The position numbers and the translations under genes were made by a program. From Saprospirales bacterium (lineage in GTDB: Bacteria > Bacteroidota > Bacteroidia > Chitinophagales > Saprospiraceae): a DNA stretch of 40,030 bases. The notes beneath the pieces are model-generated. The model saw only the letters and a list, made by a program, of their open reading frames with translations, was not told where the DNA came from and searched no databases. Location of the stretch: the NCBI GenBank assembly GCA_002698985.1, contig PAAY01000033.1, forward strand, positions 1 through 40,030. Reading direction: 5' to 3'. This document shows positions 1-40,030 of the stretch, piece by piece. Position 1 is the stretch's first letter, and every line of letters begins with the position of its first letter.

Positions 1-1028
1 CTCGCCCCATACGCAAACCACTCCAGGCCCGTCACCTGCTCTTTGTGGTTGTAGGTGTAGCGGTCCTGGTATTCGGTGGTGTTGGTCCAGTTTCCTTGCA
101 TGGGTAGGCCAAAGGGATAGTAATACATTCTTTGGATGATTTCCGGGTCTTCCCCGTTTTCCACAGCTTCGGTCTCAGAGCTGATGTGCCCGTCGCCGTT
201 GGCATCGGAGAATAGGACGGCTAAGTTACCTAAATGATCGGTAATTTGGTACTGAATGACGGCAGGTTTTGGATCCTGAGGATACTCGTCGGTGATATAC
301 TGCTTCCTGCCTTCTTCAAACTGGTAATTGTCAAGTACCCAGGTACTGGTCTCTGTATCAAACACATATTCTGCACCTGCCAGGTAGAGGCGCTGTTCGC
401 CATCAGGTCCTGTTCTTTCCACCTTGATCTTCTCGCCGGTGTAGGTGTAGTCAAACTTCATCGTTCCGTCACTCAGTGTGGCGCTAAACGGCATATTGAT
501 CACACTCCATTCAACACTGCCATTTTCGTTGGATAGCATGTTCCCGTTGTTGTCATATCCGGTTTGCATGATGTCGGGCTCGAAGCCATAGGCCTGCGTC
601 GGCCCCTGTAACAGATCATCAACACTGGTCAATCGTTTTACACCGGGGTTGGATATGTCATATTCATACAACAAATTATCTATCAGCCCATACTGCGGAT
701 CATTACTTCCTGGCGGTGTGGTCATTCCCCTTCGGGTCAAGGTGATTATGTTTCCCGCCTGGTCATAAGTATATGCAGTGCTGTATCTGTCATTTTTTCT
801 TTCCGGTTCAAAAATTGCGTTCTTCATCTCAATGATCCGGTGATTTTTATCGTAGGTGAAATCATTCCGAAACTTGCCTGTTCTGCAATCAGAGTAGTAT
901 TCGATCCGGCTTATATCAAGACCATCGTATTCTATTTTTTCAAAGAAAATATCATAGTTGTCGTCCTGGTTGGGAGGTAAGGGATAAGATGCCGCCACGC
1001 CGGAACTCCGGTTCAATTCCCCTGCTCG
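1..1028 (-). CDS. RHS/YD-repeat protein, C-terminal core part (partial)
   Basis: The minus strand is open from a stop at 1029-1031 to the left edge. The translation has YD-type repeats (AYTYDQAGNI, FTYDKNHRI, TGYDNNGNML) and then the Bacteroidota RHS-associated core (DHLGNLAVLFSDANGDGH, YYYPFGLPM, LEWFAYGAR) reaching the window edge. In this family the polymorphic tip would follow beyond the edge. RHS proteins are large surface or secreted shell proteins that usually carry a variable C-terminal toxin or adhesin. No convincing start is visible: the first in-frame ATG is at 827-825, already inside the repeats, and the frame closes just beside the 1045-1293 repeat. The gene is therefore probably 5'-truncated, or an orphan C-terminal module. 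The family call is sure; whether it is functional is doubtful. Confidence 0.8.
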
Positions 1029-1044
1029 TCACGAGCTCTGCTCG

Positions 1045-1293
1045 TTGACGCAATTACGTTGCGGCCTCCGGCCGCAGCCAGGCTGCCAAATTAACTCACC
1101 GTTTTCTAATGAAGCATACTGGCAGCATCTAACCTACCTGCACATCTCAACTTTCAGCCACCCACGACCATAGTCATCGGGTAAACCTTGCTCCCACAAA
1201 CTTCTCTAATGTTCTCTCCTCTACCCTATTCATTTCCTGCCTCAGGTTATTTTCCTTCGGAAAATTCGGCGATCGGGAGATCGCCGCTACTGC
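1045..1293. repeat. Hairpin-rich ~249-bp direct repeat, copy 1
   Basis: This copy matches 2167-2414 in the same orientation, with roughly nine in ten positions identical by eye and an offset of about 1121 bp. It holds several short perfect hairpins: CGCAA/TTGCG, GCGGCC/GGCCGC with loop TCC, GCAGCC/GGCTGC, TTTTCC/GGAAAA and CGGCGAT/ATCGCCG. It abuts the RHS relic on one side and the truncated RHS frame on the other. It looks like a REP-type or non-autonomous mobile unit; no transposase is visible. Confidence 0.75.
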
Positions 1294-1398
1294 ACACGTC
1301 TCTGAGCTGATGTGCCCGTCGCCGTTGGCCCCATTGGCATCGGAGAAGAGGACGGCTAAGGTAGATAAATGATTGGGGACTTGATGTGGGATGCTCAA
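1294..1398 (-). pseudogene. Degraded duplicate of the RHS core
   Basis: The minus-strand translation contains LAVLFSDANGANGDGHISSE. This matches the RHS core at about 175-235 (LAVLFSDANGDGHISSE) with a 3-residue insertion. The upstream residues are decayed (NHLSTLAV in place of DHLGNLAV). The similarity stops at the repeat boundary near 1294, where the frame runs on into repeat sequence. It is a fragment left by duplication or recombination of RHS tips and is unlikely to encode a functional protein. The remaining stretch to 1544 shows nothing recognisable. Confidence 0.65.
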
Positions 1399-1544
1399 TT
1401 TACCTAAGAATCTGTGGAGTTGTTGGCCTCTAAATTAGAAAACTTAAGGCTGCTTGTCTTCAGTTTGGATAGCTATTAGAGAAAGATGTGCCTTTATCAA
1501 ATCCAACGGAAACAATAGGCACAAGAATAAAAAAACAACACTAA

Positions 1545-2138
1545 TCACCTCTTAATATTCTCACATGTCTGTAATTTCACAGTAGGTAAGGAATATTTTT
1601 TTAATTCATTCAATTCTCGAACGACTTCAACTTTAAACTTCTTTTCTTCGTACTTAAGTCGACCACTATTGCAAGCCGCATCAAATTTAAGTTGATACAT
1701 GTTCATTTCTTTCCTAAATTCCATAAGCTTCTTAAACAAAACATTGTAAGAACCCATAAAATGACAATCAATATTATCAAATATATACTTCCTGAACCTT
1801 CTGGCGAAAAGTTCCGCTATCATAAAATGAATTTTCTCATGATTAAGTGCTTCATGATAATCCTTAAGATCTGGATTTATCCATGAGTTATCACAACGCA
1901 TGACAGCTAACACCTCATAGGTCACACTGTCAGTGTCGTATTGACTTAAACGGAACATGATAGATGTTGTAATAAAGGCATTTGCAATTTTGTGTGCAGA
2001 TTTCGAAGGCGGTAATTCTAATTTGAAAAAAGAAGGCTTCATTTCTATTGAATCATGAAACACTACCACATCTTGCCCTTTCAATGAGAAACACAAAAAG
2101 ACAAAACACACTAAAACTAGTATATTCCTAAAGATCAT
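1545..2138 (-). CDS. Exported DUF922-like putative Zn-dependent protease
   Basis: The protein is 197 aa from the ATG at 2138. The frame runs further upstream, but that extension is only translated repeat copy 2. The chosen start gives a clean signal peptide (MIFRNILVLVCFVFLCFSLKGQ). The key motif is NHEKIHFMIAELFARRFRK, an HExxH zinc site at H100-E101-H104 with a downstream Glu. Around it is the DUF922-like layout: SW before the motif, then a C-terminal segment resembling the YD...Q..W part of that family (YQLKFDAACNSGRLKYEEKK). DUF922 members are predicted secreted metalloproteases of unknown substrate. The gene is clearly AT-richer than its neighbours and lies between two direct repeats with RHS debris, which suggests acquisition as a cassette. 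It resembles no toxin or immunity family I know. Confidence 0.6.
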   Translation of the reverse strand: MIFRNILVLVCFVFLCFSLKGQDVVVFHDSIEMKPSFFKLELPPSKSAHKIANAFITTSIMFRLSQYDTDSVTYEVLAVMRCDNSWINPDLKDYHEALNHEKIHFMIAELFARRFRKYIFDNIDCHFMGSYNVLFKKLMEFRKEMNMYQLKFDAACNSGRLKYEEKKFKVEVVRELNELKKYSLPTVKLQTCENIKR

Positions 2139-2166
2139 ACTTTCTAGCTTTAATCTAACCTGCTCT

Positions 2167-2414
2167 TTGACACAATTACGTTGCAGCCTCCGGCCGCAGC
2201 CAGGCTGCCAAATTAACTCACTGCTTTCAAATGAAGCGTACCGGCAGCATCTGACATACCTGTACCCATCAACTTTCAGCCACCCACGACCATAGTCATC
2301 GGGTAAACCTTGTTCCCACAAACTTCTCTGATGTTCTCTCCTCTGCCCTATTCACTCCAGGCTCAGGTTATTTTCCTCCGGAAAATCCGGCGATCAGGAG
2401 ATCGCCGCTACTGC
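2167..2414. repeat. Hairpin-rich ~249-bp direct repeat, copy 2
   Basis: This is the second copy of the 1045-1293 unit. The two 3'-most hairpins keep identical stems (TTTTCC/GGAAAA, CGGCGAT/ATCGCCG), and the substitutions fall in the loops (TTC to TCC, CGGGAG to CAGGAG). It lies just upstream of the DUF922-like gene and must contain or displace that gene's promoter. Its frame fused to that gene encodes residues such as DDYGRGWLKVDGYRY, probably without function. Confidence 0.75.
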
Positions 2415-2456
2415 CCCTTACCTGCCCTACTCCCCTTCAACAAATCAACAAATCAA

Positions 2457-2487
2457 CAAAAAAAGAACCCGGGCACAAAGACCCGGG
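2457..2487 (-). terminator. Rho-independent terminator after the dcw cluster
   Basis: On the minus strand, CCCGGG, an 8-nt loop (TCTTTGTG) and CCCGGG are followed by TTCTTTTTTT. It lies about 265 nt beyond the ftsZ stop and is the likely end of the cluster transcript. Confidence 0.75.
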
Positions 2488-2750
2488 CCGAAAATGGTTT
2501 AGCAAGTTATGATGGCTAAAATTCTTCCAAACGCTGTCGCAAGCGGTTTTTTGCGAAGACAAAAAAGGGGGGTAGAGGGCGGGAGCTGAGTGAAGCCTCG
2601 ATCTCAGTCGCCGCACCCTCATATAAAAAACCTGTTGCGAGTTTGTGTACTCATTGCGAAATGCTTAGACATGATCCAGGTCATTTACAATGGAAGCGTT
2701 TTGGTATTCAGGCGGCATGCGCCGACCGAACCGCTTCGTTTTGAGTACAA
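2488..2750. other. ftsZ 3' trailer, no gene seen
   Basis: This stretch separates ftsZ from the terminator. It contains a small hairpin (TCGCAA 2537-2542 with TTGCGA 2551-2556) without a following T-run. I see no tRNA, coding sequence or other recognisable element. Confidence 0.5.
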
Positions 2751-4202
2751 TCAATCTATCTTCTTGTGCAGATGAGCGTTTTTCTCTTTGAGAACCGGGC
2801 CGTTTTCTTCATCGTTGCTGATGACCCAGTCAGAGAGATTCACTTCATCAGAGCCGGGCACATCGTCCAGGTTGATGCCTTTCCGAAGGTAGGCGGGCTC
2901 TTTTTCCAGATCGTTGATGACCTGTGGATTGCTGAGCTTGGGCTTCTTTTTGAACATGGCCAGGCGTTCTTTGCGCAGCCTTGCCCGCTCCAGACGCTCC
3001 ATGCGCTGGCGTTCCAGTTCCTCCTCCTCATCTGTCACATAGTAGCGCTCATCGGCGGGTGGAGTGCGGCGGCCCGGTTTGTCGCCCATCAGGTCGAATT
3101 CTATCATGTTGGATGCAGCGTGATCTTCTTCCTGCTCGAATTCATCCATCTGATCCACGCCGGCTGGCGTTTCGTCATCCAATGACACCCTTACAGGACG
3201 GGCATTTGACAGGCGTCCTTTTCCATGGCCGGCAGTGTTTGTTTGCTCAAATCCGGTGGCGATGACCGTCACGCTGAGCTGCTCGCCCAGTGTTTCGTCG
3301 TAGCAGTTACCCCAGATGAGGTTGGTGCCTTGTCCGGCCTCCTCCTGAACGAACTCGGTAATTTCGAAGATCTCGTCCATGGTAGCTTCCTTCGTACCGG
3401 AGGTAATGTTGATGAGTATGTGTTGTGCTCCTTTGATGTTGTTGTCTTCCAGCAATGGCGAGTTCAGCGCCTCGTCAACCGCCCTGATGGCGCGGTTGTC
3501 ACCTTCGGCGGTGGCAGTACCCATGATGGCCACGCCGCTGCCTCGCATGACGGTGTTGACATCCTCGAAGTCGACGTTTACATAACCCGGCACGGTGATG
3601 ATCTCGGCAATGCCTTTTGCCGCTGTGGTCAGGATGTTATCTGCCTGGGCAAAAGCCTGCGAGATGGTCAGGTTGCCGTGGATGGCCTTGAGCTTGTCAT
3701 TGGAAATGACGATGATGGTGTCAACGTGCTTTTTCAGTTCTGACAAACCTTCAAAGCCGTGGTTCACCCTTTTGTTGCCCTCGAAGGTGAAGGGCAGGGT
3801 TACGATGGCCACCGTCAGGATGCCCATTTCCTGGGCCGCTTTGGCAATGATGGGGGCTGCTCCGGTGCCCGTTCCACCGCCCATACCGGCCGTGATGAAG
3901 AGCATCTTGCAGTTATTGGACAAGTAGGCTTTTACCTCATCGATGCTTTCTTCGGCAGCCAGCTTGCCAATGTTTGGCTTGGAGCCGGCGCCCCGGCCAT
4001 CAGTGAGGGTTGGCCCGAGCTGGATTTTTACCGGAACGGGGCTCAGTTCCATGGCCTGCTTGTCCGTGTTGCAAATGGCAAAGTCAACGCCATGAATACC
4101 CTGTTTGAACATGTGGTTGACGGCGTTGCTGCCACCGCCACCTACTCCCAATACCTTGATGATGGGAGTTTCCTGGTTTTCGTCGATCAATTTAAAGATC
4201 AT
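2751..4202 (-). CDS. ftsZ: Cell division GTPase FtsZ
   Basis: This tubulin-like GTPase polymerises into the Z-ring at midcell and recruits the divisome. The 483 residues include the glycine-rich N-terminal loop (VLGVGGGGSNAVNHM, 17-31), the tubulin signature GGGTGTG (108-114) and the catalytic T7 loop NVDFEDV (209-215), whose acidic residues complete GTP hydrolysis at the next subunit. A long charged linker follows (about 330-440). The C-terminal tail LKEKNAHLHKKID resembles the Bacteroidota-type conserved peptide that binds FtsA. It is the last gene of the dcw cluster, 162 bp after ftsA. That gap is the largest in the 3' half of the cluster and could hold an ftsZ promoter, although I see no clear TAnnTTTG box. 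Confidence 0.97.
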   Translation of the reverse strand: MIFKLIDENQETPIIKVLGVGGGGSNAVNHMFKQGIHGVDFAICNTDKQAMELSPVPVKIQLGPTLTDGRGAGSKPNIGKLAAEESIDEVKAYLSNNCKMLFITAGMGGGTGTGAAPIIAKAAQEMGILTVAIVTLPFTFEGNKRVNHGFEGLSELKKHVDTIIVISNDKLKAIHGNLTISQAFAQADNILTTAAKGIAEIITVPGYVNVDFEDVNTVMRGSGVAIMGTATAEGDNRAIRAVDEALNSPLLEDNNIKGAQHILINITSGTKEATMDEIFEITEFVQEEAGQGTNLIWGNCYDETLGEQLSVTVIATGFEQTNTAGHGKGRLSNARPVRVSLDDETPAGVDQMDEFEQEEDHAASNMIEFDLMGDKPGRRTPPADERYYVTDEEEELERQRMERLERARLRKERLAMFKKKPKLSNPQVINDLEKEPAYLRKGINLDDVPGSDEVNLSDWVISNDEENGPVLKEKNAHLHKKID

Positions 4203-4364
4203 AACTGCTAATGTTTGTCGTCCGTTCGGTCAGTTGCTATTCTCAACTTCATCTTCTCAATGGCCGGTTGGACAGTGTTTGGATTTAGTTTCATGGTTGA
4301 CAAGCCCTTATCTCAATGGCCATCATCAGATGGTCTGCCAACCAGGGTTTTGGATTATTCTCAA

Positions 4365-5711
4365 TTAGAAATCGGCATCGATATCGGCCTGGAACCATTC
4401 CTTGGTTTTGTCGAGGATTTTGTCGAACCAGCCCGAGTTCTTGCCCTTGTTGCCGGAGTTTTCGGCTTCCAGTTCCTCCTCTTCCATCTTCTTGATGGGA
4501 TCGGCAGCCGGCTGTTTGGCCCTTTCGGCGGCCATTTCCTTTTCGTCGGAAATGCCCTTCAGCAAAAGGCCGATTGCCGTGGAGAATACCGGACTGTTGA
4601 TCTGCTCGCCATAGCCGTGTGCCAGGTGCTCAACGGGTACTCCAATCCGTGTATCCAGCCCGGTGTGCAGTGCGGTCAGTTTGTCGAAATTGCGCAGCAA
4701 GGCACCGCCGCCGGTCATCACGATACCGGCAATGAGCTTGTTGTCGAAACCGCTGCGGTGGATTTCCCAGTTCACGTAGTCCAGGATCTCCTCGGCCCGG
4801 GCCTGGATGATGTTCGCCAGGTTCTTTTCGGAGATTTCTTTGGGCTCACGGCCCTTCAGTCCTGGAATGGTGATGATGCGGTTGTCATAAACCTCGGAGG
4901 CCAGGGCAGAGCCAAAGCGCACCTTGAGCTTTTCGGCCTGTGCCTGCATCACGTTGCAGCCCTCCCGGATGTCTTTGGTGATCACATTGCCACCGAAGGG
5001 AATGACGGCCGTGTGCCGGATGATGCCATCCTTGAACACGGTGATATCAGTGGTTCCGCCACCCATGTCAACCAATGCCACTCCGGCTTCTTTCTCCTCC
5101 TGGCTGAGCACGGCGGTGGCGCTGGCGATGGGCTCCAGGGTGAGGTTGGCCACTTTCAGACCGGCGCGCTCCACACATTTGATGATGTTCTGTGTGGCAG
5201 TGATCTGCCCGGTGATGATGTGGAAGTTGGCCTCCAGGCGCACGCCTGACATGCCGATGGGATCGGTAATGCCCTGCTCATCGTCCACGGTGTACTCCTG
5301 CGGGATGACATGAATGATCTTTTCGCCTGCCGGCAATACCAGCCGGTGCATGTCATTGATGAGTTGGTTGATGTCTTCTTTCGAAATTTCGGTGTGGATG
5401 TTCTGGCGGGTCAGCATGCCACGGTGTTGCAGACTTTTGATGTGCTGACCGGCAATGCCAACGTGCACCACGTCGAACTTGCGTCCGGCACCGCGCTCGG
5501 CGTGTGCAACGGCTTCCTTAATGGCTTTGACCGTTTTTTCGATGTTGGATACAACGCCCCGCATCACCCCTTCGCTTTCGACTTTGCCGAAGCCGCAAAT
5601 CTCCAGCCGTCCGTGCTTGTTGAGGTTGCCGGCCAGGGCGCAGACCTTGGTCGTACCGATGTCGAGCGCTACGATGAGCTCATTGGGCTTTGTGTTGTTC
5701 ATGTTTTGCAT
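4365..5711 (-). CDS. ftsA: Cell division protein FtsA
   Basis: FtsA is an actin-like ATPase that tethers FtsZ to the inner membrane and signals to the FtsQ/W/I complex. The protein has 448 residues. It shows the phosphate-1 motif near the start (VALDIGTTKVCALAG), the SHS2 (1C) region in the first 200 residues, and the phosphate-2 motif VDMGGGTTDITVF. The C-terminus has an amphipathic membrane-targeting helix (WFDKILDKTKEWFQ) followed by an acidic end. A start at the fourth codon (MNNTKPNEL) is equally possible. It lies 59 bp downstream of ftsQ and 162 bp upstream of ftsZ, the normal ftsQ-ftsA-ftsZ order. Confidence 0.96.
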   Translation of the reverse strand: MQNMNNTKPNELIVALDIGTTKVCALAGNLNKHGRLEICGFGKVESEGVMRGVVSNIEKTVKAIKEAVAHAERGAGRKFDVVHVGIAGQHIKSLQHRGMLTRQNIHTEISKEDINQLINDMHRLVLPAGEKIIHVIPQEYTVDDEQGITDPIGMSGVRLEANFHIITGQITATQNIIKCVERAGLKVANLTLEPIASATAVLSQEEKEAGVALVDMGGGTTDITVFKDGIIRHTAVIPFGGNVITKDIREGCNVMQAQAEKLKVRFGSALASEVYDNRIITIPGLKGREPKEISEKNLANIIQARAEEILDYVNWEIHRSGFDNKLIAGIVMTGGGALLRNFDKLTALHTGLDTRIGVPVEHLAHGYGEQINSPVFSTAIGLLLKGISDEKEMAAERAKQPAADPIKKMEEEELEAENSGNKGKNSGWFDKILDKTKEWFQADIDADF

Positions 5712-5770
5712 AACGAGAATTTTTGATGATAGCCTTTTTTCAAGTTGTTTTCACGCAGGCTGTCTGCAAC

Positions 5771-6553
5771 TCAGTTTCTTTCACACACCACCTGCCCTTT
5801 GAAGCGCAGATCGATGGTGCTGTATTTTTGCCAGCCCTCGTGGCTGAGGGCTTCCTGGTAGAAAATCCGCAGCCGCCGGAGTTTTTGCTCCAGGTTGTCC
5901 ACGCCTCCCAGTATCACGAGCTGGTCGCCAACTTTGGGAACCAACACGAATTCATTTCTTCGATTCACATACACCTGCTCGAACATGGCTGACCAAAGCG
6001 GGTCGGCCAGAATGGTTTGGGTCAGTTCGAACAGGTCTTTCAGCAAGTGTTTTTTGCGAAGCTGAAAGTCTGAAGTGAAGTGCGGGATATTTCCGGTGGC
6101 CACCAGCGTTCTGGCGGTGAAGTGCTTAGAGAGCGGCACCCTGCTGCCCGTCTCGTCCAGGTAGTACTGAACGCCCTCGCTGTCAATGACCCGCAACACG
6201 GGCTGCCGTTGGGTGATAATCACCTTTACCTTGCTGTTGGCGGTGATGGCCACTTCGGCATTTTTCACAAATGCATCTTCTTCCAAAAACCGCTCGATGC
6301 GGTCGGGGTCGATATTGCCGGCAGGCAGACCGTCCAGCGACTCTCCCCAGCTCTTGTTGATGATGGAGACCACATCGGTGCTGTCGATCAGAAACACATT
6401 GCCTTCCAGCGGATTCACCACCACCTCCGTGGCCAGCACGGGCATGGCCAGCTTGCGGTTGATGGCTGCCGTGATGAGCAGCATCAACAGGCCTGCACCC
6501 GTGATCAAACCCACGCGCTTCAGCACTTTTATGGTATCGTCGTTAAACATCAT
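5771..6553 (-). CDS. ftsQ: Cell division protein FtsQ
   Basis: The protein has 260 residues, a short cytoplasmic N-terminus and one transmembrane helix (about 13-32, VGLITGAGLLMLLITAAI). A periplasmic POTRA-like segment follows (NPLEGNVFLIDSTDVVSII to VIITQRQPVLRVID), then the FtsQ beta domain. FtsQ bridges early and late divisome proteins with FtsL/FtsB-type partners. Its ATG overlaps the murC stop by 4 bp, which implies translational coupling, and ftsA follows after 59 bp. Family sequence conservation is low, so the call rests on topology, size, the QRxPVLRV motif and gene order. Confidence 0.9.
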   Translation of the reverse strand: MMFNDDTIKVLKRVGLITGAGLLMLLITAAINRKLAMPVLATEVVVNPLEGNVFLIDSTDVVSIINKSWGESLDGLPAGNIDPDRIERFLEEDAFVKNAEVAITANSKVKVIITQRQPVLRVIDSEGVQYYLDETGSRVPLSKHFTARTLVATGNIPHFTSDFQLRKKHLLKDLFELTQTILADPLWSAMFEQVYVNRRNEFVLVPKVGDQLVILGGVDNLEQKLRRLRIFYQEALSHEGWQKYSTIDLRFKGQVVCERN

Positions 6554-8007
6554 TTGCTTCTTTTCGCTCCGGCGGATTCCTTCCGCTGTTTCAGTAGTTC
6601 TTTTATCGGTTCCACAAGGGTGTCGATATCTCCGGCTCCGAGGGTCAGCAGCACATCCACCTCCCTTTTTGCCAGTTCGCCGAGTGCCTCTTCCTTTCTG
6701 ATCAGCACCTTGTTGGGGTTTTGCATCCGGTCAAAAATGATGGCGGAGCTGACCCCTGCTATCGGTTTTTCCCTGGCCGGATAGATGTCCAGCAGGATCA
6801 CCTCATCCAGTTGGTCCAGTGCTTCGGCAAAGCCATCGGCAAAATCCCTGGTCCGGGAGTACAGGTGCGGCTGAAAAATTCCGGTCACCTTTCTTCCGGG
6901 CAGCAGTTCCTTCGCTGCTCCAATAGCTGAGCGCAACTCGGTGGGATGGTGTGCATAGTCGTCGAAATAGACACAATGCTCATCCCTGTAAATCATTTCA
7001 AAGCGGCGTTTGATTCCTTTGAATGTCACCAGTCCTTTGCGCAGCGCTTCTTCGCCAATTCCGAGTTGGCAAGCCACTGCCAGGGCTGCTGCCGCATTTT
7101 CGACGTTGTGCCTGCCGGGCATCGGCAGGGCCATGTTTTCCCATAGTGTTTCATCGCAGCTCCGGCTCCTTTTTGCGCTCCGGCCGCTGGCCGGAGTTGC
7201 CTCCCCAGACACAAAAGAAGCCGGAGCTGCGAAGTCGAAAACAAAATGGCCGTCGTTCACCCTCACATTCCGGGCGGAGAAGTCGCCCTTTTCCAGTCCG
7301 AATGTTTGGCACTGTATGCTTTCGAAGTGGCCGGTCAGTTCAGCTTTCATCAGGATTTTGCCCCCCGGTTTCACTTTTCCGAGGAAGGCAGCGAATCCAG
7401 ATTTCATCACCTGCTCAGGGTCCCCGTAGATGTCGAGGTGGTCGGGGTCGGCGCTGAGCAGGATGGCGATGTCGGGGCTGAGATGCAGGAAGCTGCGATC
7501 GTATTCGTCCGCTTCCACCACCACCCAGTCGCTGTTGCCGGCAACGTAGTTCGAACCAAAGTTTTCACAAATCCCTCCGAGGAAAGCCATGCAGCTGATG
7601 CCACCACTGTGCAGCAGGTGTGCGACCATTGACGATGTGGTGGTTTTTCCATGCGTGCCGGCCACGGCGATGGTGCGGTGGTTCCTGCTGATGAGTCCGA
7701 GCACTTCGGCCCTTTTCATCATGGGGGTTCCGGCCTTTTTGAAAAACTGCCACTCAGCGTGCTCAACAGGCACGGCCGGTGTCCATACCACCAGGTCGAT
7801 GCCCGGCGGAATGAGTTCCGTGTTTTCCTCGTAGTGGATTTTCATCCCTTCAGCGACCAACTTTTTGGTCAGGGTTGTTTCTGTGCGGTCGTAACCGTAT
7901 ATCTCGCATCCTCTGTCGTTGAAATAGCGGGCGATGGCGCTCATGCCGATGCCGCCAATTCCGAGGAAGTAGAGTTTTTTCAAAGAATCGAGCTGCATAG
8001 TTTTCAA
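6550..8007 (-). CDS. murC: UDP-N-acetylmuramate--L-alanine ligase MurC
   Basis: MurC is a cytoplasmic ATP-dependent ligase that adds L-Ala to UDP-MurNAc, the first residue of the stem peptide. The 485 residues show the N-terminal Rossmann motif GIGGIGMS (16-23), the ATP P-loop GTHGKTTT (117-124), LPMPGRHNVENA in the central domain, and DDYAHHPTE at the C-terminal domain boundary. The protein is about 25 residues longer than expected because residues 260-284 (AAPASFVSGEATPASGRSAK then RSRSC) are encoded by a palindromic insertion at 7156-7230. Without it, HFVFDF would join DETLWENMALPMPG directly, as in ordinary MurC. Its start overlaps the murG stop by 4 bp and its stop overlaps the ftsQ start by 4 bp. 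An ATG at codon 4 is an alternative start. Confidence 0.97.
   Translation of the reverse strand: MKTMQLDSLKKLYFLGIGGIGMSAIARYFNDRGCEIYGYDRTETTLTKKLVAEGMKIHYEENTELIPPGIDLVVWTPAVPVEHAEWQFFKKAGTPMMKRAEVLGLISRNHRTIAVAGTHGKTTTSSMVAHLLHSGGISCMAFLGGICENFGSNYVAGNSDWVVVEADEYDRSFLHLSPDIAILLSADPDHLDIYGDPEQVMKSGFAAFLGKVKPGGKILMKAELTGHFESIQCQTFGLEKGDFSARNVRVNDGHFVFDFAAPASFVSGEATPASGRSAKRSRSCDETLWENMALPMPGRHNVENAAAALAVACQLGIGEEALRKGLVTFKGIKRRFEMIYRDEHCVYFDDYAHHPTELRSAIGAAKELLPGRKVTGIFQPHLYSRTRDFADGFAEALDQLDEVILLDIYPAREKPIAGVSSAIIFDRMQNPNKVLIRKEEALGELAKREVDVLLTLGAGDIDTLVEPIKELLKQRKESAGAKRSK
7156..7230. repeat. 75-bp palindromic element inserted in frame in murC
   Basis: Perfect 13-bp terminal inverted repeats (7155-7167, CGCAGCTCCGGCT; 7219-7231) enclose an internal perfect hairpin, CTCCGGCC (7178-7185), loop GCT, GGCCGGAG (7189-7196). 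The element is 75 bp long, begins on a codon boundary and adds exactly 25 codons (residues 260-284) with no stop. No clear target duplication is visible. The layout resembles the in-frame palindromic elements known from Rickettsia genes (RPEs); relationship to them is not implied. Confidence 0.75.
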
Positions 8008-9128
8008 GCTTGTGCCTGCGCTTTGGCCAGGCTCAGTACCACCTCTGCAATCTCCTCTGCGGCCCGGGGTTTTGCCAGCTTGGCGATGTTGGCCGCCAGC
8101 AGCTGCCTTTCGCTTTCATTGCCCAGCAAGTCAAAAACCGTGTTGAGCAATTCTTCCCTTGCCGCTGCATCCGACACCATTTTGGCGGCGTTTTTTTCCA
8201 CCAGCGCCAGCGCATTCTTGGTCTGGTGGTCTTCGGCAACGTTGGGCGAAGGCACCAGTACGGCCGGTTTGCCCACCAGGCAGAGCTCGGCAATCGACAG
8301 CGCTCCGGCCCTTCCGATGATGACATCTGCCGCAGCATAGGCCAGGTCCATCCGGTCGATGAAAGCCTGTGCTTTCACGTTGGGCAGTTTGGCGGTTTCG
8401 CTTTGCAATGCAGTTGCTTCGTAAAACCTGCCTGTCTGCCAGATCCATTGCACCTGGCTGTTCTTCCCGATCAAGCCTGCGCCTTCCATCATGGATTCAT
8501 TCAGGGTTCTGGCGCCCAGGCTGCCTCCGAAAATGAAGACGGTCTGCTTTTGGGGATCCAGGCCAAAATGGGCCAGGGCCTCTGCCCGCTTTTCTTTCAG
8601 TCCTTCGAAAAAAGCCGTGCGCACGGGGTTTCCGGTCAGCACCAGCTTTTCCTTCGGGAAAAAGCGCTCCATGCCATCGTAGGCTACGCAGATCTTTTTT
8701 GCCGAAGCAGCCAGCATTTTGTTGGTCACACCGGGAAAGGCGTTCTGCTCCTGCAAAACCGCCGGCACGCCCATACCTGCTGCTGCCCTCACGGCCGGGC
8801 CGCTGGCATAGCCACCCACACCCACGGCCACATCGGGCTGAAAGGCCTTTGCGATCTGCCTTGCCTTTATCATGCTGGCCATCAGCTTGAAAGGAAAGAG
8901 CAGGTTCTTCCATGTCAATTTTCGCTGGAAACCCACCACCGGCAATCCTTCTATCCGGTAGCCGGCCATTGGAACTTTTTCCATCTCCAGCTTTCCTTCG
9001 GCGCCCACGAAAAGAATCTCCGCTTGCGGCACCTGTTTTTTTATGGCATCGGCAATGGCGATGGCGGGATAAACATGCCCCCCCGTGCCACCACCGGCAA
9101 TCATCACTTTCAATTTCTGCGTCGTCAT
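8004..9128 (-). CDS. murG: UDP-GlcNAc transferase MurG (lipid I to lipid II)
   Basis: MurG is a GT28 peripheral membrane enzyme that transfers GlcNAc to lipid I on the cytoplasmic face and so completes lipid II. The protein has 374 residues from the ATG at 9128. The frame stays open upstream to 9605, but that extension is ftsW read in the wrong frame and has no family similarity. Motifs seen are GGGTGGHVYPA near the N-terminus, VGVGGYASGPAV, QEQNAFPGVTNK, the C-domain loop FGGSLGARTLNE, and the UDP-GlcNAc-binding segment GRAGALSIAELCLVGKPAVL. The start overlaps the ftsW stop by 4 bp (ATGA), the usual coupling in this cluster. Confidence 0.97.
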   Translation of the reverse strand: MTTQKLKVMIAGGGTGGHVYPAIAIADAIKKQVPQAEILFVGAEGKLEMEKVPMAGYRIEGLPVVGFQRKLTWKNLLFPFKLMASMIKARQIAKAFQPDVAVGVGGYASGPAVRAAAGMGVPAVLQEQNAFPGVTNKMLAASAKKICVAYDGMERFFPKEKLVLTGNPVRTAFFEGLKEKRAEALAHFGLDPQKQTVFIFGGSLGARTLNESMMEGAGLIGKNSQVQWIWQTGRFYEATALQSETAKLPNVKAQAFIDRMDLAYAAADVIIGRAGALSIAELCLVGKPAVLVPSPNVAEDHQTKNALALVEKNAAKMVSDAAAREELLNTVFDLLGNESERQLLAANIAKLAKPRAAEEIAEVVLSLAKAQAQA

Positions 9129-10360
9129 TCCGGTCCTGTTTGCAAGAGGTCGTCGTCCAAAGACACCCTCGTAGCTTGTGGTTCGGATGCTGGCGGAGTG
9201 GCTTTGACAGGCGCTTGTTTCACCTGGGCCGCCTGCTCCATGAAGCGGCTCACGCTCAGAATTATTCCGAAGAAAATACAACTGAACAGCACCGAGGTGC
9301 CTCCCCAGCTCACCATGGGCAGGGTGAGTCCACCCACCGGCACCAGGTGCACTGATACCGCCATGTTTGCCAGGGCCTGTATGACGATGTTCAGGCCCAG
9401 CCCCACGGCCACCATGGCCCCAAACGACTTTTCGCTGATGACCACCAGGCGGGTTATTCTGAAGAAAAGCAGGACGTAAAGTCCCAGCAGCAGAAATCCG
9501 CCGACCAGGCCCCACTCCTCGCAAATGACCGCATAGATGAAGTCGGCATAAGGGGTGGGCAGGTAGTTCTTCTGTATGCTGTTGCCCGGCCCTCTTCCAA
9601 ACCACTCGCCGTTGGCAATGGCGATCTTGGCCTGCTGGTTCTGGAAGGAACCCTCGTTCGGGTCCGCCAGAAATTCCGATATCCTCGTGGCCCAGGTATC
9701 CGCCCGCACAAACTCCGGGTAGAACTGGTGGATGACCAGCAACAGGGCAAACACAACCGCCCCGCCCAGCAACAGCAGAAAGAGGTATTTCATAGCAACC
9801 CGTCCAATGAACATCATCAGAAAACAGGTGGCAAATAATACCAGTCCTGTACTCAGGTCAGCGGGTGCAATGAGCCCGCAGATGATCAGGATGGGCAATA
9901 TGATGGGCACGAATGCCTTGTTGAAATCCTTGATGTAATCCTTGTGGCGGGTGATTTCCCGTGCCACCAGCAGGATCAGCGCCATCTTCGCAAAATCAGA
10001 GGCCTGGAAAGTGACATTCAGTAAGGGAACCCTGATCCAGCGGCGGGCATGGTTGATCTCCACACCGAAGGCCAGCGTGTATATCAGCAGCATGAAAGCT
10101 ACCAGCCACAGCCAGGGCGCCAGCTTCATGAAGCGGACATAAGGCGTGAGGTAGGCCAGGTAGGCCAGGAAGAGCCCGAATGCGAGGATGCCCACGTGCT
10201 TGATGAGGTAGGCCGTGGTGTCTCCGCCGCTGAGCTTGTAGGCAATGGTGCCCGTGCTGCTGTACACCGCTGCGATGGACGTCAGCGCCAGCAGGGTCAG
10301 GATCATCCAGATGACCTTGTCACCTCTCAACTCAGCGTATATGCGTGCTCCAAAACTCAC
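9125..10360 (-). CDS. ftsW: Divisome SEDS glycosyltransferase FtsW
   Basis: FtsW is a multi-pass inner-membrane SEDS protein that polymerises lipid II into septal glycan with its partner FtsI. The 411 residues contain about ten hydrophobic helices, starting at VIWMILTLLALTSIAAVYSS. Family signatures include RRWIRVPLLNVTFQASDFAK (loop after the early helices), PADLSTGLVLF, GRGPGNSIQKNYLPTPYADF and, near the end, LPMVSWGGTSVL. The C-terminal tail (from about 385) is polar and cytoplasmic. It overlaps murG by 4 bp and lies 14 bp after murD. FtsW rather than RodA is indicated by the dcw position. Confidence 0.95.
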   Translation of the reverse strand: MSFGARIYAELRGDKVIWMILTLLALTSIAAVYSSTGTIAYKLSGGDTTAYLIKHVGILAFGLFLAYLAYLTPYVRFMKLAPWLWLVAFMLLIYTLAFGVEINHARRWIRVPLLNVTFQASDFAKMALILLVAREITRHKDYIKDFNKAFVPIILPILIICGLIAPADLSTGLVLFATCFLMMFIGRVAMKYLFLLLLGGAVVFALLLVIHQFYPEFVRADTWATRISEFLADPNEGSFQNQQAKIAIANGEWFGRGPGNSIQKNYLPTPYADFIYAVICEEWGLVGGFLLLGLYVLLFFRITRLVVISEKSFGAMVAVGLGLNIVIQALANMAVSVHLVPVGGLTLPMVSWGGTSVLFSCIFFGIILSVSRFMEQAAQVKQAPVKATPPASEPQATRVSLDDDLLQTGPE

Positions 10361-10374
10361 TATCGCTTCCTTGT

Positions 10375-11709
10375 TTAGTTGCCGTTTCCGGCGGTTATGG
10401 TTTTTACCGCAGCCTTGAATTGATCGCCGCGGTCTGCGTAATTCTTGAACAGGTCAAAACTTGCACATGCAGGGCTCAGCAGAACCACATCCCCTTCCGT
10501 TGCCAGGGCTGCCGCTTTTCTGACGGCCTCTTCGGCGCTGCGGGCTTCGTCCACCGGTATCAGTTTACCGAAGGAAGCCTTCAGCTTTTCGTTGTCGATG
10601 CCGAGGCAGACCAGGGCTTTCACTTTCTGCCGCACCAGCGGCATCAGGGCGCTGTAGTCGTTGCCCTTGTCGGTGCCGCCGGCAATCCAGATCACCGGCC
10701 GGTCCATGCTTTCGAGGGCACGTTGCACGGCGTCCACATTGGTGGCCTTGCTGTCATCGATGAAGGCCACGCCGTTCACTTCTGCCACCCACTCCAGCCG
10801 GTGCGGGGCATTGACGAAGCTGTTCAGCCCTTGCTGGATGGCTTCGTCGCTGACGCCCATTTCTTTGGCGGCCAGTATGGCGCAGGTAGCGTTGAAGTGG
10901 TTGTGCGGCCCTTTCAGCGGGCTTTGCTGCATGTCAAAAATTGATTCTCCAACCCGGAGAACCTGTTTGTCATAATTCCGCAGGCTCACTTTGAGCAGGC
11001 GGGGTCCGTTTGCCGAAGGAAAAGCATTCTCTTCCAGCCACTCACGGATGTATGGATCGTCGGCATCGAGGATGAAAAGGTCCTCAGGCCGCTGATTCAT
11101 CGCTATTCTGAACTTGGACGCCACGTAGTTTTCCATGCGGTGGTCGTAGCGATCCAGGTGGTCGGGACTGATGTTGAGCAGGATGGCCACGCGGGGCCGG
11201 AAGCTTTTGATGCCGTCCAGTTGGAAGCTGCTCAGCTCCAGCACGTGGATGTCGGCAGGCGCTCCGGTTGCCAGGTTTCTGGCGAAGCTGGTGCCCACAT
11301 TGCCGCCCATGGCTGCGTTCAGCCCGGCGGTTTTGAGCAGGTGCCAGGTGAGCCGGGTGGTGGTGGTCTTGCCGTTGCTGCCGGTGATGCCGATGATGGT
11401 GGCATTGGTGAAGCGACTGGCAAATTCTATTTCGGAAATGACCTCCACGCCGTTTTCCCGAAGGCGAACAACAAAAGGTGCCGTGTCGGGAATACCGGGG
11501 CTTTTCACCACGGTTTTCACACCGGCGAAACGCTCCCAGCTGTGCGCTCCTTCCTCAAATTCAATCCCATGATTTTCAAGTTCCTGACGGAAAGGTTCTT
11601 TTACCTTTCCCATGTCCGAGACAAAAACTCCGAAGCCCTGTTTTTGGGCCAGCAATGCGGCCCCTACTCCACTCTCTCCTGCTCCGAGTATGCCTATGGT
11701 CTCAAGCAA
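10375..11709 (-). CDS. murD: UDP-MurNAc-L-Ala--D-glutamate ligase MurD
   Basis: MurD is a cytoplasmic Mur ligase that adds D-Glu to UDP-MurNAc-L-Ala at the expense of ATP. The 444 residues show an N-terminal nucleotide-binding fold (GILGAGESGVGAALLA), SPGIP, the P-loop GITGSNGKTTTTRL (about 107-120), LELSSFQLDG, SPDHLDRY, FIDDSKATN and the C-terminal LLSPACASFDLFKNYADRGD, which is characteristic of MurD. Length and motifs are normal. It is separated from mraY by only 4 bp and from ftsW by 14 bp, so the three are almost certainly co-transcribed. Confidence 0.97.
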   Translation of the reverse strand: MLETIGILGAGESGVGAALLAQKQGFGVFVSDMGKVKEPFRQELENHGIEFEEGAHSWERFAGVKTVVKSPGIPDTAPFVVRLRENGVEVISEIEFASRFTNATIIGITGSNGKTTTTRLTWHLLKTAGLNAAMGGNVGTSFARNLATGAPADIHVLELSSFQLDGIKSFRPRVAILLNISPDHLDRYDHRMENYVASKFRIAMNQRPEDLFILDADDPYIREWLEENAFPSANGPRLLKVSLRNYDKQVLRVGESIFDMQQSPLKGPHNHFNATCAILAAKEMGVSDEAIQQGLNSFVNAPHRLEWVAEVNGVAFIDDSKATNVDAVQRALESMDRPVIWIAGGTDKGNDYSALMPLVRQKVKALVCLGIDNEKLKASFGKLIPVDEARSAEEAVRKAAALATEGDVVLLSPACASFDLFKNYADRGDQFKAAVKTITAGNGN

Positions 11710-11713
11710 TTTG

Positions 11714-12967
11714 CTATCTGATTTTCAGTGTCAACAATGCCAGTGCGGCCAACAGAATACTGACGATCCAGAACCTGGCTACGATCTTCGGCTCCGGCAG
11801 GCCCAGCTTCTGAAAGTGGTGGTGCAGCGGCGACATGAGGAAGATTCTCCGCCCTTCGCCGTACTTCCTTTTGGTGTACTTGAAGTAACTCACTTGCAGC
11901 ATCACCGAAAGGGTTTCCGCCAGGAATACACCGCACAGAACGGGCAGCACCAGCTCTTTGCGCAGCATGATGGCCATGGCGGCAATGATTCCACCGAGGG
12001 TCAGGCTGCCGGTGTCGCCCATGAAAACCTGCGCCGGGTAGGCGTTGTACCACAGAAAACCGATGCAGGCCCCGAGGAAACAGGCGGCATACACCACCAT
12101 TTCACCGGTTCCGGGCAGGTAGGAGATGTTGAGGTAATTGGCCAGAATGACGTTGCCCGATACATAGGCAAAAATGGCCAGCACCACTCCCGAAATCCCG
12201 CTGACGCCCGTTGCAAGGCCGTCCAGTCCGTCTGTCAAATTAGCTGCGTTGGACACTGCCGTGATGACGAAAATGACCACCACCACAAAGAGTATCCAGG
12301 CATATTTCAATGCACCTTCTCTTCCGAAGGGCAGGAGCCGGGCATAGTCCAGCTCGTTATTTTTAACGAAGGGCACCGTAGTCACGAGGGCTTTGGTATC
12401 TGCCTCTTCCACGATGTCTCCGCTTGCCGTTTCAAATTCATAGACCTTCATGATCTTGTAGCCCATTTGCTGAGCTGTTTCCAGGTCTTGCCGTATGACC
12501 ACATCATCGCTCATCACCATCGAAAGGGCTACGATGAGGCCGCATCCGATCTGACCCACGATCTTGGACTTCCCACTCAGGCCTTTTTTGTTCTTCAGAA
12601 AGACCTTGATGTAGTCATCCACGAAGCCGATGATGGCCATCCAGGTGGTTACGAGCAGCAAAACGAGGATGTAGATGTTGTCCAGTTTTGCCACCAGCAG
12701 CACCGGGATCATGATGCCCATGATGATGATGACACCACCCATGGTCGGGGTACCCTTCTTTTCAAGTTGGCCTTGCAGGCCCAGGTCTCTGATCTCTTCG
12801 CCGATCTGCAACTTTTGCAGAAAGCGCACAATGCGTCCACCAAACATCAGGCTGATGATGAGCGAGAAGATCAATCCCATGCCGGCCCTGAAAGAAATAA
12901 AGTTCCAGAGGCCGGCACCGGGAATGTCATAATTCGCTTCAAGCCATTGAAAAAGCTGGTAAAGCAT
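11714..12967 (-). CDS. mraY: Phospho-MurNAc-pentapeptide transferase MraY
   Basis: MraY is an inner-membrane enzyme that transfers phospho-MurNAc-pentapeptide to undecaprenyl phosphate and forms lipid I. The 417 residues have about ten hydrophobic helices and the signature segments [46 protein letters not shown] and, near the C-terminus, [12 protein letters not shown]. These include the Asp-rich and His-rich motifs needed for Mg2+ and substrate binding. The protein is about 50 residues longer than the E. coli enzyme. The extra length is a charged loop at about 170-220 (residues such as [17 protein letters not shown]), which I recall as usual in Bacteroidota MraY. It follows murE after 185 bp, a gap with no recognisable gene. 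Confidence 0.97.
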
Positions 12968-13152
12968 TGTGTTGTTTGTTCAAAGTGTGTTTATCGGGTT
13001 GAGAGGGATTATTCGCAACCTTCAGTTCTTCATTCAATCGGCAGTTAAAAGCAGCGGATTTGTCCCCCAATCCGCTACTCCACTGCCCTGCAGTCAGGAA
13101 AAGTGGCATAGCCACTGCAACCATAGATTCTCGAGGCCAGGTGTTTGTTTGA

Positions 13153-14625
13153 TCAAAATGTTTTGGATATGCCCAAGGCCTCAGTAAGTTCTCTCACATC
13201 GTCAAAAGGGGTCTTTACTCCTTTTATTTCCTGGTATTTTTCGTGGCCTTTGCCCGCCACCAGGATGATGTCTCCTTTGCCTGCCAGTGCCGCAGCCGTT
13301 TTGATCGCCTCTCGCCTGTTCACGATGGAGAGGACGGTTTTGGCAACGGGTGGCAATCCCGCTTTCATTTCTTCGATAATGGCCTCCGGTTCTTCGCTCC
13401 GCGGGTTGTCCGAAGTGAGGATGACGGTATCGCTGTAATTAGCGGCCACTTTGGCCATGAGGGGTCTTTTGCTGCGGTCTCTGTCGCCGCCTGCACCCAC
13501 TACGGTGATTACCTTGCTCTTGCCCCTGTTGAGCTGGTGGATGGTGCTGAGCACCTTTTCCAGCGCATCGGGGGTGTGGGCGTAATCCACGATTCCGAGC
13601 ACGCCCGTTTCCGGGTTTTTCACCGTCTCAAAGCGGCCTTCGGCACCTTTGAGGTTTGACAACACCGGCAGCACCTCCTCTTTCTGCTGTCCCAGCAACA
13701 TGGCCACGGCGTAGGCTGTCAGCAGGTTATAGGCATTGAAGGCTCCGATCAGGCGTGCGTGCAATTCCACGCCGTCCAGGTCCAGGTGCAAGCCCTCCAG
13801 GCTGTTGTCCAGGATGCGGGCTTTGAAATCAGCCGGGCGCCTGAGGGCCAGGGTTTTCACCGTGGCCCGGGTGTTTTGCACCATCACCTGCCCGTGTTTG
13901 TCGTCGATGTTGACGAGGGCAAAAGCAGTTTCCGGAAGGTCGTCAAAGAACTTCTTTTTGGCGGCTATGTAAGCCTTGAAGGTCTTGTGGTAATCCAGGT
14001 GCTCGTGGGTGATGTTGGTGAACACGCCGCCTGCGAAAGTCAGTCCGGCAATGCGCTGCTGCACCACTGCATGTGAGCTCACCTCCATGAATACATAGTC
14101 GCAGCCAGCCTCTACCATTTGGTGTATCAGTAAGTTAATGGACGCCGCATCGGGCGTGGTATGCGTAGCTGGTATCACTCGCTGCGCAACTCGGTTTTCG
14201 ACGGTAGAGATCAGGCCGGCTTTGTAGCCAAGGCCGGTGAAGAGTTGATGAAGCAGGGTTGCCGTGGTGGTTTTACCGTTCGTTCCGGTAATGCCCACCA
14301 GTCTGAGTTTTTCCGAAGGGAAATCATAAAAGGCGCTGGCCGCCAGGCCAAAAGCGCGGGCGCTGTCCTCCACGAGGATGAAGGTGACCCCCTCTGCATT
14401 TTTCATTTCCTTCGGCAAATGCTCACACAGCACAACGGTAGCTCCGTTCTCTATGGCTTTGTCAATGAACTTGTGTCCGTCGGTTTGTGTACCGCTGATG
14501 GCGGCGAACAAACTTCCGGGGCCGGCTTGCCGGCTGTCGAGCACCAGGGAGTTGATTTCCACATCTTCACTCCCCACGACTTCTGTCACTTCTATGTGCC
14601 CGAGTATATCTTTCAGTCGTTTCAA
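13153..14625 (-). CDS. murE: UDP-MurNAc-tripeptide synthetase MurE (meso-DAP type)
   Basis: MurE adds the third stem-peptide residue to UDP-MurNAc-L-Ala-D-Glu in the cytoplasm. The 490 residues contain LDSRQAGPGSLFAAISG in the N-domain, the P-loop GTNGKTTT (114-121), VFMEVSSHAV, FTNITHEHLDYH, DYAHTPDAL, and DNPR at 406-409 (SDNPRSEEP). The DNPR motif is the known determinant for meso-diaminopimelate, so the wall is predicted to be DAP-type; that is an inference from the motif. It begins 11 bp after ftsI. The 185 bp between its stop and mraY hold no identifiable feature. Confidence 0.97.
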   Translation of the reverse strand: MKRLKDILGHIEVTEVVGSEDVEINSLVLDSRQAGPGSLFAAISGTQTDGHKFIDKAIENGATVVLCEHLPKEMKNAEGVTFILVEDSARAFGLAASAFYDFPSEKLRLVGITGTNGKTTTATLLHQLFTGLGYKAGLISTVENRVAQRVIPATHTTPDAASINLLIHQMVEAGCDYVFMEVSSHAVVQQRIAGLTFAGGVFTNITHEHLDYHKTFKAYIAAKKKFFDDLPETAFALVNIDDKHGQVMVQNTRATVKTLALRRPADFKARILDNSLEGLHLDLDGVELHARLIGAFNAYNLLTAYAVAMLLGQQKEEVLPVLSNLKGAEGRFETVKNPETGVLGIVDYAHTPDALEKVLSTIHQLNRGKSKVITVVGAGGDRDRSKRPLMAKVAANYSDTVILTSDNPRSEEPEAIIEEMKAGLPPVAKTVLSIVNRREAIKTAAALAGKGDIILVAGKGHEKYQEIKGVKTPFDDVRELTEALGISKTF

Positions 14626-14636
14626 TGTTCAAGTTT

Positions 14637-16796
14637 TTACCCCAGCCGGATATAGACCGTCTGGCCATTGGCCCTGGTTCCGGGTCTTACCGACTGCTCT
14701 CTGACCTTGCCCACCTGGCCGTTGATGCGCACTTTGAGGCCGCTGTTCTCCAGCAGGAAGATGGCATCCCGGAGGCCCATTCCAACGACGTTGGGAACGA
14801 GGTTCTCTTTTACCGTCCTGCTGATCAGTTTCAGGCTGTCAGGTGGTGAGGCTTTCAGCACGCTCCACTCCCCTTTTGAAAGGTAGTGGTAGGGCATTTT
14901 CAGCTCCCGCACCACCCTTTTGAGGTCTTCATCCCAACCGGCGTCGTTGGTCGGCAGGGCTGAGGACGGCAGCGGTGTCGGGGGCTCTGCATTCACCACC
15001 GGATAGAGCTCCACTTTCGTCACCATCGCCTTGTCGGCAATCTCACGGAACACCGGCAGTGCCACCTGACCACCGTAGAAACCACCTTCTTTCGGTTTGC
15101 TCAGCAACACGATGCAGGAATAAACCGGGTCTTCGGCAGGAAAGTAACCGGCGAAAGATGCCTGGTAGCCTTTGATCTGTGTCTTGTTGTCGAGGCGCTG
15201 GTAACCCACCTGGGCCGTACCTGTTTTACCGGCGAATCGGTACCAGGATGAGCGCAATTTGTAAGCGGTGCCCCATTCGTTTTCGACGACACCTTCCAGC
15301 AACTGCTGCGCCTGCCTGATGGCCTCCTTGCTGGCTATCCTGCCTTTCACTTGCTTCACGGGGAAGCGGCGGATGGTTTCGCCGTAACGCTGAACTTCTT
15401 CAGCGAGGTAGGGCTTCACCCAGATGCCGTCATTTGCAACGGCATTGTAAAAGGAGAGCAACTGGAGTGGCGTGATGGTCAACTCATAACCAATTGACAT
15501 CCAGGGCAGAGTGGTACCACTCCAGTCGTCTTCGGTGCTATACGGTGTTTTGATGTACGGTTCCGGTTCACCCAGAATCTCGATTCCCGTAGGCCGGTCG
15601 AGGAAAAAATCTTTCAGTCTTGCGGTGTACTTGTCCGCCTTGTTGTTCTCGCCGTAGAAGTGTTGAACCAGCTTTGAAATACCCACGTTGGAGGACATCT
15701 CGAAAGCCTGTTTCACGGTTACGTTGTTGTGCGTGTGCTCATGGGCGTCCTGCAGTTCGGCGTCGAAATAAAGTGTGCGTCCCTGCTCGAGGTCGACACT
15801 GTCTTCCAGGTTGACATAGCCATCTTCAAGTAGGGCCAGCATACTGGCCAGCTTGAAAGTAGAGCCCGGTTCAGTGGCAGCACCAATGGCGTAGTTGTAG
15901 GTTTCCCAGAGCTGGCCGTCGCGGGTCCAGCCGAGGTTGGAAATGGCCCGGATGGCACCGGTTTTCACTTCCATCAAAACGGCCACGCCGTATTCGGCTT
16001 TGTGCTTCATCATGGCCTTGGCCAGGGCATTTTCCGTAATGTCCTGAAGGTTGACATCAATGGTCGTCAACAGGTCTTTACCGGGATCGGGCTGGATCTT
16101 TGAGAGGTTTTCCAGCGGAATCCAGGAACCACCACCCACTTTGTACATGAGCTGGGTACCCTCCTCGCCTTTCAGAACATCGTTGAAATACCCCTCGAGG
16201 CCTACCTTGATGGTATCGCCGCTGATATAACCGATGGTCCGATTGGCCAGCAGGCCGAACGGGCGTTCACGCTTGTATTTCTGTTCGATGATGAGACCAC
16301 CCTTGAACCGGCCCAGCCGGAAAAGCGGAAACTTCTCAATCATTTGCTTTTCGGCCAGGGTGGCGTTCCGGGCAATGGGCACAAAGCGTTTGCCCAGTTG
16401 CTTTTGCTGAAGCAGAAAATCACGCATTCCCCCTGGTGTGTATTCCGGATTCACGAAAGTGGCGATGCAATAAGCAAGGCTGTCTAGATTCCTGCTCCAC
16501 TCCACCGAATCGATGGCGCTGGAATTGGGATCAAAACTTATGTCAAAGAACGGCATCGAGGTGGCCAGCATACTTCCGTCTTCGGCGAGGATATTGCCCC
16601 TTTCGGCCTCAACCGGAACCTCTTTGATGTACAGTGCTTCACCCTTACTCCGCCATTTCTCACCCTCCAGCACTGATATTTTGAATGTGCGGGCAAAAAT
16701 GACAGCAGCCACCACGACGATGCCGACCAGCACCACGTAAACCCTGACTACCACCTCATTTTTTACATTAAAAGCCATTTCTTGCCCTGTTTCCAA
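14637..16796 (-). CDS. ftsI: Septal transpeptidase FtsI (PBP3) with a C-terminal PASTA domain
   Basis: FtsI is a class B penicillin-binding protein that cross-links septal peptidoglycan together with FtsW. The 719 residues comprise a transmembrane anchor (about 16-38, VVVRVYVVLVGIVVVAAVIF), a PBP dimerisation domain, and a transpeptidase domain with STFK (catalytic Ser312, Lys315), SSN (368-370) and KTG (524-526). A PASTA domain occupies the last ~65 residues (VPNVVGMGLRDAIFLLENSG). C-terminal PASTA domains on this protein are usual in Bacteroidota and absent from E. coli PBP3. A start seven codons in (MAFNVKNEV) is also possible. ftsL lies 34 bp upstream. Confidence 0.95.
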   Translation of the reverse strand: METGQEMAFNVKNEVVVRVYVVLVGIVVVAAVIFARTFKISVLEGEKWRSKGEALYIKEVPVEAERGNILAEDGSMLATSMPFFDISFDPNSSAIDSVEWSRNLDSLAYCIATFVNPEYTPGGMRDFLLQQKQLGKRFVPIARNATLAEKQMIEKFPLFRLGRFKGGLIIEQKYKRERPFGLLANRTIGYISGDTIKVGLEGYFNDVLKGEEGTQLMYKVGGGSWIPLENLSKIQPDPGKDLLTTIDVNLQDITENALAKAMMKHKAEYGVAVLMEVKTGAIRAISNLGWTRDGQLWETYNYAIGAATEPGSTFKLASMLALLEDGYVNLEDSVDLEQGRTLYFDAELQDAHEHTHNNVTVKQAFEMSSNVGISKLVQHFYGENNKADKYTARLKDFFLDRPTGIEILGEPEPYIKTPYSTEDDWSGTTLPWMSIGYELTITPLQLLSFYNAVANDGIWVKPYLAEEVQRYGETIRRFPVKQVKGRIASKEAIRQAQQLLEGVVENEWGTAYKLRSSWYRFAGKTGTAQVGYQRLDNKTQIKGYQASFAGYFPAEDPVYSCIVLLSKPKEGGFYGGQVALPVFREIADKAMVTKVELYPVVNAEPPTPLPSSALPTNDAGWDEDLKRVVRELKMPYHYLSKGEWSVLKASPPDSLKLISRTVKENLVPNVVGMGLRDAIFLLENSGLKVRINGQVGKVREQSVRPGTRANGQTVYIRLG

Positions 16797-16830
16797 AAGG
16801 CCCGAGGCCTATGGTTCTCATGTTTGTTGT

Positions 16831-17154
16831 TCAATCTTCCAATGCGACCCGCTTGACCCTGCCCGGAATTTTCCGAAGGCCGAGCCGCTTGACGTCATCG
16901 CCTACTTCCCGCAGGCGACTTTCGTACATGATCTCAGACTTGAGGGCATTGTATTGCCGCTTCAACTCCCTGACATCATTCTGAAGCACCTGTATTTTCC
17001 GAACTTGTTTTTCAGCAAAATGGGCATTGGCGATGTACACGACGGTGAGAAATCCGAGGAACAGCACATACGGTAAGTTCTTGAGCACAACAGATGCACT
17101 CATGCTGCCTATTGCCAAATAACTCCCAATAGATTTGTTTTTAGAACTTGCCAT
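16831..17154 (-). CDS. ftsL: FtsL-like cell division protein
   Basis: The protein has 107 residues: a polar N-terminus, one transmembrane helix (about 27-45, PYVLFLGFLTVVYIANAHFA) and a periplasmic coiled coil rich in K, R, E and L (KIQVLQNDVRELKRQYNALK). It ends in a basic region. This is the bitopic FtsL topology, in which the protein forms the FtsQLB subcomplex that activates FtsW/FtsI. FtsL sequences are poorly conserved; size, topology and position between rsmH and ftsI support the call. It is spaced 60 bp from rsmH and 34 bp from ftsI. Confidence 0.85.
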   Translation of the reverse strand: MASSKNKSIGSYLAIGSMSASVVLKNLPYVLFLGFLTVVYIANAHFAEKQVRKIQVLQNDVRELKRQYNALKSEIMYESRLREVGDDVKRLGLRKIPGRVKRVALED

Positions 17155-17214
17155 CGTACTTGCTTTGTATGCTCCGTAAAGACTCTTTCGCCGTCAGCAA
17201 AAGCGCCACTTGCT

Positions 17215-18111
17215 CTAAACCTTTTCTCCTGCCCTCATTTTTGCACTCCGTGCACGGGGATTCGAGGACACTTCCTCTTTCGAGGGCAACACAACCCCTT
17301 TATACAGTAGTTTAAATGGACGGTGCACATTGCCATAAAAATCACGCACCATCTCACCTTCTACATTTCCTGTTTTCAAAAAATTCTTGACCATGCGGTC
17401 CTCCAGCGAGTGGTAAGACAAAACCACCAACCTGCCTCCGGGCTTCAGCACCTGGAGGCTGTCCTCCAGCAATTGCTTCAAAGCGCCCATCTCGTCGTTA
17501 ACGGCAATCCGCAAGGCCTGAAAAACCTGCGACAAATAGCGCTCTCGCTTCCCCCTCACATTTGCTTCGGCAACGGCCACCAGATCAGCAATCGCCCCAA
17601 AGGGCTTTACCTGACGCTGATCGGCAATGGCCCGGGCCAATGTGCGGGCATTTCGCACTTCGCCGTAGCGGCCGAGGATATCCTGCAACTCTTCGGCTGT
17701 CCTGGAATTGAGAATATCGGCAGCGGTTTCACCACCTTCCCTGTTCATGCGCATGTCCAGATCAGCCTGAAAACGATAGGAAAACCCCCTACCCCCTTCA
17801 TCCAACTGGTGCGAGGAAACGCCGAGGTCGGCAAAAACACCGTCCACAGCCTCCACATCGTAGTAGCGGAGAAACCGGCGCATGAACCTGAAATTGTGGT
17901 TCACGAAAATCAGCCGCTCGTCATCAGGAAGATTTGCCAGGGCATCGTCGTCCTGATCGAAAGCGATCAATTTTCCGGAAGGACCCAGTTTTTCAAGAAT
18001 CAATCTGCTATGCCCCCCTCCTCCGAAGGTGGCATCCACATAAACCCCGTCAGGCTTTACGGCCAATGCTTCCATGCACTCAGCTGCCATTACGGGAATG
18101 TGGTATTCCAT
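17215..18111 (-). CDS. rsmH: 16S rRNA m4C1402 methyltransferase RsmH
   Basis: RsmH (MraW) uses S-adenosylmethionine to N4-methylate C1402 in the ribosomal decoding centre. The 298 residues show the family start YHIPVMAAECMEAL, the SAM motif VDATFGGGGHS (about 25-35), FADLGVSSHQLDEGGRGFSY, DLDMRMNR, VFQALRIAVNDEM and VLSYHSLEDRMVK. The C-terminal NPRARSAKMRAGEKV is typical. Length is normal. It lies 13 bp downstream of mraZ, the conserved first pair of the dcw cluster. Confidence 0.97.
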   Translation of the reverse strand: MEYHIPVMAAECMEALAVKPDGVYVDATFGGGGHSRLILEKLGPSGKLIAFDQDDDALANLPDDERLIFVNHNFRFMRRFLRYYDVEAVDGVFADLGVSSHQLDEGGRGFSYRFQADLDMRMNREGGETAADILNSRTAEELQDILGRYGEVRNARTLARAIADQRQVKPFGAIADLVAVAEANVRGKRERYLSQVFQALRIAVNDEMGALKQLLEDSLQVLKPGGRLVVLSYHSLEDRMVKNFLKTGNVEGEMVRDFYGNVHRPFKLLYKGVVLPSKEEVSSNPRARSAKMRAGEKV

Positions 18112-18124
18112 CAGATCTCAGTTT

Positions 18125-18604
18125 TCAATTTGCTTCGTCAACTCCGCCAGCATTTCGCTTGGCCATCACCTGTTGGGCGAGTTCCGCCATTTCTTCAGGG
18201 GAGATATTCATCTGCGCCTCCCACTCGGATGCCGACCAAATCTCGATGCGGTTGTTCACACCGGCCAACACCAAATCTCCTGAAGGACTAATTCCAGCCC
18301 AGCTCAAAAGTGAGTTTGGCAGGTTCAAGCGATCCACGTTGTCACGCTTGATTGGAGAAGCCCCGCGATACATAATCCGCTGAAGTTTCCGGCTTTGCTC
18401 GTCAAATTGGTCCAAATTGTTGACCTTTACCATCTCTTGTTCCCAGGCTTTTCTGGGATACAGGTACAAACATTTTTCAAAGCCCCGGTGTATCACAAAC
18501 TGATCGCGCTCCTCTACTGGGAGCTGATCCAACAGACCCGAAGGGAGCCTAACACGCCCTTTTGAGTCTATTTTGCAGGTATATTCACCGAGTAAGCTGT
18601 TCAT
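18125..18604 (-). CDS. mraZ: Transcriptional regulator MraZ
   Basis: MraZ is a small DNA-binding protein with two SpoVT/AbrB-like halves that forms rings and represses the dcw operon in bacteria where it has been tested. I place the start at 18604, giving 159 aa beginning MNSLLGEYTCKIDSKGRVRLP, the standard MraZ N-terminus. A start 14 codons upstream (18646) would put the predicted -7 box and the first operator repeats inside the gene. The second half contains DNVDRLNLPNSLLSWAGI. The C-terminus is slightly extended (KRNAGGVDEAN). rsmH follows after 13 bp. Four copies of a GTGGTAAAAAGTGG box upstream probably are its own binding sites. Confidence 0.93.
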   Translation of the reverse strand: MNSLLGEYTCKIDSKGRVRLPSGLLDQLPVEERDQFVIHRGFEKCLYLYPRKAWEQEMVKVNNLDQFDEQSRKLQRIMYRGASPIKRDNVDRLNLPNSLLSWAGISPSGDLVLAGVNNRIEIWSASEWEAQMNISPEEMAELAQQVMAKRNAGGVDEAN

Positions 18605-18634
18605 GAACGATGGTAAAAAAGTGAATTCACGATC

Positions 18635-18642
18635 CAAAAGTA
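18635..18642 (-). promoter_or_regulatory. Predicted -7 box of the dcw promoter
   Basis: The minus strand reads TACTTTTG, a perfect fit to the Bacteroidota -7 consensus TAnnTTTG. It lies 31 bp before the chosen mraZ start, implying a leader of roughly 24 nt. The -33 region is occupied by the GTGG box array, as expected for a repressible promoter. No clear -33 TTTG is visible. Confidence 0.5.
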
Positions 18643-18676
18643 ACACCTAACTCCACTTTTTACCACTTCTACCCAC
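18643..18676 (-). promoter_or_regulatory. mraZ: Probable MraZ operator overlapping the mraZ promoter
   Basis: On the minus strand GTGG, GTGG and GTGG recur exactly every 10 bp (top-strand CCAC at 18673-18676, 18663-18666, 18653-18656), followed by a degenerate GTGT at the fourth step. Known MraZ sites are direct repeats of a short G-rich box with 10-bp period (TGGG-N5 type in E. coli). This array begins just upstream of the predicted -7 box, where a repressor would block transcription. Confidence 0.7.
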
Positions 18677-18831
18677 TTTTTGTTTCAAAAAGTTTTCCAC
18701 ACCTGCGCGCTTTTTTTGAATTGTAAGCAGATCATTGCAACATCTTGCAACGATATGATTACAGATGATATTTTTCAGGCCTATAACCTTCGGAAAACAG
18801 CCAGTCAGGCTGTTAAATCCATTGCTGAGCG

Positions 18832-18845
18832 GTGGTAAAAAGTGG
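18832..18845 (+). promoter_or_regulatory. Upstream MraZ-type box pair, copy 1 (plus orientation)
   Basis: An exact GTGGTAAAAAGTGG, identical to the core of the promoter-proximal operator but inverted in orientation. A degenerate half site (minus-strand CGGTAAAAAGC) follows at about 18851-18861. Confidence 0.6.
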
Positions 18846-18874
18846 AGATGGCTTTTTACCGGACTTGATTTCCG

Positions 18875-18888
18875 GTGGTAAAAAGTGG
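18875..18888 (+). promoter_or_regulatory. Upstream MraZ-type box pair, copy 2 (plus orientation)
   Basis: An exact GTGGTAAAAAGTGG followed by TAAGAG. It lies 43 bp from copy 1, measured start to start. Confidence 0.6.
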
Positions 18889-18961
18889 TAAGAGATCAGG
18901 CCTGCCTTGAAATTGAGGGCCTCAGCCAGTGGGATTCAGCAATTTTCCAGACTTGTAATGG

Positions 18962-18975
18962 GTGGTAAAAAGTGG
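18962..18975 (+). promoter_or_regulatory. Upstream MraZ-type box pair, copy 3 (plus orientation)
   Basis: An exact GTGGTAAAAAGTGG, directly beyond the 3' end of the glycosyltransferase gene (stop at 18993). It is about 300 bp from the promoter-proximal operator, a distance compatible with DNA looping by a ring-forming MraZ. Confidence 0.55.
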
Positions 18976-18992
18976 AACTTCTGGAGCGGATG

Positions 18993-19778
18993 TCAGTGGA
19001 GTTCTTTTTCGGCCTCGCTCAGCCCGAACTCTCCGGCTGCGGCTTCTTTTTTACCGAAGGAAGTAAAAAAGCTCTGCCACTTCATGCTGAGAACTCCGAA
19101 AATCGCCTCTTTGACAATCCCCTTTGACATTTTGGAACTGCCTTCGATACGGTCGGTGAAGGTGATGGGAATTTCTCTGAGCTTGAAGCCCAACAGCCAG
19201 GAGGCAAACTTCATTTCGATCTGGAAGGCATAGCCAATGAAGCGGATTCTGTCCAGGTCGATGGCCTCCAGCACCTGCCGGCGGTAGCCCACAAAACCGG
19301 CAGTCGGGTCTTTGACCCACATCCAGGTGATGAGACGAACGTAAAGGCTGGCGCCATAAGAAAGGATGAGCCTGTCGGCAGGCCAGTTTACGCACTTGCC
19401 GCCTTTGACGTAACGGGAGCCCACCACTACATCTGCCTGACCGCTTTCAAGCACCTGCAGCATTCGTTGGAGGTCTTTGGGGTCGTGCGAAAAATCGCAG
19501 TCCATTTCAAAGATGTAGTCATAGCCCCGTTCGAGGCCCCATTTGAAGCCCGTGATGTAGGCCGTGCCCAGACCTAGCTTGCCGGAGCGCTCCAGCAGGT
19601 GGAGGCGTTCAGGAAACTGCTTCTGGTAGCGCTTGACTTCTTCGGCAGTGCCATCTGGTGAACCATCGTCAACAACCAGAATGTCAATCGGTATAGGCAG
19701 TGCCACTACCGTATCTATCATTTTAGAGACGTTCTCGATCTCGTTGTACGTAGGAATGATGACCAGGCTCTTTGACAA
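18993..19778 (-). CDS. GT2 glycosyltransferase, polyprenol-phosphate mannose synthase-like
   Basis: The 261 residues match the DPM1 branch of GT2. The N-terminus is LVIIPTYNEIENV, followed by LVVDDGSPDGT (nucleotide binding) and the metal-binding EMDCDFSHDP, then VVGSRYVKGG, the acceptor-site segment DPTAGFVGYRR, and EIPITFTDRIEGSSKMS. Such enzymes transfer mannose (or another hexose) from GDP-sugar to a polyprenyl phosphate on the cytoplasmic face, supplying lipid-linked sugar for O-glycosylation or envelope glycans. There is no C-terminal membrane domain, so it is the soluble short form. It lies directly upstream of the mraZ control region on the same strand; read-through into dcw is possible. 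Donor specificity cannot be read from the sequence. Confidence 0.88.
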   Translation of the reverse strand: MSKSLVIIPTYNEIENVSKMIDTVVALPIPIDILVVDDGSPDGTAEEVKRYQKQFPERLHLLERSGKLGLGTAYITGFKWGLERGYDYIFEMDCDFSHDPKDLQRMLQVLESGQADVVVGSRYVKGGKCVNWPADRLILSYGASLYVRLITWMWVKDPTAGFVGYRRQVLEAIDLDRIRFIGYAFQIEMKFASWLLGFKLREIPITFTDRIEGSSKMSKGIVKEAIFGVLSMKWQSFFTSFGKKEAAAGEFGLSEAEKELH

Positions 19779-19961
19779 AGTGATGAGCTTTTGATTGCTT
19801 ATTTGTGTTGGAAAGATAAGTATAACTTCCTGCTATTAACGCAACAGAAAACGCAAACCCGGGCCAAAGGGTTGCGCCGGGCAAAGAAAATAAGCCGGGC
19901 TTAAATTCATGTACCGGGAGGAAGATTAGTTTCAAAAAAAGCGCCATGTATCCCGAAGGCA

Positions 19962-21419
19962 TCAATAATCCGACATGAGTTGCCGGGCCTTTCGCCCAAT
20001 GTTGTCCTGCATTCTGGAACCGCTGACGAAGTCGCTGCCATCCACTTCATTGGGAGCATTTTTGTAGAGTTCCACCTCCCAGCGGGGATTGTTGACCTCT
20101 CCCCTGGCCGTTGAATGCAGCAGGATAAAACCGTTCATGGCCAGTGAGGGGTTGTAGAAGAGGAACTTGACGTTGTTCTGTCCGGTGGCCGGGAACTGGT
20201 TGTAGGTCCAGATTTCATAAGGTGGAGCGCTGGGCTCATCCTCGATGGTGACCACGTCGTTGGGGGCGCCGTATTTCATGAATATGTAACCGCGATCGGT
20301 TTCAAAGCCGTATCCGAAGCCATTGTTGAAGCGCAGGTCGACAGCCCTGGCCACATGCATGTAGTCATCGTAGGCAATTTCAGGATTGGCGGGATTTTCC
20401 CTGGCCCAGAAGCTGAACAGGTACAGCTCCATGGCCTTGCGTTTGCTTTCTTTGAGAATCAGGTTGAGCACCTCCCCATCGTGGTCATCTACCAGCATGG
20501 CAATGGCTTTCAGGCTGTAGCGTAGTTCCTCATCCGACAATTTGCTCACGAATTCGTCCGCTAGGGTTTCAACTTTGGCGGCGATTTCCTCCCGTGAAGA
20601 TTTCACGAAGGGATTGCTGCGCTGAAACTGAACTGACTTTCGGCTGAAAACTTCTTTGTAGCGATTGGCGACCTCCACTACCAGCAGGTAGTTGCCGCTA
20701 GGCAAATTGGCGATGTCAACTTGCTGAACCACCGGACAAATGGCTTCCGGAGAACAGCGGCGGTATCCCACCTGAATCCTTTTGGTCTTGCTTTCATCCA
20801 GCAGTTCCTCGATGGCATAACTCACCAGAAAATCTCCCTCAAAGGTTTTGTCTGTGTTGTAAATCTCATTGTAAAACAGCAGGGTTTGAGCAGAGCGGTC
20901 GTAAAACTGAGTGGCAAGGGGCTCGAAGAGATACCCGTTTTTCACCATTGTACTTACAACGGAACCTTCGGCTTTCTGGATAGAAGCCAATAGCTGAATA
21001 TCTGACTGTCCCATTTTTTCAGCTTCGTAAGCTAGCTCAAAGGCAGCGGAATAAGTGCTAATATTTTCAGGGTCATTGGCATCGGTAACAGTCACTTCGA
21101 GTTCATAGGTGCCGTTTTCCAGTGCATAGCGGCGCGAGTCCACAAAGTCAATGGGGACGCTTGCTGAGGGACTGTTGAGCCGGTATTTGTCGAATTTGAG
21201 GATCTCATCTTCTTGCTTGAACAGTATCACAATGTCAACATTTGCCTGTAGGCTGCTGTCGGGCAGTTGCCGGAAGCTGATGCTCTTACCGGCAAAGTGC
21301 ATGTACACTTCCACGTAATTGCCCGAAGGGCTATAAAAAGTGGCATAGGAGATACTGGCATCGAGGGCTTTGGCGGAAAACGAAAGCAAACAGCAGATGG
21401 CAAAGAATAGATATTTCAT
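19962..21419 (-). CDS. GWxTD-domain exported protein
   Basis: The 485 residues start with a signal peptide (MKYLFFAICCLLSFSAKA). A beta-rich N-terminal half follows (ISYATFYSPSGNYVEVYMHF, YELEVTVTDAND), then a helical linker (about 275-350). The C-terminal GWxTD-type module occupies about 360-485: FWARENPANPEIAYDDYMHV, FGYGFETDRGYIFMKYGAP and PYEIWTYNQFP. GWxTD proteins are widespread periplasmic or outer-membrane-associated proteins of unknown function in Bacteroidota and relatives; the literal Gly-Trp signature appears diverged here. The gene is divergent from mscS (157-bp shared upstream region) and 183 bp upstream of the glycosyltransferase gene on the same strand. I see no clear promoter box. 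Confidence 0.75.
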   Translation of the reverse strand: MKYLFFAICCLLSFSAKALDASISYATFYSPSGNYVEVYMHFAGKSISFRQLPDSSLQANVDIVILFKQEDEILKFDKYRLNSPSASVPIDFVDSRRYALENGTYELEVTVTDANDPENISTYSAAFELAYEAEKMGQSDIQLLASIQKAEGSVVSTMVKNGYLFEPLATQFYDRSAQTLLFYNEIYNTDKTFEGDFLVSYAIEELLDESKTKRIQVGYRRCSPEAICPVVQQVDIANLPSGNYLLVVEVANRYKEVFSRKSVQFQRSNPFVKSSREEIAAKVETLADEFVSKLSDEELRYSLKAIAMLVDDHDGEVLNLILKESKRKAMELYLFSFWARENPANPEIAYDDYMHVARAVDLRFNNGFGYGFETDRGYIFMKYGAPNDVVTIEDEPSAPPYEIWTYNQFPATGQNNVKFLFYNPSLAMNGFILLHSTARGEVNNPRWEVELYKNAPNEVDGSDFVSGSRMQDNIGRKARQLMSDY

Positions 21420-21576
21420 GTCGGGGATGTTACTTCAAAAACCAAAAAAAATATCAGGTGCAAACTTTCAGGTATCTTCGCTGCGCCTAACAGCAACAGG
21501 TGGATAAAGTTACCATCAATTCAAAACTTTCGTCGCACGAATTGGGCTTTAAGTCAGCATTCTGCAAAAGAACAAC

Positions 21577-22410
21577 ATGGAAGAATTTCTCAACTACACC
21601 TTTTCCTTCGGTAAATACCAGATAGCAGTCATTGACCTGCTTCTCATCCTTGCAATTCTTGTTTTCGCAAGAATTGTAATATGGATCGTGAACCGGATCA
21701 TCCTGACGGGCTATTTCAAAAGAAAAAACCTGGATGTAGGCCGCCAGTTTGCCATCCGGCAGATAGTGATGTACCTGATCTGGGCTTTTACTGTTTTTGC
21801 CATTCTGGAAATGCTGGGAGTGGCCACGGCAGTCATGGCTGGCCTGGCTGCCTTTCTGGTGGGTATTGGTCTTGGCTTGCAGGATGTATTCAAAGACCTG
21901 GCTTCGGGCATCATCATTCTCATTGAAGGTACCGCCGATGTGGGTGACATGATTGAAATTGACGGTCAACCCGCCATCGTCCGGGAAATAGGGCTGAGAA
22001 CTTCTGTGGTTGAAACCCGCGACCAGGTTTCCTTTCTCATTCCCAACTCGAGGCTGGTTATGGATGCTGTGATCAACTGGAGCCACAACGAACCTGTCAG
22101 GCGCTTCAATGTCAAGGTGGGCGTGGCCTATGGCTCGGATGTCGAGAAGGTGACACAACTATTATTACAGGCCGCTGCAGAACACCCCAAGGTGCTCAAA
22201 AAGCCTGCACCCACTGTACTGTTTGAAGATTTTGGCAATTCTTCCCTCGACTTCAACCTCTATTTCCACTCCAATGAACTGTTTGGAATCCCGAGGGTGA
22301 GATCAGAAATCCGCTACTCCATCAACAGGCTCTTCAAAGAGAACAACATTGAAATTCCGTTCCCGCAAAGAGACCTGTGGATCCGCAATGCCGTGCAGTT
22401 GGAGAAGTAG
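21577..22410 (+). CDS. Small-conductance mechanosensitive channel (MscS family)
   Basis: MscS channels open under membrane tension and release solutes on hypo-osmotic shock. The 277 residues have three transmembrane helices (about 14-38, 62-82 and the pore helix about 85-115). The pore-lining TM3 shows the Gly/Ala pattern GLAAFLVGIGLGLQDVFKDL. The beta domain follows (GDMIEIDGQPAIVREIGLRT, FLIPNSRLV), then the C-terminal alpha/beta domain. Length matches E. coli MscS (286). It is a single gene, divergent from the GWxTD gene. After the stop there is a T-run (about 22421-22429) with only a weak hairpin, so termination there is uncertain. Confidence 0.93.
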   Translation: MEEFLNYTFSFGKYQIAVIDLLLILAILVFARIVIWIVNRIILTGYFKRKNLDVGRQFAIRQIVMYLIWAFTVFAILEMLGVATAVMAGLAAFLVGIGLGLQDVFKDLASGIIILIEGTADVGDMIEIDGQPAIVREIGLRTSVVETRDQVSFLIPNSRLVMDAVINWSHNEPVRRFNVKVGVAYGSDVEKVTQLLLQAAAEHPKVLKKPAPTVLFEDFGNSSLDFNLYFHSNELFGIPRVRSEIRYSINRLFKENNIEIPFPQRDLWIRNAVQLEK

Positions 22411-22462
22411 TGTGCTCACATTTTTTTTTCGTCAAAATTCTGGAACTAAGCCACACTTAGAC

Positions 22463-22470
22463 TATATTTG
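22463..22470 (+). promoter_or_regulatory. Predicted -7 box for the large T9SS protein gene
   Basis: TATATTTG fits TAnnTTTG. A partial -33 element (TTCTG at 22438-22442) lies 20 bp upstream. It implies a 5' leader of about 215 nt before the ATG at 22692. Confidence 0.45.
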
Positions 22471-22476
22471 CGCATC

Positions 22477-22691
22477 ACTCAAAGGCCGGTGATTTCCTGC
22501 CGGCTGGTCTCATCTCCGATTTATTTCACTCCACACGGAACTGTCTCATTTCACCAATGCCAATGCCGTTTTGGCAATTGGCAGCCTTATGCTGTAAGGC
22601 TCACTGCCTTGTGCATGAAACCTCACCGTAATACGTGCTATAACACCCCCTTTTGCAGACTGTAAACTCATTGTTTAACCAAACTTACATT
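22477..22691 (+). other. Structured 5' leader of the large T9SS protein gene
   Basis: There is no coding sequence here. Three potential hairpins stand out: GCCGG/CCGGC at about 22485-22504; GCCAATGCC with GGCAATTGGC (one bulge, loop GTTTT) at 22559-22582; and AGCCTTA/TAAGGCT with loop TGCTG at 22583-22601. The last two are directly adjacent. It matches no riboswitch class I recognise. Confidence 0.35.
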
Positions 22692-25600
22692 ATGGACAAC
22701 TACAACACTAAAACCCGAAATGGTTGGTGGCTGGCGCTCTTGCTTCTGCTCACCACCATGAGCGTTGGGAGCTTCGCTCAAACCAATTACGGTGCATTTC
22801 AGGACAACAATTTCCTGAATCCGAACAACTGGACCAACGGCCTGCCCGGCCCCGGCAACGACGGTACCATCGTCGGCGGTGTCAGCGCCAACATTGGCTC
22901 CCCGATTACCATTGACTACACACTGACGAGCTACGGCACCATCACCGCCAGTGCAAACGTGACAATAAGTGCAACAGGAAGGCTGAATAACTACTCCGGC
23001 TCTTCTTTTTCTTTATCCGGCAGTGCAAACCTGACCAATGCCGGAACCATGGACCAGCGCGGTGCATTGAACATCGGCGCCGGGGCTGCATTCCACAACA
23101 CCGGCAACTATTCCAGTACCGGTTCGGCCAACATTACCAATGCAGGCACCCTGACCCTTGAAGGCAGCTTTGCCAACCTGGGCACCATCACCAACAACGG
23201 CACCTGCAACATCGAGGGTGGCAACATCGGCAACAACACTGCCCTGGTCAATAATGGCACGCTGAACTTCAACGGTGGCACCCTGACCAATGTGAACGGC
23301 GCCAACATTACCAATGAAGCTGCCGGCACCGTCAACCACGCCACCGGCGCCGTACTCGAAAACCTGGGCGGTGGCACGGTGACCAACAAAGGCAACTGGC
23401 AACTGACCGGAGAAATCAACAGCAACGGCACCTTTGTCAACGACGGCCTGTTCAACAACAACGCCAACGGAAGTTTCGACAACTTCTTCAAGCTCAACAA
23501 CAACGGCACCTTCAACAACAACAACCAGTCGAACCTGCTGAATGAGTTTGAAATCAACAACGGCGGGGAATTCAACAACAACTTTTTCCTCGACAACGGT
23601 GCCTACGTCAACAACCTGGAGGGCGGCACCTTCAACAACGCCAACCTGGCCCAGATCAACAACCAGTTCGGTGCCAGCATCGTCAACAACGCCATTTTCT
23701 CCAACCTGGGTGAGATCATCAGTGTGGGCAATGTGGTGAACTACGCCACTTTCTCCAACGACGGTTCCATCTACACCAACACCGGAGGTGGTGTGATCAA
23801 CCACGGCACCTTCAACAACAACGTACTGCTGAACAACCTGGAGATCATCGAAAACCACGGCACCTTTTGGAACAAAGGCCAACTGATGAACGACAGCGGT
23901 GGATCCTTCACCAACAAAGGAGAACTCTACAACGAGGGCAGCGCCCGCATCTCCAACCAGTTCGACCTCATCAACGACAAGAACCTGTACAATTTCGGAA
24001 CCATCGAAAACGGCGTGCGGGTTTTCAACAACGACTATTTCGAAAACAACGGCTACCTCATCAACATCGGTGAATTCGTCAACGGCCCGCTGGCGGTTTT
24101 TGAAAACACTGCCAACGGAACCGTTCCCAACTCCAACGGCGGGGTGATCGACAATGCCAATGGCGGTGTATTCACCAACGATGGCGTCATCAACAACAAC
24201 AACGAGATCTTCAACCTGGAGTGCTCTTCCTTTGTGAACAACGGCATCATCAACAACTACTACTGGTTCACCAACAAGAGCCTTTTCTTCAATTACGGCA
24301 CTTTCAACGCCCTGCCCTACCATATCATGAACATGAACGGCGGGGTGGAAATCACAGGACCGACTTCCCAATTCATCTGTGAAAGCATCAGTGCCAACCT
24401 GGACGAGAGCGGCAATGCCACACTCACCGGTGCGGCTGTTGCCATTTCTTATTACGACGACTGCACCACACTGGATCTCACCGTCAATGGAACCAACTCA
24501 ATCAACTTTTCCTGCGCCGATCAAGGCGAACACATCGTAACACTTACCATCGCCGACCGTGCCGGCAACTCCGCCAATTGCGAAGCGAAGGTGAACATCG
24601 TGGACAACACGGGTCCCACCTTCCAAAACTGCCCTGCCGACGTGGTGGTTAGCACCAACGGCGACACGGCCCCTGCGGACTGGGCCGAACCCACCGCCAC
24701 CGACAACTGCGGCCCGGTGACCATCAGCTCTACCCACAAGCCCGGCGATGTTTTCCCGAAGGGCAACACCCTGGTGACCTACTCAGCCACTGACGGCGCC
24801 GGCAACGGGGCTGCCAACTGCACCTTTACCGTTACCGTCGTTCCGGAAGGCGACTGTTCGGAAGTGCTGGCTGTCCGCCAGGTCACCAACACAGAGGACA
24901 TCTGCGGTTCCTGGTGCGATGGTGAATATGCCTTCACCTTCGGCAACGACAATTGCTACACCGCCGGCGAGGACCTCTACTTCATCGAATACAGCGACGG
25001 CACCGCCCTGCTGACCGGAACCATCTGGAAAGGCAGCAAGCGCATCGCCGTTGACGTGACCTTCACCGGCCGCACCTCCACCCCACCGGCCGGCTCACCC
25101 AAGCTGGAACTCTGTGTGACCGAAGGCGGCGACGGTTGGGTTTACTACACCTCCTTTGAAGGCACCCTGACCTCAAAATCCGGCGAGCGCTACCACATCA
25201 GCCGTTTCGGGCCGGCCTTCCAGATGGGCAAAGGCGGCAACCTGCAAGACCCCAACCTGCTCGGTGCCAGCGGCTGGATTTCACTGGACGGAGGCAGCCA
25301 CCACGGCGGGGATTTCAATTTCCGCCTGAGCGACCCGCTGCCCTGCCAGAACAGCATCGCTCTGGAAGCCGAGTGCGCCGATGCCATCGGTGGCCGCTGG
25401 ACGGTGATGGACGACGGCGCCGCCTCCAACAGCCAGTACCTGCTGCCCCCCAACCAGACCAGCTACGACTACCCACCTCTGAATACCGAAGACCTCATCC
25501 GCTTCCAGTTTGACGTGGAAGTGAGCGGCCATTACCGCATTTACTTCCGTTCGCAAAATGCCAACGGTGCCTCCGACAGCTATTGGGTGCGCACCAACTA

Positions 25601-27374
25601 CGGCAACTGGGTCAAGTGGAACCGTGTAAACGTTGATTATTACGACAACAACTTCCATTGGGACCAGGCAGGATCATGGTGTGGTGGTGGTGCCGCTCAG
25701 GCCCAGACCTTCTACCTGGAGGCCGGAACCAACACGCTCGAGGTCTCCTGGCGGGAGCCCAATGCCCTGTTCGACAAGGTTTTCGTCACCCTGTCGGGCA
25801 AAGCGCCGCAAGGCTTCGGCCCGGATGCTGAAAACTGTGGCTCCACCAACCCACCGCCTGCCTGTGAACCGGTGACCATCCGGATCAAACCGGACTATTA
25901 CGGCGCCGACATCACCTGGAACCTGAAAGACGAAACCGGCAACGTGCTGGCTTCCGGCGGCCCCTACCAGGACGGCAACACCGAGGTGAAAACCACCACC
26001 GTATGCCTGCCCGACGGATGCTATACTTTCAACATATACGACAGCTATGGCGACGGCATCTGCTGCAGCTATGGCGACGGCTGGTACAGACTGGAAAATG
26101 CCAATGGCGAAACCCTGGCCAGCAATGACAATTACGATTCGCACGAAAGCAAGAGCTTCTGCATTGGCGAAGTACCACCTCCGAGTTGCAACAAATCAGC
26201 GCTCTTCGTGGTGGGCAATACCGACCTGAACGGTGGCGACAAAGCCATCCTGGAGCGCCTGCAAGGGTTGGGCTTTGATGTAACAATCGTTGAAGACGAG
26301 GACGCAAAAAGCGATGACAGCGACGGTAAAGGCATCGTGATCATCAGCTCTACCTGCTCTTCCGGCAAGATTGGCGACCGCTTCACGCATGTGAATGTTC
26401 CGGTGTTCAACTGGGAAGCATGGCTCTTCGACGACCTGAAGATGACCGGCCACGAAAGCAACTGGGACTACGGCACCGCCGATGACGTGAAGAAGATCAA
26501 GATCATCAACGATGCCCACCCCATCGCACAGGGAGTTACCGGCACTTTGGAAATTCTGAATAAAAACACCCGCGTAAGCTGGGGCTTTCCGGCACCTTCC
26601 GCCACCAGGATTGGTGAGGTTCCCGGTTATCCAGATTGCGTCATGTTGTTCACTTACGACAAAGGCGCTGAAATGGTGGGCATGACCGCCCCTGCCCGCA
26701 GGGTTGGTTTCTTCCTCCACAACTCCACCGCCACCAAACTGAACGGCACCGGCTGGCTGCTCTTCGACAGGGCCGTGCAATGGGCCACCGGCTGCGACCT
26801 AGGCGTTGGTGCAGCAGCACTGAAGGACGTACTGGCCCTGGATGCCATGAAGGTGGACCGCCAGGTGAACCTCTACTGGACCAACAACACCGGCTTCAAA
26901 AACGACCATTTCATCGTCGAAAAATCGAAGGATGGTCAACACTTCGAAACCCTGGCAGAGATGCCGGCCTATTTCGAAGAAGACAACAGTACCAAACTGT
27001 TTGAGGCGCTCGACTTTGAACCGGCCATCGGCTACAACTACTACCGTGTGAAGGTGGTGCACCTGGACGGCAGCATTTCCGTGAGCGAAGTGAAAATGGT
27101 GGAAATGAATGCCATCGCCAGCATTGCGCTCTACCCGAACCCGGCAAGGGATTACACCCGCATCAATTTCGAAGACTTCGACAAGGATGGCCCTGTCAGC
27201 ATCCGCATCAGCGACCTGGCAGGCAAGGTGCTCAGCACCATCGAACTGGATGCGGCAGAACTGCCATTCTACGAGCTGCAACTCAACGACTTGCAAACAG
27301 GACAATACCTGATCACCGTCACACCGGAAGGAAGACGACCCATCGTCAGAAAACTTTCGGTGGTGAAAGACTAA
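22692..27374 (+). CDS. Large Asn-rich modular surface protein with T9SS sorting domain
   Basis: The protein is 1560 residues from the ATG at 22692; an upstream in-frame ATG at 22653 would precede the signal peptide (GWWLALLLLLTTMSVGSFAQ). Modules in order, approximate residues: Asn/Gly-rich short repeats of the type NNGTFNN that should fold as a beta-solenoid (30-550); HYR/Ig-like domains (560-715, GPTFQNCPADVVVSTNGD); a unique Cys-containing domain (720-885); a CBM6/35- or malectin-like domain (887-1040, IALEAECADAIGGRW); a Cys-rich beta domain with YDSYGDGICC (1057-1158); an alpha/beta domain (1165-1370, ALFVVGNTDLNGGDKAIL); a fibronectin-III-like domain (1375-1470); and a type A T9SS tail (ALYPNPARDYTRINFED to the end). 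It should be exported by type IX secretion and anchored to the cell surface, probably as an adhesin or sugar-binding protein. Ligand and exact role are unknown. Confidence 0.82.
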   Translation: MDNYNTKTRNGWWLALLLLLTTMSVGSFAQTNYGAFQDNNFLNPNNWTNGLPGPGNDGTIVGGVSANIGSPITIDYTLTSYGTITASANVTISATGRLNNYSGSSFSLSGSANLTNAGTMDQRGALNIGAGAAFHNTGNYSSTGSANITNAGTLTLEGSFANLGTITNNGTCNIEGGNIGNNTALVNNGTLNFNGGTLTNVNGANITNEAAGTVNHATGAVLENLGGGTVTNKGNWQLTGEINSNGTFVNDGLFNNNANGSFDNFFKLNNNGTFNNNNQSNLLNEFEINNGGEFNNNFFLDNGAYVNNLEGGTFNNANLAQINNQFGASIVNNAIFSNLGEIISVGNVVNYATFSNDGSIYTNTGGGVINHGTFNNNVLLNNLEIIENHGTFWNKGQLMNDSGGSFTNKGELYNEGSARISNQFDLINDKNLYNFGTIENGVRVFNNDYFENNGYLINIGEFVNGPLAVFENTANGTVPNSNGGVIDNANGGVFTNDGVINNNNEIFNLECSSFVNNGIINNYYWFTNKSLFFNYGTFNALPYHIMNMNGGVEITGPTSQFICESISANLDESGNATLTGAAVAISYYDDCTTLDLTVNGTNSINFSCADQGEHIVTLTIADRAGNSANCEAKVNIVDNTGPTFQNCPADVVVSTNGDTAPADWAEPTATDNCGPVTISSTHKPGDVFPKGNTLVTYSATDGAGNGAANCTFTVTVVPEGDCSEVLAVRQVTNTEDICGSWCDGEYAFTFGNDNCYTAGEDLYFIEYSDGTALLTGTIWKGSKRIAVDVTFTGRTSTPPAGSPKLELCVTEGGDGWVYYTSFEGTLTSKSGERYHISRFGPAFQMGKGGNLQDPNLLGASGWISLDGGSHHGGDFNFRLSDPLPCQNSIALEAECADAIGGRWTVMDDGAASNSQYLLPPNQTSYDYPPLNTEDLIRFQFDVEVSGHYRIYFRSQNANGASDSYWVRTNYGNWVKWNRVNVDYYDNNFHWDQAGSWCGGGAAQAQTFYLEAGTNTLEVSWREPNALFDKVFVTLSGKAPQGFGPDAENCGSTNPPPACEPVTIRIKPDYYGADITWNLKDETGNVLASGGPYQDGNTEVKTTTVCLPDGCYTFNIYDSYGDGICCSYGDGWYRLENANGETLASNDNYDSHESKSFCIGEVPPPSCNKSALFVVGNTDLNGGDKAILERLQGLGFDVTIVEDEDAKSDDSDGKGIVIISSTCSSGKIGDRFTHVNVPVFNWEAWLFDDLKMTGHESNWDYGTADDVKKIKIINDAHPIAQGVTGTLEILNKNTRVSWGFPAPSATRIGEVPGYPDCVMLFTYDKGAEMVGMTAPARRVGFFLHNSTATKLNGTGWLLFDRAVQWATGCDLGVGAAALKDVLALDAMKVDRQVNLYWTNNTGFKNDHFIVEKSKDGQHFETLAEMPAYFEEDNSTKLFEALDFEPAIGYNYYRVKVVHLDGSISVSEVKMVEMNAIASIALYPNPARDYTRINFEDFDKDGPVSIRISDLAGKVLSTIELDAAELPFYELQLNDLQTGQYLITVTPEGRRPIVRKLSVVKD

Positions 27375-27406
27375 TAGTGCTTGAATAAATATTGTCCATA
27401 ATGGAA

Positions 27407-27439
27407 AAGGGCTAGCCGCTTGGCTAGCCCTTGTTTTTT
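27407..27439 (+). terminator. Strong rho-independent terminator
   Basis: A perfect 11-bp stem (AAGGGCTAGCC / GGCTAGCCCTT) with loop GCTT is followed by GTTTTTT. It is 33 bp beyond the stop of the large T9SS gene. Confidence 0.9.
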
Positions 27440-27450
27440 GTTGTAAAAGG

Positions 27451-27558
27451 TTGAGAGAAGTTGAGAGAGGTTTAGAGGGGTTTAGAGGGGTTGGCCAACC
27501 TCCATAACCCTCCATAATCCTCCATAATCCCTATAATCCCTATAATCCCTATAATCCT
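27451..27558. repeat. Two blocks of 9-10-bp tandem repeats around a TTGGCCAA palindrome
   Basis: The left block has four 10-mers (TTGAGAGAAG, TTGAGAGAGG, TTTAGAGGGG twice; 27451-27490). The centre is TTGGCCAA (27491-27498). The right block has CCTCCATAAC, CCTCCATAAT twice, and CCCTATAAT three times (27499-27555). The right block read on the other strand (ATTATGGAGG) resembles the left unit, so the whole can fold as an imperfect long hairpin. It sits between two convergent genes and encodes nothing. Confidence 0.85.
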
Positions 27559-27564
27559 CCCCAA

Positions 27565-28884
27565 TCACGCTCTGTTCAACAAGATGATCTGCTTCGTAAA
27601 CAGTTGCCCGTTTTGCATGATCTTCAGGGAAAGGGCGCCGGGAGTACCTTTGCTCACATTGATTTCCTTGTTGTAATGGCCGTCAAAATCATCCACCACA
27701 TCGTTGAAAAGCACCCGGCCGCTGACGTCGGAAATGCTGACCTCGATGGGAGCTGCTTCGGCTGAGAAACGGATGTTCAGCTTGCCTACTGTGGGATTTG
27801 GATAAGCGCTGAATTCAACCAGTTCCAGGCTGTTGTCGATGGAAGGAGCGGCGGGAATTTCGATTGGGCTGTCCTGCTCGGCCTCTTCGGTGGTCTCTTC
27901 TTTTTCGTCGCAATTTTTGAACTGAGCCTCGATGTCCAGCACCTGCTCACCACGTTGAACAGTAAGCACGAATTCCTCGCCGGGCTGGTGGCTGTTGCGT
28001 TCTGTCAGCAATTCAGAAAAAGAGTTTACCGGCACCCCGTCCATTGCCAGTATCACATCGCCGTCCGCTACGCCGGCAGCGGCGGCGGCAGTCCCGTCGA
28101 TTACCTTGGAAACCCTGACACCCCGGTCATCGGCACCGAGACCAGAGAGCGAAACACCAATGAAAACCTTGCAGGGATCACGCTCGAAGGAGAATTTGTA
28201 CGATGAACTTTCAGAGAGTTGGATGTTGGCCGTTTGGATGGCGCCATTGCGCTCATAGGTCACTTGAACCCAGTCGCCGGGCGCCTTGTCCTTCAGCAGC
28301 TGTGAGATATCATCCTGGCTTTTGAGTGGAATTTCATTGATGGTAAGCAACACATCGCCACTTTGCAGGCCGGCTGCCTCGGCGCCTTTACCGGAGACCA
28401 CCCCTGTGATTCTGAGATTGCTGTCATCTCCATCCACGTATACTCCCAGGATCGGGCGGCTGGCCCAGGCTTTTGTGGTCTTCACAAAATGATCGGAGTG
28501 GTGCATGCCGGCCAGCAGTTTTTCATTCAGTTCATCCAGTTGGCCCAATGATACCCGGATGCGTTGCACAGCGTGGGTTTCATCCCCTTCCCCATTGGCC
28601 GTCCGGATAAAAACCAGGGTTTCGTCATCATCGCTGAACTGCACAGCCTCGGATTCAACATCGTCGAGCAAGGTGCAATCCAGGGATTGCTGCACCACAC
28701 AGTCGTGGAGTTTTGGGAATTGATCGAGGGTCAGCTCACCCAGTTTGGCTGTTCCGTCGGAGAATACTACCTCGGTTTTTACGATGATGGGGTTGGTGGC
28801 CTGCTCTTGCGCCTGCGGCTTTGCGACGATAAAAAAGACTGCCAGCAAGGTCAGGATTGAAATGCGGAGTACACGATCTTTCAT
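27565..28884 (-). CDS. Secreted two-PDZ-domain protein with T9SS sorting domain
   Basis: The 439 residues contain a signal peptide (ILTLLAVFFIVAKPQAQ), an N-terminal domain of unknown fold (27-140), and two PDZ domains: about 144-225 (GVVSGKGAEAAGLQSGDVLL) and 240-325 (VIDGTAAAAAGVADGDVILA). An acidic linker (EEKEETTEEAEQ type) follows, then a T9SS C-terminal domain (FSAYPNPTVGKLNIRFS onward). No trypsin-like or other protease domain is present, so it is not a DegP or CtpA homologue; it more likely binds peptide ends at the cell surface. It is convergent with the large T9SS gene and divergent from the LytTR regulator gene. Confidence 0.82.
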   Translation of the reverse strand: MKDRVLRISILTLLAVFFIVAKPQAQEQATNPIIVKTEVVFSDGTAKLGELTLDQFPKLHDCVVQQSLDCTLLDDVESEAVQFSDDDETLVFIRTANGEGDETHAVQRIRVSLGQLDELNEKLLAGMHHSDHFVKTTKAWASRPILGVYVDGDDSNLRITGVVSGKGAEAAGLQSGDVLLTINEIPLKSQDDISQLLKDKAPGDWVQVTYERNGAIQTANIQLSESSSYKFSFERDPCKVFIGVSLSGLGADDRGVRVSKVIDGTAAAAAGVADGDVILAMDGVPVNSFSELLTERNSHQPGEEFVLTVQRGEQVLDIEAQFKNCDEKEETTEEAEQDSPIEIPAAPSIDNSLELVEFSAYPNPTVGKLNIRFSAEAAPIEVSISDVSGRVLFNDVVDDFDGHYNKEINVSKGTPGALSLKIMQNGQLFTKQIILLNRA

Positions 28885-29040
28885 GACATTGAGATTTTAT
28901 GGTGATGAGTTGGAAGTGAATCGATTAAACTGACAAGGGCTGCTCGAGCCCGGACGCAACAATGACAGGTTGTTTGTAAATATGTTGCACTTTCAGGGCA
29001 GACGCAAACAATCTTTCGTAAAAAGTGTGCCGCCAAATAT

Positions 29041-29048
29041 TACCTTTG
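29041..29048 (+). promoter_or_regulatory. Predicted -7 box for the LytTR regulator gene
   Basis: TACCTTTG matches TAnnTTTG, 91 bp before the ATG at 29139. A partial -33 element (TTCG, 29015-29018) lies 22 bp upstream. It is in the intergenic region shared with the divergent PDZ gene. Confidence 0.45.
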
Positions 29049-29138
29049 CTACATTCGATGTAACGACACAGGATTTCCAGGAGACCTGCTGACTGACCTT
29101 TCCCCCCTTTCGGCCGTCTTCTACCAAGTGAGGCATTT

Positions 29139-29894
29139 ATGAAAACCCTAATTATTGACGACGAACCTCAATGCCAGGAGGTTTTGGAACTTCTCATTCG
29201 AGAAAACCACCCCGAATTGAACCTCGCCGGCAAAGCCGGCAATGTGGCGGAGGGGCTGGCCATGATCAGGCAGCATTCGCCTGAGCTGGTTTTCCTGGAT
29301 GTCGAAATGCCCGATGGTACCGGTTTTGACCTGGTGTCTTCGTTTCCGGAAGTGCCTTTCAACGTGGTGTTCGTCACGGCCCATAACGATTACGCCGTAA
29401 GTGCTTTTCGGCTGGGGGCCCTGGATTTCATTCACAAACCCGTGACCGCCAACACGCTCCGGGAGGCCGTTGAGCGGGTTATGCAAAAGCGAATCGAAAA
29501 AGCGACCATCGAGCAGTGGCGCCTCGCTTTCGAGGCCTTCAGCCAACTGAAATCCGAAAAACTGCCCACCCGGATGATCGTTTCAACTTTGAAAGGGTTA
29601 CACGTCATCCCCATCGAGGAAATTATTCGTATGCAAGCTGACGGTGGAACTACGGAGATTTTTCAGAAGAACGCCGACAAGCGCCTGATCGCCTCCACGC
29701 ACCTGGGCGCGTACGAAGAACAATTCAAGCCCTTTGAAAACTTTGTCAGGGTTCACCGCGGGCACATCGTCAACCTGCTGGAGGTGGTGGAATACCTGCG
29801 CAGCAATAACAGCCTGCTGATGTCAGACAACTACCCCGTGCCCGTTTCCCGCTCCATGCGGGAGGAGGTAATCGAAAGATTGTCAAAACTTTAA
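29139..29894 (+). CDS. LytTR-family response regulator
   Basis: The 251 residues form an N-terminal receiver domain and a C-terminal LytTR DNA-binding domain (about 143-248). The receiver has the acidic pocket D7-D8, phosphoacceptor Asp54 (VFLDVEMPDG), Thr80 and Lys100. The LytTR domain is recognisable from IEEIIRMQADGGTTEIF and FVRVHRGHIVNLLEV. It is a cytoplasmic transcription factor activated by a histidine kinase of the His_kinase (PF06580) type. The kinase encoded at 31920-35090 is exactly that type, so the two are probably a cognate pair, although two genes lie between them. Confidence 0.92.
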   Translation: MKTLIIDDEPQCQEVLELLIRENHPELNLAGKAGNVAEGLAMIRQHSPELVFLDVEMPDGTGFDLVSSFPEVPFNVVFVTAHNDYAVSAFRLGALDFIHKPVTANTLREAVERVMQKRIEKATIEQWRLAFEAFSQLKSEKLPTRMIVSTLKGLHVIPIEEIIRMQADGGTTEIFQKNADKRLIASTHLGAYEEQFKPFENFVRVHRGHIVNLLEVVEYLRSNNSLLMSDNYPVPVSRSMREEVIERLSKL

Positions 29895-30051
29895 TGTTTT
29901 TTTCACCACCCCGGATAAGCCACTCATAGCTTCAGAAAGCCTTCCTGTTGGTTCCACAACAATGCAAAAACATCCTGCCCCTATCTTGTCAGGGCTATTC
30001 ATGCTGAATGGCGCTTGAACACTTAATTACTCACCCTAAACTTTTTGAATC

Positions 30052-30432
30052 ATGGCATTTACCACCGTATCAAGTATTGTGGGAGGCGCAGCAGGCATCC
30101 GGAACACAGCAGCAGATTGGAGCAGCGTGGCATTGGACACCAGTTATTTCTACCCGGAAGACATCAACATCATTTTGAGCCAGGAAGGCGTGATTGCCAT
30201 CCAGGTGGTTCCGGCACGGTTTCCCAAGACAACAGGTGGCGAGGAAACGACTTTGATAGCGATAGGTCTCGTCGGAGTTTATGAAGGCGGCAACCTGGTT
30301 AGTTATCAACGAAAAAGTGAAAACGACGACCTGATTGCCCTTTTCTGTGGCAGGTTCAATCACCGTGGAGGCGTTTTCATGAACAACGCAAAGATTGACC
30401 CAGGCCGCATCACGCCTCCTGTGACTCCCTGA
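30052..30432 (+). CDS. Unknown 126-aa protein upstream of the DyP peroxidase gene
   Basis: I do not recognise a family. The protein has no signal peptide or transmembrane helix. It begins MAFTTVSSIVGGAAGIRNTA, has mixed beta-strand-like segments (INIILSQEGVIAIQVVP, LIAIGLVGVYEGG, LIALFCGRF) and ends in a Pro-rich tail (RITPPVTP). Codon use resembles its neighbours and the ATG is well placed, 52 bp ahead of the DyP gene on the same strand, so it is probably co-transcribed. It could be a partner or stability factor for the peroxidase; this is inference from position only. It is 157 bp downstream of the response regulator gene. Confidence 0.6.
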   Translation: MAFTTVSSIVGGAAGIRNTAADWSSVALDTSYFYPEDINIILSQEGVIAIQVVPARFPKTTGGEETTLIAIGLVGVYEGGNLVSYQRKSENDDLIALFCGRFNHRGGVFMNNAKIDPGRITPPVTP

Positions 30433-30484
30433 CAGGTAAAACCTTTTGAGCGTCACCCTACACCCTTCACCTAACAATTAAATC

Positions 30485-31828
30485 ATGCCAAACCTGGATA
30501 AGATACAGGCGGGTATCCTCAGAGGCCATGGAAGGAATCACTCGCGTTGCTTTTTGCTGCACTTCGATGCCCCCCCACTGGCTGTCAAGATATGGATCAG
30601 CTCGCACATCACCCCAAAACTCACAAATGCCGCAACTCAACTCAGAGATGCCGGTGCATACAGAAATGGCAGGAGGACTTACAACAACACTGCTGTCATC
30701 AACTTTTTCCTGACCATTCAAGGTTTCGAACACCTGGAATTAGAAGCACCTGACGACGCTGCCTATCAGCGAGGCCATAATTCCGAGGCCACCAATTTGG
30801 AGCTGAATGACACACCTGCCGACTGGGAACCGCCTTATGCCGATGACCAGGCCCCCATCCATGCAATGTTCATGGTATCAGATGACCTGGAAATAGTGCT
30901 CGACCACCATGAAAGAATTCTTCGAAGAGAATTTGAAGAAAACGGTATCGGACGAATATTAACTGTGGAGTATGGCAACATGATGCGTTCAGGAGGCCAT
31001 GCCATCGAGCATTTCGGTTACGCTGACGGGGTAAATCCTGACAGCTATGTGGACAGGAACGGTGGCCTTACAGGGAACTGGCGTTCCGTTCTGGTTGCAG
31101 ATCCGGTTAAAGGTCACGGCAGTTTCATGGTCTTCCGAAAGTTGGAGCAAAATGTAGATCTGTTTTACAAAGAACTTCAACGACTGGGTAAAAACCTGGG
31201 TGGTTCAGCCATGGCAGGAGCCCAGGTGGTTGGCCGCTTTGCCAACGGCATGCCGCTGACCATCTCTGACAATGCCTATGGAGAAGAATTTGACTATGGT
31301 GCACAAAACGGATCTCCGGCTGATACGGGCAACCGCTGTCCATTCCATGCCCACATCCGGAAAGCCAACCCCAGAACTGCCGGCAGTCCGAAAATTGTGC
31401 GAAGAGGTATTCCGTACGACTATGTTGGCAGGGGCTGTAACATGGACAGGAAGCCCAACTATGGTGTGGGTTTGCTCTTCATGTGCTACCAGCACAACAT
31501 CGCCAATCAATTTGAGGCCATCCAAAAACAACTGAATGGCCCTGCCAACGAACACGACCCACTGGCCGGGCAGCCCCCATCACACAATGAACCACTGGAT
31601 TGGAACAGCAACTGGGGTAACAAAGGCGGGTTCCAAAGTATTATCGAAAAAGTAGTCACGGTGAGAGGCGGTGCCTATTTCTACGCCCCTTCCCTCGAGT
31701 TTTTCGAATCGCTAAGAATCCCTGGAATGGCTCCAGGTGGTGAAGTTCCTGCCGCTGCTGAAGGGAATAGGTATGCTAAAAGAAAAACCGGGTTTGGAAG
31801 GTTCTGGCTGAAAGGAAAGAGGTATTGA
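30485..31828 (+). CDS. DyP-type heme peroxidase
   Basis: DyP peroxidases use H2O2 to oxidise dyes, phenolics or other substrates with heme b. The 447 residues carry the family hallmarks: the GxxDG motif (HFGYADGVNPD, catalytic Asp181), GSFMVFRKLEQNVDLFYKEL, AGAQVVGRFANGMPLT, the proximal heme histidine in CPFHAHIRKANPR (His290), the distal arginine in IVRRGIPYDY (Arg306/307) and GLLFMCYQHNIANQFEAIQK. All key residues are present, so it should be active. No signal or Tat peptide is visible, so it is probably cytoplasmic. Length suggests the longer (C/D-type) group. No encapsulin gene is in the window. It follows the 126-aa gene and precedes a sensor kinase gene by 91 bp. Confidence 0.9.
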   Translation: MPNLDKIQAGILRGHGRNHSRCFLLHFDAPPLAVKIWISSHITPKLTNAATQLRDAGAYRNGRRTYNNTAVINFFLTIQGFEHLELEAPDDAAYQRGHNSEATNLELNDTPADWEPPYADDQAPIHAMFMVSDDLEIVLDHHERILRREFEENGIGRILTVEYGNMMRSGGHAIEHFGYADGVNPDSYVDRNGGLTGNWRSVLVADPVKGHGSFMVFRKLEQNVDLFYKELQRLGKNLGGSAMAGAQVVGRFANGMPLTISDNAYGEEFDYGAQNGSPADTGNRCPFHAHIRKANPRTAGSPKIVRRGIPYDYVGRGCNMDRKPNYGVGLLFMCYQHNIANQFEAIQKQLNGPANEHDPLAGQPPSHNEPLDWNSNWGNKGGFQSIIEKVVTVRGGAYFYAPSLEFFESLRIPGMAPGGEVPAAAEGNRYAKRKTGFGRFWLKGKRY

Positions 31829-31866
31829 GTCATCGTTCTGCTGAAAATTCGATTCAATGATGCCAT

Positions 31867-31896
31867 TTTGCCAAGCAAAGGCTGATTCGTAGTTTG
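31867..31896 (+). promoter_or_regulatory. Predicted promoter of the sensor kinase gene
   Basis: TTTG (31867-31870), a 19-bp spacer, then TAGTTTG (31890-31896) fit the Bacteroidota -33/-7 arrangement except that the -7 box is one base short. The leader would be under 20 nt. It suggests that the kinase gene can be transcribed separately from the DyP gene. Confidence 0.45.
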
Positions 31897-31919
31897 CACG
31901 AAAATGACGTGGAGGTTTC

Positions 31920-34900
31920 ATGAATTGGCCCAGTACCCGACATACATACACCTTGGCCATGCTGACAGTGTTGCTGTTGAGCATGGCCTTGTTCGTGCAG
32001 GGGCAGGACCTCACGCTCAGCTTTCAGCGGCTCTCGGTGGCACAGGGGCTGAGTTCTCAACAATACAACCACTACCTCCGGCAGGACTCCCGGCATTTTG
32101 TCTGGATCAGCTCACTGAACGGCCTGAACCGCTTCGATGGCAATGAAGTGCGACAATTTCACAGCACACCGGGAGATTCCACCGGCCTGGCTGATGAGGG
32201 GATCGAAAGTGATTTTTTCGAAGATGAGGAAGGCAGGGTCTGGTTCAGCACCAATCCGGCCATTCAGTGCTTTGACTATCGCACCGGAAAGTTCAAAAGC
32301 TATTCCCCAAAGTTTGCCGAAGGAAATGAAAACACACTGGCCTACCAACTGCTGTATTACGACGAAAAGCAAAAACAATTTTGGCTGATCTACAACGACA
32401 GGGTCGCGCTGTTCAATCCTGCCAAGCCTGAAAATCTGGTAGCCGTTGACACCTTGAAAACGCTGTTCGGTAGGGGGCTTAAGATGGAGCCTGTAAACAA
32501 CGGACTCCTTTTGATGATACCCTACAGCAACGGCGGCCAGCTTCGGAAATACCGGCCAGACGGCGAGCTGACCTGGAAATGGACTTTTGAAATAAACGAC
32601 GGGCAAGATGCAGGAACGCACCATTTTTATCTTCAAAATGACAGCAGCCTTTGGATCGCCAACCAGGCCGGCTTGTTCACTGCTTCATTGCAGAATGAAA
32701 GGATCAACCAGCTTCCCGAACCCCGCTTAGCGGACGTGGCAGTATCCTCCATCGTGCCCTATGACCAAGACCGTCTGCTCATTGCCACCTGGAAAGATGG
32801 AATCTACTTCCTCAATAAAAAAAGTGGCAGAATATCGGGGGAATTGCTGAGCCTGGAGGGAGAGTATGTTTCCGGCTTCCAATACCCGGTCGACAACCTG
32901 CACCTCACCAGTGACGGCGTATTGTGGGTGCAAAGCGAAGGCCGTGGCATTTATTTCAGCAGCCTGAAGAAGCGGAAATTTCAAAGCCTGCTGCAAGCAG
33001 AGGCCGGTTATCCTGCAGAGTACAGCCAGGTGGGTGACATTGCCGAAGACGAACATGGCAACCTTTGGTGCCTGACCAAAGCCGGCGTTATCGTTTTGGA
33101 TCCGCATGGCAACAGGTTGAGTGAATTTGATCGGCTCAACGGCCCTTCCAGCCTGCTATTCGGCAACGACCCCTACGACATCCGCTTTGATTCCCAGGGC
33201 AGGATCTGGGTCTGTAACCATGCAGGATTGTTTGTTCTTACCCAGCCCGAAGGCATCTTCCTGCCGGTGCCTCCGCCTGTAGAGCTGGAAATGGACAGGC
33301 CTGTATTCACTTTCACCTATGGCTTGCCTTCGGGAAAAAACATTGCCGCATCCCTCAAGGCTGGCCTGGCAGAAGTCACAGGCCCTGTAAACTATCCCGA
33401 ACTGAAAGTATTTCCTGCTTTTGGGAAAGACAGCACCGGCTATAGCGTCGGAGGTGGCAATCCGGCCGGTAATCAGTATGTATTTTCTGAGGCCAGAAAA
33501 TCCCTGGTCATCTTTTCGGAAACGAACGGTGTGCTCGAGGCTGATACCATCATCCCATTCACACCGAATGTCAACACCATCAGATTTGACTCGCTTCGCA
33601 ACTGTTTCTGGATTGGTTGCACGGAAGGTCTGTTTCAACTGCAACAAAACACCGGGCGCTGGCAACTCGACCGTTTCCGGTCCTTTCCCTTTGCCAGTGC
33701 TTACAGTATTGAAATAGACAACAAGGGCGACCTCTGGGTAAGCCACAACAAGGGCTTGGGCCTGATCCGATTGAACAGTTCCAGCATCAACGGCCTCAAC
33801 TTCAACCTTGAAGACGGACTCCAGTCGCTGGAATTCATCTCTTCCTCTTCGGTAAAACTGTGGGATGGGCGCCTGGCATTCGGTGGCGTGAACGGCCTCA
33901 ACCTCTTCGATCCGGAGCAGATCCAATTGCTGGATGAACCGGCCCACCCGGTCATCACCGCCTTATCGGTGAATGACGGGCTCCCACTCAATGAGGACAG
34001 AATTGCATCAGAAAACAAGGGTTTCCCCGGTGTTGAGAAAGTGATTCTACCCTACTCCCAAAACACCATCAACCTCAAATTTGCGGCCCTTGAGTACAGC
34101 TCACCCGCTCATGTCCGCTACCGCATTTCCCTGGTGCCAACGGGACAGCCGGCCAATTTCTCCGGGGCCATGAACCGCAATGATGTGACTTTTTTCAACC
34201 TTCGGGAAGGAGATTACACCTTCAGCCTGATGGCCAGCAATTCCGACGGCTTGTGGTCGGATGAGGTAACCACCCTTCGGATAATTGTCATGCCACCCTG
34301 GTACCGCACCTGGTGGTTTTATTCGCTCATCGGCATTGTGGTGGCTTCGGGTGTTTACTGGTTCTATCGCCGCAGGCTGGAAGAAGTGCGCAAAGAGGAA
34401 AGCTACAAACGGGAGTTGGCGGAGCTGAAGCAAAAAGAGGCCGAGTACAAACTGCTGGTGGCTGAAACAGAAACCGCCATCCTTCGCTTGCAGATGAACC
34501 CGCACTTCATCTTCAACAGCATGAACTCCATCAACAGCTACATCCTGAAGCGGGACATCGGCACAGCCGGTGAATACCTCGGCCGCTTCTCCAGGCTCAT
34601 GCGGATGATCCTCAACCTGGCGGCAAAGAAGTACATCACCGTTTACGAAGAACAGGAACTCCTGGACCTCTACATACAGACCGAAGCCATGCGCTTCGAG
34701 GACAAGTTCAGCTACGAAATCCGCATTGCCGACGACCTGGACCCCGACGATGTGCTCATCCCCACCATGATCTTGCAGCCCTTCGTGGAAAATGCCATCT
34801 GGCACGGCCTGTCCAGCAAAGCCGGAGGTGGCAAAATCCTGGTGGAGTTCAAAATTGAAAATGACAGCCTGCTCTGTGCGGTGGAAGACAACGGCATTGG

Positions 34901-35090
34901 CCGCCAGGCCGCAGCTGATTCACAGAAAGGAAAAAAGCACGAATCCAAAGCCCTTGGCATCACCCGGAAGCGCCTCGAACTGCTGCAAAAGGAAACCGGC
35001 CATGAAGCCCACTATCGCATCATCGACCTCGTGGAGCCGGATGGCAGCCCGGCCGGCACCCGTGTAGAGCTGGTCATTCCGCTGATCTGA
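31920..35090 (+). CDS. Two-component sensor kinase: beta-propeller, Y_Y_Y, His_kinase/HATPase
   Basis: The 1056 residues begin with a signal peptide or anchor (LAMLTVLLLSMALFVQGQ). A periplasmic two-component-regulator propeller occupies about 30-690, with recurring blades such as VWISSLNGLNRFDG, LWIANQAGLFTAS, IWVCNHAGLFVL and LWVSHNKGLGL. A Y_Y_Y domain (about 705-790) ends at MPPWYRTWWFY, and one transmembrane helix follows (about 797-818). A coiled coil leads to the His_kinase domain with LQMNPHFIFNSMNSINS (phospho-His862) and a HATPase_c domain (FVENAIWHGL, AVEDNGIGR). This is the one-TM architecture typical of Bacteroidota sensors that signal to LytTR regulators. It lacks an AraC output domain, so it needs a separate regulator, most plausibly that at 29139-29894. 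Confidence 0.92.
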   Translation: MNWPSTRHTYTLAMLTVLLLSMALFVQGQDLTLSFQRLSVAQGLSSQQYNHYLRQDSRHFVWISSLNGLNRFDGNEVRQFHSTPGDSTGLADEGIESDFFEDEEGRVWFSTNPAIQCFDYRTGKFKSYSPKFAEGNENTLAYQLLYYDEKQKQFWLIYNDRVALFNPAKPENLVAVDTLKTLFGRGLKMEPVNNGLLLMIPYSNGGQLRKYRPDGELTWKWTFEINDGQDAGTHHFYLQNDSSLWIANQAGLFTASLQNERINQLPEPRLADVAVSSIVPYDQDRLLIATWKDGIYFLNKKSGRISGELLSLEGEYVSGFQYPVDNLHLTSDGVLWVQSEGRGIYFSSLKKRKFQSLLQAEAGYPAEYSQVGDIAEDEHGNLWCLTKAGVIVLDPHGNRLSEFDRLNGPSSLLFGNDPYDIRFDSQGRIWVCNHAGLFVLTQPEGIFLPVPPPVELEMDRPVFTFTYGLPSGKNIAASLKAGLAEVTGPVNYPELKVFPAFGKDSTGYSVGGGNPAGNQYVFSEARKSLVIFSETNGVLEADTIIPFTPNVNTIRFDSLRNCFWIGCTEGLFQLQQNTGRWQLDRFRSFPFASAYSIEIDNKGDLWVSHNKGLGLIRLNSSSINGLNFNLEDGLQSLEFISSSSVKLWDGRLAFGGVNGLNLFDPEQIQLLDEPAHPVITALSVNDGLPLNEDRIASENKGFPGVEKVILPYSQNTINLKFAALEYSSPAHVRYRISLVPTGQPANFSGAMNRNDVTFFNLREGDYTFSLMASNSDGLWSDEVTTLRIIVMPPWYRTWWFYSLIGIVVASGVYWFYRRRLEEVRKEESYKRELAELKQKEAEYKLLVAETETAILRLQMNPHFIFNSMNSINSYILKRDIGTAGEYLGRFSRLMRMILNLAAKKYITVYEEQELLDLYIQTEAMRFEDKFSYEIRIADDLDPDDVLIPTMILQPFVENAIWHGLSSKAGGGKILVEFKIENDSLLCAVEDNGIGRQAAADSQKGKKHESKALGITRKRLELLQKETGHEAHYRIIDLVEPDGSPAGTRVELVIPLI

Positions 35091-35463
35091 CCTTTATTTC
35101 GCCAAAACTGCCATTCAATAGGTGAGAACTGCCGTTCATTCAATCCCACCAGTTTTCAACATTGCTCTCCCGTATCTTTACATCAAGCCAAATGAACAAA
35201 CCCCCAACAAAACCCGGAATTTGACAACGTGACCATGCTTGTTTAAACCCCAAAAAACCAAATGGAAATCAAACCCCAATGCTTTTCTCTCAATTGGTTT
35301 CATACCATCTTTCGCATACGGGCCTGCATCGTTGTCTTTTCCCAGGTTGAGCAAGTTCTGCCTTTGGAGATTTGCCATGAAAAATCGACGATGCAAGCGA
35401 TTTATCCCAAACGGTAAAGAATGTGCTAATTCACAGGATGACACCTCCTGGAAATCCTTAGCT

Positions 35464-35491
35464 GCCCCGGTACTGCCGGGGCATTTTTTTT
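35464..35491 (+). terminator. Rho-independent terminator-like hairpin
   Basis: A perfect 7-bp stem GCCCCGG/CCGGGGC with loop TACTG is followed by A and eight T. It lies 374 bp beyond the kinase stop, so it may end that transcript or a small RNA starting in the intergenic region. Confidence 0.7.
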
Positions 35492-35556
35492 GGCTTTTTT
35501 TTGAATTGGTTCCTGGAGGTTGTTGGTTTGGATTTTTGGAGGTTATTATGGTTCCA

Positions 35557-35590
35557 GACCTTATGAGGTTTTCGGAAACCTCATAAGGTC
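35557..35590. repeat. Perfect 15-bp inverted repeat with a 4-nt loop
   Basis: GACCTTATGAGGTTT (35557-35571), loop TCGG, then its exact reverse complement (35576-35590). There is no T-run after it on either strand. It could be a REP-like palindrome, an mRNA 3' stabiliser or a protein site. Confidence 0.8.
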
Positions 35591-35803
35591 TTTCCCACAA
35601 ATGTTAAAATCACCCATCTCCCTTGCATCACCTGATCCAAAAGCTTAATTTCATCCCCACTTATGAAACGCTATACAGAGAAGGAATGCCCGGGGAGTAG
35701 ATGGATATAGAGAAGAATACAGCATAGCATTTCCTTCAGAAAACACAAGGCTTTAACCCGCCACCGCCCGGTGGTGATTTATTAATCCTAAATCCGTTTA
35801 CTT

Positions 35804-38800
35804 ATGAAAACTTTTGAATTTATTACCCCCCCCCCTTTTATCTCAAATCGGGAGTCCACTCTAAATGCTTTAACTCAAAAGCTGTTCTCTCCACCACCTG
35901 GCAGTAAGGGAAGACAAAATGAGCTTTCCTTACCACTTAGGTGCTTGTTACTCTGTTGTCTTTTGTTTTTGTTTACAATGAACGGTTCCAATGCACAGAT
36001 TGCATTTTGCAATTATCAAGGCCAATCAAATGATCCCTCACCTCTGGGAGCTTGTCCTGACGGCTGTCTTCAGGGAAACCCCAGTCCCGACGACTTGCCG
36101 ATTATTACCATCTATGTGAATTTTCATTTCATTCAGGATGAAAACGGAGATGGTAACTTCTACAGCCAGCCCGGTCCGTTCAATGGCATTGACAGAGTTA
36201 ATTTTTTACTCAACGAAATGAATGCACAGTTGGCCAATTTTAGTGCACCTACGCTCAACAATGCAGCCCACATGCCAGATGCCAGGATCAGAATCGCCCT
36301 CTACACAGAACCCTCTAATCAGAACGATCAGTATGGTGGTATCTGGTTCTGGAAAACTAAACCCACTGACCCCGCCCCCAACTTTGGAACTTGCGAGGTC
36401 TTGAACTCTACAGGCTATAAGAGCAAATTTTCTCAATATGGGGACAAGGTGTACGATTTTTTCTTCAATGAATGCTCTGCCTCGTTGACACCCGGAACGG
36501 GGAACTGCCATCAAGGGTATACAGGGTTAAACAATATCTTGAGTACAAAGGATGCCGTCATCTGTGGTTATTACTACGAGAAGCTGAACAATGTCCAAGT
36601 TGGTATTTATTACCCAAGGGTATTGCTCCATGAACTCTTTCACTCTTTGAGCTTACCTCATGCTTTTGAATGTGCTTCAGCCAGCATCCCTGACATCGAT
36701 CCTGATTTGGAATGCAACGCTCCGGGAGGAGGATGTAGCTTTAATTGTGACCATTGGACTTCCGGAAGCAACAACATGATGGGAGGTAATGGTTCCATGA
36801 GTTCGCTGACTCCCTGTCAGATCACAAGAGCCAGAAATCTCCTGTTGGCCAACCGTCCACCATGTATTTCAATAGATCCTGTCAGTCCGGGCGGCAATGA
36901 TATCGTCATCGGGCCGGGAGAAGAACGCACCTGGACTTTCAGGCGGGATGTCGAAACCAACATCATCATCGAAGGTGGAGGCAGACTAAACATCCACACA
37001 GAAGTAACAATGGCCCAGGACAAACGCATCCTCGTAAAACCCGGAGGGGAGTTGTACCTGGACTGTGCCCGTATCAGACCAAACGATCAGTCAACTTCCT
37101 GGCAGGGCATCATCGTCCAAGGCAACCCCGCCCAGCACCAGTACAAGCTCTTCGGGCAGCGCTACCAGGGCTTTGTGTCCATGCAGGATGCCACCGTGGA
37201 GGGTGCCGAGGTGGCCGTGCGGCTGTACGACCCCGCCAACCCGCTTGGCACTTCCGGCGGCGTGGTGGTGGCCACCAACAGCAGCTTTTACAACAACCTG
37301 CAGGCCGTGTCATTCAACACCTACCACAACTTCAACCCCCTCAACGGCAACAAACCCGCCGGCAACCTGAGCCGCTTCTCCGAATGCACCTTCGACATCG
37401 ACGATGCATTCCAGGGCGACATCAGCCTGTTCAGGGCCCATGCCTCGCTGCGCAATGTGGAAGGGGTCTATTTCACCTCCTGCAACTTCAGCAACAACAG
37501 CAGCGTGAGCAACCTCTACCAGCGGGGAGACGGCATCAAAGCCTTCCAGGCCGGTTTCACCGTGAATGCCAAATGCACCTCCGGCCAGCTGCCCTGCGAG
37601 GGCTACCTGCGGGGTTCCTTCCGGGGCTTCGACACCGGCGTACGGGTCAGCCTGGGCAGTACCGCCCCCTTCCGCATCAGCCGCACCGACTTCAGTGGTA
37701 ACGGCCGGGGCGTATTCGCCTTCAAAAGCGACCTGGCTTATATGGTGCTGAACGACTTCGAGGTGGGCAGCCCCTACGAGTACTCCGACGGCAGCCCCTT
37801 CTCCGGCATCCAACTCACAAGCTGCACCGGCTACAAGGTGGAGGAAAACACCCTACAGCCACTGCCCACCGGACTGCCCGCCAACGCCAAAACCATCGGC
37901 ATCCTCATTCAGAGCTCCGGGCCCCAACCCAACGAAGAATACAAAAACACCTTCGCAGCCCTGGACTACGCCAGCCTGGCCAATGGGCAGAATAAAGATG
38001 GAGATCCTGAAAGTACAATCGGCCTCCAGTACTTATGCAACGATAACAGCGCCGGCAACCTGAAGTACGACTTCGCCGTGCCAGAAGAAAACTGGAACCC
38101 CTACGCAGGCGTGGCCGGTTATCAGGGCTCACCCCAAAAAGCAGCAGGCAATACCTTCACCCCCATGCCCGCACTGCCTGAGTCCCACTTCCTGAACGAG
38201 GCGGCGCCGCTGACGTATTTTTATTTCACCAATGCACCGACAAATGTTTCGAGTGCAGTTCAAGTCCTACCATCATCAGGAAATAATATATGCCCCTCCA
38301 AACTTCCCGGCAAAGAGGGCAAGCTTGGTGAAAGCGAAATACAACAGTATCAGTCGGAAGTGACCACCGGCGGTTCAGCATACGAAAAAAGCTTTGCCGC
38401 CAACATGCTGGTACGTGACTACCTGGTGGACAGCTCGGCCATCGATTACGACTCCGCCCGCCTGTGGCTGGCCGCCAAAGGCTACCTCTACGACCACTTC
38501 CTCATCGTGGACACTTGGCTGCAACAACAGGAACCCGATTCTGCCGAAGCCGCCCTCGGGGTCATCCCGCAGGTACTCAACCTGGAAGGACAGGAGCAAT
38601 TGGAATACAGCCATTTCTCCGATTTGAAAACCATTCAGATAAACACCCAACGGCAGGGGCAAACCGAACAGCAAATGGCCGACACCTACGAAACCACCCT
38701 GGCCAGCATCGCCAATGCAGGCGACTACTACGCCTCCGCCCAGGCCCAAAACCTGCTCAATGAGTACAAGGGCTACAGCTACCAGCCAGGCATCATCCTG

Positions 38801-39115
38801 CCCTCGGATGGGCAGCAGGGGCTGAAACTGCCGGAGGAGGTGACCATACAGCAGGCAGAGGGGCTGCAACTGAGAGCCATGCCAAATCCGGCCAGGGATT
38901 TCGTAGATGTGCACTATCGCCTTGACAATGAACATGCACAAGTCAATGTTACCTTGACAGACTTGTCAGGAAAAGTGCTTCAAAGCATCCTACTGGGAGA
39001 AAACACCGGTACCACACGGTTCGATATTTCCAGACTGGCCCGAGGTGTATATTTGATCAGCCTCGAAGCTGATGGACAGCGCCTTCTGTCCACACGAGTC
39101 GTGATTGTGAAATGA
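35804..39115 (+). CDS. Metzincin-like protease / beta-helix protein with T9SS sorting domain
   Basis: The 1103 residues begin with an unusually long n-region before the hydrophobic signal core (LPLRCLLLCCLLFLFTMNG, about 43-61). A catalytic-like domain (66-350) has HELFHSLSLPH, an HExxHxxxxxH zinc motif (His276, His280, His286), and a probable Met-turn (SNNMMGG). This resembles M43-type metzincins, but the usual Gly three residues after the second His is Ser283. Residues about 385-700 look like a parallel beta-helix (VATNSSFYNNLQAVSFNTYH), followed by a helical region (about 845-1000). A T9SS tail closes the protein (RAMPNPARDFVDVHYRLD to the end). Codons 8-11 contain a C10 tract. Base composition switches from AT-richer to GC-rich near 37085. 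Surface protease is likely but substrate unknown. Confidence 0.8.
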   Translation: MKTFEFITPPPFISNRESTLNALTQKLFSPPPGSKGRQNELSLPLRCLLLCCLLFLFTMNGSNAQIAFCNYQGQSNDPSPLGACPDGCLQGNPSPDDLPIITIYVNFHFIQDENGDGNFYSQPGPFNGIDRVNFLLNEMNAQLANFSAPTLNNAAHMPDARIRIALYTEPSNQNDQYGGIWFWKTKPTDPAPNFGTCEVLNSTGYKSKFSQYGDKVYDFFFNECSASLTPGTGNCHQGYTGLNNILSTKDAVICGYYYEKLNNVQVGIYYPRVLLHELFHSLSLPHAFECASASIPDIDPDLECNAPGGGCSFNCDHWTSGSNNMMGGNGSMSSLTPCQITRARNLLLANRPPCISIDPVSPGGNDIVIGPGEERTWTFRRDVETNIIIEGGGRLNIHTEVTMAQDKRILVKPGGELYLDCARIRPNDQSTSWQGIIVQGNPAQHQYKLFGQRYQGFVSMQDATVEGAEVAVRLYDPANPLGTSGGVVVATNSSFYNNLQAVSFNTYHNFNPLNGNKPAGNLSRFSECTFDIDDAFQGDISLFRAHASLRNVEGVYFTSCNFSNNSSVSNLYQRGDGIKAFQAGFTVNAKCTSGQLPCEGYLRGSFRGFDTGVRVSLGSTAPFRISRTDFSGNGRGVFAFKSDLAYMVLNDFEVGSPYEYSDGSPFSGIQLTSCTGYKVEENTLQPLPTGLPANAKTIGILIQSSGPQPNEEYKNTFAALDYASLANGQNKDGDPESTIGLQYLCNDNSAGNLKYDFAVPEENWNPYAGVAGYQGSPQKAAGNTFTPMPALPESHFLNEAAPLTYFYFTNAPTNVSSAVQVLPSSGNNICPSKLPGKEGKLGESEIQQYQSEVTTGGSAYEKSFAANMLVRDYLVDSSAIDYDSARLWLAAKGYLYDHFLIVDTWLQQQEPDSAEAALGVIPQVLNLEGQEQLEYSHFSDLKTIQINTQRQGQTEQQMADTYETTLASIANAGDYYASAQAQNLLNEYKGYSYQPGIILPSDGQQGLKLPEEVTIQQAEGLQLRAMPNPARDFVDVHYRLDNEHAQVNVTLTDLSGKVLQSILLGENTGTTRFDISRLARGVYLISLEADGQRLLSTRVVIVK
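35826..35835 (+). repeat. C10 homopolymer in the start of the metzincin-like gene
   Basis: Ten consecutive C, read as ACC CCC CCC CCT at codons 8-11. By my reading, nine C lead to a TAA about a dozen codons later and eleven C lead to a TAA about 25 codons later. Slippage by one would therefore switch the protein off. Confidence 0.85.
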
Positions 39116-39130
39116 TTTCTTTAACCTGCG

Positions 39131-39165
39131 CAGCCGGATGCTTTAGCGTCCGGCTGTGTTTTTTA
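39131..39165 (+). terminator. Rho-independent terminator
   Basis: CAGCCGGATGC / GCGTCCGGCTG (11 bp with one G-T pair), loop TTTA, followed by TGTTTTTTATTT. It is 16 bp beyond the metzincin-like gene stop. Confidence 0.85.
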
Positions 39166-39178
39166 TTTCCCCTTGTAA

Positions 39179-40030
39179 ATGAAGCATCTTTTATTTAACT
39201 CGATTTTTGTTCTGACTTGTGTTTTTTCGTTTGGTCAGAATACATTCAATATACGAACAAGTTTAGGATTTCCTTCTGCTATCTATCGAAGCTTAAATGT
39301 TGATTCTAATGAAATTTCCATTGTCGGAACCGTAATAGACACAACGCCAAATTATCAATTAGCTATCATTTTTTTAAAAGTAGATTTAAATGGTCAATAT
39401 CAACAAATAAAGAAGTTCAATGATCCTGTGGATTACATCGCTATTACCGAACCTGCATTTGTGAAACGAGATTCATTCTTTACAATAGGAGGAACGTCCA
39501 TAGACCCAAATGGAAAACGAAAGGTTTTTTTAGTGAAATATGATAATCATGGAATTCCAATTGAATATTGGAAATATAGACATCCTAACTTTCCACAAGA
39601 AGACTTTATTTACCTTTCGGACATCAAATTTACAACGGAAAACAGCATTGTGATTTCAGGGAATGGCACAAATCAAAATGGTACATCTTTAGATTTTCTT
39701 GTTTTAAAGATTGACTCACAAGGCAATGAAATATTAAACAAGTTAATTGGCACGATCCAATGGAATGAATATGCTTATAAAATTATCAATTCCGGAAGTG
39801 GTTTCATCATCGGAGGGCTACGGAACAACACCAACGTCACCACCCAGGACTACACCTATCGCACCCTTTTGGTGGGCATAGACAGCTCAGGAAATGTGGA
39901 ATGGACCTGGCTCAGTCCCGAGAGTTGGGGTTTGCGGGATGCGGCCCGTGACATGGTGCTGTTGGAAGACGGCAGCCTGGTCATCGCCTCCGGCATCGGC
40001 CACGAGCAGCAGCGCCCCAGCGTCAATGTC
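39179..40030 (+). CDS. Secreted protein of unknown function (5' part, runs off the window)
   Basis: The ATG at 39179 opens 284 codons without a stop to the right edge. A signal peptide is clear (MKHLLFNSIFVLTCVFSFGQ). The rest has spaced beta-propeller-like strands with recurring patterns such as FFTIGGTSIDPNGKRKVFLV, IVISGNGTNQNGTSLDFLVL, FIIGGLRNN and LVIASGIGHEQQ. These resemble delta-60/kelch-like repeats of Bacteroidota secreted proteins, which often end in a T9SS tail that would lie beyond the window. I cannot name a family. Composition is AT-rich to about 39810 and then abruptly GC-rich within the same frame, as in the preceding gene. It starts 14 bp after that gene's terminator, so a promoter of its own must lie in or before the hairpin region. 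Confidence 0.75.
   Translation, partial: MKHLLFNSIFVLTCVFSFGQNTFNIRTSLGFPSAIYRSLNVDSNEISIVGTVIDTTPNYQLAIIFLKVDLNGQYQQIKKFNDPVDYIAITEPAFVKRDSFFTIGGTSIDPNGKRKVFLVKYDNHGIPIEYWKYRHPNFPQEDFIYLSDIKFTTENSIVISGNGTNQNGTSLDFLVLKIDSQGNEILNKLIGTIQWNEYAYKIINSGSGFIIGGLRNNTNVTTQDYTYRTLLVGIDSSGNVEWTWLSPESWGLRDAARDMVLLEDGSLVIASGIGHEQQRPSVNV

Follow-up and report, generated by a model that had tools for sequence, protein, structure and literature searches.

The murC gene of a Saprospiraceae genome contains an old palindromic insertion that stands in frame, was found once per carrier genome, is constrained at the nucleic-acid level and pairs better on the mRNA strand than on its complement. Judging from the homologous sequences, matched mutations appear to have preserved the shape of the folded RNA, whereas the encoded protein drifted. 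We give a slightly better than even chance to the reading that the insertion is an inverted duplication kept by selection as a cis-acting mRNA structure in the murC-ftsQ-ftsA message.

The murC gene and its element

The window (the whole stretch analyzed, 40,030 nt) is the entire contig C39 of a draft genome of 4.83 Mb in 102 contigs, which is 95.5% complete and is called G000 here. On the minus strand, the gene order is murG, murC, a protein in the ftsQ position and ftsA. The third protein has no NCBIfam match and is named ftsQ because of this gene order. The murC product has three Mur ligase Pfam domains and, with the insert in place, still scores above the curated cut-off for MurC. The features of the element, as well as the extra sequences that follow it in related genomes, are listed in Table 1. 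The covariance model R1 scores 79.6 bits on the mRNA strand and 32.4 bits on the opposite strand, a match that is to be expected since R1 was built from these sequences.

Table 1. Features of the murC element in the window and of the sequences directly 3' of it in related murC genes.
Feature	Position	Strand	Basis or remark
murC (UDP-N-acetylmuramate--L-alanine ligase), carries the element	6550..8007	-	NCBIfam murC, 378.6 bits (cut-off 335.1)
Whole structured element, model R1	7150..7236	-	covariance model match
Net inserted DNA, 23 codons, residues 263-285	7153..7221	-	borders uncertain by a few bases
Outer stem, 5' arm	7213..7232	-	outer part (7222-7232) in native MurC codons F-A-A-P
Outer stem, 3' arm	7154..7173	-	within the inserted DNA; repeats the 5' arm in inverted form
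First inner hairpin	7198..7211	-	contains GGGAGGC (7199-7205), invariant in 12/12 rows of alignment A2
Second inner hairpin	7178..7196	-	8 perfect pairs, 3-nt loop
Extra 3' sequence: GCGGATT palindromes	murC of G012 (L016), G005 (L020), G001 (L022), G013 (L029)
Extra 3' sequence: different palindrome	murC of G008
Extra 3' sequence: short repeat	murC of G004
Extra 3' sequence: about 60 residues	murC of G011 (L034), G006 (L036)

The original prediction described a 75-bp palindrome in frame in murC, and positions 7156-7230 do form 25 codons on a codon boundary with no stop. Its nested 8-bp hairpin (CTCCGGCC-GCT-GGCCGGAG) is likewise present, with all pairs perfect. The perfect 13-bp terminal repeats, on the other hand, do not agree with the letters, where the perfect run is 14 bp long if counted from 7154 and 12 bp long if confined to 7156-7230; the best arms are those of the outer stem, with 19 of 20 positions paired. 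The region 7156-7230 folds at -45.4 kcal/mol, whereas its shuffles average -26.0 (z -5.8; none of 200 equals it). A second relic had been suspected at the MurC C-terminus (SAGAKRSK), but this end is absent from the own-genome blast matches of the unit, and the nearest relative (L058) ends in NSDAGSK where the MurC of the window ends in ESAGAKRSK. In the region 6900-7500, no terminator-like site was found at the element by a scan limited to loops of 3-8 nt, and the eight Rfam matches up to E 10 all lie under their gathering scores. The motif CTCCGGC was considered as a genome signal, since the window has 23 copies where dinucleotide frequencies predict 5.2. It was dropped because a higher-order model on a 412-kb sample left a mild enrichment (143 vs 112, rank 111 of 16,362) and none for its 8-base extensions.

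The empty site

MurC was found in all 60 genomes searched, the own genome included, and 53 of them could be assessed for the insert: 27 by alignment and 26 more by HSP spacing, the remainder being G017, G020, G025, G046, G047, G050, and G056. The alignment was made without L024, L030, and L042 (from G056, G047, and G029, respectively), with G029 covered by HSP spacing. We measured the loop that separates the FD[FLY] strand from the GRHN motif. It is 13 residues long in all 14 aligned insert-less rows and 34 to 95 residues long in the 13 carriers, with 36 in the window, which corresponds to 23 extra codons (69 nt). HSP spacing was determined for 32 insert-less genomes, six of which also stand in the alignment; the difference is exactly 23 codons for 23 of them and 14 to 26 codons for the remaining nine.

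The insert is thus missing from the MurC of the insert-less relatives, as predicted, and an empty site exists. The net difference is nevertheless 23 codons and not the exact 25 of the expected clean excision, so the 75-bp palindrome is longer than the inserted DNA. The outer codons of the 5' arm (F-A-A-P) align with native MurC positions. Their homology is plausible from this alignment but not tight at the letter level, because the third position is P in 7 of the 14 insert-less rows (G007, G036, G014, G033, G031, G032, and G040). Since the 3' arm inverts these native upstream codons, the insertion would have arisen by foldback duplication, not from a mobile element bounded at both ends by its own sequence, and an origin by inverted duplication is probable on the sequence comparison.

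Distribution and history in the genus

Thirteen of the 14 genomes of the genus carry the insert, always at the same site, and all of the 39 other relatives assessed lack it. The only insert-less member of the genus, G007, has the 13-residue loop. Trees calculated without the loop nest it among the carriers (support of 100/99 for its clade), and the carriers as a single clade are rejected (AU p 0.0014), which requires two changes, some outgroup branches being long. A single gain followed by a single loss would explain this most simply. In G002, the homologous ends are retained but the fold is lost: 200 of 500 protein-preserving resamplings fold as well, and the antisense strand is stabler than the sense strand. 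The loss in G007 and the decay in G002 indicate that the element is not essential. The reading frame is kept in 13/13 carriers, although the MurC of G013 is cut by a contig end. Extra sequence follows directly 3' of the element in eight carriers. The segment of about 60 residues shared by G011 and G006 has no Pfam family and no match beyond those two murC genes in 40 genomes; 22 of 70 amino acids differ between the two.

Conservation of the fold and of silent sites

Twelve of the 13 homologues share one fold plan, a three-way junction of an outer stem and two hairpins, with folding energies from -39.9 to -59.6 kcal/mol. In the same proportion of homologues, at most 13 of 500 protein-preserving codon resamplings fold as well. 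Among windows of murC, the element ranks first of 65 in G000 and G004 and fifth of 63 in G009. We aligned 12 homologues (alignment A2), with G002 excluded from both A2 and R1 because its fold has decayed. The consensus comprises 31 pairs, with 94.9% of cells paired and 12 pairs with changes on both sides. Shuffles, which do not keep relatedness, match the observed values in 0/500 cases on four measures and in 8/500 on a fifth, and slid structures pair 39-52% of cells, although it should be noted that the alignment and its consensus derive from the same sequences. Paired changes can alter both encoded amino acids, as with GTA/TAC in G004 against GCA/TGC in G000. All these figures come from one genus, with 13 homologues and five sister pairs.

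The five sister pairs cover 10 of the 13 carriers (without G002, G004, and G012), the pair G005/G008 being taken from an unresolved group. Sixteen consensus pairs differ between sisters; 14 of these are canonical in both members and two are non-canonical in one, while the chance of a canonical pair after one random change is 0.29. Six of the 16 are altered on both sides and ten on one, and four of the latter come from just two columns, each of which changed in two sister pairs. Silent changes are strongly reduced in the element, with 4 in 100 codons against 450 in 1820 in the murC flanks (Fisher p 8e-8), and four-fold sites behave alike (3/64 vs 244/868; p 6e-6). None of 405 flank windows has silent change as low as that of the element. 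Amino-acid changes are not reduced (20/124 vs 203/2083; p 0.03). For G006 and G011, silent changes number 0/20 in the element and 25/45 in the 70 codons that follow it in the loop. The contrast at silent sites shrinks in distant pairs; identical codons between G000 and G012, for example, amount to 5/11 in the element and 139/289 in the flanks. Within the element, paired bases change only about twofold more slowly than unpaired ones, both in the own folds (21/320 vs 16/97; p 0.007) and in the consensus fold (22/310 vs 15/107; p 0.046). Selection at the RNA level as such is, on these counts, a fairly likely explanation.

Strand of the signal and arm homogenization

The main rival is that the arms are maintained by mutation. 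Template switching during replication (quasipalindrome correction) would homogenize them, and the element would need no use. Template switching at inverted repeats homogenizes arms and causes paired amino-acid changes in yeast coding genes (PMC8604942), and repeat conversion is favored for the coding palindromes of nematomorphs in the account cited (PMC6649704). The both-sided changes in six of the 16 changed sister pairs and the arm that inverts native codons fit this explanation as well. It predicts, however, perfect arms with no preference between G-U and A-C, whereas the observed arms are imperfect and the outer stem has 26 GU cells against 2 AC cells, a count that is biased by the consensus. 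Wobble counts from a consensus fold favor GU by construction, but a fold-free count over 16 outer positions also gives 11 GU against 2 AC cells, from 4 and 1 columns, respectively.

The strands differ in further respects. The sense fold is stabler than the antisense fold in 12/12 homologues, leaving out G002, where the reverse holds. The sense consensus has 31 pairs at -44.0 with 60 GU and 5 AC cells, while the antisense consensus has 21 pairs at -33.1 with 4 GU and 6 AC cells. The far better pairing of the mRNA strand is not what template switching predicts, nor is the single plan kept by the inner hairpins though their letters differ between G000 and G004. The wobble pairs fit the mRNA strand and lean toward RNA over duplex DNA, and against template switching in its pure form, which we therefore consider an unlikely explanation of the element, if the strongest of the alternatives.

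Copy number and other palindromes of the genus

An element of the Rickettsia RPE type would be expected in several copies. The predicted further copies of the unit were not recovered: blast against the own genome gave, besides the element itself, only partial matches of 14-19 nt. Across the genus, 10 of 14 genomes gave a blast match, in a single place each and always within murC. The R1 search of 100 genomes, with filters that may lose weak matches, had matches in 14: in murC of the 13 carriers (weak in G002, E 0.05) and, weakly, in G060 (E 0.0038), at a place where neither of the ORFs listed resembles MurC by eye. The arm 11-mer is not enriched over its reversed control in 14 genomes, the arm of G000 being one base off this 11-mer. 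A palindrome pattern with a spacer of 20-50 nt matched only the murC of G012 among 298 family genomes; this pattern is weak by design since the spacer in G004 is 52 nt. Found once per carrier, the element is not a dispersed RPE-like family. The lack of other copies thus speaks against the repeat that the original prediction had in mind, while the clean empty site it also relied on was found. A single copy per carrier, a native outer 5' arm and a hairpin that 12 of 13 homologues preserve through matched changes all argue against an RPE-like repeat.

Palindromes of other kinds are nevertheless present in the genus. Nine of the 14 genomes contain dispersed copies of GCGGATTGCGGATT (control zero), which G000, G002, G003, G007, and G009 lack. 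The 7-bp repeat GCGGATT, often inverted, is dispersed in 9/14 genomes, four of which have one directly 3' of the murC element. The GACTTTCCAAGTTT palindrome is found in 6/14 genomes, with 19 partly clustered sites in G006. In the 412-kb sample of G000, which includes the window, 2 of 20 inverted repeats lie inside ORFs, the one in murC having the higher score. The corresponding figure for 400 kb of G004 is 9 of 46, murC included, some of these ORFs perhaps not being genes.

Several individual sites deserve mention. In G004, a UvrD/PD-(D/E)XK helicase has a GCGGATT-type inverted repeat (L125:18304-18435) in frame within its UvrD_C match, immediately ahead of LLSAHASKGLEF, and a dispersed palindrome (GACTTTCCAAGTTT/AAACTTGGAAAGTC) stands in frame in a FAD-binding protein of the same genome (L121:4808-4842). 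Both are likely insertions, and the helicase repeat is probably an RPE-like in-frame insertion in Bacteroidota. It is these two palindromes, rather than the murC element, that resemble RPEs. G004 also has an inverted repeat in an open frame, either just upstream of FtsZ or at its putative N-terminus (L136:6420-6490). In the window, positions 27467-27522 form a palindrome of GAGGGGTTTAGA-type repeats, with similar repeats in L116 and L111 of the same genome. The idea of RPE-like palindromes is thus not supported for the predicted element but finds partial support in the in-frame palindromes of G004 and in the GCGGATT family beside the element.

Such elements lend some support to the view that the murC element is itself an old mobile palindrome (RPE- or MITE-like) whose other copies were lost and whose fold is a leftover. 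GCGGATT repeats (9/14 genomes) and GACTTNCCAAGTTT palindromes (6/14) belong to the genus, some palindromes stand in frame in genes, and some adjoin the murC element. This view is improbable, as the searches found a second copy in neither the own genome nor the genus and R1 gave one weak match outside murC in 100 genomes. The net insert is also shorter than the palindrome, with a native 5' arm, and a leftover should decay, yet the silent sites are nearly frozen.

Horizontal spread and the encoded peptide

Low divergence between sister species, at four-fold sites (3/64) and in the element overall, could also result if the element, with little flanking sequence, had recently moved between species, near-neutral and with all its sites young. 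This is very improbable: the groupings of the element match the murC tree (G000/G003, G009/G010, and G001/G013), distant members have diverged in the element as much as elsewhere, and the changes spare pairs (14/16 kept) and are rarer at paired bases.

The AlphaFold2 prediction of MurC (six sequences) has a mean pLDDT of 83.2 and a pTM of 0.84, the other four models reaching 58.7-63.8, and its best PDB matches are MurC structures. Residues 268-283, with pLDDT below 50, are placed in a turn between the strands 254-262 and 286-294. The peptide pattern APxSGRSWEA...GRSYE recurs in most carriers and the frame is always kept, as selection for a useful surface peptide would predict, but the low pLDDT of this region and a rate of amino-acid change no lower than that of the flanks, with silent changes rare, make such selection scarcely credible.

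Comparison with known systems

Coding palindromes are usually read either as decaying selfish DNA or as repeats kept by conversion. The Rickettsia RPEs and Wolbachia WPEs are described as in-frame palindromic DNA in housekeeping genes, at solvent-exposed sites and shared by orthologues (PMC10969869, PMC3767692), and RPEs are reported to lose their repeat identity over time (PMC6649704). By these descriptions, the murC element is similar in being a palindromic in-frame insertion inside an ORF. It differs from RPEs, which form dispersed families of about 100-150 bp, in that it was found once per carrier, adds 69 nt net, includes a native arm and has retained its fold in most cases.

The mitochondrial genes of nematomorphs contain coding inverted repeats with paired, partly non-synonymous changes, described as perfect palindromes of up to 284 bp in conserved protein regions that are thought to be kept by repeat conversion (PMC6649704). 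The murC element is also a coding inverted repeat with paired, partly non-synonymous changes, but it is imperfect, contains G-U pairs and is confined to one bacterial gene. Translational bypassing offers another comparison: the inserts of T4 gene 60 and of Magnusiomyces mitochondria are described as short and within a gene, with structure in T4 (PMC5009743). The murC element is likewise a short insert inside a gene, but is in frame and stop-free. Bypassing was rejected as a candidate, with matching take-off and landing codons at the offset of the element in one of 13 homologues (GAC, in G012); taking the whole loop as the offset gave one or two chance-like codon matches in 6/13.

Cis-acting RNA in coding sequence shares more with the element, which shows covarying pairs and reduced silent change (weaker in distant pairs) in an open frame. 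The element is unlike such RNA in that it began as an insertion and has no Rfam family at threshold. A search of open-licence PMC (titles and the beginnings of abstracts) found no description of a palindrome in the coding sequence of murC, nor of any in coding sequences of Bacteroidota.

Possible origin and role

The reading we prefer, an inverted duplication retained as a cis-acting mRNA structure, would run as follows. A foldback duplication would have arisen in murC of an ancestor of this Saprospiraceae genus. Because it preserved the reading frame and fell into a turn that connects two strands, the enzyme would have tolerated it. The RNA fold, with two hairpins inside an outer stem of about 20 pairs, would then have been kept in most lineages by selection on the mRNA strand, and the element would act in cis on the murC-ftsQ-ftsA message. 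Most likely it would serve as a double-stranded landmark cut by an RNase III-type enzyme, or would slow ribosomes, and such processing or pausing would set the output of MurC relative to the downstream division genes. This putative role of a long stem in a polycistronic message, as endonuclease substrate or ribosome brake, is a doubtful part of the proposal. A bolder version is possible, though we hold it below even: the palindromic insertion may have become a functional three-way-junction RNA, its shape protected at the cost of the protein, that sets the expression of a cell-wall and division operon or is released as a small RNA.

The murC homologues allow substitution counts to separate protein selection, arm conversion and RNA selection, and the counts lean toward RNA selection. 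If confirmed, the element would represent a route from an accidental inverted duplication to a regulatory RNA inside an essential gene. For the Bacteroidota, the palindromes of this genus mean that RPE-like in-frame insertions probably occur in the phylum, with one loop of MurC as a repeated landing site.
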